NCBI GenBank assembly: GCA_021372825.1
Contig: JAJFTR010000077.1
Span: 1 to 61,304 of the forward strand
Source of the DNA: Actinomycetes bacterium
GTDB taxonomy: Bacteria; Actinomycetota; Coriobacteriia; Anaerosomatales; Anaerosomataceae
Length of the DNA stretch: 61,304 nucleotides
Direction of reading: 5' to 3'
The notes under the pieces were generated by a model. The model saw nothing but the letters and a program-made list of their open reading frames with translations, searched no databases and was not told where the DNA came from. How positions within the stretch are numbered: position 1 is the first letter of the stretch; every line of letters starts with the position of its first letter. Shown here in pieces: positions 1 to 61,304 of this stretch. Position numbers and translations under genes: made by a program.

Positions 1-524
1 TGCGCCAGAGCGGCGACCGTTGCGGGGAGGAGTTCGACGTTGTGCCTGCACAGAGGCACGACACCCGAGACAGCGACCACGACACCGAGGTCATCAGCCG
101 CCTGTGAGAGTGCATGCATGCCCTGGAGCACTGATGTCGAAAGCCCCGGCCTCCCGCATATCTCGTCCGCCGAGCGGTCGAGGCCGAGCGTGCGGATCTT
201 GACGTGCCGTACGCCGGCGTGCAACGCTCCGGCTGCATTCCCCGGCCGAGCGAGCGCACCTCCATCGGTCTCAAGTCCGATCCGGGCGAATCCGGCGTCA
301 GCCGCAGCCGAGATGAGTGACGGCAACGCGGGATGAGCGAACGGCTCGAAACCCTCGAAGAAGACATTGGGCCGGCCAAGAGCGTCCCACTCCTCGGCGA
401 TCTCGGCGATCTCGGCGAGTATGTCACCCTCCGAGCGGGGTGAAGGTGCGGTCGCCACAGCGGCGCACCTCTTGCATACCAATTGCTGACCCTCACCGAG
501 GCTCACATGCGCGAACCGGATCAC
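1..524 (-). CDS. Radical-SAM-like protein, 3' part cut by window edge
   Basis: About 174 codons are visible, open to the window edge. The translation contains FFEGFEPFAHPALPSLI followed by GLETDGGALA, which resembles the GGEP-strand and TNG-strand of radical SAM barrels. The cluster motif is degenerate: QLVCKRC keeps the last two cysteines of a CxxxCxxC motif but has Gln at the first position, so normal [4Fe-4S]/SAM chemistry is doubtful. The start is taken as GTG at 524 because GGGAGAGG lies just upstream; GTG at 536 is an alternative. It is divergent from the phosphatase gene. The family call is inference from fold-like motifs only; the missing C-terminus could change it. Confidence 0.5.
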   Translation of the reverse strand, partial: MIRFAHVSLGEGQQLVCKRCAAVATAPSPRSEGDILAEIAEIAEEWDALGRPNVFFEGFEPFAHPALPSLISAAADAGFARIGLETDGGALARPGNAAGALHAGVRHVKIRTLGLDRSADEICGRPGLSTSVLQGMHALSQAADDLGVVVAVSGVVPLCRHNVELLPATVAALA

Positions 525-598
525 TACCTCTCCCACTCGATCGGCGACCGCACCAGTATAGCCCGAGTGCGTCGTGGTGGTCCCGCGGCTCGGCCTGG

Positions 599-611
599 TA
601 GAATCACACCC
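599..611 (+). promoter_or_regulatory. -10 element of a probably leaderless promoter for the PP2C gene
   Basis: TAGAAT at 599-604 is followed by exactly 7 nt and then the ATG at 612. Transcription would therefore start at or next to the start codon, and no Shine-Dalgarno sequence is present. A -35 match is weak. The same spacing recurs at several other genes here. Confidence 0.4.
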
Positions 612-2648
612 ATGGACATGAGGCCACGTGCACGCGTGCCCCTGCCGGACCTGATCGCAGGTCTCGGCCTGCTCGTCTTGTTGTTCGCCATCCGCGATGT
701 GAGCTACACGTTCTTTCACTCCCTCGCGGAACTTTTCGCCATCGTGGTGGCTGCATGCATCTTCATGGTGATGTGGAACAGCCGCCGCTACGTGAACAAC
801 GGGGCACTGGTGTTCATCGGCGTCGCGTCGCTGCCCATCGCCGCCGTTGACGTGCTGCACATGCTCACGTATTCGGGTATGGCCGTCATCCCCGCCGTGA
901 AACCAGACGTGGCGACTCAACTTTGGGTCATCGGCCGTGTGCTGCAAGCGACAGCGCTCTTGCTCGCTCCCTCGTTCATCGACAGGCGGGCACAAGAGCC
1001 CTTCTGGCTGACCGCCTGGGCTGTACCTACCGCGGTACTTCTGTGGGTCGTGTTCAAGACCAACTGGTTCCCCGAATGTCTCACGCCTGCAGGCCTCACG
1101 ACGTTCAAGATCGCGGCGGAATGGGCCATCGCGGCAGCGCTGGCTCTCGCCCTTGTCCGCTTCCGCAGGGACGCTACGCGTTTCCATCCCGACGTTCTCC
1201 GGCTCATCTCCTGGTCGATAGCGGCGACGGTGGCGTCCGAGCTGACGTTCACGCTCTACACCGACCCTTATTCAGCCACTAACCTCGTGGGACACTTCCT
1301 GCGCATCATCGCGTTCTACCTTCTGTACCGCGCGATCATCGCCACGGCACTGAGAGAACCACACGCCGTCCTGTTCAAAGAGCTCGCCGATCAAAACGAG
1401 ACCCTCATGGAGACCGAACGCGCCATCCGTCGCGCCAAGGAGTTCAGCGATGCGCTCAGCGATATCGACTCCGCAGTCAATTCGACGCTGGACCTCCATG
1501 AAGTACTCTCGCGCGCCATCGTGGCCGCGACGACGGCGTTGCACGCCGACGCGGCTACGATCAGCATCAAGGAGGGCGACGTCTGGACGATCCGCCTTGT
1601 GCACCACATGCCCGATTCTCTCATCGGAACACAACGGGATCGCATGAGTGCATCACACCTCTACGAGACAGCCGAGACTCGACGTCCGATGATCGTCGAA
1701 GATGTGCCCGCAGATGGCGATGCCTCTGGCGACCTTGCCCGCGATCTTGGCGTCACGGCGCTCATGACGGTACCCCTCATGGCCGGTGGTGAAGTGATCG
1801 GCATCCTGACCTTCTACGTGCTCGCACGTGGGCACGGGTTCACGCCCGAGCAGCTCAACTTTGCCTCACGGCTGTCCAGCTCCTTGTCGCTCGCGATCGA
1901 GAACGCCCGCCTCTACGACGCTCAGAAGAAGATAGCCGAGGAGCTCCAGACGCCCATGCTGTCCTTCCCTGATGAACTCCCTGGTGTGAAGTTCGGCCAC
2001 GCATATCGCTCCGTCGAAGAGCTCGCCCGCATAGGCGGCGACTTCTATGACGCGTTCGAGCTTGGCAACGGAAGTGTCGCCGTGGTGGTGGGCGACGTCT
2101 CCGGCAAGGGAATGGCAGCCGCGACCGCAAGCTCCATCACCCGCACGACGTTCCGTGCATTCGGTCTCCACCTGCGTGCACCTCGTGCCGTCCTCTCGGC
2201 GGTGAACGAGGTGCTCGTCAGACTGCTGCCCGATGGGTCGTTCGCAACCGCTACGTATGCGGTCATAGACATCGCCACCGGTGATCTCACTGCGGCGAGC
2301 GCAGGTCATCCCGATCCCTTCGTCTGCACGCGGCTTGGTTGCTACCGGCAAGACGCACGACGAAACCAGCCGCTGGGACTGTGGGATGACGTGGTCTTCG
2401 ACGAGTTCACGCTGAAGCTCGCGCCGGGCGACTCCGTCGTACTGTTCAGCGACGGACTGCTCGACACCCGTCGCAACAAGGAGTTCTTTGGCGAGGAGCG
2501 CGTCGAGGAGGTGCTCACGAAGATGCGAGACGCAAAGCCGCAGGAGATCGTCGACGCTCTCATGGACGCAGTGGCTCGCTTCTCAGGCACTCAGCACACG
2601 GATGACATCGCCATCGTCGCGGCGACTCTACGTGCGGAGACCGTATGA
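612..2648 (+). CDS. MASE3-GAF-PP2C (SpoIIE/RsbU-type) membrane phosphatase
   Basis: This 678-residue protein has an N-terminal multi-helix membrane sensor of MASE3 type (about residues 15-230, with FHSLAELFAIVV and NLVGHFLRIIAFYLLYRA), a GAF domain (about 280-430) and a C-terminal SpoIIE-type PP2C phosphatase. The metal-binding motifs GGDFYDAF, VGDVSGKGM, FSDGLLD and TDDIAIV are intact, so it should be active on phosphoserine/threonine, typically of an anti-anti-sigma (STAS) protein. No STAS or anti-sigma gene lies beside it, so its target is elsewhere. The ATG at 612 is chosen over the longer frame opening at 483 because the extra 43 residues are Arg-rich and lie upstream of the putative promoter. 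The input signal is unknown. Confidence 0.85.
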   Translation: MDMRPRARVPLPDLIAGLGLLVLLFAIRDVSYTFFHSLAELFAIVVAACIFMVMWNSRRYVNNGALVFIGVASLPIAAVDVLHMLTYSGMAVIPAVKPDVATQLWVIGRVLQATALLLAPSFIDRRAQEPFWLTAWAVPTAVLLWVVFKTNWFPECLTPAGLTTFKIAAEWAIAAALALALVRFRRDATRFHPDVLRLISWSIAATVASELTFTLYTDPYSATNLVGHFLRIIAFYLLYRAIIATALREPHAVLFKELADQNETLMETERAIRRAKEFSDALSDIDSAVNSTLDLHEVLSRAIVAATTALHADAATISIKEGDVWTIRLVHHMPDSLIGTQRDRMSASHLYETAETRRPMIVEDVPADGDASGDLARDLGVTALMTVPLMAGGEVIGILTFYVLARGHGFTPEQLNFASRLSSSLSLAIENARLYDAQKKIAEELQTPMLSFPDELPGVKFGHAYRSVEELARIGGDFYDAFELGNGSVAVVVGDVSGKGMAAATASSITRTTFRAFGLHLRAPRAVLSAVNEVLVRLLPDGSFATATYAVIDIATGDLTAASAGHPDPFVCTRLGCYRQDARRNQPLGLWDDVVFDEFTLKLAPGDSVVLFSDGLLDTRRNKEFFGEERVEEVLTKMRDAKPQEIVDALMDAVARFSGTQHTDDIAIVAATLRAETV

Positions 2649-2654
2649 AACAAC

Positions 2655-2675
2655 GAGCGGCCACCCGGGCCGCTC
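2655..2675. terminator. Hairpin between PP2C gene and tRNA-Leu, likely terminator
   Basis: GAGCGGCC and GGCCGCTC form an 8-bp perfect stem with a 5-nt loop. On the minus strand it is followed by GTTGTTTC, a weak U-rich tract, so it suits ending the tRNA transcript. On the plus strand no T-run follows, but it may also stop the phosphatase transcript. Confidence 0.55.
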
Positions 2676-2689
2676 GCGATGTTCCCTGG

Positions 2690-2772
<83 letters not shown>

Positions 2773-2776
2773 GTTC

Positions 2777-2808
2777 CGCTGTCGTTCAAGACAGCGAGGC
2801 GTAGTGTA
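2777..2808 (-). promoter_or_regulatory. Putative promoter and leader hairpin of tRNA-Leu(GAG)
   Basis: On the minus strand TACACT (2808-2803) is a -10 candidate. The expected start is near 2796, directly at a 7-bp hairpin CGCTGTC/GACAGCG (2777-2796) that ends 4 nt before the mature tRNA. The hairpin could instead end the opp transcript, although no U-tract follows. Confidence 0.35.
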
Positions 2809-2829
2809 ACAAAAGCACTCGGACCTTGC

Positions 2830-3873
2830 CTAGACCGCTTCCGCCTCAGGAGAGTCCACGACCACGTGGACCGTACGCTGCCCCTCGGCCACCGGGACTG
2901 GGTACGGAGCGGCGAAATGACACGCCACGCGGTGGTCGGAAGCGACCTCGCGAAGCGCTGGCTCCTCCTGCGAGCAGATGCCCTGCGCGATCGGACAACG
3001 CGTATGGAAGCGACAGCCCGACGGAGGGTCGACCGGACTTGGCGGGTCTCCAGGCAGCAGAATGCGCGCACGGGTGCGCTGCACCACCGGATCGGGGACC
3101 GGCACGGCCGAGAGCAACGATTGCGTGTACGGGTGGTGTGGCCGCTCGTACAGGTCACGCCACCCCGAGATCTCCACGATCTTGCCCAGATACATGACCG
3201 CGACCCTGTCGGAGATGTGCTGCACCACCGACAAGTCGTGTGCGATGAACAGGTATGTGAGCGCGAACTCATCCTGCAGCTTGTCCAGCAGGTTGAGTAC
3301 CTGCGCCTGAATCGACACATCGAGCGCTGAGACGGGCTCGTCACACACGATCAGGCGTGGCTGCAGTGCGAGCGCGCGAGCAATACCCACGCGCTGGCGC
3401 TGACCGCCAGAGAACTCATGGGGATACCTGTTCGCGTGCTCCGGGTTCAGCCCGACCACTTCCAGGAGCTCACGCACGCGCGCGTCACGCTTGGAACGGT
3501 CGCCCGACTTGTGGATGAGAAGGGGCTCGCCGACGATCTCTCCGATAGTCATGCGCGGATTGAGAGACGCGTAGGGGTCCTGGAAGATGATCTGCACATC
3601 CCGGCGGAACGACTTGAGGTCGTCACCTTTAAGCGATGTCACATCCACCCCGTCGAAGTCCACAGTCCCACCCGTCGGCTCGACAAGCCGCATGATGCAT
3701 CGACCGGTCGTGGACTTCCCGCATCCGGACTCTCCGACCAAACCGAGTGTCTCACCCTTCTCGACTTCGAAACTGACACCGTCGACGGCCTTGACCACGC
3801 CGGCCTGTCTGCGGAGCAATCCGGAACGGACAGGAAAGTGCTTGTACAGATCGTTCACGGAGAGCAGAGACAT
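2830..3873 (-). CDS. oppF: Oligopeptide ABC transporter ATPase (OppF-type)
   Basis: This is a 347-residue cytoplasmic ATPase that would power peptide import together with OppD. Walker [10 protein letters not shown] is at about residues 47-55, the signature [15 protein letters not shown] is in mid-protein, and the Walker B strand LIVCDEP follows. The C-terminal extension GCRFHTRCP is the oligopeptide/dipeptide-type cysteine-rich tail. It is the last gene of the opp operon, starting directly after the stop of oppD. The split between oligopeptide (Opp) and dipeptide (Dpp) specificity cannot be read from sequence. Confidence 0.93.
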
Positions 3874-4893
3874 CTACGCCGTCACCTCCGCGAGTGCGAC
3901 CTCACTCTTGGTAAAGCCTGGCTCTCCCGCAAAGTGGCACGCGCTCGAGTGATCGCCGTCGACCGCACGCAGAAGCGGTTCCTCGGTGAAGCAACGCTCC
4001 TGCGCGTACGGGCACCTCGGCGAGAACGCACAGCCGGGCGGCACGTAAATCAGCGACGGCGGCTGACCCTTGATGGGATGGAGCTCCGACTTCTCTGTCA
4101 TGCCGTGAGCGGGGATCGAATCCATGAGACCCCACGTGTAGGGATGCAGGGGGCGGTAGAACACCTCGTCGGTCGTCCCGAACTCCACGGGACGACCTGC
4201 GTACATCACGAGGATGCGGTCAGCGACGTCGGCGACCACACCCAGATCGTGCGTGATCATGATGATCGCGTTTCCGGTCCTTTGTTGTATCTCCTGCATG
4301 AGCTCGATGATCTGGGCTTGGATGGTGACATCGAGCGCTGTCGTCGGCTCGTCGGCGATCAAGATGTCCGGATCGCATGCGAGGGCCATTGCAATCATCG
4401 CACGCTGCCGCATCCCGCCTGAGAATTGGTAGGGGTAATCTCGAACACGCTGTTCGGGATGAGGGATGCCCACCAACCGAAGCAGCTCCACGGCCCTGGT
4501 CTCGGCCTCTTTCCACGACATACCCTTGTGCACCACGAGGGGCTCGCCGACTTGGTGACCGACGCGGTACACGGGATTGAGCGACGTCATCGGGTCCTGG
4601 AAGATCATCGCAATATCGTTACCGCGAATGCGGCGAATCTGCTCGTCCGACATGGATACGAGCGACCGTCCCCTGAACAAGACATCGCCACCGACGACCT
4701 TGCCCGGCGGCATCGGGACTAGCTGCATCATCGTGAGGGCGTGCACCGACTTGCCCGACCCCGATTCTCCCACGACTCCGAGCGTCTCACCTTTATCGAG
4801 AACGTACGACACACCGTCAACCGCTTTGACGACGCCATCGCGAGTGAAGAAGTGCATCTTGAGGTCGCGCACCTCGAGCAGGTGTTCCGTCAT
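3874..4893 (-). CDS. oppD: Oligopeptide ABC transporter ATPase (OppD-type)
   Basis: This 339-residue ATPase has Walker A GESGSGKS, signature [15 protein letters not shown], Walker B ILIADEP and the switch histidine in MITHDLGVV. The C-terminal tail [15 protein letters not shown] is the oligopeptide-type motif associated with an iron-sulfur site in some family members. It sits between oppC and oppF in the standard order, with only 2 nt between oppC and oppD. Confidence 0.93.
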
Positions 4894-4895
4894 CG

Positions 4896-5903
4896 TCAGT
4901 CCTTCATCTTCACGTCAAGTGCGTCCCGCACACCGTCACCCAGCAATGTGAACGCAAGCACCGTCGAAAGGATCGCAAGCCCGGGCCAGAATACCAGCCC
5001 GGGGTTCGTGACCAAGAACCCGCGGCCTGATTCGATCATCTTGCCCCACGAGATCGCGGGAGGCTGGATGCCCAGCCCCAGGAAGGACAGCGCCGCCTCG
5101 GTCAGGATAGCGCCACCGACCGACATGGTCGCATACACGATAACCGGGGCGATCGCGTTCGGAGCGATGTGCCGGAACATGAGACGGATGTCGCTCGCGC
5201 CGAGAGCCCGCCCTGCATCGATGTAGTCGTTCTCCTTCACGGAGAGGACGGATCCTCGATACAGACGTGCGAACGTCGGCCAGCCGAGAAGACCAATCGC
5301 AAGGATCACCGGGCCGATGCCCCGCGCTTCGGGCGGCACGATCGCAAGGATGAGGATCGAGAACAGGATGTAGGGGAAGGCCAAGAAGACGTCCGTGGTG
5401 CGCATGATGAGTGCATCGAGCAGTCGTCCGTAGTAGCCCGCGAACGCTCCCAGCAAGAGCCCGATCGTGGTAGAGATGATCACCGCCGTGAACCCGACGA
5501 CGAGGGACGTGCGCGCGCCATAGACTACACGGCCGAACATGTCACGTCCCAGTTCATCTGTCCCCATCGGATGACCTGCGGAGGGGCCGTGCAGCCGGTT
5601 CGCGGCGGCGGTGACAGAATCGATCGTCCTCGGGTCGCCAAAGTGGTTCGGCACCCACAGATCCGCAGTCACTGCCGCAATGATCACGATGAGGATCCAA
5701 ACCAAGGAGATCACAGCCAATTTGTTACGGACGAGACGCCGGAGAGCGTCTCCCCACAACGTGCGGCTTGGTGGTGTTTCCTCATGGGCGACATGGAGCA
5801 ATTCAGCGGTGACGGGCGGGGTCGCGGGCAACCCCGAGCGAGTGTCTTTGATCGGATGCTCCTCGGTGCGATCGGTATTCTGAAAATCGGTGTCTCTTGC
5901 CAC
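4896..5903 (-). CDS. oppC: Oligopeptide ABC transporter permease (OppC-type)
   Basis: This 335-residue inner-membrane permease has an N-terminal cytoplasmic segment of about 60 residues, then about six hydrophobic segments. The BPD_transp_1 coupling loop appears as [19 protein letters not shown]. The GTG start at 5903 overlaps the stop codon of oppB (TAGTG), which implies translational coupling. GGAGG lies just upstream within the end of oppB. Confidence 0.92.
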
Positions 5904-7096
5904 TACTGCTCACCTCCTCCGAACCGGATCCTCGGATCGAGGAAAGCGTAGCTCACGTCTACCAGCAGGTTGACGAACATCACTGCGAACAAGATCACGG
6001 TGACACCACCGTAAACGATCGGGAAATCGCGGCCCACGATCGCGCGGTAGATGGTGTAGCCCACCCCGGGCCAGTTGTAGACCGTCTCGGTGAGGATCGC
6101 GCCCGAAAGCATCGCCCCGAAGTCGAGGCCTATGAAAGTCACCACTGGGATCATCGCGTTCTTCATGGCGTGGCCCCACAGCACCTTGCGACGGGACAGC
6201 CCTTTTGCATAGGCAGTGCGGATGTAGTCCTGGCCTATCACCTCGAGAAGCTGGCTGCGCATGATCCGCGCCGCGTACGCGGTGGAGACGGCAGCCAGAG
6301 TGATCGCAGGCAAGATGAGGTACACCCAGCTCGCGAACTCCCCCGAGGCACCTGTCGGCGGAAGATAGAAACGAGCGCCGGTAAGGTCTTTGAGCCATAT
6401 CCCGAACGCGTACTGGAGCATGATGCCGAGCCAGAACACGGGGAGAGCCACAAGAATAGAGGTCGACAGCGTGACGAGGACGTCGAGAAACGAGCCCTTC
6501 TTCGTAGCCGAGATGACCCCGGCACCGATCCCCACGATGATCTCTACGATGATGGCGCAGATCGCGAGCCTCACCGTGTACGGATATGTCTCGCCAAGGA
6601 TGTCGGTGACCCTCCGGCCGTTGTAGATCGATGTACCCAGGTCGGGAGGGTCGAACTCGATTGCAAGGTTCCCGAGCCGCCATCGTCCCGAGGCCCCGCG
6701 GGTCACCACCTTGCCCCATGAGTTCGTCACATTGATAGCGCCGTCTTCGGGAAACGGACCCGAGACCCTGGGGATCACAAGCGCGACCTTGCCGGTCTGT
6801 GGGAACGTGTCCTTTGGTTGCTTTGAATCATCTGTGGCGGTCGAGCCGTCATAGTACTCGATGTGGATCGGAGACAGGGACGAGAGGTAGTCGCCGTACT
6901 GCGCGTACCACGGCCTGTCCAGGCCGAGGTCCTTGAGCAGGCGCGCCTTGGTCGCCGGATCGATCGCCTTCTCGCCCATCTTGAGCTGGATGGGATCAGC
7001 GCCTGGCAGGAAGTTCGCCGTGAGGAACAGCAGAAGAGTCACCCCGAGGAATACCGGGATGAACTGCAGGATGCGTCGGACTATGTACTGGAACAT
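5903..7096 (-). CDS. oppB: Oligopeptide ABC transporter permease (OppB-type) with long external insert
   Basis: This permease starts with the conserved MFQYIVRRILQFIPVFLG helix. The coupling loop is AKGLSRRKVLWGHAMKN. At 397 residues it is longer than the usual 305-340. The extra length is a hydrophilic segment of about 90 residues between TM1 and TM2 (about residues 75-165), presumably extracellular. Such inserts occur in other actinobacterial OppB-like proteins and may contact the substrate-binding lipoprotein. Confidence 0.92.
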   Translation of the reverse strand: MFQYIVRRILQFIPVFLGVTLLLFLTANFLPGADPIQLKMGEKAIDPATKARLLKDLGLDRPWYAQYGDYLSSLSPIHIEYYDGSTATDDSKQPKDTFPQTGKVALVIPRVSGPFPEDGAINVTNSWGKVVTRGASGRWRLGNLAIEFDPPDLGTSIYNGRRVTDILGETYPYTVRLAICAIIVEIIVGIGAGVISATKKGSFLDVLVTLSTSILVALPVFWLGIMLQYAFGIWLKDLTGARFYLPPTGASGEFASWVYLILPAITLAAVSTAYAARIMRSQLLEVIGQDYIRTAYAKGLSRRKVLWGHAMKNAMIPVVTFIGLDFGAMLSGAILTETVYNWPGVGYTIYRAIVGRDFPIVYGGVTVILFAVMFVNLLVDVSYAFLDPRIRFGGGEQ

Positions 7097-7202
7097 CGGA
7101 TGCCTTCGTGTCGACAGGGCCTACGATACAGAGTGGCAGGACGCTGCGTGGTTCACGTCCTGCCACTCTGAACGCGACATGACTATCAGCAGTCGTTTGC
7201 GA

Positions 7203-8912
7203 CTACTTGCCGGCCTCGATCCAGACCTTGGTGAAGTCGCCCAGACCCTGAGCATCCCACACGAAGTCGTGGATGCGGCTCGACCCGACGCGGGTGTGCT
7301 TGTAGAACATCAGAGGCGCCACCGGCACATTCGCCTGGACAATGGCGTTGATGTCCTGGTACGCCTTGATGCGTGCCGCGTCGTCGGTGATCGTACGCGC
7401 CTCGTCGAGCGCCTTGTCCACCTCTGGGTTGGAGTACGCCGACTTGTTGTCGCCCGCCTTGGACTGGAACAGCGGATACAAGAAGTTGTCCATGATCGGG
7501 TAGTCAGCGATCCATCCCAGACGACCGAGCTGGAAGTCCCCCGCGTCAAGCTGCTTCAGATACACCGGGAAGTCAGCCGAATCGAAGACGGCGTTGATGC
7601 CTATCTTCTTCAGGTCAGACTGGATGAGCTCCATGATCTTCTCGTGGCCTGCGCCGCTGTTGAACGAGAGCTTTATGGTCGGCAGACCCTTGCCCTCAGG
7701 ATATCCCGCGTCCGCAAGCGCCTTCTTCGCAGCTTCCACGTCGTACTTGGTGAACTCCCACGCACCCTTCTCATACCCGGCGATTCCCGGAGGAACGATG
7801 TTGTCCGCAGGCTCGCGTGTGCCCTCGAACACCGTGTCACAGATCGCCTGGCGGTTGATCGCCATCGAGACCGCCTTGCGAATATCGGCGTTCGAGAAGA
7901 CCTTGTCCTTCTCGTTGAAGATGAGATAGTACGTGGCGTTCTCGGCACCGAGGACGACCTGCTTGCCCGGATTGACAGTGTAGCCGTCATCAGAGGTACC
8001 GTACTTCTCCTGCGCGAGCTTGATCTTGCCCTCGCCGATCGGTGCGAAGTCAAGGTTGCCGGCCTCGAAGTCCGTGTATGCAGCCTCCGTGTCCTTGTAG
8101 ATCTTGAAATCGACGCCATCGATGTAGGGCTGGTCGCCTACGTAGTTCTCGTTCTTGACGATCTTGATGTACTGGTTGTGCTTCCAGGGCTCGGCCATCT
8201 TGAACGGGCCGTTGCCCACCGGGAAGTCGCCGAAGGCGACCTTCGTGCCGTTGTAGTCGACCCCGTTCTCGACAGCGGCTTGAGGAACTGGCGCAAGTGC
8301 GGGGTGTGCGACGACGAATGCGAAGTCGGCGAACGCCTGGCTCAGCGTGACCTCAAAGGTGGAGTCGTCTACCGCCTTGAGACCCGACATCTCCGTCGCC
8401 TTGCCGTTGACGACATCGTCATAGCCCTGAACGAACGCGAGGTGGTAGCTGATGATCGAAGCGTCCACCTTACCCGTCAGGGTGTTGACAGTGTTCGGGT
8501 TGACGATGCGGTTCCACGCGTACACGAAGTCCTTCGCCGTGACCGGCGTGCCATCGGAGAACTTGGCGTCCTTCCTGAGACGGAAGGTCCACACCGTGGC
8601 ATCGGCATTCGACTCCCACGACTCCGCTGCAGCGGGCATGAGCTTCGTCGGGTCGAGCGGATCGACGCGGGTCAAGCTGTCGAACAGGCACTGCTCGACC
8701 TCTGTGCCCTCCGACTCTTGAGTGTTATAGGGATCGATGTAGGCCGGCTCACCGATGTAGAACGACATGGTCCCACCCTTGGTGATGGTCCCATCAGTTC
8801 CACCGTCGGTCGTCTCGGTCGTCTCTGGCGCACAGCCGCCCATTCCTGCGACTGCGAGCACCATGACGAGCGCCAGACTCAGTGCCAGGCTCTTGCGGAT
8901 TCGATCAGACAA
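7203..8912 (-). CDS. oppA: Oligopeptide-binding lipoprotein (OppA-type, SBP family 5)
   Basis: This 569-residue extracellular substrate-binding protein would capture peptides for OppBCDF. A signal peptide ends in a lipobox with Cys27 (VAGMGGC), followed by a Thr/Gly-rich linker and the SBP_bac_5 fold (EQCLFDSLTRVDP, DAKFSDGTPVTAKDF, WKHNQYIKI). The start codon is TTG at 8912, supported by GGAGG seven bases upstream and by the signal peptide beginning directly there. It is the first gene of the operon; about 100 nt separate it from oppB, a common arrangement when the binding protein is needed in excess. Confidence 0.93.
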   Translation of the reverse strand: MSDRIRKSLALSLALVMVLAVAGMGGCAPETTETTDGGTDGTITKGGTMSFYIGEPAYIDPYNTQESEGTEVEQCLFDSLTRVDPLDPTKLMPAAAESWESNADATVWTFRLRKDAKFSDGTPVTAKDFVYAWNRIVNPNTVNTLTGKVDASIISYHLAFVQGYDDVVNGKATEMSGLKAVDDSTFEVTLSQAFADFAFVVAHPALAPVPQAAVENGVDYNGTKVAFGDFPVGNGPFKMAEPWKHNQYIKIVKNENYVGDQPYIDGVDFKIYKDTEAAYTDFEAGNLDFAPIGEGKIKLAQEKYGTSDDGYTVNPGKQVVLGAENATYYLIFNEKDKVFSNADIRKAVSMAINRQAICDTVFEGTREPADNIVPPGIAGYEKGAWEFTKYDVEAAKKALADAGYPEGKGLPTIKLSFNSGAGHEKIMELIQSDLKKIGINAVFDSADFPVYLKQLDAGDFQLGRLGWIADYPIMDNFLYPLFQSKAGDNKSAYSNPEVDKALDEARTITDDAARIKAYQDINAIVQANVPVAPLMFYKHTRVGSSRIHDFVWDAQGLGDFTKVWIEAGK

Positions 8913-9255
8913 CGTTGAGCCTCCCTCCGGAAAACGAACTCACGTACTCGTACACCGACAGTTCAGCGATCGCGCCTGTGTCATCCCTCCCCGGCGATCC
9001 AACCCGGCTCGCAGCTCACGGGCATTCTCGAGGGTAACGTTCCGTTCACACACAGATGACAACTCCTGATCATACTCCCGCTGTTTGCATAAAAAGGCAA
9101 GCGCAAAGAGAACCGAGACGCGTACCGCCCACGCAGTCACCGTGCCGAGAAGAACGTCCTTCGACGTCACGGCATGCGGGCCTTCGAAGCATCGCTGGCG
9201 ACACCAAAGACGCCTGCCGCAAGACAGGCGCCAGCTCATCCCCGAGACGAGGGTT
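8913..9255. other. Intergenic region: opp promoter side and secG terminator
   Basis: I see no credible gene here. On the minus strand TATGAT (9077-9072) is a possible -10 for opp, with a weak upstream TTGCCT at a 20-nt spacing. Beyond this and the hairpin at 9211-9230 I recognise nothing. Confidence 0.4.
9201..9231 (-). terminator. Rho-independent terminator after secG
   Basis: A 6-bp stem CGCCTG/CAGGCG (9211-9230) is followed on the minus strand by GTCTTTGGTGT. It lies 25 nt after the secG stop and would separate the glycolysis/secG transcript from opp. Confidence 0.55.
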
Positions 9256-9501
9256 TCACGCGCCGGGACGATACACCAGCATGAGCAGGACTGCGCTCAC
9301 CGCATAGCCGATGCCGAAGGCGACGGTGATACGGTCGAGGTTCTTTTCGATGATCCCGGTACCCGAAGACGTAGTGGGCATGGCTCCGCCGAGCATCGAC
9401 GAAAGTCCCGTGCCTTTGCCGGAATGCAAGAGCACGAATAGGATAAGGCCTATTGCACATATCAAGTGAATAGCAAGCACGACGTACGTGATGACTCCCA
9501 C
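9256..9501 (-). CDS. secG: Preprotein translocase subunit SecG
   Basis: A short membrane protein (81 residues from the chosen start) with two hydrophobic segments flanking LLHSGKGTGLSSMLGG, the conserved SecG loop. It is an accessory subunit of the SecYEG channel. GTG at 9501 is preferred because GAGGAG lies six bases upstream; a start at GTG 9522 would add seven residues but has a poor ribosome-binding site. The position after gpmI/tpiA/pgk/gap is the classic location of secG in Gram-positive bacteria. Confidence 0.9.
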   Translation of the reverse strand: MGVITYVVLAIHLICAIGLILFVLLHSGKGTGLSSMLGGAMPTTSSGTGIIEKNLDRITVAFGIGYAVSAVLLMLVYRPGA

Positions 9502-9582
9502 AGACGACTCCTCTACGTTCACCGCGTGAAGCGGATTCCTTCCGAAGGATGAAGTATACCCTCCGAGAAAGGCCGTCTCAAG

Positions 9583-11139
9583 CTATGTGTCAGACTCGAG
9601 GCCGTTGATCACCAAGGTCCTACCCGTCCACTCGGCTGGTTGCTCAAGATGCAGCAGATCCAGCACCGTGGGCGCGATGTCGGCCAACAGTCCATCGTCC
9701 CTCACACCGCGAACACTATCCGCCACGACGATGCACGGCACCTTGTTGCTCGTGTGAGCGGTGAAGGGTTTGCCCGCCTCGTCCAGCATCTTCTCTGCGT
9801 TGCCATGATCGGCGGTCACGATCACGCTGCCCCCGGCCGCGTACATGGCGCTCACGACCTGCCCGACTCCGTCATCGACCGCCTCAACTGCCCGGATCGC
9901 CGCGCTGAGCACTCCCGTGTGGCCGACCATGTCACAGTTCGCGTAGTTGACCACGTAGAAGTCCGCTCGTGCGGAACGGATCGCCTCGACGAGCCGGCCA
10001 GTCACCTCAGGAGCGCTCATCTCGGGCTTGAGGTCGTAGGTCGCGACCTTGGGGCTCGGCACCAGGATACGCTCCTCCCCCTCTTTCGGGACTTCGACTC
10101 CACCGTTCAAGAAGAACGTCACGTGAGCGTACTTCTCGGTCTCTGCTATGTGCAGCTGCCGCAGTCCCGCGGATGCGATCACGTCGGCGAGGACGCAGCA
10201 TGGAAGATCCTTGGGAAAAGCAACCGGCGCCGGGATCGTGGGATCGTACTCGGTCAGACACACGAAGTCGATGTCCGGCACGACGTCGCGCGTGAAGCCA
10301 TCGAACTCATCATCGACAAACGCACGGGTGATCTCCCTGGCGCGGTCCGGGCGGAAGTTGAAGAAGATGACCGAGTCACCATCGCGCACGGTTCCCGCGC
10401 GGGCGCCACCCCGCCTGATGATGGTCGGCTCGATGAACTCGTCCGTGATTCCCGCCGCATATGAAGCCTCGACCGCCGACACCGCTGAATCCGCAGTGGC
10501 GCCCTCCCCGAGCACCATCGCGCGCCATGCCCTGCTCACGCGCTCCCAACGCTTGTCGCGATCCATCGCGTAGTATCGGCCCATGACTGATGCGATAGAT
10601 CCTGTATCCAGCCTAGCCAGGACTTCTTCCAACATGCGAACGTATCCCGCACCGCTCGTGGGAGGGACATCGCGGCCATCCATGAAGCAATGCACGAACA
10701 CATCGTGCGCGCCGCGTTCCACCGCCATCCGCAGCAACGCATACAGGTGCTCTTGATGGCTGTGGACACCTCCGTCGGACAGGAGGCCCATGAAGTGGAC
10801 GGCGCCACCCCGTGAGATGGCCGCGTCCATAGCCTCACGAAGGACTTGGTTCTCGAAGATGCTCCCGTCTTCGATGGCGCGGTTGATACGGGTGAGCTCC
10901 TGGTAGACCACTCGACCGGCGCCGATGTTTAGGTGCCCGACCTCCGAATTCCCCATTTGCCCTGGCGGGAGACCGACCGCAAGACCTGAGCACTCCACCG
11001 GCGCCCAAGGGTATTCGGCGAACAGCGCATCGAGGTGAGGCGTCCGGGCACGCCAGATGGCGTTGCCTTGACCAGCATCAGCAAGCCCGTATCCATCCAT
11101 GATCACGAGTGCGACAGGCGCGTGCGCCTCGATCTTCAC
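9583..11139 (-). CDS. gpmI: 2,3-bisphosphoglycerate-independent phosphoglycerate mutase
   Basis: Interconverts 3- and 2-phosphoglycerate using two Mn ions. The 518-residue length is typical. The metal site LVIMDGYGLAD is at the N-terminus, the catalytic serine is Ser65 in GNSEVGHLNIGAGR, and VTADHGNAEKM supplies C-terminal metal ligands. The GTG start overlaps the stop of tpiA by 4 nt (GTGA). It belongs to the lower-glycolysis operon. Confidence 0.96.
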   Translation of the reverse strand: MKIEAHAPVALVIMDGYGLADAGQGNAIWRARTPHLDALFAEYPWAPVECSGLAVGLPPGQMGNSEVGHLNIGAGRVVYQELTRINRAIEDGSIFENQVLREAMDAAISRGGAVHFMGLLSDGGVHSHQEHLYALLRMAVERGAHDVFVHCFMDGRDVPPTSGAGYVRMLEEVLARLDTGSIASVMGRYYAMDRDKRWERVSRAWRAMVLGEGATADSAVSAVEASYAAGITDEFIEPTIIRRGGARAGTVRDGDSVIFFNFRPDRAREITRAFVDDEFDGFTRDVVPDIDFVCLTEYDPTIPAPVAFPKDLPCCVLADVIASAGLRQLHIAETEKYAHVTFFLNGGVEVPKEGEERILVPSPKVATYDLKPEMSAPEVTGRLVEAIRSARADFYVVNYANCDMVGHTGVLSAAIRAVEAVDDGVGQVVSAMYAAGGSVIVTADHGNAEKMLDEAGKPFTAHTSNKVPCIVVADSVRGVRDDGLLADIAPTVLDLLHLEQPAEWTGRTLVINGLESDT

Positions 11140-11903
11140 AGCGCCGCCCGGACGATGTCGGCGAACGATTTCGCGTCAAGTGATGCTCCGCCGACCAGAG
11201 CTCCGTCGATGTCAGGTTCGCCGAAGAACATCTTGGCGTTCTCGGGTTTCACCGACCCACCGTACAGTACCCGCATCTGCATCGCAGCAGGTGGGCCATA
11301 CATCGCTCCGATCGTCGCCCGGATCGCGCGTGCCACGTCGTTCGCCGACTCAGGCGTCGGCGTCCTTCCCGTGCCGATAGCCCAGATCGGTTCGTAGGCG
11401 ACCACGAGGCGTCCTGCTTGCTCGGCATCCAGTCCCGCAACACCAGAGGTGATCTGCGACCTTACAAAAGCATCGGTATTTCCAGCCTCCCGCGTGGCGA
11501 GGGTCTCACCACAGCAAACGATCGGCTGAAGTCCCGCGCGGAATGCAGCGTGGACCTTCTTGTTGACCGTCTCGTCCGTCTCGCCGAAGTGCTCCCGCCG
11601 CTCGGAGTGGCCGATGATCACATGGGTACAACGAAGCTCAGTGAGCATACGAGGCGAGATCGCGCCCGTGAACGGACCCTCCTGCTCCCAGAAGACATCC
11701 TGCGCACCCAGACCCATCGTGAGGTGGTCGAGCTCGATAACGGTCGACACGGCCTTGATCCCGGTGAATGGCGGGCACACGACGACCTCGACCCCGGAGA
11801 GTGAGTCGTCGAGCTCCTCGGCTATGTCCTGGACCAGCACTGCGCCCTCGCCAGACGTGGTGTACATCTTCCAGTTGCCTGCGACCAACATACGCCGGTC
11901 CAT
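11136..11903 (-). CDS. tpiA: Triosephosphate isomerase
   Basis: A 255-residue cytoplasmic TIM barrel interconverting DHAP and glyceraldehyde 3-phosphate. Catalytic residues are visible: Lys12 in GNWKMY, His in VIIGHSERR and Glu in VAYEPIWAIGTG; the phosphate loop YGGSVKPEN is present. AAAGGGG upstream of the ATG supports the start. It is placed between pgk and gpmI. Confidence 0.97.
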   Translation of the reverse strand: MDRRMLVAGNWKMYTTSGEGAVLVQDIAEELDDSLSGVEVVVCPPFTGIKAVSTVIELDHLTMGLGAQDVFWEQEGPFTGAISPRMLTELRCTHVIIGHSERREHFGETDETVNKKVHAAFRAGLQPIVCCGETLATREAGNTDAFVRSQITSGVAGLDAEQAGRLVVAYEPIWAIGTGRTPTPESANDVARAIRATIGAMYGPPAAMQMRVLYGGSVKPENAKMFFGEPDIDGALVGGASLDAKSFADIVRAAL

Positions 11904-11930
11904 GCGTACCCCTTTCCGATGTGGGCCTTC

Positions 11931-13124
11931 TTAGGCGTCCTTGTCAGCCAGTGCCTCGACGCCGGGGAGCGGTGACCCCTCGAGAAGCTTCATGGAAGCG
12001 CCGCCCCCTGTGGAGACGAAGGTCACCCGCTCCTCCAGATCGAACTTCTTGAGAGCGGCGACAGAGTCGCCTCCTCCTACCACGGAGACGGCACGGTTGT
12101 TCCGCGCCACGGCCATCGCGACCTCCCTGGTGCCGTTCTCGAACGGAGTCAACTCGAAGACACCCATCGGACCGTTCCAGAATATCGTGCGTGCGCTTGC
12201 GATGACCCCTTTGAAGAGTTCGGCAGATGTGGGCCCGATGTCCAGACCCATCATGTCCGCGGGGATCTCCTCCCGACCCACGATCATCGTCTCAGCGTCC
12301 TCCACGCACTGCTCGGCCACTACGAAGTCCACAGGCAGCACAAGCTCCACTCCCCGCTCGGCCGCCTTATCGAGCATGCTCTTCGCCCGCTCTATCCACT
12401 CCGCCTCGACAAGAGAACGCCCGACGGCAACCCCTTTGGCGACGAGGAACGTGAAGCACATGCCGCCGCCGATCAGAAGCGCGTCCACGCAGTCGAGCAG
12501 ACGATCGATGACACCGATCTTGTCCGAGACCTTCGAGCCGCCGAGTATCGCCACGAATGGCCGCTCCGGGTTCGTGAGCATCGAGGTCAGCGTCTCCACC
12601 TCCCGGGCGAGCAGCAGCCCTGCGACTGCCGGCAGATGGGCAGCCACGCCCGCAGTCGAGGCGTGAGCGCGGTGTGCGGCTCCGAAGGCGTCGTTCACGT
12701 ACATGTCCGCGAGACTTGCCAGCTCGCGAGCGAACACGGGATCGTTGGCTTCCTCTCCTGGATGGAATCGCACGTTTTCGAGCATCACGATCTCGCCATC
12801 GACCATGCGGCCCACTGCTTCGTGCGCTTCATCCCCCACGATGTCGTCAACGAAGACGACGTTGCGACCCAGAAGTCGCTGCAGCACACGCCGCACCGGA
12901 CGCAGACTGTAGCGTGGGTCGGGCGCGCCCTTGGGACGACCGAGGTGGCTCACCACGATCACTCGGGCTCCGTGGTCCACGAGGTAGCGTAGTGTGGGGA
13001 GCGCGGCTCTCACACGCGTATCGTCAGTGACCGAGCCTTCCGCGAGCGGAACATTGAAATCAACACGCACAAGGACACGTTTCCCCCGCACGTCGATGTC
13101 CTTGACCGTCTTCTTCGTGAACAT
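11931..13124 (-). CDS. pgk: Phosphoglycerate kinase
   Basis: A 397-residue enzyme for the ATP-forming step from 1,3-bisphosphoglycerate. Recognisable segments are RVLVRVDFNVPL at the N-terminus, SHLGRPKG, the hinge region and the C-terminal nucleotide site SVVGGGDSVAALKKF and FVSTGGGASMKLLEG. AGGAGGG lies immediately before the ATG. It is separated from gap by 69 nt containing a strong hairpin. Confidence 0.97.
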   Translation of the reverse strand: MFTKKTVKDIDVRGKRVLVRVDFNVPLAEGSVTDDTRVRAALPTLRYLVDHGARVIVVSHLGRPKGAPDPRYSLRPVRRVLQRLLGRNVVFVDDIVGDEAHEAVGRMVDGEIVMLENVRFHPGEEANDPVFARELASLADMYVNDAFGAAHRAHASTAGVAAHLPAVAGLLLAREVETLTSMLTNPERPFVAILGGSKVSDKIGVIDRLLDCVDALLIGGGMCFTFLVAKGVAVGRSLVEAEWIERAKSMLDKAAERGVELVLPVDFVVAEQCVEDAETMIVGREEIPADMMGLDIGPTSAELFKGVIASARTIFWNGPMGVFELTPFENGTREVAMAVARNNRAVSVVGGGDSVAALKKFDLEERVTFVSTGGGASMKLLEGSPLPGVEALADKDA

Positions 13125-13150
13125 CTTCCCTCCTGATCGGCCTTCTCAAA

Positions 13151-13180
13151 GACGAGCGGGCACCGTGGCGCCCGCTCGTC
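13151..13180 (-). terminator. Strong hairpin between gap and pgk
   Basis: An 11-bp perfect stem GACGAGCGGGC/GCCCGCTCGTC with an 8-nt loop is followed on the minus strand by only TTT. It may act as a partial terminator or a stabilising/processing element that sets gap mRNA above pgk mRNA. Confidence 0.5.
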
Positions 13181-13193
13181 GCACGCATTGGGT

Positions 13194-14231
<1,038 letters not shown>

Positions 14232-14297
14232 TCATGCCCTCAACGGGCCCCGTGAGCCATACTACCCGAACCGCACGCAAACGCCACCACGTCGACT

Positions 14298-15221
14298 CTA
14301 GCGACCCGCCATCTCTTCCAGGCGGCGGATTCGATGGTAGACAGCCGACTTCGAAAGCGGCGGGTCGGCGAGTTCGCCGAGCTCACGCAAGCTCGCGTCG
14401 GGGTTCTCGAGCCGCAACTCCGCGAGTTCGCGCAAAGCGGGCGGCAACGACTCTAGCCCGCGTGTCTCGGCTAGATGGCGTATCGCCTCGATCTGCTCGA
14501 CTGCCGCGTCTGCACTCTTCTGCACGTTGGCGGTCTCGGCGTTCACAAGACGGTTCACGTCGTTGCGCATCCCCTTGATGATGCGTACATCCTCTGTGCG
14601 CAAGAGCGCCTGGTGGGCTCCCGCCAGAGCAAGGAACGTGACTATCGGCTCGGCCCCTTTGAGGTACACCGCATACGTCCCCCGGCGCTGAGTGACCTTC
14701 GCCGACATACCGAACCGCCCCATGAGCACCGTGAGATCCTCGGCAACCTGCTCGTCGTCAGCGGTGAGCTCGAAGTGGAAGTCGCCGTGCGGATCGGCAA
14801 CGAATCCTCCTCCGAGAAACGCTCCCCTCAAGTAGGCGACAGCACAGCAGTCGCGCTTGACCAGCCACGCTGGGATCCCGTGTACCGGACTATGATCGGA
14901 ATCCAGGATGCCAAGGTCGACCAGCGCGTCACTGAGTCTTGGCTGACTCGGCACCGTGATGAGGTAGTTGTTCGACTTATGCAACACCGAACGCCTGACC
15001 GTGAGCTCGGTCGACAGATCGTACCCGCTGTGCAGGAGCTTGATGACCTTGCGCGCCACAGGCGCCGTTTCGGTGGCCACTTCAAGGCGCAGACGCTCGT
15101 TGGGCGTATAGTGCAGCGTCCCCTCGACGCGCACGAGTGCGGAGAGCTCAGCGCGCGGGCAACACCGGCGCCGCGTCTCCACACGAGAAAGCTCGTCTTT
15201 GACCTCCGCGGTGAAAGACAC
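14298..15221 (-). CDS. whiA: Sporulation/division transcription regulator WhiA homologue
   Basis: The 307-residue DNA-binding protein has the divided homing-endonuclease-like fold (YLRGAFLGGGFVADP) and a C-terminal helix-turn-helix (LADPPLSKSAVYHRIRRLEEMA). It begins VSFTAEVKDELSR, the conserved WhiA N-terminus. The GTG at 15221 overlaps the stop codon of yvcK (TAGTG), with AGGGAG just upstream, so the genes are coupled. The rapZ-yvcK-whiA order is a hallmark of Gram-positive genomes. Confidence 0.94.
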   Translation of the reverse strand: MSFTAEVKDELSRVETRRRCCPRAELSALVRVEGTLHYTPNERLRLEVATETAPVARKVIKLLHSGYDLSTELTVRRSVLHKSNNYLITVPSQPRLSDALVDLGILDSDHSPVHGIPAWLVKRDCCAVAYLRGAFLGGGFVADPHGDFHFELTADDEQVAEDLTVLMGRFGMSAKVTQRRGTYAVYLKGAEPIVTFLALAGAHQALLRTEDVRIIKGMRNDVNRLVNAETANVQKSADAAVEQIEAIRHLAETRGLESLPPALRELAELRLENPDASLRELGELADPPLSKSAVYHRIRRLEEMAGR

Positions 15222-16153
15222 TACTCGATCTCCCTCAAGACCGCACACAAGCGCCGGGGATCGTGATGCATCGGGTTCGCGGTGTCCACCACATCGGCTG
15301 CGACCACATGAGCACCGAGACCCGCGATCCTCTCCCGGACATCGGCACCCGCGTCCACAGCGGGAGCGTCCTTGGGCAACGGAGCGGCGTCGGTGTCATG
15401 TACGACCACCACATCGATGCGCTTCAGACCATGGTCGTAGAGCGCCCTCACGTGGTCGAAAGCGTTCATGCCGGTCGTCTCACCGCGCTGATCGGCGACG
15501 TTGCACACATAGACCACACGACCTGGGCACGCACACAGCGCTTCGCGCATGCCCTCGACGAGTAGGTTGGGTATCACGCTCGTGTACAGGCTCCCCGGCC
15601 CGATGACCACAAGGTCCGCAGACAGAACCGCTTCAAGAGCCGGCGGATAGGCTGGCGGTGACGATGGCTGCATGAGCACACGGTGCACAGGAGCGGCGCT
15701 GCTCGCCACGTTCACCTGCCCTGTCACGACACCACCCTCCACGTCCTCCGCGGAAAGGACGACATCCGAAAGAGTCGAAGGCAAGACGCGCCCTTGAGCC
15801 CCGAGTAGCTCAGCTGCTGTCTCGATGGCATGAGCGAAATCGCCTTTCATGTCTGCGAGGGCAGCGATGATGAGGTTGCCGAGCGCATGCCCCTGAAGTC
15901 CGGTGCCCGAGCGGAAGCGGTATTGGAACACCCGCGCCAGCTCACTGTCAGGGGCTGCCAATGCGACCAGACAGTTCCGGATGTCACCAGGCGGCAAGAT
16001 GCCCAGCTCGCGGCGGAGAAGCCCCGAGGAACCTCCATCGTCGGCAACGGTCACGAGCGCGGTCACATCAAGGCCAGAGGCCCGAAGACATCCAAGGACG
16101 AGTGGCAGGCCGGTGCCACCTCCGATGGCCACTGCTCGCATGCACTCGCTCAC
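15221..16153 (-). CDS. yvcK: YvcK/GlmR family (CofD-like) protein
   Basis: A 310-residue Rossmann-like protein starting with AVAIGGGTGLPLVLGCLR, the family nucleotide-sugar binding loop. In other bacteria it is needed for envelope precursor control on gluconeogenic carbon sources and binds UDP-GlcNAc. GPGSLYTSVIPNLL is a further family motif. The GTG start overlaps the rapZ stop by 4 nt; ATG at 16141 is an alternative. Confidence 0.92.
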   Translation of the reverse strand: MSECMRAVAIGGGTGLPLVLGCLRASGLDVTALVTVADDGGSSGLLRRELGILPPGDIRNCLVALAAPDSELARVFQYRFRSGTGLQGHALGNLIIAALADMKGDFAHAIETAAELLGAQGRVLPSTLSDVVLSAEDVEGGVVTGQVNVASSAAPVHRVLMQPSSPPAYPPALEAVLSADLVVIGPGSLYTSVIPNLLVEGMREALCACPGRVVYVCNVADQRGETTGMNAFDHVRALYDHGLKRIDVVVVHDTDAAPLPKDAPAVDAGADVRERIAGLGAHVVAADVVDTANPMHHDPRRLCAVLREIE

Positions 16154-17091
16154 TCGCGTCCCTTGTCCTTGCCGATGTCGCGATGCGTGACGTTGACCGC
16201 GTAGTCATGCCGCCGCAGATGCTCCGCTGTCTGCTCGGCGAGCACAACGCTCCGATGCATCCCCCCGGTGCATCCCATAGCGATATGCAAGTGCGTCTTG
16301 CCCTCAGTCAAGTACTCCGGCAACAGCAGGTCGAGTAGGTCGAACCACCGCGTGAGGAACTCCTCGGTCTGTACCTGTTCCAGGACGAAAGTCCGCACGG
16401 GCCGCTCCAGGCCCGACCGGGCACGCAACCGCGGCACGTAGTACGGGTTGGGCAAAAAGCGCACGTCCATCACGATGTCGGCGTCCACCGGAAGCCCGTA
16501 CTTGAACCCGAACGATGACACGGTGACGGTGAGCGTCCGCTCAGGGGCAGAAACCGAGAACCGCTCGCGGATGACCGCTCGGAGCTCGGCGGGGCGCAGG
16601 TTGCTGGTGTCAATCGTCACGTCGGCCCGGTCCTCGAAGGGGCGAAGCAACTCTCGCTCGGTCCGAATGCCCTGCACGAGCGATCGTTCGTCCGCAAGCG
16701 GATGCCTGCGTCGTGTCTCCTTGAATCGCTGCACGAGCGTGCGGTCGTCGGCTGTGAGGAAGACCAGCTGGTAGGGATGCCCCTCCTCACTCAGCGCATC
16801 GAGTGCCTGAGAGAGCTCCGAGAAGAAGGAGCCTCCCCTGACATCGCATACCACCGCCACACGGTGGACGCGGCTGCCCGGCAATGCTGTAAGCGCGACA
16901 AGTTGTCCGATGAACGCCGGGGGCAGATTGTCGATGCAGAAGTACCCGAGGTCCTCGAAGGTATGCATCGCCTCGGAGCGCCCGGCCCCTGACATCCCAG
17001 TGATGATGATGATCTCGCGTTCAGCGCTGCTCGCATCAGGCTCTGGAGGTGAGGCGTGCGTGGCGGTGTCGCGCTCGTCAGCTGTTGCCAT
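16150..17091 (-). CDS. rapZ: RapZ/YvcJ-type P-loop nucleotide-binding protein
   Basis: The 313-residue protein carries a P-loop GMSGAGRS (Arg in place of the usual Lys) and EDLGYFCIDNLPP, plus the C-terminal motif GCTGGMHRSVVLAE. The family includes the RNase adapter RapZ of Gram-negative bacteria and YvcJ of Bacillus. ATG at 17091 is chosen; a TTG at 17112 is possible. It overlaps the end of the small membrane-protein gene by 14 nt, so the operon continues from upstream. Confidence 0.9.
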   Translation of the reverse strand: MATADERDTATHASPPEPDASSAEREIIIITGMSGAGRSEAMHTFEDLGYFCIDNLPPAFIGQLVALTALPGSRVHRVAVVCDVRGGSFFSELSQALDALSEEGHPYQLVFLTADDRTLVQRFKETRRRHPLADERSLVQGIRTERELLRPFEDRADVTIDTSNLRPAELRAVIRERFSVSAPERTLTVTVSSFGFKYGLPVDADIVMDVRFLPNPYYVPRLRARSGLERPVRTFVLEQVQTEEFLTRWFDLLDLLLPEYLTEGKTHLHIAMGCTGGMHRSVVLAEQTAEHLRRHDYAVNVTHRDIGKDKGRE

Positions 17092-17434
17092 CTTCGAGCA
17101 TCTTCCCGCCAAGTGCGGTCACAATGGATATGACGATGCTCGCCACCACAGTCTGAAGGAAACCAGTGGTGTGCACGCCCGGCACGATCCATGACACGAT
17201 GTAGAGCATGAGGGCGTTGATTACGAGCCCGAACAGTCCGAGAGTGAGGAATGTGACGGGGATGCTGAGAACACTCACGATCGGCTTGATGGTGGCGTTG
17301 ACAACCGCCAGAACTAGCGCCGCGATCACCGCCGCTGGCCAGAACCGGTCCACCTGAAGAAGCGCACCGCCCGAGAGATACGCGACCCCGAACAGGGCCG
17401 CTGCGGAGATCAGCATACGCAGAACGAATCGCAT
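17078..17434 (-). CDS. Small membrane protein of the phage-holin superfamily IV (YvlD-like)
   Basis: A 118-residue protein with four hydrophobic segments and the family signature VVNATIKPIVSVLSIP followed by TFLTLGLFGLVINALML. It belongs to a widespread integral membrane family whose role is unsettled; despite the name there is no phage context. The start at 17434 is set by AAGGGG seven bases upstream. It lies inside the uvrC-rapZ operon. Confidence 0.8.
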   Translation of the reverse strand: MRFVLRMLISAAALFGVAYLSGGALLQVDRFWPAAVIAALVLAVVNATIKPIVSVLSIPVTFLTLGLFGLVINALMLYIVSWIVPGVHTTGFLQTVVASIVISIVTALGGKMLEDGNS

Positions 17435-17500
17435 CAGTGTTCCCCTTACCTCGTTGTCGTCCTTCGCAACCAGTATACCAGCCACACGATGGGCACACTC

Positions 17501-19360
17501 TCACTCCGAGACCGGCGGGTGGAGCGCCTCATACACGTCCTGGGCGACCTCGTGGGTGACGCCGGGCACTGCTGCGATCTCCTCCACGCGTGCGTCGCGC
17601 AGCTTCCGGATTCCCCCGAAGTGTGCGAGCAAGGCCCGCTTGCGCTTCGGGCCGACACCGGGGACACCGTCGAGGATCGACGCCGTCATCGCCTTCCCGC
17701 GCAGGTTGCGATGATACTCGATCGCGAACCGGTGAGCCTCGTCGCGGATGCGCTTCACCAGGTACAGCGATGGTGAGCCATCGGGAAGGACGACGGGCTC
17801 ATCCCACCCAGGCAGCCACAGCTCCTCCTCGCGCTTGGCAAGTGCCGCGAGCGGGATGTCCGGCAACCCGAGCTCGGCCAGAACTGCGCGTGCCGCGCTC
17901 AGCTGGGGTCTACCACCGTCGATCACAACCAGGTCGGGGCGCTTCGCGAAGCGCGCGTCCCCCGCTCCCTCGCGTAAGAAGCGGCGGCGAAGGACCTCAC
18001 GCAGCATCGCCACGTCGTTGGCCTCATCGGCAGGCGTCCGTACCTTGAAACGCCGATAGGCCGCTTTATCGGCGCGCCCACCACTGAAGACCACCATGGA
18101 GCCGACGGAATGGCGGCCGTGCAATGTGGATATGTCGTAGCACTCGATACGGAGCGGCGGGGCGGGCAGAGCAAGTCCGCTCTCCAGCTCGAGCAGCGCG
18201 CGATTGAGCCGCTCCTCGTCGTAGCGCGTGCGGTTCTTGTAGCGCGCGAGCGCATGACGAGCGTTCGTCGCCGCCAGATCAGCCAGCGCCCGCTTCTCGC
18301 CGCGCTGGGCGACATGCAGCCGCACGCGTCTGCCGCGCAACCCCGAAAGCCACTCCTCAGCCGTCTCAGCCTGCTCGGGCAACACAGGCACGAGGACTTC
18401 CCGCGGCGCGTACGAGGCACTCGCGTAGTAGCGGAGCAGGAAACCCTCGACGAGCTCGGACTCGCTCACATCCAAACCCTTGTCGAGGATGAACTCGTTC
18501 GTGCCGACGATGCGTCCTTCACGCACGTGCAGCATATGCACCGCCGCGATCGTCTCCTCCCGCTCGACGCCGATCACATCCATGTCGAGCGGCCGCTCCG
18601 AGACCACTCTTTGTTTCTCAAGCGATGCGCGCACCGCCTCCAGCGAGTTGCGAAGCCGTGCGGCACGCTCGTAGTCGAGGTCCTCGGCGGCCTCGTGCAT
18701 GGCGCGCTCGAGCTCATCGGCCACCTCACGTTGGCGGCCCTCGAGGAAGGCCGCCACTTCATCGACCCGCGCCTGGTACTGCTCGCGCGTGATCGCGCCC
18801 ACGCAGACGCCCGGCCCCTTCCCGACGTGATAGTCGAAACATGCGGTTTGCGTGGGCTCTCCGCCATGGGCGGTCACACGCTTCCACTCCGAGCACGTCG
18901 CACGGCAGATGGGGTAGACCCGGCGCACCACTTCGATGGTGGCACGGGCCGCCTTGGCGTCCGTGTAGGGGCCGAAGTAACGCGTGCCTGTGCGATGCTT
19001 CTCGCGCGTGTACTTGATGGCAGGGAAGGGGTCGGACAAGGTGAGCGCGATGAACGGGAAGGTCTTGTCATCCTTGAAGTCCACGTTGTATGGGGGGCGG
19101 ATCTCCTTGATGAGGTTCGCTTCAAGGATCAAGCTCTCCGTCTCCGTCGTCGTCGCGACGAAGTCGAACGAGTCGACCTGCTCCATCATGTGCGGGACCA
19201 TCGGCCGCTCATCATGGCCGGCGATGTACTGGCGCATGCGCTTGCGCAAGCTCTTCGCCTTGCCGACGTACAGGACATCGGCGCCGCGCTTCCACAGATA
19301 GACGCCAGGCGCATCAGGGACGTGAGCGAGCTGGTCCACGATGTCGCGGGGATCGCTCAC
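17501..19360 (-). CDS. uvrC: UvrABC nuclease subunit C
   Basis: The 619-residue nuclease makes both incisions around DNA lesions. An N-terminal GIY-YIG domain ([23 protein letters not shown]) is followed by a UVR domain near residues 200-240, an RNase H-like nuclease ([26 protein letters not shown]) and C-terminal helix-hairpin-helix repeats ([16 protein letters not shown]). The GTG start overlaps the uvrA stop by 4 nt, so uvrA and uvrC are co-translated. Confidence 0.97.
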
Positions 19361-22218
19361 GCGATGTCACGTCCGAGTTCGGCTTCCACGCTCGCCCCGC
19401 GACCCTCCAGGACCGGCTTCAAGAAGCGTCCTGTGTGGCTTTGAGAGACCCGTACGACGTCCTCAGGCGTTCCCACTGCGACCACTTGTCCCCCGCGATC
19501 GCCTCCCTCTGGTCCGAGGTCGATGATCCAGTCGGCGCTCTTGATGACGTCAAGGTTGTGCTCTATCACAAGCACGGTGTTCCCCGCGTCTACAAGGCGG
19601 TGCAGCACGTTCAACAGCTGCCGCACGTCGTCGAAGTGCAGCCCCGTGGTCGGCTCGTCCAGGATGTAGAAGGTCCGGCCCGTGCTGCGCCTCTGCAGCT
19701 CACTCGCGAGCTTCACACGCTGCGCCTCACCACCAGACAGAGTCGTGGCCGGCTGGCCGAGCCGGACATAGCCGAGACCGACGTCGTGCAGCGTCTGCAG
19801 CTTCCGGCGGATCGGCGGGATGTTCTCGAAGAACGAGAGCGCCTCGTCCACCGACATCTCGAGGATGTCCGCGACGTTCTTGCCTCGGTACGTGACCTGC
19901 AGGGTCTCTCGGTTGTAGCGCTTACCCTTGCACACCTCACATGGCACGTATACATCCGGGAGGAAGTGCATCTCGATCTTGATCTGACCATCCCCCTTGC
20001 ACGCCTCGCAGCGCCCCCCGCGCACGTTGAAGGAGAAACGCCCCGGCGAGTATCCGCGGGCGCGCGACTCAGGAGTGCTGGCGAGAAGCGCACGTACGTC
20101 GTCCCAGAGTCCCGTGTAGGTGGCGGGGTTGGACCGTGGCGTGCGCCCGATCGGCGATTGATCGATCACGATCACCTTGTCGATCGCCCGGATCCCTTCG
20201 ATCGAGGCGTACTTACCGGTACGGTGTCGCGTCCGGTTGACGGCGTTGGAAAGCGCCGGCGCGAGCGTATCGGCCACAAGCGAGCTCTTGCCGGAACCGC
20301 TCACACCCGTGACGAGCACGAGGTTCCCGAGAGGGATCTCTACGTCGATGTCACGCAGATTGTGCTCGCGCGCCCCCTGGATGCGGATGCTCCCCTGCGA
20401 GCCGGCCCGCCGCTCTTGCGGCACGGGGATGGCGCGCCGTCCCGAAAGGTAGGCGCCGGTGAGCGAATCCTCGCAGGCGAGGATATCGGCCGGCGTTCCC
20501 TTGCAGACGATCTCGCCACCATGCTCGCCGGCGCCGGGGCCCATGTCCACGACGTAGTCCGCCGCCCTGATGGTCTCCTCGTCATGCTCCACCACGATCA
20601 CGGTGTTGCCGAGGTCACGCAGACGTTCCAGGGTGCCGATCAGCCGTGCGTTGTCTCGTTGGTGCAGCCCTATGGACGGCTCATCGAGGATATACAGCAC
20701 ACCCATCAGTCCGGAGCCTATCTGGGTCGCGAGACGGATGCGTTGCGCCTCGCCGCCAGAGAGCGTCGCGGTCGCCCGCTCAAGGGTGAGGTAGTCAAGG
20801 CCCACGTCCACGAGAAAACGAAGCCGCTCCGAGATCTCCTTGATGATACGCGCCCCGATCCGCGACTCGCGTTCGGTCAGCGGGAGCGACTGGAAGAAGA
20901 CGAGAGACTCCTTTGCCGAAAGCGTCGTCACCTCGTAGATGTTCTTGTCCCCCACCGTCACCGCGAGGATCTCGGGTTTGAGGCGCGCGCCATGGCACGC
21001 CTGACACGGGATCAGGGCCATGTACTCCTCGAGCTTCTCCTTGACCTGCTCGGACTCCGATTCCTGGTAGCGCCTCATGATGGACTGCAGTGCGCCTTCG
21101 TACTTGGTGTACCAATACGTTTCGCGCCCGTCGCGCGTGATGTAATCGATGCGGATCCGCTCATCGCCGAACCCGCGGAGCAACGCGTTGCGGGCCTCCT
21201 TGGGCAGTTCTTGCCACGGTGTGTCGACATCGACCCCGATGTGGCGTGCGGCGGCCTCGAGTAGCTGCGGGTAGTAGTTGAGATTGCCCGAGAAGGGTTT
21301 GATCGCCCCTTCGGCGAGAGTGAGCGTGGGATCGGGCACGACAAGGTCGGGGTCTACTTCGAGCCTGCTTCCCAGACCCGAGCACACAGGGCATGCGCCG
21401 TATGGCGCGTTGAAAGAGAAGTCGCGCGGCTGCAGCTCGTCCATGGAGAACCCGTGCTCGGGGCACGCGAGCGCTTGGGAGAACGTCAGTTCGTCGCCAT
21501 CGATGACAGCGACTGCTACGGTGCCCTCAGCGAGCTTGAGCGCCATCTCGACGCTTTCCGCGAGTCGCGACCTCACCTTCTCGCTCAGTACCAGCCGGTC
21601 GATGACCACGTCGATTGAGTGCTTGTACTTCTTGTCGAGCTTGATCTCCTCGTCCAGAGTACGCATCTGACCATCGACGCGGACCCGCATGAAGCCCTCC
21701 GCCCGCAGCTGCTCGAAGAGCTTGCCGTACTCGCCTTTGCGACCCTTCACCACCGGCGCGAGCACCTGCACCTTCGTGCCGTCGCCGAGACCGAGGATGG
21801 TGTCCACGATCTGGTCGGATGTCTGCCTCTCGATGCGTCTGCCGCACACCGGGCAGTGCGGCACGCCGATCCGAGCGAAGAGCAGTCTCAGGTAGTCGTA
21901 GATCTCCGTGACGGTCCCCACCGTGGAGCGCGGGTTCTTGCTCGTCGTCTTCTGGTCGATGGACACAGCGGGCGACAGTCCCTCGATGTGGTCCACGTCC
22001 GGCTTGCTCATCTGGCCGAGGAACTGACGCGCATACGCCGACAGGGACTCCACATAGCGCCTCTGGCCCTCGGCGTAGATGGTGTCGAAGGCGAGTGAGG
22101 ACTTGCCGGAACCCGAGAGTCCGGTCACGACGACCAGCTTGTCACGCGGTATGTCAAGGTCGAAGCCTTTGAGGTTGTGCTCACGGGCTCCGCGAATCGA
22201 GATGTACTCCAAAGACAC
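19357..22218 (-). CDS. uvrA: UvrABC damage-recognition ATPase subunit A
   Basis: The 953-residue dimeric ATPase scans DNA and loads UvrB. Two ABC modules are present (Walker [13 protein letters not shown] and [11 protein letters not shown]) with zinc-binding cysteines ([18 protein letters not shown]). The frame opens further upstream to 22347, but the conserved start [18 protein letters not shown] follows GTG at 22218, with AAGGA upstream. A LexA box 64 nt before this start predicts SOS control. Confidence 0.97.
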
Positions 22219-22281
22219 GGGCAAGGGTCCTTTCGGCAGCGCAGGTTTCGGTCGAACCTCCATTTTACGCCCGCAGGAAAG

Positions 22282-22295
22282 CGAACGCATGTTCG
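22282..22295. promoter_or_regulatory. LexA box (SOS operator) upstream of uvrA
   Basis: CGAAC-GCAT-GTTCG is a perfect match to the Gram-positive/actinobacterial SOS box CGAAC-N4-GTTCG. It lies between acs and uvrA, 64 nt upstream of the uvrA start, a position suited to repress the uvrAC operon. Confidence 0.85.
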
Positions 22296-22363
22296 TTCGG
22301 GGGCGCAGGGACACACCGATCGCACGTCGCCGACGATCGGAAGGCATACGATGAGACGTGCGG

Positions 22364-24352
22364 TCACACCCCGCTGAGCAGGTCTCGTACCACCTTTGGG
22401 TCGGCGAGCGTCGAGAGGTCGCCGAACGCGTCCGTGTCGCGCTCGCCCGCCGCGATCTTGCGGAGGATCCGCCGCATGATCTTGCCGGAGCGCGTCTTGG
22501 GCAAGTCGCGAGCGAACTGGATCTTGTCGGGTTTCGCGATAGGTCCGATCACTTTGCGCACATGCCCCGACAGGATCGTAGCCAGGTCATCAGAGGGCAC
22601 GTAGCCGTCTCGCAGCACCACGTAGGCGTGGATCCCCTCTCCTTTAACGGGATGCGGAAAGCCCACCACGGCCGCCTCCGAGACAGCCTCGTGGCTCACC
22701 AGCGCGCTCTCGATCTCCGCAGTGCCCAGCCGGTGGCCACTCACGTTGATGACATCGTCCACCCTGCCGAGAAGCCAGTAGTCCCCCTCGGAGTCGACCC
22801 GCGCGCCATCACCCGTGAAGTAGCGCCCCGGGAACCTCTCGAAGTACGTCTCACGCATGCGCGCATGACCCTCATCACCCCATGTGCCCGCGAGCATCCC
22901 CGGCCACGGGCGCCTGACGGTGAGGTAGCCGCCTTCTCCGGGATCGGCTCGGCTTCCGTCCTCGCGCACCACCTCGGGTTCGATGCCAAAGAAGGGCCAG
23001 CTTGCCGAGCCAGGCTTGAGGGGGGTGGCGCCAGGGAAGGGCGTGATCAGGAACCCGCCTGTCTCGGTCTGCCAGTATGTGTCGACGATGGGCACCTCTC
23101 CGCCGCCTATCGTGTCGTGGTACCACGTCCACACTTCGGGGTTGATCGGCTCGCCGACCGTGCCGAGAAGACGCAAGCTTGTAAGATCGTAGCGCTGCGG
23201 CCATCCCGCACCATGCCGCATGAGCGCTCTTATCGCCGTCGGCGCCGTGTAGAAGATGTTCACGCGGTACTTCTCCACGATCGCCCAGAACCGAGCCGGG
23301 TCAGGATAGGTGGGGATCCCTTCGAACATCAACGAGGTGGCCCCCGCCGCCAAGGGCCCGTACACGATGTAGCTGTGACCGGTGATCCAACCGATGTCGG
23401 CGGTACACCAAAAGACGTCCTCATCGCGATAGTCGAAGACGGTCTTGAAAGAAAGCGTCGTGTACAGTAGATAGCCCGCGGTGGTGTGGAGGACCCCTTT
23501 CGGCTTGCCCGTCGACCCCGAGGTGTAGAGGATGAAGAGCGGGTCATCCGAAGCCATCGGCTGAGGCGCGCATGGTCTGCGCACCTCCGGAGCGCTGATC
23601 TCCTGGTGCCACCACGTGTCGCGACCCGGCTCCATGTCCACATCTCCGGCCCCACGCTTGACGACGATGCATGCCTCCACACTCGGACACTCGAAGAGGG
23701 CCTCGTCGGCGGCGGCCTTGAGCGGCACCTTCCTCCCGCCCCGGATCCCCTCGTCCGAGGTGATGAGCAGCTTCGCACCGCAGTCTTGGATGCGTTCGCG
23801 CAGCGCGCTTGCCGAGAAACCTCCGAACACCACCGAGTGGATCGCACCGATGCGGGCACATGCGAGCATCGCGATCGGCAGCTCGGGGATCATCGGCAGG
23901 TAGATCGCCACGCGGTCACCCCGCTGGATGCCCTTCTTCGTGAGCACATTAGCGAACTTCGAGACCTCGTAGTGGAGCTGCTGGTAGGTGAACGTGCGGG
24001 AAGTCCCGTCATCGCCCTCCCAGATGAGTGCCGCCTTGTTCCGGCGCCATGTCGACAGGTGGCGGTCCAGGCAGTTCGCACTGACGTTGAGCCTCCCTCC
24101 GCCGAACCACTTGTAGTCGAGACGTTCGAACCCGCCCTCGAAAACGCTCGTGAAGGGCTCGACCCACTCGAGCTCCTGGCGTGCCATATCTCCCCAGAAG
24201 CCTTGCGGATCGTCGATCGAGCGCCGGTAGAGATCCTGGTACTGCTCGGCGCTTGAGATCACCGCCTTCCGAGCGAACTCCGCGGGAGGAAGGAACACCT
24301 GCCCTTCAGCGGAAAGCGCCTCGATCGTCTGCTCCCGAACCTCGTCGGCCAT
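22364..24352 (-). CDS. acs: Acetyl-CoA synthetase (AMP-forming)
   Basis: Activates acetate to acetyl-CoA through acetyl-AMP. The 662-residue ANL-superfamily enzyme has the P-loop [28 protein letters not shown] in the adenylate site and the C-terminal lysine in [14 protein letters not shown], which is the acetylation-controlled residue in homologues. GGAGGG precedes the ATG. It is upstream of uvrA but separated by a 145-nt region with a LexA box, so probably a separate unit. Confidence 0.95.
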
Positions 24353-24461
24353 CCGTATCCCTCCGTTCGTCGCTCGTTTTTGTCTTTTCCCCTGGAGGTG
24401 CTACAAAGCACGCTCTACTCGTGGCACGATGGGAGGGTGCTCTGTACCTCTAGGGGGACGT

Positions 24462-25283
24462 GTGCTCACTTACAAGTACGACAGCTTGCGAAACAGGCTC
24501 CAGAACCTCGGCAGCGCGCTAGTCGCGTACTCGGGCGGCGTCGACTCCACATTACTCGCGTTCGCGGCGCACGTGGTGTTGGGAGAGAAGTGCGTCGCCG
24601 TACTCGCCACCTCGGACGTGCACACGCGGAACGAGGTCGATGACGCCCGCCAGACCGCGACGCAGCTGGGATTCTGTCTGCTGGAAGTCGACACTTACGA
24701 ACTCGCTGATCCCCGCTTCGTGGAGAACTCTCCGGACCGCTGCTACTACTGCAAGTCGGAGATGTTCGGACTGTTGCGGCATGTGGCCGACACGCACGGG
24801 ATCAAGTGGGTCCTTGACGGCAGCAACGCGGACGATGTCGCGGACCATCGGCCCGGGCGGAAGGCGGCGCTGGAGTACAACGTGATCAGCCCGCTGCTGG
24901 AGGCCGGTCTCCACAAGCAAGAGATACGCGACTTGTCCCAGATGCTGGGGCTGCCCACGTGGGACAAGCCCTCGATGGCGTGCCTGGCAACGCGCTTCCC
25001 CTACGGGTCACCGATCACGGATGACGGCCTAGAGCGCGTGATGCGCGCGGAGGAAGCGCTCCGCGGCCTGGGGCTTCGTCAGTTCCGGGTGCGCGCTCAC
25101 GGAGACGTCGCGCGCGTGGAGGTCGAGCCTGAGGAGATGCAGCGCGCATGGGACTTGCGCGAGGCCGTTGCCTCGGCCGTGAAGGACGCGGGCTTCACCT
25201 TCGCCGCTCAGGACCTGGAAGGCTACCGGTCCGGTAAGATGGACGAGGCCCTCACCGGCACAACGGCTGACCACGCCGACTAG
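24462..25283 (+). CDS. larE: LarE-type PP-loop sulfur transferase
   Basis: The 273-residue PP-loop enzyme has AYSGGVDST at its N-terminus, DRCYYCK in the middle and SMACLATRFPYG, which carries the cysteine equivalent to the sacrificial Cys176 of Lactobacillus LarE. LarE sulfurates the nickel-pincer cofactor precursor of lactate racemase and related LarA enzymes. No larB, larC or larA is visible here. The GTG at 24462 is chosen for the AGGGGG just upstream. It is divergent from acs and overlaps the end of the UbiB-like gene tail to tail by a few bases. Confidence 0.82.
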   Translation: MLTYKYDSLRNRLQNLGSALVAYSGGVDSTLLAFAAHVVLGEKCVAVLATSDVHTRNEVDDARQTATQLGFCLLEVDTYELADPRFVENSPDRCYYCKSEMFGLLRHVADTHGIKWVLDGSNADDVADHRPGRKAALEYNVISPLLEAGLHKQEIRDLSQMLGLPTWDKPSMACLATRFPYGSPITDDGLERVMRAEEALRGLGLRQFRVRAHGDVARVEVEPEEMQRAWDLREAVASAVKDAGFTFAAQDLEGYRSGKMDEALTGTTADHAD

Positions 25284-26632
25284 GCCACGAGCTCTCGTAA
25301 GGCCGCCCGTACAGCCGCAGGTATCCGTACGTACAGACGCCCCGGGTCACCGAATGCTTGGCCGAGAACCCGAGTGGTGAAGGGCTGTGCCGTCTGGATG
25401 ATATCGATGTCGGGATAAAGCGTCCGCGAGACGCCTTCGACGGTGGCGAGCGACTTGATGAGCAGGCCATAACCGCTGGGGATCGCGATGTGATGCTCGC
25501 CGAGAAGCTTCAGGAACCCCAGCCCGAAGTGCGCGAAGTTACTGTGCCCCTCGTCGGGGAACGCGCCGTCCAGAAGCCGGCCAAGGCCCTCGCGCACAGC
25601 GGGGACATCGGCGGGTGGCACATGCACGCCGAGCTTGTCGGAGTACGTGAGCGCCCTGTCGGGGTCTCTGTAGACGAGCGCCGCCATCACTTGCGTGATG
25701 TTGAGGCGCTCCTCGGGAGTGAGGTATCCCACGATCCCGAAGTCTAGGTACGCGATCTTGTTGTCAGGCGTCACGAAGACGTTCGCGGGATGAAGGTCGG
25801 CGTGATAGCGGCCGTAGACGAACACCTGCCTCATGAATGCGACGGCCCCGTGGACGGCAAGACCGTGGAAGTCCACCCCTTCAGCGGAAGCGGCGTCAAG
25901 ATCCGTCAGGCGCCAGCCGGTGATGTACTCCATGCTGAGCACGCGCGCACTCGAGAGCGGCCACACGATACGGGGCGCGACCACCTGAGGATCGTCTCGG
26001 AAGTCATACGAGAAGCGGTCCGCGAACCGGCCTTCCTTGCGCATGTCGAGCTCTCGCTCGACCGTGGCCGAGAACTCATCGAGCAGCGCCACAGGATCGA
26101 ACCGGCGGGTAAGCCGTCCCAGTCGCCTCGCAAGAGAGCGGGCCACTGCGATGTCTCCGCGGATCGCCTCGGCAGACCCGGGGCGTATGACTTTGATGGC
26201 AAGCTCAGCCCCCTGCTCCATCGTGTCGCCCCACACCGGCGTGTACGCGTGCGCGAGCGTCGCGCGATGCACCTGGGCGATCGAAGCCGAGGCGATCGGC
26301 TCATCGTCGAAAGTCGCCCACAAGTCCTCCGGCTCACGGGCGAACTCGTGCCGGATGACCTCGCGGATGGCCGACGCGGGCAACGCGGGGACCGCGTCTT
26401 GCATCGACTGCATCTCCGCCACGAGCTCTGAGGAGAACTCGTCAGGGCGCACCGAGATCAGCTGGCCGAGCTTGATGAAAGCCGGGCCGAGTTCTTCGAA
26501 GGCCAAGCGCCAACCGCGAGCGAACGCCTGACGACGCCGGCTTCCCGACGTCAACCCGAAGCGCGCGGCAGGCAGCGCTGCGAGCTGGTGTTTGAGGGCT
26601 ACCCCGACGATCTGCCACGTCCGAGACACCAC
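25280..26632 (-). CDS. UbiB/AarF/ABC1-family kinase-like protein
   Basis: The roughly 450-residue protein shows the family-specific FIKLGQLISVRPD (KxGQ), ASIAQVHRA, the lysine in LAIKVIRPG, the catalytic HADLHPANVFV and the DFG motif YLDFGIVGYL. Family members are atypical ATPases linked to isoprenoid-quinone or lipid metabolism. The two C-terminal transmembrane helices common in UbiB are not evident; the protein ends shortly after PAAVRAALRELVA. The frame opens to 26794, but the region before GTG 26632 is Arg/Ser-rich and overlaps the upstream gene, so the shorter start is preferred. Confidence 0.85.
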   Translation of the reverse strand: MVSRTWQIVGVALKHQLAALPAARFGLTSGSRRRQAFARGWRLAFEELGPAFIKLGQLISVRPDEFSSELVAEMQSMQDAVPALPASAIREVIRHEFAREPEDLWATFDDEPIASASIAQVHRATLAHAYTPVWGDTMEQGAELAIKVIRPGSAEAIRGDIAVARSLARRLGRLTRRFDPVALLDEFSATVERELDMRKEGRFADRFSYDFRDDPQVVAPRIVWPLSSARVLSMEYITGWRLTDLDAASAEGVDFHGLAVHGAVAFMRQVFVYGRYHADLHPANVFVTPDNKIAYLDFGIVGYLTPEERLNITQVMAALVYRDPDRALTYSDKLGVHVPPADVPAVREGLGRLLDGAFPDEGHSNFAHFGLGFLKLLGEHHIAIPSGYGLLIKSLATVEGVSRTLYPDIDIIQTAQPFTTRVLGQAFGDPGRLYVRIPAAVRAALRELVA

Positions 26633-26639
26633 GGCGCGC

Positions 26640-26984
26640 CTACTTCTCGTCAAGCCGACGCATGATGGCTTCGAGGGTGGCCTCCATGCTTTCGAGCCGG
26701 CCACGCATCTCGGAGACCTCGAAGCGCACCTCCGCGAGCACGGGATCCGGCTCCTCGACCGGCCCTGTCTGCTCGCCACGAGCCCGGGCCTCAAGCTCGG
26801 CCTTGAGCTTCTCCTTCTCCTCGGTCACCATCGCCGCGAGACCGTCCACAAAAGCGTCGGGACCGCCCCCCATCCCCTCGGGCCCGCTCGCCTCGCCTCG
26901 GCGGATCGCAGCTTTGAGTCCCTCGTCGGCGGTCTCATGCGTGAGCATCCACGCCGCGAAGAAGCGCATCACATCGTCAGTCAT
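26640..26984 (-). CDS. Small coiled-coil protein, function unknown
   Basis: A 114-residue hydrophilic protein with no membrane segment. An N-terminal helical part (DVMRFFAAWMLTHETA) is followed by a Gly-rich loop and two charged helices; the last 35 residues (EVSEMRGRLESMEATLEAIMRR) form a likely coiled coil. The start at 26984 follows GGGGGT. The UbiB-like gene starts 8 nt after its stop, so they are probably co-expressed. A phasin-like role is possible but not shown. Confidence 0.65.
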   Translation of the reverse strand: MTDDVMRFFAAWMLTHETADEGLKAAIRRGEASGPEGMGGGPDAFVDGLAAMVTEEKEKLKAELEARARGEQTGPVEEPDPVLAEVRFEVSEMRGRLESMEATLEAIMRRLDEK

Positions 26985-27093
26985 CGCTCGTACCCCCACA
27001 TCGGTCGCGTCATCATGTAAGTTCGTTCCCCGTGGCTGGATACCTGCGTCTTGCGAGACCGCGGACCGCTGCGCACGTCAGTCCTTGCAGACT

Positions 27094-29459
<2,366 letters not shown>

Positions 29460-29463
<4 letters not shown>

Positions 29464-29852
29464 CGCACGCCACCACCCTCGGCGACATGCCCTAACGCAC
29501 TCGACAGCAAATCGCGCACGCACTCATCCGCAAGCCGATAGACCGCGCGCTTCCCCTGCCGGCGGAACGTCACCAGATCGAGGTTGCGCAGCAGCCTCAA
29601 CTGGTGCGAAACCGCCGATTCCGAGACTCCTGCGACCTGCGCGAGATCGCAGACGCACAACTCCGTGCGGGCCAGCGCCGCCACTATGCGCAGCCGCGTG
29701 TCGTCCCCGAGCGCATCAAAAAGATCACGCGCCCGCTTGAGATGCCCATCGGCAGGCACCGCGGCCCGCGCTACTGCGAGCGCGGCCTCGTCGTGCTCAA
29801 TGACCTCACACAAGCCATCGTCATCACGGATATCATCTGAGCGTATGTTCAT
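29460..29852 (-). CDS. ArsR/SmtB-family metal-responsive repressor (CadC-like)
   Basis: A 130-residue winged-helix repressor. ELCVCDL in the third helix is the CadC-type Cd/Pb/Zn thiolate site, with an extra N-terminal cysteine (GLCEVIEHDE); the recognition helix is SESAVSHQLRLLR. It should release DNA when soft metals bind. ATG at 29852 is used because a promoter with correct spacing lies directly before it; the longer frame to 30011 would run through that promoter. The downstream ATPase overlaps it by 4 nt and is its evident target. Confidence 0.88.
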
Positions 29853-29888
29853 ATGTTGAATCGTATGTCCCGCACGACCAAGAAGCAA
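29850..29888 (-). promoter_or_regulatory. Leaderless promoter and operator of the arsR-ATPase operon
   Basis: On the minus strand TTGCTT (29888-29883), a 17-nt spacer and TACGAT (29865-29860) form a good sigma-A-type promoter; the ATG of arsR begins 7 nt later. The imperfect palindrome TTCAACATATGAA (29861-29849) covers the start site and resembles ArsR/SmtB operators, suggesting autorepression. Confidence 0.6.
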
Positions 29889-29938
29889 TCCCCGACGTGG
29901 AGTGCTAGTGTTGCATCTATTCGCCAAGGAGGAACATC

Positions 29939-31153
29939 GTGCCAGAGGGTTCGGACACCGCGGTCTGTGACGAGTCGCAACCGCAGCAAGGACTCGCCAA
30001 CGTACGCGCACTCGGCATCGTCAGCCTACTCACCGACGCCTCCTCGGAAGCTATCTACCCGGTGTTGCCCCTGTTCCTCGCCAACGTGCTCGGCGCGCCC
30101 GTCTCCGTCATCGGGGTGATCGAGTCGCTTGCCGAGGCGACCTCTTCGCTCACGCGCGTGTTCTCTGGATGGCTCTCCGATCGCGTGGGCAAGCGCCGCC
30201 CGCTGGTCCTTCTCGGCTACTCGCTCAGCAATCTCGTGAAGCCGGCTCTGGCGCTGGCCCCCTCGTGGCCTTCGGTACTGGCGCTTCGCGTCACTGACAG
30301 GCTTGGAAAGGGCATCCGCACGGCGCCCCGTGACGCTCTGATCGCCGATTCGTGTACTGCCGAGGACAGAGGCGCCGCTTTCGGTCTGCACCGCGCGCTG
30401 GACACGGTCGGCGCCGCGATCGGGCCGTTCATCGCGTGGCTCGTGCTGACCCTGTCGCCCGACGCGTACCGCACCATCTTCCTCATCTCGGCGGTTCCTG
30501 GTGTCGCCGCGATCTTGGTGGTGCTCTTCGCGGTGCGTGAACGCAGACCCGCGACGCGCGCCGCGACCGAGAGCGCGCCACGCATCCGTCTTCGCGGGCT
30601 CGGCGCTCCGTTCGGGATCTTCACCGCCATCTCAGCGGTCTTCGCACTGGGGAACTCATCGGATGCGATGCTCATCTTGCGCGCGCAGGACCTGGGCGCC
30701 AAGGCGTCACTCGTGCCGTTGATGTACTTCGTCTTCAACGTCGTGGCCGCCTCACTCTCCGGCCGCTTCGGCAAGCGCTCCGATCGCGTGGGGCGTCGCC
30801 GCGTCATCATCGCGGGGTTCGCCGGATACGCGATCGTGTACGCGGGCTTCGCGCTCGCGCAGGGCGCCTGGTCGCCTTGGCCGCTCTTCGCGCTCTATGG
30901 CGTCCCTTACGCTCTCACGGAAGGTATGACGCGCGCGTTCGTCGTCGATCTCGTGCCGGACCACGTGCGTGCCACCGCCATCGGCGGTTACACGTTCGTG
31001 CTCGGGCTCGCGGCGCTTCCCTCGAGTGCGCTCGCCGGTGTGCTTTGGGACACCGTGGGGCACTCGGCGCCTTTCGCCCTTTCCTCCGCACTCATGGCCG
31101 TCGCGGCGCTCGCGATGTTCGCGCTACGCCGCTCGCTGGTGTCTTCCACATAG
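29939..31153 (+). CDS. MFS transporter
   Basis: A 404-residue major facilitator with about 12 hydrophobic segments. The loop 2-3 motif is GWLSDRVGKRRP and a second conserved stretch reads DRLGKGIRTAPRDALIA, a pattern of drug/metabolite exporters. AGGAGG lies just before the GTG start. It is divergent from arsR with 86 nt between, so the metal repressor could affect both directions. The substrate is not recognisable. Confidence 0.8.
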   Translation: MPEGSDTAVCDESQPQQGLANVRALGIVSLLTDASSEAIYPVLPLFLANVLGAPVSVIGVIESLAEATSSLTRVFSGWLSDRVGKRRPLVLLGYSLSNLVKPALALAPSWPSVLALRVTDRLGKGIRTAPRDALIADSCTAEDRGAAFGLHRALDTVGAAIGPFIAWLVLTLSPDAYRTIFLISAVPGVAAILVVLFAVRERRPATRAATESAPRIRLRGLGAPFGIFTAISAVFALGNSSDAMLILRAQDLGAKASLVPLMYFVFNVVAASLSGRFGKRSDRVGRRRVIIAGFAGYAIVYAGFALAQGAWSPWPLFALYGVPYALTEGMTRAFVVDLVPDHVRATAIGGYTFVLGLAALPSSALAGVLWDTVGHSAPFALSSALMAVAALAMFALRRSLVSST

Positions 31154-31205
31154 ACCCGCGCGGGAGTACGATACCTCCTGGGGACTCATCTGGGAGGGGA
31201 TCCAC

Positions 31206-31856
31206 ATGGAACCCGCACGCAAGAAGACCACAGCGCTTGTGATCGTCGTCGCGCTCGTGGCAGCGGCGCTCGGCGGTCTCGGCGTGTGGTTGCTCACGCG
31301 CGACCGCACGCCCTCGCCTGCCACCTCGACCTCCACCGGACAGCCGGCACAAGAGAGCACCTCGAGTGAGGCGACATCGCCTCCCTCGTCAGGCGCCACG
31401 ACACCTGCCGAGCAAAGCGCCGGGACCGGCCCAAAGGCGCCGGATGACGCCACACCGCCGTCCGAATGGGACGCCGAGACGGGAAGGTTCCTCGCGTACA
31501 TCGAGAGGATCGAAGACCGGAGCGGCACGACATACCTGGGAGTCGACTACACGCAGCTCCTCACCGGCGAGGACGCGGCCGAGGTCTATGAAGCCGAAGG
31601 CGAGGAGCCTCTCGATTTCATCGTGATCAACGAGAGCGAGAAGGTGCGCACGTGGCCGGTGGCCGACGACGTGTCCGTCTCGGTCGCGACCATGCCAGGA
31701 CACTTCGACGTGGACGGCTACGACCTCACCTTCGATGCGTGGCGTGACATGTACACCGGCGCCAGGGACGATTTCCCCCGGGCGCGAACGGTTCTTTACT
31801 GGATCACGCTGGAAGACGGGGTCATCACGTCGATCGACGAGCAGTACTTCCCGTAG
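31206..31856 (+). CDS. Membrane-anchored exported protein of unknown function
   Basis: A 216-residue protein with a single N-terminal hydrophobic anchor (residues 9-31), a long Ser/Thr/Pro/Ala-rich linker (about 35-85) and a compact C-terminal domain beginning FLAYIERIEDRSGTTYLGVDY and containing FIVINESEKVRTWPV. The domain resembles a small secreted domain common in hypothetical proteins of Gram-positive bacteria. GAGGGG precedes the ATG. It follows the MFS gene by 52 nt, where TACGAT could be its own -10. Confidence 0.7.
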   Translation: MEPARKKTTALVIVVALVAAALGGLGVWLLTRDRTPSPATSTSTGQPAQESTSSEATSPPSSGATTPAEQSAGTGPKAPDDATPPSEWDAETGRFLAYIERIEDRSGTTYLGVDYTQLLTGEDAAEVYEAEGEEPLDFIVINESEKVRTWPVADDVSVSVATMPGHFDVDGYDLTFDAWRDMYTGARDDFPRARTVLYWITLEDGVITSIDEQYFP

Positions 31857-31871
31857 GCCGCGGACGCCGTT

Positions 31872-33950
31872 CTACCGCTTGCGCGTGCGCACGCCATGCG
31901 CCGAGCCCTTGCGCGCACCTTGCTTCAAGCGCGTCAGCACCTCATCGGCGGTCGTCGACTCCACCTCGGCCTTGAGTTTGACGACCTGATCCCGGAGCCG
32001 CGCCGCAGTCTCGAAGTCGAGCGCCTCCGCCGCCCCGTGCATCTCCTCCTCCATCGTGGCGATGATCCGAGCGAGCTCGCTTCGTGGCAGCTTGCCGAGT
32101 TCGGCGGCCACGGCCACGCTCGGCTCCAAACCCACCTCCGTCTCACGGACGTACTGCGCGATGTCATGGATGGCCTTGCGGATGGTCTGAGGTTCGATGC
32201 CGTGCTCGGCGTTGTACGCCATCTGGATGGCACGCCTCCGCTCGGTCTCGTCTATCGCGGTGCGCATAGAGTCGGTGACCGTGTCGGCATACAAGATGAC
32301 TTCGCCGGACACGTTGCGGGCGGCGCGCCCGATCGTCTGGATCAGGCTACGGTGATTGCGGAGGAAACCCTCCTTGTCGGCGTCGAGGATTGCGACGAGA
32401 GAGACTTCAGGCAGGTCGAGACCCTCGCGCAGCAGGTTGATCCCCACGACCACGTCGACGACGCCCGCCCTCAAATCGCGGAGGATCTCCACACGCTCGA
32501 GCGTCGCGATATCGCTATGCAGATAGCGTACCTTGATGCCGTGCTCGAGCAAGTAGTCGGTCAGGTCCTCGGCCATCTTCTTCGTGAGCGTGGTCACAAG
32601 CACGCGCTCGTTTCGCTCAGCACGCTCGCGTATCTCGGCCATTAGATCGTCGATCTGTCCCTTGGTCGGGCGTACTACGATGCGGGGATCCACCAGTCCG
32701 GTCGGACGGATGATCTGCTCGACCACCTGCGCCGATACGCGCAGCTCGAAGTCACCGGGCGTGGCCGAGACGAACACCGTCTGCGGCACACGCGTGCGGA
32801 ACTCATCGAAGGTGAGCGGCCGGTTGTCCAGAGCGCTCGGCAGCCGGAAACCGTGTTCCACCAGGGTGACCTTCCGCGACCGGTCGCCCTCGTACATGCC
32901 ATGGAGCTGCGGGACGGTCACGTGGCTCTCGTCGATGATGCACAAGAAGTCCGTGCCGAAGTAGTCGATGAGCGTGTGTGGCGGCTCACCAGGCTTACGG
33001 CCGTCGAGGTGCCGTGAGTAGTTCTCGATCCCGTTGCAGTACCCCATCGTCTCAAGCATCTCGAGGTCATAGGAGGTCCGCATCTCCAGCCGCTGGGCCT
33101 CCAAGAGCTTCCCTTGGCTCTTGAGCTCGCTCAGCCGCTCGCGCAGCTCCTCCCTGATCGCCTCGACAGCTTCAGCGATCCTCTCCGGACGGGTGACGTA
33201 GTGAGTGGCCGGCCACACCGGAAGCCACTCGAACGTCGTGATGATCTCGCCGGTGACCTGGTCGACCTCGGTCACCGACTCCACCGTGTCTCCGAAGAGC
33301 TCGATCCGCACCGGGTCGTCGGCATACGGAGGAAAGACGTCGATCACATCTCCGCGAACGCGGAACGTCCCCCGCGAGAGATCGAAGTCGTTGCGGTCGT
33401 ACTGGATCTCGATGAGGTCCCGGATAAGCTTGTCGCGCTCGTAGTCCTCGCCCGCCTTCAGGAACACCGCCATGCCCGCATAGTCCTCCGGCGACCCGAT
33501 GCCGTAGATGCACGACACGCTCGCGACCACGACGACGTCCTTGCGGGACAGAAGCGCCGCAGTCGCCGCGTGACGGAGCTTCTCGACCTCCTCGTTTATG
33601 GAGGCGTCCTTCTCGATATAGGTGTCCGTCGTCGGGATATAGGCCTCAGGCTGGTAGTAGTCGTAGTACGACACGAAGTACACCACGGCATTGTCCGGCA
33701 TGATGTCCCGGATCTCGGAGGCAAGCTGCGCCGCAAGCGTCTTGTTGGGCGCGAGGACAAGCGTCGGCTTGTTCACGGTCTCGATGAGTTTGGCGACTGT
33801 GAACGTCTTGCCGGAACCCGTCACGCCAAGGAGGGTCTGATCGCGTAGACCATCCTGGACTCCACGCGCGAGTGCGGCGATCGCCTTGGGCTGATCGCCT
33901 GCAGGTTCGTACTCCGAAACGACCTTGAATCCAGCGCTGTCCGCGCTCAT
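31872..33950 (-). CDS. uvrB: UvrABC helicase-like subunit B
   Basis: The 692-residue protein receives damaged DNA from UvrA and positions UvrC. Walker A is [11 protein letters not shown], the damage-verifying beta-hairpin is [12 protein letters not shown], helicase motifs include [11 protein letters not shown] and SATPGDFE, and the C-terminal UVR domain ([21 protein letters not shown]) binds UvrC. It is away from uvrA-uvrC and convergent with the preceding gene. I see no LexA box in the 70 nt before it. Confidence 0.97.
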
Positions 33951-34019
33951 GTTCTTCTCGTCACTCGTCTCAACCGGCCGTCACTCGATCACGGGCTCCC
34001 GGAGGAGCGCCTCACCCAG

Positions 34020-34844
34020 CTACTCGCCGCCGATCCAACTCAGCGGCACGGCGTACTCGTCTCGGTCCTTCTGGGAGTTCACCCATAGGGTGAGCGTGCT
34101 GCGCTTCGCGATGCCCGAGTAGGCCTGTACTGCCACTTTCTTGCGCTCGAAGTCTTCGGAGTCGCCCCGAGACACCAGAGGCGCCCACCGTAGGATCTTG
34201 GCAGACTTGTAGTATGCGTACGGCTTGTAGAAGTATGCCTGTGTCTCACTCTCGACAGCCACATCACAGACCGCCTCGCACAACGCTGTGTGGTCCTCGT
34301 TCGGTTTGGTGTCACCCGTCAACCGCGCGCTGTCTCCGCGGTACTCCATCACAGTGAAGTAGGACACTGGCTCGTACTGCGCAGCGATGGACTCAACGAC
34401 ACTTGCCAGCTCGATGCCGCTCAGGGTGCCATCTTGTATCCCTGTCGCGCCCTGAGAAGCGGAAGCCCCTTCGCAACGCCACTCACTCACACCGAGCGCC
34501 CGCATCGCGGATTCGAACTCCGCGCGGCGCGCAAGTCCGAAGTCCCAACGGTCGATATCGGCATCCCCATCCACGTCAGTACCCCCGTTAGCGGCCCAGT
34601 CCTTAGCGATCTCACTTCCTTCACCATCAGTCATGAGCACCACGACGACTCTGCGGCCTGACCGCACCTGATGGCTGATAGCCTGCCCCATACCGAAAGT
34701 CTCGTCGTCGGGATGTGGGGTGAGAAAGAGCGCCGTCCCTTGTGCCAGCGGCGGCTCCTGAGGGTGTCGAACCCACCAAAGACCTCCAAGACACACGGCC
34801 ACGAGGACGGCCAATACATAAGGCAACACTCGATAACGACGCAT
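34020..34844 (-). CDS. Exported PIG-L family de-N-acetylase
   Basis: A 274-residue protein with an N-terminal signal anchor (LPYVLAVLVAVCLGGLWW) and a LmbE/PIG-L zinc-hydrolase domain. The zinc-binding LTPHPDDETFGMG motif is intact and a downstream NEDHTALC provides a further histidine. Such enzymes remove acetyl groups from N-acetylglucosamine-containing glycans or conjugates; the anchor places this one outside the membrane. The frame opens to 35357, but the extra N-terminus is antisense to the neighbouring gene, so ATG 34844 with AAGGA upstream is chosen. Confidence 0.82.
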   Translation of the reverse strand: MRRYRVLPYVLAVLVAVCLGGLWWVRHPQEPPLAQGTALFLTPHPDDETFGMGQAISHQVRSGRRVVVVLMTDGEGSEIAKDWAANGGTDVDGDADIDRWDFGLARRAEFESAMRALGVSEWRCEGASASQGATGIQDGTLSGIELASVVESIAAQYEPVSYFTVMEYRGDSARLTGDTKPNEDHTALCEAVCDVAVESETQAYFYKPYAYYKSAKILRWAPLVSRGDSEDFERKKVAVQAYSGIAKRSTLTLWVNSQKDRDEYAVPLSWIGGE

Positions 34845-34863
34845 CCGGCCCGTCCTTAAGGGT

Positions 34864-34899
34864 TTGTTGGGCTCCTGAGGCGCTGTTATACTGCCACAC
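34864..34899 (+). promoter_or_regulatory. Leaderless promoter of the membrane acetyltransferase gene
   Basis: TTGTTG (34864-34869), a 17-nt spacer and TATACT (34887-34892) form a near-consensus promoter. Seven nucleotides later comes the ATG at 34900, with no ribosome-binding site, so the transcript should be leaderless. Confidence 0.65.
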
Positions 34900-36036
34900 A
34901 TGCCTGACGCGGACAATTCACACACGGATATCCCCAGGCCGTCCAAGCCCACTCGACTGGTGTCTTTGGACGCCTTCAGGGGCCTCACGGTCATCGGCAT
35001 GATCTTCATGGACCACCCTACTATCCGTGAGGCGGTCCCTTTGTGGCTCCTCCATCCGGACTGGCACGGGTTTCGCCTCGCCGACACCATCTTCTCCTCA
35101 TTCCTTTTCATCGCTGGCGTGTCGATGGCTTTCTCCGCCGCCAAGCGCGCCGCGGATCCCTCAGCCGAGAGAAGTGCATTCGCGAGGCGGATGCTTCTGC
35201 TCATCGCGCTCGGATTCGCGGTCAACCTCGTGAAGTACGGAATCCCGCTCAGGGTCTTCGGTGTACTCCAGCGGATAGCGCTCGCGTCGCTGATTGCGTG
35301 GCCCTTCAGGAGAAGAGGGCCGTGGCTTCCCCTGACGGTAGGGCTGGGGTTCATCACGGTTCACACACTCGTGCTGCAGTTCGCAGGAGCTCCGGGGATT
35401 CCAGCTGGCTACCTTGATGGGATCCATAACATCTCCGGATGGATCGACACACACCTCGTGGGACTTGCCCACACCTACAAGGGACAGGGCTTCGATCCCG
35501 AGGGGGCCTTAAGCACTCTCACCGCATCGTCAATGGTGCTCCTGGGACTCTCTGTGGGACAGTGGCTCCGCCGTTATCCGAAGGACCCGCGCATGTTGCG
35601 TCGGCTCGCCGGCCTCGCGCTCGCCTCATTCGTGTGCGGGCTTGCCTTATCGATCGCCATCCCGATCAACAAGAAGCTCGGAACCGGCTCGTTCACGCTG
35701 ATCATGTGGGGTATCGACATCGCGGTGCTCGCGGCATTGTACTGGCTTGCAGATGTCAGGGGGCACACGAGATGGTTGCGCCCCATCGTCCCACTCGGCC
35801 TGAATGCACTCGGCATCTACGTGGGCTTCAACATTTTGCTCGGAATCGTCATGCACATCACGATCACAACACCGGGTGGCACAGACATCTCGCTTTTCCG
35901 AGCTATCGGAGCAGCGGCTGAACGAATCATCGGCGATCCCACTGCCGCAACGCTCAGTGTATCGGCGCTCGAAGTCCTCGCCTGGCTTGCAGTCGCGACC
36001 GCCCTGGACAGACGGCGCATCTACTTCAAGCTCTAG
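34900..36036 (+). CDS. Heparan-alpha-glucosaminide N-acetyltransferase-like membrane protein (DUF5009/COG4299)
   Basis: A 378-residue integral membrane protein with about ten hydrophobic segments. The opening RLVSLDAFRGLTVIGMIFMDHP is the family signature; members are related to lysosomal HGSNAT and bacterial NagX, which acetylate glucosamine residues across the membrane using acetyl-CoA. It is divergent from an exported de-N-acetylase, an opposite activity on similar substrates. The acetyl acceptor is unknown. Confidence 0.82.
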   Translation: MPDADNSHTDIPRPSKPTRLVSLDAFRGLTVIGMIFMDHPTIREAVPLWLLHPDWHGFRLADTIFSSFLFIAGVSMAFSAAKRAADPSAERSAFARRMLLLIALGFAVNLVKYGIPLRVFGVLQRIALASLIAWPFRRRGPWLPLTVGLGFITVHTLVLQFAGAPGIPAGYLDGIHNISGWIDTHLVGLAHTYKGQGFDPEGALSTLTASSMVLLGLSVGQWLRRYPKDPRMLRRLAGLALASFVCGLALSIAIPINKKLGTGSFTLIMWGIDIAVLAALYWLADVRGHTRWLRPIVPLGLNALGIYVGFNILLGIVMHITITTPGGTDISLFRAIGAAAERIIGDPTAATLSVSALEVLAWLAVATALDRRRIYFKL

Positions 36037-36039
36037 GTG

Positions 36040-37158
36040 TCACGGCGCGGAGGGATGCGGGACGTACGCGTAGAAACCTGCCCCGGTCTTGCGCCCGAGC
36101 TCACCTCGGGTCAGCATCTCGCGCAGCAGTGGGCGTGGAGCATACGAGGGGTCGTCGAGGCGTGTCGCCAGGTCCTCCATGATGCTCACCACGACATCGA
36201 CTCCGATCAGATCAGCGAGCTCAAGCGGACCCATGGGGTGGTTCAGGCCGAGACGTATCGCGCAGTCGATGTCCTGCGCGGAGGCCACACCCTCTTCCAG
36301 TTCGCGCACCGCTTCGTTGAGAAGCCTCATCAGGGCTCGATTGACCACGAATCCCGGAGACGGCGCCACGTTCACCGGCACCTTCCCGAACGCCAGCGCG
36401 TACCGCTCCAGCGCCCGAGACACCTCCGGCGAGGTGTATGCCGACGACACCGTTTCTACGAGTTGCATCCTCACGGGCGGGTTGAAGAAGTGGAGACCTC
36501 CGAAACGCTCAGGATGCTCCAGGGTGCTCGCCAGCTCGTCGATTGACAACGACGACGTGTTCGTCGCCAGAACCGCGGAGGTGCGCATGTGCGCCTCTGC
36601 CTCCTTGAGCACCTCCAGCTTGGTGGTGAGGTCCTCAGCCACGGCCTCGATCACAAGGTCGCACCTACTGAGCGCGCTCATGTCCGTGGAACAGGTGAGC
36701 TTGTCCTCAGCCTCGACGATCTGGGACTGATCAAGGCTGCGGGTCAGCCGATCGAAGACGTGAGCCCGGCCGTCGGCGAGCTTGTCCGGGAAGCGGCCCC
36801 ACCACACCACCGAGGCGCCGCGCAGCAGGAGCAACTCGACGAGCCCCCGGCCCATTGCGCCGTACCCGAGGACACCTACGGTTTCGTCGAGTCGAGGAGG
36901 CTCTTCCGGGGCGAGTGCGTCTCCGACGTCCACGTCGGCGTCGCGCTTCGTCAGCACCACTCGGCCGTCATCGTCCCGGACCAGCGCTACCCAGTACGGG
37001 ACCTGCTCATGCGTTCGTGACGGGGTCTCGACGCGAGTGGAGGCGACCACGACGCCGTGAACCGGCGGCAGCTCTTCGAGTTCGCCGCCGCACAAGGTGC
37101 ACGACTCTATGTCGTAGGGATACAAGGCTCCGCAGTGCGCGCACCTCCTTGTGGACAT
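36040..37158 (-). CDS. DUF35-3-hydroxyacyl-CoA dehydrogenase fusion
   Basis: The N-terminal 80 residues form a DUF35 module: a zinc ribbon (RRCAHCGALYPYDIESCTLCG) then an OB-fold with VVVASTRVETPSRT and a VPYWVALVRDDDG strand. From about residue 92 follows a 3-hydroxyacyl-CoA dehydrogenase: GVLGYGAMGRG nucleotide loop, HFFNPPVRMQLVE with the catalytic His, PGFVVNRAL, and GLNHPMGPLELADLIG in the C-terminal helical domain. It should interconvert acetoacetyl-CoA and 3-hydroxybutyryl-CoA. The ATG begins 1 nt after the thiolase stop, with a GGAAGGGG site. DUF35 proteins usually bridge thiolases with partners, so fusion to the next enzyme suggests channelling. Confidence 0.85.
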   Translation of the reverse strand: MSTRRCAHCGALYPYDIESCTLCGGELEELPPVHGVVVASTRVETPSRTHEQVPYWVALVRDDDGRVVLTKRDADVDVGDALAPEEPPRLDETVGVLGYGAMGRGLVELLLLRGASVVWWGRFPDKLADGRAHVFDRLTRSLDQSQIVEAEDKLTCSTDMSALSRCDLVIEAVAEDLTTKLEVLKEAEAHMRTSAVLATNTSSLSIDELASTLEHPERFGGLHFFNPPVRMQLVETVSSAYTSPEVSRALERYALAFGKVPVNVAPSPGFVVNRALMRLLNEAVRELEEGVASAQDIDCAIRLGLNHPMGPLELADLIGVDVVVSIMEDLATRLDDPSYAPRPLLREMLTRGELGRKTGAGFYAYVPHPSAP

Positions 37159-37159
37159 G

Positions 37160-38299
37160 TCATCCCCTTCCGATCACGTGGATCGCCGCCGTGCCGCCGA
37201 CACCACCGATGTTGTGTGTCACACCGATGTCTGCTCGTGCGATCTGCCCCTGTCCCGCTTCTCGGCGAAGCTGTTTGACGACCTCGCAGACCTGGCCGAT
37301 CCCCGTGGCGCCGATCGCATGACCGCCCGCTTTGAGTCCACCGCTGACGTTGATGGGGATTGCACCCCCAGGCGCGGTCTCACCCGCCCGAAGCAGTTCG
37401 ACGGCTTCGCCGGGCGCAGCCAGACCGAGGTCCTCCATCGCGATTATCTCAGCGATGGTGAAGCAGTCATGCACTTCGGCGAAATCCACGTCGTCCGCGC
37501 CTATGTCCGCCTGTCGGAACGCATCGTGAGCTGCTTCCACCGCTGCCGAGAAGCTGGTCCGCGTCTCCCGTTGCACGAGCGAGATGGCATCGGTACGGAC
37601 CGCGGAACCCAGCACCTGCGCGCTTCTGTTGTCCACGGGCTCTCGAGAGAGGATCACGGCCGCAGCCCCGTCTGATATCGGACAGCAATCGTATAAGCGC
37701 AGGGGTGTTGCCACCACCGGTCCTTGTGCGATGTCCGCTTCTGTCACGTTCTTCTGATGAAAGTGGGCCTTCGGGTTGTTCCGCGCATTCGTGTGGTTCT
37801 TGAGAGCCACACGCTCAAGATCCTGGACCGTGGTTCCGTACAGCCTCATGTGCTCTTGTGCGACCAGCGCATAGCTTGCAGGAAAGGTCAGCCCCACCGC
37901 CTGATCCAGTCCCGCATCCCCGGCCATCCCGATATTGTGCGTAAGGTCGGCCCCCGGAATGCCTGTGAGCTTCTCCACTCCCACCACGAGGACCGGGTCG
38001 TACTCATTCAGGGCAAGCAATCCCTGGTGGAGCGCAACGCCCCCCGATGCGCAAGCCGCCTCGGCCCGCCATCCAGGCAGATGCAAGCCCGGCATCAGTC
38101 CCGCAACTACCGCGTTGAGATGAAGCTGCGAGTTGTTCGGACCCGCAAGGAAGTTCGCGACCACAAAGGCCTGCAGGTCGCGCGCTTCAAGCCCTGCGTC
38201 CGCCAAGGCAGAGGTGATCGCCTGATGTAGCAGCTGGACAAGTGTGTACGTCGTGGGACCGAACCTCGTCTTGCCGACCCCGATGATCGATGCACGCAT
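37160..38299 (-). CDS. SCP2/archaeal-type thiolase (acetyl-CoA C-acetyltransferase-like)
   Basis: A 379-residue thiolase-fold protein. The nucleophile is in AEAACASGGVAL; the histidine motif is GGHAIGATG, and the C-terminal motif reads HNIGGVGGTAAIHV, with the second-cysteine position replaced as in the SCP-x/archaeal class. This class in archaea works in a complex with a DUF35 protein. ATG 38299 is supported by GGAG nine bases upstream. It is directly upstream of the DUF35-dehydrogenase fusion, so the two likely form one enzyme system. Confidence 0.87.
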   Translation of the reverse strand: MRASIIGVGKTRFGPTTYTLVQLLHQAITSALADAGLEARDLQAFVVANFLAGPNNSQLHLNAVVAGLMPGLHLPGWRAEAACASGGVALHQGLLALNEYDPVLVVGVEKLTGIPGADLTHNIGMAGDAGLDQAVGLTFPASYALVAQEHMRLYGTTVQDLERVALKNHTNARNNPKAHFHQKNVTEADIAQGPVVATPLRLYDCCPISDGAAAVILSREPVDNRSAQVLGSAVRTDAISLVQRETRTSFSAAVEAAHDAFRQADIGADDVDFAEVHDCFTIAEIIAMEDLGLAAPGEAVELLRAGETAPGGAIPINVSGGLKAGGHAIGATGIGQVCEVVKQLRREAGQGQIARADIGVTHNIGGVGGTAAIHVIGRG

Positions 38300-38370
38300 G
38301 CGACCGAGCTCCAATCACAGTCTGCACGGAATCGTGCGAGCATAGCACAGCGTGAAGCCGCGCCGCGATG

Positions 38371-38949
38371 TCATTCGAATGCTCCCGGGTACAGTTCGCG
38401 GTAACGCGACCGCTCCGAAAGCACGCGGTCCACATACGCGCGCGTCTCGGCGAACCCCGCTGCGGCAAGCGTCGTACCGCCCTGCTCGGACATCCACCGC
38501 TCGACATTGCCCGCTCCAGCGTTGTACGCGGCCAGCGCGGTCTCGGTGTCATCGTAGGTGGCCAGAAGATCGGCGAGATGCCTCGTCCCGAGGGTGATGT
38601 TGAGGTCCGGGTCCTTGAGAGTCCGCATATCGACCTCGCGTGTCACGCCCGAACGCGCAGCCACTTCCACTGCAGTGGACGGCATGAGCTGCATCAGCCC
38701 CACAGCGCCTGCCTCGGACACCTGTGACTCATCGAAGCCGGACTCGGCGTTGATGAGCGCAGCCACAAGATACGGATCGACGCCCGTTTCTTGCGAGGCG
38801 CGCACGATCTCGGCCTCATAGCGCAGAGGGTGGTACATCCGCTGCCACCATGTGGGACCCGCTAGTGCGAAGAGCACCACAAGTGCAAGGGCGACGACGA
38901 TGGCTGCTGGGATCGACCGGTGCAGTGCGAAGGGATGGTCACGAGACAC
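38371..38949 (-). CDS. Membrane-anchored lytic transglycosylase (Slt-type)
   Basis: The 192-residue protein has one N-terminal hydrophobic anchor (AAIVVALALVVLFAL) and an SLT domain with the catalytic Glu in NAESGFDESQ, the GLMQLMPSTA motif and AAYNAGAGNVERW. It would cleave peptidoglycan glycan strands outside the membrane. The start overlaps the end of coaE by 11 nt. A similar coaE-transglycosylase coupling occurs in other Gram-positive bacteria. Confidence 0.9.
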   Translation of the reverse strand: MSRDHPFALHRSIPAAIVVALALVVLFALAGPTWWQRMYHPLRYEAEIVRASQETGVDPYLVAALINAESGFDESQVSEAGAVGLMQLMPSTAVEVAARSGVTREVDMRTLKDPDLNITLGTRHLADLLATYDDTETALAAYNAGAGNVERWMSEQGGTTLAAAGFAETRAYVDRVLSERSRYRELYPGAFE

Positions 38950-39550
38950 GCGGTGCCAACTCCTTGTCGAAGAAATCGGCGAGTGCGGCGCGCAACGACA
39001 GCTCGTCCCCGTCGTTCTCGATCACGTAGTCCGCTATCTCGCGACGCTCGGCATCCCCCGCTTGGCACGACATCCGCCGGTCGACTTCGTCAAGCGGCAT
39101 CCCGCGAGCGACGAGCCTTTCTTCGCGCGTGTCCTCTGCCGCCGAGATCGCCAAGACGGCGTCCACCAGGTCGAGGAACTCGGGCGCCTCGACCAGAAGC
39201 GGCACCTCCAGCACGACCAGACGCGGCGGCGTCGCCTGCAAAGCGAGGGCGTCGAGCGCGCCTGCCGTCGCGGCGTAGATCGCGGGATGCATGATCGCGT
39301 CGAGCTTCTCAGCCTCTTCCCGGCTGCGGAACGCAGCGCGTGCGAGCGCGGCATGGTCGATGTCGCCCGATCCGCCCACTACGTCACTGCCGAACGCCGA
39401 GACGATATGCGCGAACACGGGCGAATCGGCCCTAAGAAGGCCATGGGCGATGGCATCAAGGTCGAGCACGACCGCTCCGCGGGCAGCCAAGAAGGCGGCT
39501 GCGGTCGACTTTCCTGAACCGATCCCACCAGTGATCGCCAGTACGTACAT
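38939..39550 (-). CDS. coaE: Dephospho-CoA kinase
   Basis: A 203-residue P-loop kinase performing the last step of coenzyme A synthesis. Visible are the Walker A LAITGGIGSGKSTAAAF, VLDLDAIAHGLL and VLEVPLLVEAP. ATG at 39550 is preferred with GAGGAG five bases upstream; an in-frame GTG at 39556 lies inside that site. It lies between rpsA and the transglycosylase. Confidence 0.93.
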   Translation of the reverse strand: MYVLAITGGIGSGKSTAAAFLAARGAVVLDLDAIAHGLLRADSPVFAHIVSAFGSDVVGGSGDIDHAALARAAFRSREEAEKLDAIMHPAIYAATAGALDALALQATPPRLVVLEVPLLVEAPEFLDLVDAVLAISAAEDTREERLVARGMPLDEVDRRMSCQAGDAERREIADYVIENDGDELSLRAALADFFDKELAPRVS

Positions 39551-39638
39551 CGTCACTCCTCTAAGATGTCAGGGCCGGAGCGCCCGTTTTGGACGTCCGG
39601 CCCCGTTCACTGCGAGTCTCCGGTGCGGCGCCGGGCGC

Positions 39639-40925
39639 CTACTGGTCCGTCTCTGCCTCAGCGGCGTCTTCGACCTGAGGCTCCTCGCCGGTTTCTACCT
39701 CAGCGGCGTCCTCGGCCTCGGGAGCGGCGTCCGCCTCGTCGGCAGCAGCCTCTTCCACGGAAGCCTCCTCGGCGTCTTCCTCGTACTCCGCATCCTCATC
39801 GCTTGGCCCGGGCACCGCGTCTTCGATGCCCAGTTCCTCATTGGCGGCGCGAAGGGAGAGCGAGATGCGGCGACGGTCGGTGTCGACGTCCATGATCTTG
39901 ACCTGGACCTCGCTACCGACACTCACGACGTCCTCGGCCTTCTCCACGTGACCCTTGGCCATCTCGGAGATGTGCACGAGCCCCTCCACCCCGTCACCGA
40001 TCTCCACGAAAGCACCGAACGGCACGATCTTGGTGACCCGGCCCGAGACGATCGAGCCAGGGACGAAGTCCTTCACGAGTTGCTTCCACGGATCGTCTTG
40101 GGTCTGCTTCAGGCCCAAGGAGATCCGCTCACGCTCCAGGTCGACGTCGAGTACCTGGACTTCGACCTTGTCGCCCACCGAGACGACCTCTGACGGGTGG
40201 TTCACATGGCTCCAGCTGAGTTCGGAGATGTGCACCAGGCCATCGATGCCGCCCAGGTCGACGAAGGCGCCGAAGTCGACGATCGACGAGACGGTGCCCG
40301 GCAGGATCATGCCCTTCACGAGCTTGCCCAGGATGTCCTGACGCTCTTGGCGACGGTCTTCTTCCAGCACGACCCGGCGCGACAGCACGACGTTGTTGCG
40401 GTTGCGGTCCATCTCGATCACGCGACACTCGAGCCTCTCGCCCAGGAACGAGTGGAGGTCCTTCACGCGGCGAAGATCGACCAGAGACGCAGGCAGGAAT
40501 CCACGAAGGCCGATGTCGAGGATGAGACCGCCTTTGACCACCTCGATGACCTCGCCGGTGACGTTCTCGCCAGCGTTGAACTTCTCCTCGACTTGGACCC
40601 ACGCCCGTTCGTAGGCGGCCCGCTTCTTGGAGAGGATGAGCCTGCCGTCCTTGTCCTCTTTTTGAAGTACGAGAGCTTCGATCTCATCCCCTAGGTGCAC
40701 GATCTCGCTTGGATCGGCGTCTTTGCGGATGGAAAGCTCGCGCACGGGGATGACACCCTCGGACTTATAGCCGATATCGAGCAGGACTTCGTCCCGCTCG
40801 ATCTGCACGACTTTGCCAGTCACCAAGTCTCCGTCATCGAAGTCGGTGATGGTGCCGTCGATGAGGGCGTGCATCTCCTCATCGGTGTACTCACGATCGT
40901 CCACGATACTGTCGTTCTCTACCAC
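39639..40925 (-). CDS. rpsA: Ribosomal protein S1
   Basis: A 428-residue RNA-binding protein with four S1 repeats (for example VTGKVVQIERDEVLLDIGYK, ILPGTVSSIVDFGAFVDLGG and GRVTKIVPFGAFVEIGDG) and an acidic Glu/Ala-rich tail of about 65 residues. Four repeats is the actinobacterial and Gram-positive layout rather than the six of E. coli. GTG at 40925 follows AAAGGGG; the frame opening further upstream to 41213 carries an uncharacteristic N-terminus and overlaps a repeat element. Confidence 0.93.
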   Translation of the reverse strand: MVENDSIVDDREYTDEEMHALIDGTITDFDDGDLVTGKVVQIERDEVLLDIGYKSEGVIPVRELSIRKDADPSEIVHLGDEIEALVLQKEDKDGRLILSKKRAAYERAWVQVEEKFNAGENVTGEVIEVVKGGLILDIGLRGFLPASLVDLRRVKDLHSFLGERLECRVIEMDRNRNNVVLSRRVVLEEDRRQERQDILGKLVKGMILPGTVSSIVDFGAFVDLGGIDGLVHISELSWSHVNHPSEVVSVGDKVEVQVLDVDLERERISLGLKQTQDDPWKQLVKDFVPGSIVSGRVTKIVPFGAFVEIGDGVEGLVHISEMAKGHVEKAEDVVSVGSEVQVKIMDVDTDRRRISLSLRAANEELGIEDAVPGPSDEDAEYEEDAEEASVEEAAADEADAAPEAEDAAEVETGEEPQVEDAAEAETDQ

Positions 40926-41090
40926 TGTGGTGGCCCCTTTCGTCGGGGCCCCGATTCTCACGTACTCTGTCTCGGTCGACGGCTTTCCGTACATGTCTCT
41001 CGGGGGCCTATACTCCATACCCACGCGCGGCGCGCGCAGGCTACAGGATGATACCACCGCAGCAGCCCCAACAGAAGGCCGCAAGGCACA

Positions 41091-41162
41091 TGTTCGGAAA
41101 ACCTTGATTGCAGAAGTTAGTGCAAAGCCTGCTGCACTTACTTTCGCAATCAACCTGTTCGG
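41091..41162. repeat. Long imperfect inverted repeat flanked by TGTTCGG direct repeats
   Basis: Two 21-nt arms (41104-41124 and 41133-41153), TTGATTGC...AGTGCA and its complement with three mismatches, enclose an 8-nt loop. The direct repeats TGTTCGG at 41091-41097 and 41156-41162 bracket the structure. It lies between the cytochrome stop and rpsA. It could be a small non-autonomous element (MITE) with target duplications, or a terminator, since TTTT follows the stem on the minus strand. Confidence 0.6.
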
Positions 41163-41176
41163 ACAAGACCCCTCAA

Positions 41177-42292
41177 CTATGGAAGCTGCGCGGAGGGATG
41201 GCAGTTGAGGCACAGGTCGTCGGTGACAGCGGTCGTCGTCGCTTCCACCAGCATTCGGAAGTTCTGGGTCTCATGAGGGAACGTCTGAAAGAGCGGGTTG
41301 TCGGTACCGGCATCACCGGAGGTCTGCCCGTCACCATAGCGATAGACCTGCGCGTGAGCGACGGCGCCCGGCTCTCCCACGATACGGCTGTCCTCGTGAC
41401 ACTGTTGGCAGATGGGGCCGTGGCCTTGCTGTTCGGCGGTACGGGGATAGGGCATCACGAAACCGCGGTTGTGCCACATGGCGCCGGAGAGATCGCCAGG
41501 AACGGCTCCCAGAAGACCGAGCGTGCCGAGAGTCGTCTCCAGCGACGTGTCCGTGGTCACAATCGCCACGCGATCGTAGAAGAAGGGCGCCGATGTGCTC
41601 ATGAGAGAGTCGACAGGATGGTTCATGATCGCACCGCCGCTCGCCCGCCCCTTGTGGCATGCGAGGCACCAGTCAGAACCGTAGACAGTGACGGTCGACT
41701 CAGAGCCCGTCGGGCGCTTCTTCAGAAGCTTGTTCGTCGACCAATACCCAAGCCATCCAAGATCGCTCGCATGGAAGCGCACTCGCTCGCCGCTGAACGT
41801 CGCTACCACGCTTGACGCGTGAGGTGAGTGACAGTCATCGCAGCTGAGACACCCGTCCTCGCTCCCGAAGACGACGGTCGCCGATCCACCAGTGGTCGCA
41901 TCGCCGCCCGGCACCACATCGGTCTCGTCGATGGAGTGCGCTGCACCGACGACCAACCCTCGGGCCTGGATAGCACCATAGACGCCATAACCACCTGTCC
42001 CGTCATGGCAGAACAAACAGGTGTCGCGAATCGTCGCTTTCGGCAGCAGGAGGACTCCCTCGGCAGGAGCAGCGTGCACGGTGTGGCAGAGAGAGCAACG
42101 ATCCGTCGTTGACGTGTAACCGCCATGAGGCCCTTCTCGCGTGGAGAAAGGGAAGTCCTCCGCGTGACACGCGGAGCAATCCATGAGGTCGCCGTCATAG
42201 TAGACGCCGCCTTCGGCCCAGCCGTAGGCCGCTGCGGGAGTGCACAGGAGCGCCAGGCCTGCCGCCACGGCGATCATGAACCGGATGCGCAT
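41177..42292 (-). CDS. Exported seven-heme c-type cytochrome
   Basis: A 371-residue protein with a cleavable signal peptide (MRIRFMIAVAAGLALLCTPAAAYG). Seven CXXCH heme-attachment motifs are present: CSACH, CSLCH, CLFCH, CDDCH, CLACH, CQQCH and CLNCH, distributed along the whole length. It would be an extracytoplasmic electron carrier, for example for anaerobic respiration or metal reduction. It stands alone between polA and rpsA, with no cytochrome maturation genes in view. Its 5' untranslated region holds a symmetrical inverted repeat. Confidence 0.92.
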   Translation of the reverse strand: MRIRFMIAVAAGLALLCTPAAAYGWAEGGVYYDGDLMDCSACHAEDFPFSTREGPHGGYTSTTDRCSLCHTVHAAPAEGVLLLPKATIRDTCLFCHDGTGGYGVYGAIQARGLVVGAAHSIDETDVVPGGDATTGGSATVVFGSEDGCLSCDDCHSPHASSVVATFSGERVRFHASDLGWLGYWSTNKLLKKRPTGSESTVTVYGSDWCLACHKGRASGGAIMNHPVDSLMSTSAPFFYDRVAIVTTDTSLETTLGTLGLLGAVPGDLSGAMWHNRGFVMPYPRTAEQQGHGPICQQCHEDSRIVGEPGAVAHAQVYRYGDGQTSGDAGTDNPLFQTFPHETQNFRMLVEATTTAVTDDLCLNCHPSAQLP

Positions 42293-42312
42293 CGCTCCCC
42301 TCCTGGCACGAC

Positions 42313-42347
42313 TGCTGCAACTGTACTCTCACGGTACGCCTGCAGCA
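42313..42347 (-). promoter_or_regulatory. Symmetrical inverted repeat before the cytochrome gene
   Basis: TGCTGCA (42313-42319) and TGCAGCA (42341-42347) flank an inner GTAC/GTAC pair with symmetrical 3-nt spacers. It ends 20 nt before the cytochrome start. It could be a regulator-binding palindrome or a 5' mRNA hairpin; no T-run follows, so it does not look like the polA terminator. Confidence 0.35.
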
Positions 42348-42451
42348 ATCACCCATCGTCCCCCGCCCGGGCACGAAGGGGCGCGTGCCGTGATGCTTCG
42401 GCACAACGATCGGACTTCGTGAAGAGGCCGTACCGTGTGAGACGGTCCGCT

Positions 42452-45094
<2,643 letters not shown>

Positions 45095-45258
45095 CACATG
45101 TGGCCTTTCGGGGTATGTTCTGCGGGTACGAGGTCTTGCCATCGATTCTACCCGACCGGGCACCCGCGTCCCACGAGGGCCACGTCACTTCATCGTGGCG
45201 GACCCGAAGAGGGATCGGGCGTGTATCATCGTACGCATGGACTTCCCAAGGAGATGGC

Positions 45259-46467
45259 GTGCGCATACTGGTCACTAGTCATGGATACCCACCGACGATC
45301 AGCGGGGTCACCGTCCTGGTCCAGAAGCTCTCTCGCGCACTCGTCAGACGTGGACATACCGTCAGCGTCGTCACCGGAAGCGACACGTTCGAGCCCTATG
45401 AGACCGATGACGAGGGAGTGCGCGTCATTCGGATCACATCTCGCCGCAATCCCTATTGGCCCGCGAACCCGATGCCGATACTGCCTGTCTCAGGACTCAA
45501 AGAGTTGATCGCACGCGAGCAGCCGGATGTGATCAACGCCCACGATCCCTTGCCGTTCTGTCTGCAGCTTGTGCGAGCACGCAGGCATCTTGACGTCCCT
45601 GTCGTGGCGACCTGTCAGTTCTATCCCAGCTTCGGCGCGTCGTACGTGACTCGTCATCACACGACGGCCCGCGTGGTAGAACAGATGCTTTGGCGCTACT
45701 CCGTGTCTCTGTACAACCACGTTGACGATGTGGTGTTCCCTACCGCGACGCATCGGGACCGTTTCATCGAACATGGTCTTGTTGCGCCGGCTCACGTCAT
45801 CTCGAACGGCGTCGACACGACCCGGTACCATCCCGGCCCGCCGGCGAGCGATGTGGTCTCCCGCTACGCCCTTCCTGAAGGAAGACGCGTGCTCGCGGTG
45901 GGCCGCCTCGCCAAGGACAAGGACCTCGACGTCCTCATCCGTTCGATGGCCCATCTGCACACGACTCCTCCGACGCATTTGCTCGTGGTGGGCGAAGGTC
46001 CGCATCGGAACGCTCTCGTCGCATGCGCGCAAGAACAACGTGTGTCAGATCGCGTGCACTTTCTCGATTTCGTCCCCGAAGACGACCTCCCCGACATCTA
46101 CCGGGCGAGCGATGTCTTCGCGATATCGTCCAACCATGAGGTGCAGAGCATTCCGGCGCTCCAGGCGGCCGCGACCGGCTTGCCCATCGTCGCTGTCACT
46201 TCTGGGTCCCTGCCCGAGATCTGCCGAGACGGCGATAACGGCATCCTCGTGCCTCCGGGCGACGAACCGGCGCTTGCAGCAGCCCTCATGACCGTCCTCG
46301 ACCCAGAAGTGAGAGACAGGATGGGGCGGGCAAGTGAACGCCTCGCGCGTCTCCATGATGAGAACGCGACGTTCGATTCGTACGAATCCCTGTATCACAA
46401 GACCGCCGTACGGACCTTGGTGCGGGTGAGGACTCGCGAGGCGTTCGGGACAGGACGCTTCCAATAG
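45259..46467 (+). CDS. GT4-family glycosyltransferase
   Basis: A 402-residue GT-B glycosyltransferase. The N-terminal GYPPTISGVTVLVQKLSRAL and RGHTVSVVTGSD segments and the C-terminal donor site (AVGRLAKDKDLDVLIRSM, then HEVQSIPALQAAATGLPIVAV) fit family GT4, with a modified EX7E region. It probably makes a membrane glycolipid or envelope glycan. The start at GTG 45259 follows AAGGAG; the longer frame reading from 45100 crosses the polA promoter. It is divergent from polA. Confidence 0.85.
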   Translation: MRILVTSHGYPPTISGVTVLVQKLSRALVRRGHTVSVVTGSDTFEPYETDDEGVRVIRITSRRNPYWPANPMPILPVSGLKELIAREQPDVINAHDPLPFCLQLVRARRHLDVPVVATCQFYPSFGASYVTRHHTTARVVEQMLWRYSVSLYNHVDDVVFPTATHRDRFIEHGLVAPAHVISNGVDTTRYHPGPPASDVVSRYALPEGRRVLAVGRLAKDKDLDVLIRSMAHLHTTPPTHLLVVGEGPHRNALVACAQEQRVSDRVHFLDFVPEDDLPDIYRASDVFAISSNHEVQSIPALQAAATGLPIVAVTSGSLPEICRDGDNGILVPPGDEPALAAALMTVLDPEVRDRMGRASERLARLHDENATFDSYESLYHKTAVRTLVRVRTREAFGTGRFQ

Positions 46468-46528
46468 CGCAGTCGTGACCGACAGGATCCTAGAAGTCGC
46501 CTCCCAGCGAGCAGCAGCGACAGATTGC

Positions 46529-47194
46529 CTAGGCGCGCCAAAGATACCCGACGTTACGTACCGTCTCGAGCCGCCGCGCCACCTCTGGACCTAGCTTCGC
46601 GCGAACACGCCGCACGTGGACGTCCACGGTCCTGGCGCCACCCAAGTAGTCGGTTCCCCACACGCGTTTGAGCAGGACTTCCCGGCTGTACACGCGGTTC
46701 GGATGCGTGAGCATGAAGACGAACAGCGCATATTCCAGGTACGTGAACTCCACTGGCTGCGTTCCGATGCGGACCTGGTATGTCGCGAGATCGACGGTAA
46801 GGTCCTCGACCCTCAGGACCTCGCGCGACAGCCTCTCCTCTCCTGGCCACACCAGCGCACGCACGCGGGCCGCGAGCTCACCAGCGACTCCACCCCTGAC
46901 CATGAAGTCCGATGGGACACGGACCGGCAGGCGCAGGTTACCCAATGCCTCCCGCTCCACGAGCAGCACAAGCCGCGTCTCGCATCCCTCGCTTGCAGAA
47001 CGCTCCACCACAGAGGTGAAGACCTCGGGCGAGCGGCCCGCGTCGATCACCACCACATCGATACCACCGGCCGAAAGAGCAGGGCCGACGTCGGCCAGCC
47101 GACAGGTGGTGACCGAGATATCCAGCGGCGCGATGGCCTCCTGCATCCATGCGAGAGAGTGCACGTCATCCGATGCGAGGAGCGCGGTCTTCAT
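46529..47194 (-). CDS. glnR: GlnR-like OmpR-family regulator with degenerate receiver
   Basis: A 221-residue protein with an N-terminal receiver-like domain and a C-terminal winged helix (VEFTYLEYALFVFMLTHPNRVYSREVLLKRVWG). The receiver keeps acidic residues (ASDD; VVVIDAGRSP) but the conserved phosphoryl-stabilising lysine position reads FMVRGG, typical of orphan, phosphorylation-independent actinobacterial GlnR proteins. It lies directly downstream of glnA. There is no partner kinase beside it. ATG 47194 is chosen because a -10 element lies 7 nt before it. Naming as GlnR is inferred from context and family. Confidence 0.7.
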   Translation of the reverse strand: MKTALLASDDVHSLAWMQEAIAPLDISVTTCRLADVGPALSAGGIDVVVIDAGRSPEVFTSVVERSASEGCETRLVLLVEREALGNLRLPVRVPSDFMVRGGVAGELAARVRALVWPGEERLSREVLRVEDLTVDLATYQVRIGTQPVEFTYLEYALFVFMLTHPNRVYSREVLLKRVWGTDYLGGARTVDVHVRRVRAKLGPEVARRLETVRNVGYLWRA

Positions 47195-47207
47195 ATGCAT
47201 GATTCTA
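47195..47207 (-). promoter_or_regulatory. Leaderless -10 element of the GlnR-like gene
   Basis: TAGAAT (47207-47202 on the minus strand) precedes the ATG at 47194 by exactly 7 nt. No ribosome-binding site or clear -35 is seen. It gives the regulator a promoter separate from glnA. Confidence 0.4.
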
Positions 47208-47294
47208 CCGCTCCTGTCCTGCCACACGACGCGCGCCGGACGGAGGAGTTCCGCCCGGCGCCGTTGCCGTCAGATGATGGTCCTACCTTAGGAT

Positions 47295-48626
47295 CTAGAT
47301 GACCGAGAGGTACTTGTCGATCTCCCACTGTGACACGTTCTTGATGTACTCGGCCCACTCAGCCCGCTTGTTCTCCACATAGAACCGGTGGATGTGCTCT
47401 CCGAGGATGTCCTTCATGGTCTCCGAGTTTTCGAACAGGTCGATGGCTTCGCCCAGATTGCGCGGCAGCGTGCCGATCTCCGCAGCTTCGAGTTCCTCTG
47501 AACACATGTGGAAGATGTCGTTGGTGGCTTCGGGCATGAGCTCGAGCTCCTCCTCAATGCCCTTGAGGCCCGCTCCCAACATCACGGCGAAGGCCAGATA
47601 GGGGTTCGCGGACGGGTCAGGCGAACGCAACTCCACGCGCGTCGCGGCCTCCTTCCCCGGCTTGTACATCGGTACCCGCACCATTGCCGAGCGGTTCCGC
47701 TGCGCCCACGACACATAAGTGGGCGCTTCGTATCCCGGTATCAACCGCTTGTAAGAGTTCACAAGCGGGTTGGTCACCGCACAGAACTCAGGGGCGTACT
47801 TCAGCAGACCAGCGACGTAATGCCGCGCGACCTTGGAGAGGTGCTGAGGGTCGTTCGCGTCGTAGAAGGCATTGCCGTCCTTGGTCCACAACGACTGGTG
47901 GGTATGCATGCCCGAGCCGTTCTGGCCCTGTATCGGCTTCGGCATGAACGTGGCGTAGACGCCATTGGCATACGCGACCTCTTTGACGATGAGCCGATAG
48001 GTCATCACGCTGTCCGCCATGGTGAGCGCGTCTGCGAATCGCAGGTCTATCTCGTGCTGCGACGGCGCGACTTCATGGTGCGAATACTCCACGGGGATGC
48101 CCATCTTCTCCAGCGTGAGCACCGTCTCCCGCCGTAGATCACTTGCGACATCTAGCGGAGTAAGGTCGAAGTAGCCTCCTTCGTCGAGGATCTGGGTGCC
48201 CTTGTCGTCGGCGAAGTAGAAGAACTCGAGCTCCGGACCCACATACATGGCGTACCCCATGTCAGCGGCCTTCGTAAGCACCCTTCTCAACGCGTAGCGT
48301 GGATCGCCCGGGAACGGAGTGCCGTCCGGCTGCACGATATCGCAGAACATGCGGGCGACCCCGTCTTCTCCCGGACGCCAAGGCAGGACCTGGAAGGTCG
48401 ACGCATCGGGGAACGCCACCATGTCCGACTCCTGGATACGCGTGAACCCGTCGATCGATGAGCCGTCGAAACCCATGCCCTCTTCGAAGGCGCCTTCCAC
48501 CTCGCTGTCTGTGACAGCGAACGACTTCAAGACGCCGAGCACGTCGGTGAACCAGAAGCGGACGAAGCGGATACCTCGCTCCTGTATCGTCCGTAGCACG
48601 TACTCCTTGTCATACGTCGGACCCAT
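47295..48626 (-). CDS. glnA: Glutamine synthetase type I
   Basis: A 443-residue GS-I enzyme, which makes glutamine from glutamate and ammonia. It begins YDKEYVLRTIQERGIRFVRFWFTDVLG; GSSIDGFTRIQESDM, the metal/ATP site GSGMHTHQSLW and NRSAMVRVP are intact. The length fits the GSI-alpha group, and the adenylylation-loop tyrosine region is not evident near the C-terminus. ATG 48626 with AAGGAGG nine bases upstream is chosen instead of the frame opening at 48734. It follows the glutamate synthase genes, completing the GS-GOGAT cycle. Confidence 0.95.
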   Translation of the reverse strand: MGPTYDKEYVLRTIQERGIRFVRFWFTDVLGVLKSFAVTDSEVEGAFEEGMGFDGSSIDGFTRIQESDMVAFPDASTFQVLPWRPGEDGVARMFCDIVQPDGTPFPGDPRYALRRVLTKAADMGYAMYVGPELEFFYFADDKGTQILDEGGYFDLTPLDVASDLRRETVLTLEKMGIPVEYSHHEVAPSQHEIDLRFADALTMADSVMTYRLIVKEVAYANGVYATFMPKPIQGQNGSGMHTHQSLWTKDGNAFYDANDPQHLSKVARHYVAGLLKYAPEFCAVTNPLVNSYKRLIPGYEAPTYVSWAQRNRSAMVRVPMYKPGKEAATRVELRSPDPSANPYLAFAVMLGAGLKGIEEELELMPEATNDIFHMCSEELEAAEIGTLPRNLGEAIDLFENSETMKDILGEHIHRFYVENKRAEWAEYIKNVSQWEIDKYLSVI

Positions 48627-48699
48627 CTCCACATTCCTCCTTGTCAGCCGTGTCCCGCGCGGCCTCGGCGTGCACGTATTCTTCAGGTCTCGTGTCAGC

Positions 48700-48728
48700 G
48701 TAACGGCCGGATGTTTCCGCCATGTTTC
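48700..48728 (-). promoter_or_regulatory. Putative GlnR box upstream of glnA
   Basis: On the coding strand GAAAC-ATGGCG-GAAAC (48728-48713) is followed 8 nt later by GTTAC (48704-48700). Two GAAAC half-sites at 11-bp spacing fit the actinobacterial GlnR pattern of AC-containing half-sites. The same GAAAC-N6-GAAAC arrangement is in the hdrBC-glt promoter. Confidence 0.45.
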
Positions 48729-48755
48729 GTGCAAGAGAACTTCTGCTGAAGGCTC

Positions 48756-48778
48756 AGGCGTCTTCGCCTGTGACGCCT
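48756..48778 (-). terminator. Hairpin after the gltB3 stop
   Basis: A 7-bp perfect stem AGGCGTC/GACGCCT lies 7 nt after the glutamate synthase stop. There is no clear U-tract, so it may only attenuate read-through into glnA. Confidence 0.35.
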
Positions 48779-48784
48779 CGTGCG

Positions 48785-49600
48785 CTACAGGGGTACGTAC
48801 AACTTGCCATAGGGCCGATGGCTGAACGGAGCGAGCCTTGTGAAGGGCTGTGACGTCACCTCGTCGAAGTCCATCCCCATAGCCGAGCAGTAATCACGAA
48901 GAAGCGGGACCAAGGTGGCCATGTCTTCCTCGGTCGCCTCGAAGATCCCCACCTCCTTGCCACATCGCCAGGGCTCCACGGTCCCACGGACGTAGATCAC
49001 CCCCCCGTGCATGCCCGCCCCGAGGAACGATCCGGCGACGGGCTCCTCGGGGAATTGCGTGTTCATCCCCAGGAGAACGGCGATACCTCCCGCCATGTAC
49101 TCCCCGAAGAAATCCCGCGCCTTGCCTCCGCACACAAGAACGGGAACGAGGTTCTCGTACGCCTTCATATGGATCCCCACGCGGTAGCCCACATCGCCTC
49201 GTATGTACACATGTCCTCCGCGCATCCCATAGCCGAGCACATCACCCGCGTCCCCGTGCACGACGATCGTGCCCGCGTTCATGGTGTTGCCGACTCCGTC
49301 CTGCGCGTTACCGAACACCTCGATCATCGGCCCGTCCATGAGCATGCCAAGATCGTTTCCCGCCGTGCCGTGGACATCGATCCGCACCCCGTGAGCTGAG
49401 ACACCGGTACCGATGTAGCGCTGACCGTTGACGCCAGTGAGGACCAGGTGCGTGGCGCCGTCTGAGATGGCCTGGCGGACCGTCTCGTTCACCCGACGGT
49501 AGTAGACACCCCGTGCGTCGACGGTGGTGACGCCGCCGTCTCGCCGCACTTGGGGTGCGACATCGCTGTATCCCTCAACGACTGCAGCCGTGTAGCTCAT
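48785..49600 (-). CDS. Glutamate synthase, GXGXG (alpha C-terminal) subunit
   Basis: A 271-residue protein that corresponds to the C-terminal beta-helix domain of GltB. The repeated GXGXG pattern is clear (ANDLGMLM-type turns, GNAQDGVGNTMNAG, GDAGDVLGYGMRGG, GDVGYRVGIHM). It is structural, supporting the ammonia tunnel between the amidotransferase and FMN sites. ATG 49600 with GGGAG upstream is preferred to an earlier GTG at 49606. It is the last of three genes making up one GltB chain. Confidence 0.9.
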   Translation of the reverse strand: MSYTAAVVEGYSDVAPQVRRDGGVTTVDARGVYYRRVNETVRQAISDGATHLVLTGVNGQRYIGTGVSAHGVRIDVHGTAGNDLGMLMDGPMIEVFGNAQDGVGNTMNAGTIVVHGDAGDVLGYGMRGGHVYIRGDVGYRVGIHMKAYENLVPVLVCGGKARDFFGEYMAGGIAVLLGMNTQFPEEPVAGSFLGAGMHGGVIYVRGTVEPWRCGKEVGIFEATEEDMATLVPLLRDYCSAMGMDFDEVTSQPFTRLAPFSHRPYGKLYVPL

Positions 49601-49612
49601 GACCACCTCTCC

Positions 49613-51124
49613 CTACATCCCGACGGGCTTGACGCCCAGGACCGCGTTCATCTGAGCATCGAGGCCGACCGAGCGCAGGCGTTCACGCGACCCGCGCAGT
49701 GACTCGATCGCGTTCACACCGAGCGCCCCCAAGATCTCTTGGATCTCGTGACTCCATGCGCTGACCAGGTTGACGAGCCTCTCGGCGCCCCACTCGGGAT
49801 CGAGACGGCGTGTGAGCTCGGGCTTCTGAGTGGTGAGCCCCCACGAGCAGCATCCGGTGTGGCAGCTCTGGCACAGGTGGCACCCAAGCGCCATAAGCGC
49901 CGCCGAGCCGATAGCGACGACGTCGGCTCCGAGCGCGATCGCCTTCGCCGCGTCGGCCGAAGAACGGATCGAGCCAGCCGCGACGATGGATGCGTGGTTG
50001 CGGATACCCTCGTCACGGAGCCGCTGGTCCACCACAGCGATGGCCACCTCGATCGGTATCCCAATATGGTCACGGATGACCTGCGGCGCCGCTCCAGTAC
50101 CGCCGCGAAAACCGTCAAGGTAGATGTAGTCCGCGCCGGCACGCACGATGCCTGAAGCGATGGCGGCCACGTTGTGGACGGCGGCGATCTTGACACCCAC
50201 CGGCTTGTAGCCGCTCGCCTCCTTGAGCGCGTAGATCAGCTGGCGCAAGTCCTCGATGGAGTAGATGTCGTGGTGAGGCGCGGGGCTGATAGCGTCGGTA
50301 CCCTGCGGGATCATGCGAGTGGAGGAGACTTCCTTGTCGATCTTCTCGCCCGGAAGGTGACCGCCGATACCGGGCTTGGCGCCCTGTCCGATCTTGATCT
50401 CGATGGCGGCGCCACGACCAAGGTACTCGGGGTCCACACCAAAACGCCCCGACGCCACCTGCACGATCACACGGTCCTGATAGGGATACAAGTCGGCGTG
50501 CAATCCGCCTTCGCCTGTGTTCATAAGCGTGCCGAGGCGCTGTGCGGCCATCGCGAGTGACTTGTGCACGTTAAGCGACACCGACCCGTAACTCATCGGC
50601 GAGAAGATGATCGGCGCGTCGAGCTGGATGTTGGCGGTCATCCCCCCGTTAGGGGCAAGACGGTAGCCGCCCGCCCCGTCGGCTTCCACTGAGACCGCAT
50701 CAGGCTTGCGGCCAAGGTACGTGCGAAGTTCCATCGGCTCGCGCAGCGGATCGATGGACGGATTCGTGACCTGGCACGCGTCGAGTAGCAGGTGGTCGAA
50801 TATGCGCGGGTAGGGGCGCGGATTACCCATGGAGGTGAGGAGCACGCCGCCTGTCTCGGCCTGCCGCCAGATCGCCTTGCGCGCGTCGACCGTCCAGTTG
50901 TCGTTGTCCTTGTAGGCGAGCGCGTTCTTCTCGATGGTGATGCAGTGCGCGGGACAGAAGGTCACACACCGGTGACAGGCGCGGCACTTCGAATCGTCGG
51001 GTATCGGGCGCTCGTTGAAACTGTAGACGCCCCAGCCGCACTGCTGCACGCAACGCCCGCACTTATGGCACTTGTCGTAGTCGATCTTCACCCTGAACTC
51101 GGGCTGGATGTAGGTGCCTGGCAT
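49613..51124 (-). CDS. Glutamate synthase, ferredoxin-FMN (central) subunit
   Basis: A 503-residue protein. Residues 15-65 hold two [4Fe-4S] motifs (CHKCGRCVQQC and CRACHRCVTFCPAHC); the rest is the FMN barrel of glutamate synthase (PIIFSPMSYGSVS, LGRGAAIEIKIGQGAKPGIGGHL, YIYLDGFRGGTGAAP) with a cysteine-rich cluster CHLCQSCHTGCC for a further iron-sulfur centre. It converts 2-oxoglutarate and tunnelled ammonia to glutamate. This split form occurs in archaea and anaerobic bacteria and normally takes electrons from ferredoxin-like donors. No GltD subunit is nearby. Confidence 0.92.
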   Translation of the reverse strand: MPGTYIQPEFRVKIDYDKCHKCGRCVQQCGWGVYSFNERPIPDDSKCRACHRCVTFCPAHCITIEKNALAYKDNDNWTVDARKAIWRQAETGGVLLTSMGNPRPYPRIFDHLLLDACQVTNPSIDPLREPMELRTYLGRKPDAVSVEADGAGGYRLAPNGGMTANIQLDAPIIFSPMSYGSVSLNVHKSLAMAAQRLGTLMNTGEGGLHADLYPYQDRVIVQVASGRFGVDPEYLGRGAAIEIKIGQGAKPGIGGHLPGEKIDKEVSSTRMIPQGTDAISPAPHHDIYSIEDLRQLIYALKEASGYKPVGVKIAAVHNVAAIASGIVRAGADYIYLDGFRGGTGAAPQVIRDHIGIPIEVAIAVVDQRLRDEGIRNHASIVAAGSIRSSADAAKAIALGADVVAIGSAALMALGCHLCQSCHTGCCSWGLTTQKPELTRRLDPEWGAERLVNLVSAWSHEIQEILGALGVNAIESLRGSRERLRSVGLDAQMNAVLGVKPVGM

Positions 51125-51126
51125 GA

Positions 51127-52332
51127 TTACGCTCTCGCCTCCTCAAAGTCGCAGGAGGTCTCGGTGCCAGTGACCGCACACGAGACTTCCGTGGGAGACA
51201 GGTGCAGGTCACCGTGGATCGGCCAGTCCATCCCCGCGACTCGCGCGACTGTCGGCTCGCCTGCCTTGGGCGTCCACACCTTGTCAGGAGAGTCCATTAC
51301 CGCACGGATGGCACTCTCTTCCGAGGCGACCATCACCACCGAACCTGTGCGCGCCGCCACAAGTGGTCGCAACTTGATGCGATCGTTGAGCGCCACCATC
51401 CCGCCATTGAAACCCAGAACGATGGCGAAAGGACCATTGAGCATCGCCGGGCCGTAGACCGCCCGAAGTGATCGCATGAGCTCGCGCTCGGCGGCAGGCA
51501 TTCGGTCGATCTCCTCCCACAAGGGGCTCGCGAGCGCCTTGCAGGCCAGTTCGAGCGGCAACTTGTGACGGCGAAGCATCAGATCGAACAGGTAGGCGGC
51601 CACTTCGGTGTCCGTGCCGAGCGTGCACTTGTACCCGAAGGTCTCCAGGTAGCGACTGTTGATGCCATAGCTTGATATCTCACCGTTGTGAACGATGGTC
51701 CAGTCCAGCAGCGCGAAAGGATGCGCACCGCCCCACCAGCCGGGTGTGTTCGTAGGAAACCGGTTGTGTCCCGTCCAGGTGTGCGCGGCGTACTCCTCCA
51801 GACGGAAGTAGTGACCGATCTCCTCGGGGTAGCCCACCCCTTTGAAGACGCCCATGTTCTTGCCGGACGAGGCGACGAAAGCGCCGTCGACGGTCGCGTT
51901 GATGGTCATGACCGCCTTGACCACGTAGTCCTCGGCGGACGACTCGGCCTCCTCGAGCTTGCGGGGATGCGGGTTCAAGAAGTAGCGCCACAGAAGCGGC
52001 GCATCGGTGATGCGCTTGACGGGACGCGTAGGCATCGGTTCGGCGAGGTCCACCACGAAGTACTCATCGAAGAGCGCCTCGGCGTCCTCCTTCGCGCGCA
52101 CGTCGTGATACATCATGTGGAATGCGAAGTGGTCAGGGAACTCGGGATAGATGCCGTATCCCGCGAAGCCGCCACCGAGGCCGTTGCCCCGGTCGTGCTG
52201 GATAGCCATGGCGAGTATCGCGTCTTCGCCGCTCATGAGAGTACCGCTCTCATCGCACAGTCCCATGAGTCCGCAGCCGCCGTGGATCTTGTAGGGTGCC
52301 TCTTCCGCATAGCGCGGTCGCTGCGCCGTCAT
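51127..52332 (-). CDS. Glutamate synthase, class II glutamine amidotransferase subunit
   Basis: A 401-residue Ntn-hydrolase domain, equivalent to the N-terminal part of GltB. It releases ammonia from glutamine. The nucleophile is predicted at Cys20 (KIHGGCGLMGLCD), so a 19-residue propeptide would have to be removed; RFPTNTPGWWGGAHPFALLDWTIVHNGEI-type residues form the glutamine pocket. Its stop lies 2 nt before the FMN-subunit start, showing tight coupling. Confidence 0.9.
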   Translation of the reverse strand: MTAQRPRYAEEAPYKIHGGCGLMGLCDESGTLMSGEDAILAMAIQHDRGNGLGGGFAGYGIYPEFPDHFAFHMMYHDVRAKEDAEALFDEYFVVDLAEPMPTRPVKRITDAPLLWRYFLNPHPRKLEEAESSAEDYVVKAVMTINATVDGAFVASSGKNMGVFKGVGYPEEIGHYFRLEEYAAHTWTGHNRFPTNTPGWWGGAHPFALLDWTIVHNGEISSYGINSRYLETFGYKCTLGTDTEVAAYLFDLMLRRHKLPLELACKALASPLWEEIDRMPAAERELMRSLRAVYGPAMLNGPFAIVLGFNGGMVALNDRIKLRPLVAARTGSVVMVASEESAIRAVMDSPDKVWTPKAGEPTVARVAGMDWPIHGDLHLSPTEVSCAVTGTETSCDFEEARA

Positions 52333-52335
52333 CTC

Positions 52336-53670
52336 TTACTCGACTCCTTCTTCTTCTTGCGCCAACAGGGCCGCGAGCGCATCCCCGCCACTTGACGGAA
52401 GCGGACCCAGGCCCAGCTTCTTGCGCGCGGACGCCCGTGGCGTGCCGAGCACGCCCGTCTTCTCAAAGGTCTGATATGCCGAGACCACCTGCTCGGGACC
52501 GTTACCAGAGGCGATCGCGAGCTCCTTTAGGGTGCGGAACGTGTCGGCCATCCCGATGCGGCTGGGACACATCTCCTGGCACGTGTAGCACTCCAGGCAC
52601 TTCCACACTTGCGGGTCGGCGAGCACTTCGTCGATCTGCCCCAGTAGCAGGCGCTCCATGATCTCGGTCGGCTGGTACGCAGGGTCGACCTTGCATACCG
52701 GGCAGTCGTCCTTGCAGGCTTGGCAGTTCACGCACTTGGACAGAAGCGCCACATCCAAGAAGGAAGCGAGCCGGACCTTGTCGGCTTGGCGATCGTTCCA
52801 CTTCTCAAGGAAGGAATCCACCGGCACGCGGTGCATGTCGAGCCCGATCTCCTCGGGTGTGTGGCCGTAGCCGAGCGCAATGAGCTCGGAAAGATAGAAC
52901 ACAGGAACGTTGATGTCCTCTTTCGCTCTCTGAAGGGCTGCCTGGTTGAGGTCGAACTGCTGGAAGCAGCTCGGGCACACCACCACGAGTGCGTCGATCT
53001 TGTTGTTCTCAAGGTCGACCAGCTTGCGCCGGGCGAAGGCAAGCGAACCCTCGCGCTCGCCCACCCGGTCCAGGGCGTTCCCACAACACTGCATCTTGGT
53101 GGCGTAGTCGACGACTGTTGCGCCGAGCGACGCCACAAGCGCCTCCACTTTGGTGGGATTGAGAGGGTCGTCCCACCGCACCGCCGGGCTCGGACGCAGC
53201 AGGTGGCATCCGTAGTGGACCGCGATGCGCATACCCCAGAAAGGACGCGCCAGCCGAGAAGCCACCACCGAGGCGCCGACCTCATCGGACAACCACTCCG
53301 CCAGGTGCACTACCTTGAGCGCGCCCGAGTAGCGCAGGTCCTCCATCGCAAGCTTCTTGTTGATGGCCTCAGTCGCACGCCAGTCTGTGGAAAGGTGGCT
53401 CTGTGCCTCTTTGAACGTCGAGTAGCAGCCGTTGCAGGGGGTGAGCACATCCAGGCCCGCTCGCTCGACGATTGCGAGATTGCGCGCCGCCGTCATGTAG
53501 AAGACGTCCTCATCGGCGGCTTTCACGAGCACGCTCTCGGGACAGCAGGTGTGGCCGTCGAGCTCGTGGACGGTGGCGCCCAGGTCGTCGAACACCAACC
53601 GCGTCGCCTTCTCGATGAAAGGAAAGCGCGCCGGGATCGTGCACCCCCAGAACACCGCAAAATCCTTCAT
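52336..53670 (-). CDS. HdrB-HdrC fusion protein (heterodisulfide-reductase-like)
   Basis: A 444-residue fusion. The N-terminal 290 residues are HdrB-like with two cysteine-rich CCG domains: WGCTIP...HTCCPE...PCNGC and YGCHLL...QCCGNA...VVCPSC, which bind noncubane [4Fe-4S] clusters in HdrB. The C-terminal part is HdrC-like with two ferredoxin motifs, CVNCQACKDDCPVCK and CLECYTCQEMCP. It is the first gene of the glutamate synthase operon, 3 nt before the amidotransferase. HdrABC-type proteins handle disulfides or bifurcating electron flow; here an electron-supply role for glutamate synthase is inferred. ATG 53670 is chosen since the longer start at 53748 lies within the leader hairpins. Confidence 0.88.
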   Translation of the reverse strand: MKDFAVFWGCTIPARFPFIEKATRLVFDDLGATVHELDGHTCCPESVLVKAADEDVFYMTAARNLAIVERAGLDVLTPCNGCYSTFKEAQSHLSTDWRATEAINKKLAMEDLRYSGALKVVHLAEWLSDEVGASVVASRLARPFWGMRIAVHYGCHLLRPSPAVRWDDPLNPTKVEALVASLGATVVDYATKMQCCGNALDRVGEREGSLAFARRKLVDLENNKIDALVVVCPSCFQQFDLNQAALQRAKEDINVPVFYLSELIALGYGHTPEEIGLDMHRVPVDSFLEKWNDRQADKVRLASFLDVALLSKCVNCQACKDDCPVCKVDPAYQPTEIMERLLLGQIDEVLADPQVWKCLECYTCQEMCPSRIGMADTFRTLKELAIASGNGPEQVVSAYQTFEKTGVLGTPRASARKKLGLGPLPSSGGDALAALLAQEEEGVE

Positions 53671-53700
53671 GTGCCCCTGCCGATCGCTCGTGTCGTCCGG

Positions 53701-53783
53701 ACAAACAAAAACGCCCACCACGGGCCACTCGACCCGGGTGAGCGCCATTGCTCACATAGTCCTGTGACACATCGTCGTGTCAC
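53701..53783 (-). ncRNA. ANTAR-type dual-hairpin attenuator in the leader of hdrBC-glt
   Basis: On the minus strand, hairpin 1 is GTGACAC-GACGAT-GTGTCAC (53783-53764), a 7-bp stem with a six-base loop. After 8 nt, hairpin 2 is GTGAGC-AATGGC-GCTCAC (53755-53738), six-base loop with A at position 1 and G at position 4, as required for ANTAR recognition; loop 1 has G4 but G instead of A at position 1. A terminator follows: GCTCACC-CGGG (53743-53733), loop, CCCG-T-GGTGGGC (53724-53713), then GTTTTTGTTTGT. Its 5' arm is the 3' arm of hairpin 2, so the two are mutually exclusive. The ANTAR gene pdtaR lies immediately upstream. Confidence 0.85.
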
Positions 53784-53790
53784 CTCTCGC

Positions 53791-53831
53791 AGTCTATCAC
53801 GCGCAGCGTGATCGCGAAACCCATGGGAAAC
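53791..53831 (-). promoter_or_regulatory. Promoter of hdrBC-glt with putative GlnR box
   Basis: On the minus strand TTTCGC (53819-53814), a 17-nt spacer and an extended -10 TGA-TAGACT (core at 53796-53791) place the start near 53784, one base before hairpin 1. GAAAC-CCATGG-GAAAC (53816-53831 on the plus strand) covers the -35 and the bases upstream, matching the motif before glnA. Confidence 0.5.
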
Positions 53832-53905
53832 ATGGCACGCCGCTCCCGAACAGGTGCGATACCCACGAAGCATTCCCGCTCAGCTCGGCAGCGATGCTCT
53901 TCTCG

Positions 53906-54475
53906 CTACTCCTGCGCCTTCTCCGCCACGATGATGGCTTCGGCGACCTGCCTGAGTGTCATACGCCTGTCCATCGCGAGCTTCTGAAGACGCCGGAACG
54001 CTTCGGGCTCGGTAAGCCCCGTGGCCATCAGCGCTCCTTTGGCGCGATCGACCGCCTTGCGCGTCTCAAGCCGCGCGGCAAGATCGTCGATCTCAGCCTC
54101 AAGAGCACGCGCTTCGGTGAAGCGCGAGACGGCCACCTGCATCGCTGGGACGATATCCCGCTTCGTGAAAGGCTTCACGAGGTACGCCATCGCTCCCGCC
54201 GCGCTCGCGTCCTCCACATAGGTGGACTGGGAGAACGCCGTCACCATGACGACCGGCGCGAGCCGCTCGGCGTTGATGATGCGCGCCGCCTCGATACCGT
54301 CCATACCGGGCATCTTCACATCCATGAACACCACGTCGGGCCTGAGCTCGCGGGTCAGGGACACGGCCTCTTCGCCGTCGCGTGCCTCGCCAACCACCTG
54401 ATGTCCTTCCTCGGCGAGCATCTCGCGCAAGTCCATCCGGATGATGGCCTCGTCTTCGGCGATCACGACCCGCAT
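53906..54475 (-). CDS. pdtaR: ANTAR-domain response regulator (PdtaR-like antiterminator)
   Basis: A 189-residue protein. The N-terminal receiver is complete: acidic pocket VIAEDEA, phospho-acceptor Asp in [13 protein letters not shown], and Lys in YLVKPF. The C-terminal ANTAR domain reads [36 protein letters not shown], the RNA-binding three-helix fold that stabilises dual hexaloop hairpins and prevents termination. It is co-transcribed with pdtaS (3 nt gap) and stands directly upstream of an RNA with the expected target architecture. Confidence 0.93.
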
Positions 54476-54478
54476 GGC

Positions 54479-55900
54479 TCAGTCGTCCTCTCTGCTCGAC
54501 CGGCCGAGGGGAACACGGACGGTCACTGTCGCACCTCGTGCACGCGAGAACGCAAGCGTTCCTTGCAAGTCATCCTCCACCACGGTCTTGACTATCGCGA
54601 GCCCCAAGTTAGCCGAGGACTCTGGATCGAAGGTCTCCGGAAGTCCCGCCCCGTCGTCACGGACGACGAGATGCAGCTCGTCAGGGAGCTGCCGCATCGC
54701 CACCGTCACGCGGCCAGACGGCCGGTCTGCGACACCGTGTTCGATGGCGTTGTGAACGAGTTCCGCACAGACGAGCGCGAGCGACGTGGCAGTTGACGCG
54801 GGGATCAGCCCGATCTCGCCTTCGACGTCAACGCTCACCTCGGAGTCGCCTGCCATACTCCGTCGCACCATATCAACGACGGTGCGCGCGACAGCGGTGA
54901 AATCGACGGACTCCTCAGTGGCCGTGGCGAGCATCTCGTGAACAACGGCCATGGACGACACGCGTTCGACGGCCTCAGCCAAGGCTCGCGCCGCTTCCTC
55001 ACTCGTCGTGCGACGGGCCTGGATACGCAGGAGCGAGGCAATCGTCTGCAGGTTGTTCTTCACTCGATGATGGACTTCGCGGATCGTCGCCTCCTTCACT
55101 CGAATCTCCTGCTCGCGCCTTCGAACGTCAGTGATGTCCAAGACGAGCACACAAGCCCCCGGGTCGAATCCGATCGTGCGGAACCGCAGCACACGGCCCC
55201 CAACCTCGAGAGTGACCGCTCGCGCGCCCTTCGTGTGGAGCACGGGCGCGATCGCCGTTGCTCCGCCCGGAAGCGCCGCCGCTTCCCTTCCCACGGGCGC
55301 ACCGTCGAGACCAGCCAGCCTCATGATGTTGACAGCGTTAGGGCTGGCGTAGCACACGATACCCGCGCCGTCGACCTCCATGATGCCGTCTCCCGCGCGA
55401 CGCACGGTGGTGAAGGGTTCTCCGGAGTCGATGTCGATGATGGGCCCGCATGCGAGCAGCCCGACCACTCGCTCTGCCAGAGACATGAAAGCGATCTCCA
55501 TCGCGCCGGGCGATTCAGTCACTTGCTCGACGACGTCACGGATGACCACACCCGCCGGTCGGCCATCCGTCATGACAGGCCGCGCAGAGGTGTGATAGCC
55601 GATACCGCGCGTGACCCGCCGACGGGTACCGATGACGGCGACCACGTGTTCGAAAGCGTCGTATGCCTCCGGCTCGTCACTTCGAGCGAGAAGCTGACCG
55701 GCCCGGCTGGCCGCGACTGCCGCGACCGCAGTGACCGGCCGTGCGTCTGCCACCACCCGAAGGGCGTGACCGTCGGGTATCGCAAGCGCCACATCGCCAT
55801 ACCCTAGGTCTGCGACAAGCTGCAGGTTCTCCGCCACGTTCGCGAGATGCGGCCCGAGTGGGCTCTGCGTGTGACCGGTCTGTAGGGAGTTCGTGTCCAT
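54479..55900 (-). CDS. pdtaS: Sensor histidine kinase of the HisKA_2 group (PdtaS-like)
   Basis: A 473-residue soluble kinase without evident transmembrane segments. An N-terminal GAF-like domain (about residues 15-150) and a PAS-like domain (about 160-275, DGIMEVDGAGIVCYASPNAV) precede the phospho-acceptor helix EVHHRVKNNLQTIASLLRIQAR and the HATPase (CAELVHNAIEHG, DDGAGLP, LGLAIVKTV). The acceptor is the His in HHRVKNNLQ. It should phosphorylate PdtaR. A TATAAT lies 6 nt before the ATG, so the message is probably leaderless. The sensed signal is unknown; its target here suggests a nitrogen or redox cue. Confidence 0.92.
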   Translation of the reverse strand: MDTNSLQTGHTQSPLGPHLANVAENLQLVADLGYGDVALAIPDGHALRVVADARPVTAVAAVAASRAGQLLARSDEPEAYDAFEHVVAVIGTRRRVTRGIGYHTSARPVMTDGRPAGVVIRDVVEQVTESPGAMEIAFMSLAERVVGLLACGPIIDIDSGEPFTTVRRAGDGIMEVDGAGIVCYASPNAVNIMRLAGLDGAPVGREAAALPGGATAIAPVLHTKGARAVTLEVGGRVLRFRTIGFDPGACVLVLDITDVRRREQEIRVKEATIREVHHRVKNNLQTIASLLRIQARRTTSEEAARALAEAVERVSSMAVVHEMLATATEESVDFTAVARTVVDMVRRSMAGDSEVSVDVEGEIGLIPASTATSLALVCAELVHNAIEHGVADRPSGRVTVAMRQLPDELHLVVRDDGAGLPETFDPESSANLGLAIVKTVVEDDLQGTLAFSRARGATVTVRVPLGRSSREDD

Positions 55901-55912
55901 GGGTCGATTATA
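55901..55912 (-). promoter_or_regulatory. Consensus -10 of the pdtaS-pdtaR promoter
   Basis: TATAAT (55912-55907 on the minus strand) is a perfect -10, ending 6 nt before the pdtaS ATG. No good -35 and no ribosome-binding site are seen, which fits a leaderless transcript. Confidence 0.55.
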
Positions 55913-56062
55913 CGGGAGCCGGCATCACTCGGCGTGACAGAGACGGCGCTTCTTCGCCCGCGTCGGGCGAGAAGAACATGCCGCTCATCGCCAAATACTA
56001 ACCATTCATCCGCATGGGACCGATACTCGAGATGACGCACAGCATGCGACAGGAGCCCGCCT

Positions 56063-57388
56063 GTGGACCAGGACTTGGAGCGCGTACTCGATCGCCAACG
56101 CCAACTGCAGACTCTGTCCTACATCATCATCATGGCGCTACTCACCATCGTTGGCGTGCTCGTGTATGCGCTCGCGAGACAAGCGATGCTGGCGGATCTG
56201 TGGCTTGCGCGAAACGAGGTGCTCCGTAGCGCTGTTCCCGGTCTCCTCCTCATGGTGATCCTGTACATGATCGATCAACATCAGCGGCTCAGGCGGCAGC
56301 TCACGAAGATCCACGATGACCTTGAGGTCACCACATCCAAGCTTCAGGCTTCTGTGGACAGGCTCTCGTTCGCCCACCGAGCCGCCGAAGCGATGAGTTC
56401 TCTTACCGCCCGTAACGGACTCGACCAGGTGCTTCACGAAGCGCTGGAGCGATTCAACGTGGATGCGGTGGCACTCGTGTCAGACGACATCCGGCTTGTC
56501 ACGCGTGCCGCGGCCGCCAGAAACGACGCACATCTCGTCATCGAGCAGGCGGCGCTCGAGGCGGTACGTGCGGGTGCGCCTCTTCGCTACGACCCGCCGG
56601 ACTCCGGCACGCACGCGCTCGCAGTGCCGCTCCACATCGATGGGAAGCTGTCGTCGGTGCTCTGTGTCTGGCGAGCATCGGAGCCGTTCTACGAGCAAGA
56701 CCTAGAGGGCGTCGAACTCGTTGCGCACATCATCCAGATCAGCCTGGAGAACGACCAGCTCCTGGAGCGGACTCGCGCGCAACTGTACGGCACCCTCATG
56801 GCGCTCGCGGAGCTTGTAGGCCTCCGTCGCCCTGACTATGAAGACCACGCAGCCAAGGTTGCAGAACTTGCAGTGAGCACTGGCATCATGCTCGGACTCA
56901 CCACGCAGGAGATTGCGGATCTTAGGGTGGCCTCCGTGCTCCATGACGTGGGTATGCTGGAGGCGCCTGACGCCATCACGCGTACCGACCGTCCTCTCAC
57001 GCCCGCCGAAGAGGCGACGATACGGCGTCACCCCGCTGCAGGTGCGAGAATCCTGACGACCGCACGCCTCGACGAGAAGATCAAAGAGGCGGTGTTATGT
57101 CATCATGAGCGATTGGACGGCTCTGGGTATCCTTCTGGTCTTAAGGGTGACGCGATCCCATTGAGTGCGCGCATCATCGGCGTATGCGACACCTACGTCG
57201 CGCTCACCTCCGAGCGTCCGTATCGGCACGCACTCAGCGAACGCGCGGCCTTCGCGGAGGTCCAGCGCGCAGCCGGAAGACTCTTCGATCCTCGCGTTGT
57301 CGATGCGCTCGGCGTGGTGACGGGGAACATCCGAGCCGGCGCGGCTGTCGGTGACGAGCTCGCCCTCATGCTCGGCCAGGTCGGTTGA
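56063..57388 (+). CDS. Membrane GAF-HD-GYP protein (probable cyclic-di-GMP phosphodiesterase)
   Basis: A 441-residue protein with two N-terminal transmembrane segments (IIIMALLTIVGVLVYAL and VPGLLLMVILYMI), a short coiled coil, a GAF domain (about 110-235) and a C-terminal HD-GYP domain. Metal residues are visible: RPDYEDHAAKVAELA, SVLHDVGML (HD) and CHHERLDGSGYPSGLKG (GYP). It should hydrolyse cyclic-di-GMP or a related dinucleotide. GTG 56063 follows AGGAG. It is divergent from pdtaS with 162 nt between, which hold the pdtaS promoter and nothing else I recognise. Confidence 0.88.
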   Translation: MDQDLERVLDRQRQLQTLSYIIIMALLTIVGVLVYALARQAMLADLWLARNEVLRSAVPGLLLMVILYMIDQHQRLRRQLTKIHDDLEVTTSKLQASVDRLSFAHRAAEAMSSLTARNGLDQVLHEALERFNVDAVALVSDDIRLVTRAAAARNDAHLVIEQAALEAVRAGAPLRYDPPDSGTHALAVPLHIDGKLSSVLCVWRASEPFYEQDLEGVELVAHIIQISLENDQLLERTRAQLYGTLMALAELVGLRRPDYEDHAAKVAELAVSTGIMLGLTTQEIADLRVASVLHDVGMLEAPDAITRTDRPLTPAEEATIRRHPAAGARILTTARLDEKIKEAVLCHHERLDGSGYPSGLKGDAIPLSARIIGVCDTYVALTSERPYRHALSERAAFAEVQRAAGRLFDPRVVDALGVVTGNIRAGAAVGDELALMLGQVG

Positions 57389-57523
57389 GTGGATCGTGCA
57401 GCGGGGCGTGTTGATGAGAACCGCGCTGCGAGCCCGTGAGTCCTCTTCTCGGTGCGCCTTCCATCATCCTGATATGATACGTATGCGCGCTGTCGAGGGC
57501 GTCCAGGGGAGGGAGCGACGAGG

Positions 57524-58084
57524 GTGTCATCTTCGACGTATGTCTACGCATACGTAGCCTTCGCAGCCGTGTATCTCGTCTCGGCCATGGCCTTCGTGGT
57601 GAACGCTTTGCGGGTGTCCACCGCACTCTCACGGAATCGAACCGCCGTGGAAAGGCCGCGCCTCGGTGAGGCGACGCCGCCGCCCAGCTCATCAGTGGCC
57701 CGCATAGAGCGACTCCTCGGCTACACGCAGCTCGCGACGCTCCTTCCGCTGGCATACATCGTTGGTTCCGCTTTTCTCGGTTCACGGATACTCAAGGGCG
57801 CCGGACCGCGAGCGATCAACATCCTTTGGCTTGCATTCACCGTCGTCGCCTGCCTGGCGGCAGTGTTCCTTGCCGCACGGGGAGTCCACGAATCGCGAGC
57901 ACTCTCCAGAGCGGCTTTCGTGACAGATGAAAGCCGCCGGCCAGCGGACTTCTACCAGAGAGTAGGTGTCCGGCTCGGACTGAGCGCCGCCTTGCTCACA
58001 CTCGTGGCGGTGTTCATGCTTCTGAATCTGTTCTCAGTGCTGGGCGATCTCGACAGCGTGCTCACCGCACGGTACGTTCTCTGA
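57524..58084 (+). CDS. Four-helix membrane protein, function unknown
   Basis: A 186-residue protein with hydrophobic segments near residues 5-30, 66-88, 98-118 and 150-172, and a basic loop after the first. I do not recognise a family. The GTG start follows GGGAG eight bases upstream, and TATGAT at 57473-57478 is a possible -10. The frame is well kept in a region without other coding potential, and a tRNA-Leu follows. Confidence 0.65.
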   Translation: MSSSTYVYAYVAFAAVYLVSAMAFVVNALRVSTALSRNRTAVERPRLGEATPPPSSSVARIERLLGYTQLATLLPLAYIVGSAFLGSRILKGAGPRAINILWLAFTVVACLAAVFLAARGVHESRALSRAAFVTDESRRPADFYQRVGVRLGLSAALLTLVAVFMLLNLFSVLGDLDSVLTARYVL

Positions 58085-58115
58085 TCGGGCCGATCCTCCC
58101 GCATCTCATCGGGCC

Positions 58116-58139
58116 TGCTATAATCCGCATTCGTGCGGA
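58116..58139 (+). promoter_or_regulatory. Extended -10 promoter of tRNA-Leu(CAA)
   Basis: TGC-TATAAT (58116-58124) is an extended, consensus -10 with only a weak -35. It overlaps a 6-bp hairpin TCCGCA-TTCG-TGCGGA (58124-58139) capped by a UUCG-type tetraloop; the expected start lies within that repeat, so the hairpin may be mostly a DNA feature. Confidence 0.5.
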
Positions 58140-58149
58140 AGCACATGAT

Positions 58150-58236
58150 GCCCGGGTGGCGGAACAGGCAGACGCGCCGGTCTCAAAAACCGGTGGCCGA
58201 AAGGCCGTGCGGGTTCGATCCCCGCCCCGGGCACCA
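58150..58236 (+). tRNA. tRNA-Leu (anticodon CAA)
   Basis: Acceptor stem GCCCGGG/CCCGGGC with an encoded CCA end, T-arm GGGTTCGATCCCC, long variable arm (GGCCGAAAGGCC) and anticodon loop CTCAAAA between CCGGT and ACCGG identify a class II leucine tRNA reading UUG. This one encodes CCA, unlike tRNA-Leu(GAG) in the same window. Confidence 0.96.
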
Positions 58237-58336
58237 ATAGACCATCCGTGGTCTTCGCGGACTCTGCAGCCTGCCTCCCCTGATGACACGCGAAGAGGCA
58301 TAATCTCTACAGGAGTGAAGGGCGTAAGGGGTTTCC

Positions 58337-59362
58337 ATGGAAGGCGACGGCAAGTCCGATACGCTCATCGAGTCGCTGCCCAAGGCAGAGCTGCACGTGC
58401 ACCTCGAAGGGACTCTCGAACCCGAGTCGATGCTTGCCTTCGCGGAGCGCAACCGGATATCGATCCCCTACGACGACGTCGATGACATCCGCCGCGCATA
58501 TGAGTTCGAAGACCTGAGCTCGTTCCTCGACGTGTACTACGCAGGGATGAGTGTGCTCGCCACCGAGCAGGACTTCTACGATCTCACGTGGTCGTACCTC
58601 ACGCGGGCCGCCATGGAGAACATCGTCCACGTCGAGCCGTTCTTCGACCCCCAGGCACACCTCTCCCGCGGTGTCCCCTTCGGCGTCGTGCTTGCAGGCA
58701 TCCTGCTCGCTTTGGAGGACGCCGAAGCCGACTTTGGCATCACGTACCGCCTCATCATGTGCTTCCTCCGCGACCAGCCTGCCGATGAGGCGCTGCACGT
58801 GCTGGAGACAGCGAGGCTCTACGGCCACCGTATCAGCGGGGTCGGACTCGACTCGGCAGAAGCCGGCTTTCCTCCTGGGCCTTTCGCGAGCGTGTTCGCA
58901 CAGGCCGCCTCCCTCGGCCTGCACCGCGTCGCCCACGCCGGTGAGGAGGGTCCTGCGAGCTACATAACAGACGCGCTCGACCTGCTCGGCGCCGAACGCA
59001 TCGACCACGGAGTGAGGTGCCTCGAGGACCCCGTCCTCGTCGATCGGCTGGTCCGAGAGCAGGTCCCTCTCACGGTCTGTCCGCTCTCCAACGTGAAACT
59101 GCGCGTTTTCGATTCGCTGGCCGAGCACCCTCTTAGACGCATGCTGGAGGCGGGGCTGCTCGTCACCGTCAACTCGGATGACCCCGCCTACTTCGGCGGC
59201 TATTTGTGTGAGAACTACCGGGCGATGCACGCGTCAGGAGGTCTGACGCGCGAAGACGTCATCACCCTTGCGAAGAACTCCTTCCGCGCATCCTTCCTTC
59301 CCGATGAGGAGAAGCTGGCACACATCCAGCATGTAGAAGAGGTCGCAGCGGCTCAGCGATGA
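58337..59362 (+). CDS. Adenine/adenosine deaminase family enzyme
   Basis: A 341-residue metal-dependent deaminase. The N-terminal zinc motif is PKAELHVHLEGTLEPE; further sites are EPFFDPQAHLSRGVPF, HAGEEGP (His and Glu of the active site), RIDHGVRC and VTVNSDDPAYFGGY with the zinc-binding Asp pair. The FFDPQ and SDDPAYFGGY variants resemble the adenine-deaminase-like branch more than classical adenosine deaminase; either converts an amino-purine to its oxo form in purine salvage. AAGGGG precedes the ATG. Confidence 0.88.
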   Translation: MEGDGKSDTLIESLPKAELHVHLEGTLEPESMLAFAERNRISIPYDDVDDIRRAYEFEDLSSFLDVYYAGMSVLATEQDFYDLTWSYLTRAAMENIVHVEPFFDPQAHLSRGVPFGVVLAGILLALEDAEADFGITYRLIMCFLRDQPADEALHVLETARLYGHRISGVGLDSAEAGFPPGPFASVFAQAASLGLHRVAHAGEEGPASYITDALDLLGAERIDHGVRCLEDPVLVDRLVREQVPLTVCPLSNVKLRVFDSLAEHPLRRMLEAGLLVTVNSDDPAYFGGYLCENYRAMHASGGLTREDVITLAKNSFRASFLPDEEKLAHIQHVEEVAAAQR

Positions 59363-59378
59363 GTGACCGAACACGCGT

Positions 59379-59435
59379 TCGACAGTCGCGATGCGTGCTG
59401 GTACACTCCGATACGAACATCCGTTCGTATCGGAG
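59379..59435 (+). promoter_or_regulatory. LexA box and promoter of the UvrD-like helicase
   Basis: TCGACA (59379-59384), a 17-nt spacer and TACACT (59402-59407) form the promoter. The SOS box CGAAC-ATCC-GTTCG (59414-59427) sits at the expected start site. It is the core of a longer 13-bp inverted repeat (59407-59435) whose 3' arm contains CGGAG of the ribosome-binding site, so the mRNA hairpin may also mask translation. Confidence 0.85.
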
Positions 59436-59441
59436 GACGCC

Positions 59442-61304
59442 GTGACCGCTCCATCACCTGCCGCTCCCCCACGGATCGACGAAGCCTGCACCGGGCGTCT
59501 CTTGTCCCGCCTCAACGCCCAGCAGCGCATGGCTGCTTCTCACGGCTCCGACCCGTTGCTCATCGTGGCCGGAGCCGGTACCGGCAAGACGACCACCCTC
59601 GCACATCGCGTGGCGTACCTCATAGCTCGTGGCACACCGCCGGGTCGCATCCTCTTGCTTACCTTCACACGACGCGCAGCAGCCGAGATGCTCCGCCGCG
59701 TCGACGGGCTGCTGCGCGCTGCCGCAGGGCATGATGATATGCCCGCTTCTCTCTCGGGCGCCCACGTATGGGGTGGGACCTTCCATGCCGTAGCGACGCG
59801 GCTGCTCAGGATCCACGGCGGCGACATCGGGCTCGACCCCGCCTTCACCATCCTCGACCGTGGGGATGCCGAGGACCTCATGCACGTTGCCCGGACGTCC
59901 CTCGAACTCGGCCGGTCAGCCAAGCGCTTCCCGCAGAAGGCGACATGCCTGGACATCTACTCACGCTGCGTGAACAGCCAATCTCCGCTCGATGACGTGC
60001 TCGGCCGTGCCTTCCCCTGGTGCCGCGAACAGGCCGATGACCTCAAGCGGCTGTTCGCGACATTCGTGGACCTCAAGGAGGCGCAGCACGTCCTCGACTA
60101 CGATGACCTTCTCGTCTTCTGGCGCGGACTGCTCGCCGACCCCGACGCAGGCGCACGCGTGCGCGAGCGCTTCGATGCGGTGCTTGTGGACGAGTACCAG
60201 GACACGAACGCCCTGCAGGCCGATATCGTCGCGCTGCTCCGGCCCGACGGATCGGGAGTCACCGCAGTGGGCGATGACGCGCAAGCGATCTACGGCTTTC
60301 GGGCAGCGACCGTGCGCAATATCTTGGACTTCCCCTCTCGCTTCCCTGGCGCCACCGTGCTCACCCTCACCCGGAACTACCGGTCCACACAGCCGTTGCT
60401 TGACGCCACGAACCGGATCATCGCATGTGCCGAGGAGCGCTACGACAAGGACCTCTTCACGGATCGGCAGGGCGGCTCGCGGCCCGCCCTTGTCACCTGC
60501 CAGGACGAGACGGAACAGACGTCGTTCGTCATCGACCGTGTCCTTGAGCATCGCGAAGCGGGGACCGAGCTTGCGAGGCAGGCCGTCTTGTTCCGCGCGT
60601 CGCATCACTCCGCTGCGCTGGAGCTGGAGCTCGCGCGGCGCAACATCCCGTTCGTCAAGTACGGCGGCCTGAAGTTCCTGGAGACAGCCCATGTGAAGGA
60701 CCTCCTGTCCTGTGTGCGCCTTGCCGAGAACCCCCACGATTCGATGGCTGCCCTGCGAGCGCTGCAGCTCCTCCCGGGGATCGGACCGAAGACCGCCTCA
60801 GAGCTTCACGAGGCACTCACGGCCGCCGACGGCGCCTTCGACGCGTGGCTCAGTTGCCGGCTTCCCGAAAGCACCAAGGGAGTCTGGCGCGATTTCGTTG
60901 CACTCATGCGCAACCTTGCCCACGCGCCGGAGGGCGACGTCTCCGCTCAGGTGCATGCTGCACGTGTCTTTCTCGGCCCTCTGATCGAACGCCGATACGA
61001 CAACGCCTCGGCACGACTTTCGGACCTCGAACAGATGGAGAACATGGCGAGCCGGTTCCACAACCGGACGCAGTTCTTGTCGGAGATCACGCTCGACCCC
61101 CCGCAGTGGACGGGCGACCTTGCGGGGCCGCCGTTACGCGATGAGGACTACCTTGTGCTCAGCACGATGCACTCAGCCAAGGGCCTGGAGTTCGACTGCG
61201 TCTACATCATCCATGCCGCGGATGGCAACATCCCTTCCGACATGGCGACCGGCTCCACCGAGGAGATCGAAGAAGAGCGCCGACTGTTCTACGTCGCGTG
61301 CACG
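59442..61304 (+). CDS. UvrD/PcrA/Rep-type superfamily 1 DNA helicase, 3' end cut by window
   Basis: The first 621 codons of a 3'-5' DNA helicase. Motifs in order: Walker A VAGAGTGKTTTLAHR, TFTRRAAAEM (Ia), DEYQDTN (Walker B), GDDAQAIYGFRAA (III), TRNYRST (IV), STMHSAKGLEFDCVYI (V) and EEERRLFYVACT at the window edge (VI). The GTG at 59442 follows CGGAGG. It begins with a short Pro/Ala-rich extension. The LexA box marks it as an SOS gene, which suggests repair or fork restart. Whether it is UvrD itself or a paralogue cannot be settled without the C-terminus. Confidence 0.9.
   Translation, partial: MTAPSPAAPPRIDEACTGRLLSRLNAQQRMAASHGSDPLLIVAGAGTGKTTTLAHRVAYLIARGTPPGRILLLTFTRRAAAEMLRRVDGLLRAAAGHDDMPASLSGAHVWGGTFHAVATRLLRIHGGDIGLDPAFTILDRGDAEDLMHVARTSLELGRSAKRFPQKATCLDIYSRCVNSQSPLDDVLGRAFPWCREQADDLKRLFATFVDLKEAQHVLDYDDLLVFWRGLLADPDAGARVRERFDAVLVDEYQDTNALQADIVALLRPDGSGVTAVGDDAQAIYGFRAATVRNILDFPSRFPGATVLTLTRNYRSTQPLLDATNRIIACAEERYDKDLFTDRQGGSRPALVTCQDETEQTSFVIDRVLEHREAGTELARQAVLFRASHHSAALELELARRNIPFVKYGGLKFLETAHVKDLLSCVRLAENPHDSMAALRALQLLPGIGPKTASELHEALTAADGAFDAWLSCRLPESTKGVWRDFVALMRNLAHAPEGDVSAQVHAARVFLGPLIERRYDNASARLSDLEQMENMASRFHNRTQFLSEITLDPPQWTGDLAGPPLRDEDYLVLSTMHSAKGLEFDCVYIIHAADGNIPSDMATGSTEEIEEERRLFYVACT

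Follow-up and report, generated by a model that had tools for sequence, protein, structure and literature searches.

In Enterococcus faecalis, the ethanolamine (eut) operon is governed by EutW/EutV, a kinase and its partner response regulator composed of receiver and ANTAR domains, and several eut leaders carry two hexaloop hairpins, P1 and P2, the second of which overlaps an intrinsic terminator (PMC3369931, PMC8934654). Putative ANTAR RNAs were also reported in 2012 from Desulfotomaculum reducens and D. acetoxidans, where they accompany nitrogen genes, glutamate synthase among them, again with dual hairpins and, in many cases, with overlapping terminators (PMC3369931, Fig. 9). Furthermore, as cited in PMC4676874, NitR or an ANTAR gene is found beside the GS-GOGAT genes of clostridia, Clostridium thermocellum being one case of such an ANTAR gene; on the strength of this gene context, the clostridial regulator can be likened to the one described below, being likewise linked to ammonium-assimilation genes. 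PdtaS/PdtaR of mycobacteria, which are the closest solved relatives of the characteristic parts of both proteins considered here, have targets concerned with Cu, NO, heme and redox genes (PMC8131098, PMC11537054). The Mycobacterium tuberculosis kinase senses Cu and NO through a dicysteine motif (PMC8131098), and mycobacterial PdtaR is described as a repressor, including of translation (PMC8164766, PMC8131098). Finally, the GlnR regulon of actinomycetes comprises boxes of 11-bp period at nitrogen genes and an OmpR-type regulator with an atypical receiver (PMC10704036).

In the window, by which we mean the whole stretch of 61,304 nucleotides analysed, the minus strand between pdtaR (end 53906) and hdr (start 53670) carries a leader that is very probably an ANTAR-type transcription attenuator, controlled by PdtaS/PdtaR, on an hdr/GOGAT/glnA operon. 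Its P2 is near-identical in sequence to that of the eut leaders, whereas its P1 sits right at the 5' end of the RNA and, in the window, has a loop beginning with G1. Instead of several leaders for ethanolamine genes, a single leader precedes a GOGAT/GS operon. The Desulfotomaculum RNAs belong to Firmicutes with several leaders per genome, whereas here one strong target is found throughout an actinobacterial order, before a split GOGAT of the HdrB/C type. The sequence-only reading had held that control of such an operon by a neighbouring PdtaS/PdtaR pair is not a standard example, which is half right: ANTAR attenuators at nitrogen genes, glutamate synthase included, had already been predicted in 2012 (PMC3369931), and what goes beyond them is an order-wide one-to-one pairing, a GlnR-like layer and a single-hexaloop form. 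The main text of the actinobacterial ANTAR-RNA survey mentions neither Coriobacteriia nor glutamate synthase nor hdr (PMC8164766). PdtaS/PdtaR gain, outside mycobacteria, a concrete and apparently sole target, the ammonium-assimilation operon of an entire coriobacterial order for which metagenomes are the main source of genomes, and in the pairing of one regulator with one RNA ANTAR control can be modelled cleanly. The features of the locus are as follows.

54479-55900, minus strand: pdtaS, histidine kinase (Pfam GAF_PdtaS and HisKA_2)
53906-54475, minus strand: pdtaR, response regulator with Response_reg and ANTAR domains, the presumed RNA reader
53816-53831, minus strand: GTTTC-n6-GTTTC direct repeat (exact pattern) of 11-bp period, overlapping the -35; candidate GlnR-type operator
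53799-53791, minus strand: extended -10 TGATAGACT, a consensus match, with TAGACT at 53796-53791 and the extended TG
53783-53764, minus strand: P1 hexaloop hairpin, GTGACAC-GACGAT-GTGTCAC, 7 bp, loop with G1 and G4
53755-53738, minus strand: P2 hexaloop hairpin, the putative antiterminator, GTGAGC-AATGGC-GCTCAC, 6 bp, loop with A1 and G4
53745-53703, minus strand: predicted intrinsic terminator, stem 53745-53711 followed by a U-tract to 53703
52336-53670, minus strand: hdr, HdrB/HdrC-like Fe-S protein with CCG and Fer4 domains, first gene of the operon
51127-52332, minus strand: glutamate synthase amidotransferase subunit, class II GATase (Pfam GATase_2)
49613-51124, minus strand: glutamate synthase FMN/ferredoxin-type catalytic subunit (Pfam Glu_synthase, 1.7e-134; Fer4)
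48785-49606, minus strand: glutamate synthase GXGXG subunit (Pfam GXGXG)
48713-48728, plus strand: second GTTTC-n6-GTTTC box, upstream of glnA
47295-48626, minus strand: glnA, type I glutamine synthetase (TIGR00653, 523.9 bits), its start set by us at the ATG of MGPTYDKEYVL
46529-47227, minus strand: GlnR-like OmpR-family regulator with an atypical receiver, directly 3' of glnA

The products of the operon are an HdrB/HdrC-like Fe-S protein, a glutamate synthase split into three subunits and a glutamine synthetase. Read from 5' to 3', the leader consists of the GTTTC repeats, the extended -10, P1, 8 nt of linker, P2, the terminator and its U-tract. The hallmark of ANTAR-target RNAs is a pair of hexaloop hairpins, each with a stem of 3 bp or more, separated by about 2-25 nt, and the window has both hairpins and such a linker; the two hexaloop hairpins 8 nt apart described in the sequence-only reading were recovered at the same coordinates on the minus strand, where the element lies, and the plus-strand fold of the region was accordingly set aside. 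From the -10 TAGACT, transcription is predicted to start near 53784, which precedes P1 by one base, in agreement with what had been proposed. The bulged terminator also stood, although the 11-bp stem assigned to it proved to be part of a longer one, to which the predicted fold gives about 15-16 bp and a single bulge, with TTTTTGTTT directly 3'. Its 5' arm was said to share the 3' arm of P2, and it does contain the same nucleotides, GCTCAC at 53743-53738, so that P2 and the terminator are mutually exclusive. The fold energy of the leader beats 200 of 200 dinucleotide shuffles (z -3.9), and folding gives -43.5 kcal/mol with the terminator against -31.9 with P2 forced; with a gap of about 12 kcal/mol, termination is the expected default.

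The A1/G4 loop rule invoked by the earlier reading is followed in full by P2 only, since the P1 loop starts with G and shares just G4. P2 departs at one position from the eut ANTAR 13-mer AGCAANGRRGCUY and is the sole such match in the 61 kb, but 1.5 one-mismatch matches are expected by chance per whole window, so that the match is weak and not significant by itself. Rfam, which had been named as a place to check the leader, gave no match in release 15 at the gathering threshold or at E <= 5. The start of hdr is the ATG at 53670, which yields the N-terminus MKDFAVFWGC kept in orthologs. An in-frame ATG at 53748, inside P2 and not conserved, makes the hdr frame look longer; gene callers that take it would bury the element in coding sequence, and a survey that dropped coding matches could have missed the switch through such a mis-called hdr start.

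The gene directly upstream encodes, as had been claimed, an ANTAR response regulator accompanied by its kinase. Over its full length, PdtaR aligns with Rv1626 (PDB 1s8n; 2.4e-62) and with EutV (6wsh; 3e-40); it has a receiver and a C-terminal ANTAR domain, and its phospho-acceptor Asp52 aligns with Asp54 of EutV. The EutV residues that contact loop base G4 are Arg142, Lys149, Glu160 and Tyr164 (PMC8934654). In the alignment, PdtaR keeps the first three and has Phe, also aromatic, in place of Tyr164; Lys143, Met172 and Arg175 of EutV are kept as well, and Lys147 is replaced by Arg. Three contacts of EutV to the RNA backbone are changed (Arg168 to Gln, Asn173 to Asp, Arg177 to Thr). PdtaS has the GAF_PdtaS, HisKA_2 and HATPase architecture, and its best structural relative is PDB 2ykf, a PdtaS. 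The Cys53/Cys57 dicysteine motif is absent from it (LRVVADARP against LVCVAQCRP of 2ykf; orthologs read likewise), and the signal therefore probably differs from that of M. tuberculosis PdtaS.

The proposed switch would operate as follows. RNA polymerase would start roughly one base ahead of P1, and P1 would fold in the nascent transcript. In the default state, P2 would pair through its 3' half with downstream sequence to give the more stable terminator, and transcription would stop ahead of hdr-gltB1-gltB2-gltB3-glnA. Upon phosphorylation by PdtaS, PdtaR would dimerise and its ANTAR domain would grip the P1 hexaloop and then the P2 hexaloop; with P2 held, the terminator would be blocked and the operon transcribed. 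What the sequences themselves show is the layout of the leader with its mutually exclusive pairings, its conservation, the single ANTAR gene and the scarcity of further strong targets. For phosphorylation and dimerisation of PdtaR, its binding to P1 and then P2, read-through and the direction of control, we infer the behaviour from that of EutV (PMC3369931, PMC8934654). Least certain in the scheme are the direction of regulation and the signal.

Comparison across the order leaves little doubt that the element is real. A search with the hdr protein detected full or split orthologs in 55 of the 61 genomes, and 55 orthologous hdr-glt leaders, from 16 families with hdr identity of 66-83%, were readable. 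Every one of these (55/55) has the core of P2, GRGC-hexaloop-GCTC, together with a terminator that takes in the 3' arm of P2 by pairing. P1 was found in 54, the exception being the leader of a termite-type genome (G051; L041/L143), which retains P2 and the terminator; 54 of 55 likewise have a -10 of the form TGnT[AG]...T, about 6-11 nt before P1. In the P2 loop, A1 occurs in 53 leaders and G4 in all 55; in the P1 loop, the corresponding counts are 44 and 54, with A1 missing from 10 orthologs besides the window, and the actinobacterial ANTAR-RNA search model tolerates single deviations from A1/G4 (PMC8164766). Ortholog linkers are mostly 10-15 nt long. The sequence-only reading had set a lack of conservation in relatives, of the A1/G4 loops or of the overlap of hairpin and terminator, as its own refutation; this check came out in its favour, and the ANTAR antitermination switch, as first suggested from the window, is the best-supported reading.

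The P1 helix covaries: among 52 distinct rows, five of six pairs show double changes and 97.8% of the cells are paired. Double-change cells, mostly in P1, number 41 compared to 12.9 in shuffles, and the covariation score of 0.235 exceeds that of shuffles (0.118; 0/500) and falls to 0.02-0.07 when the pairing is slid. For instance, 36 leaders have A-U at the P1 pair adjoining the closing pair, 12 have U-A and 3 have G-C. Pairs in the inner part of P2 are nearly constant, so covariation cannot support them. The terminator pair just after GCTC varies among A-U, G-C and G-U and is paired in 55/55. GAGCAA, the 5' half of P2, lies outside the terminator stem in most leaders and is nevertheless nearly invariant; hence, the terminator alone is an insufficient explanation of the conservation. 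The element also occurs in another order of the class (G061, G071) and in two deeper relatives (L152, L153), and was not found in the hdr-glt relatives examined from Thermoleophilia, Firmicutes, Nitrospirae and archaea.

In the genome of the window, pdtaR is the only ANTAR gene, and each of the 56 ANTAR-bearing genomes among the 61 examined in the order has exactly one. The hdr-glt genes and the ANTAR gene occur together in 54 genomes and are both lacking from 4, with hdr only in 1 and ANTAR only in 2 (Fisher 1.4e-4, a statistic that ignores ancestry and assembly gaps). The sole hdr-only genome is 64% complete. The two ANTAR-only genomes, G057 (L211) and G059 (L212), have pdtaSR but neither hdr-glt nor a strong RNA match, which suggests that PdtaR may have other jobs; either assembly gaps or another target would account for the pattern. 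In all 46 genomes with both genes on one contig, pdtaR precedes hdr-glt in the same orientation. A covariance model built from 54 leaders, a single leader type that could miss divergent targets, gave one strong match per genome, the hdr-glt leader, in nearly every genome. The next-best matches are weak, and those inspected overlap or adjoin coding sequence; in the window's own genome (E 0.009 and worse) they were attributed to chance; a match in G091 and a second one in G021 were likewise rejected, being inside coding sequence and devoid of a terminator. The near-absence of other strong sites argues for a dedicated switch, and the hdr-glt leader appears, from these searches, to be the only target of PdtaR in the order.

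A further layer of control is suggested by the promoter. The repeats resemble the b-box of GlnR boxes, which are of the 11-bp-period GAAAC type, with GTTTC on the other strand (PMC10704036). TTTC at 11-bp spacing over the -35 is found in 39 of 54 orthologous leaders, compared to a mean of 0.02 in shuffles. Genome-wide, GTTTC-n6-GTTTC occurs 6 times against 2 for the reversed control, and half of these boxes (3/6) precede nitrogen genes, namely, the hdr-glt operon, glnA and a second glutamine synthetase; the last box (L191; G000:C22:10440-10455) belongs to a glutamine synthetase gene that adjoins a glutamate-synthase-domain gene. The GlnR-like protein (46529-47227) has a Trans_reg_C match and no Response_reg match, and 53 of the order's 61 genomes contain a match to its gene. 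The best PDB matches of the protein are 8hih, 8hig and 8hml, which we take to be GlnR entries. Dual control, by the GlnR-like protein at initiation and by PdtaR at elongation, is likely, and the same operon would seemingly be checked twice; the layering of the candidate boxes with an ANTAR attenuator sets the present case apart from the actinomycete GlnR regulon.

Three explanations that dispense with ANTAR antitermination were weighed. Given that the hairpin and terminator lie directly after pdtaR in the window, and that in 26 of 55 genomes pdtaR lies upstream within 1 kb, they might be a plain 3' terminator of the pdtaSR transcript, devoid of switching. However, the element persists in 20 genomes in which 1-14 kb separate it from pdtaR and in 8 that have pdtaR on a different contig, it is preceded by its own -10 in all leaders but one, and GAGCAA and P1 are conserved although they lie outside the terminator; as the distance to pdtaR ranges from 185 nt up to 14 kb, the RNA must be more than the tail of the pdtaR transcript, and we regard this explanation as highly improbable. 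Many kinds of attenuator precede metabolic operons, and the one described here might respond to a ligand, a leader peptide or a protein other than PdtaR. The dual hexaloops, G4 in nearly all copies and the exact occurrence of the eut consensus AGCAANGRRGCUY in two leaders (L016 and L021) speak for an ANTAR protein instead; the leader alignment gives no sign of a conserved ORF and no known RNA family in Rfam was matched, so that a non-ANTAR factor seems very unlikely. Control of translation, with the RNA hiding the ribosome-binding site as in mycobacteria, has a precedent in that about 37% of the analysed actinobacterial ANTAR RNAs overlap the ribosome-binding site or start (PMC8164766), but here the U-tract ends about 30 nt before the ATG at 53670, P2 and the terminator stop short of AGGGG, and terminators are present in 55/55 leaders, which makes this mode hardly credible as well.

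A more serious competitor retains the same RNA and protein with the opposite default: PdtaS would be active and the operon open until a kinase-inhibiting signal closes it. In M. tuberculosis, PdtaS is on constitutively and Cu or NO turns it off (PMC8131098), and the mycobacterial kinase is inhibited by heme (PMC11537054). Against this, the missing Cys53/Cys57 motif makes it unlikely that the same ligands act through that motif, and EutW/EutV is signal-activated; we consider the opposite default a substantial possibility, albeit one we lean away from. Several observations weigh against PdtaR-dependent antitermination itself, namely, G1 in the P1 loop, the changed EutV backbone contacts, the nearly invariant inner pairs of P2, the two genomes with pdtaSR but no hdr-glt, and the lack of an Rfam match; by analogy, the repressive mode of mycobacterial PdtaR also counts against it.

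When the covariance model was applied phylum-wide, one match (G248) was found before a canonical gltB, in another class of Actinomycetota. In that class, GRGC-hexaloop-GCTC with A1 and G4 in the loop and an overlapping terminator is present in 17 of 17 readable gltB leaders; the gltB leaders of the class noted in this connection are L223, L231-L246 and L250, candidate single-hexaloop ANTAR attenuators. A predicted -10 could be placed in 12 of the 17, at 13-28 nt before the hexaloop compared to 37-47 nt in Coriobacteriia, which leaves no room for P1 in those 12. The gltB leaders L245 and L246 may be longer. Judged from its sequence rather than by a family search, the only ANTAR protein of G248 seems to be GAF-ANTAR-like and to lack a receiver. 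Whether ANTAR glutamate-synthase attenuators exist in more than one class of Actinomycetota, in a dual-hexaloop and a single-hexaloop form, is in our judgement evenly balanced. The eut-based model requires P1 as a recruitment hairpin. The EutV structure paper proposed the possible existence of single hexaloops in settings where the timing of the polymerase is unimportant, and urged bioinformatic work on them (PMC8934654); the gltB leaders would be terminators of this single-hexaloop kind. They bear on how far single hexaloops serve ANTAR proteins: if the two-form reading is true, one hexaloop would be enough for co-transcriptional antitermination in nature, contrary to the eut-based model.

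Among the other matches in the phylum, G379 and G507 were unconvincing (coding overlap or no U-tract), and in four or five further weak ones the length of the P2 loop was wrong. Inverted repeats of the TTAGG type (GTTAGG...CCTAAC) are seen upstream of gltB in L231, L233, L234, L236, L240, L241 and L243; they resemble DtxR/IdeR iron boxes. The divergent gene of L223 seems to encode an ABC transporter ATPase.
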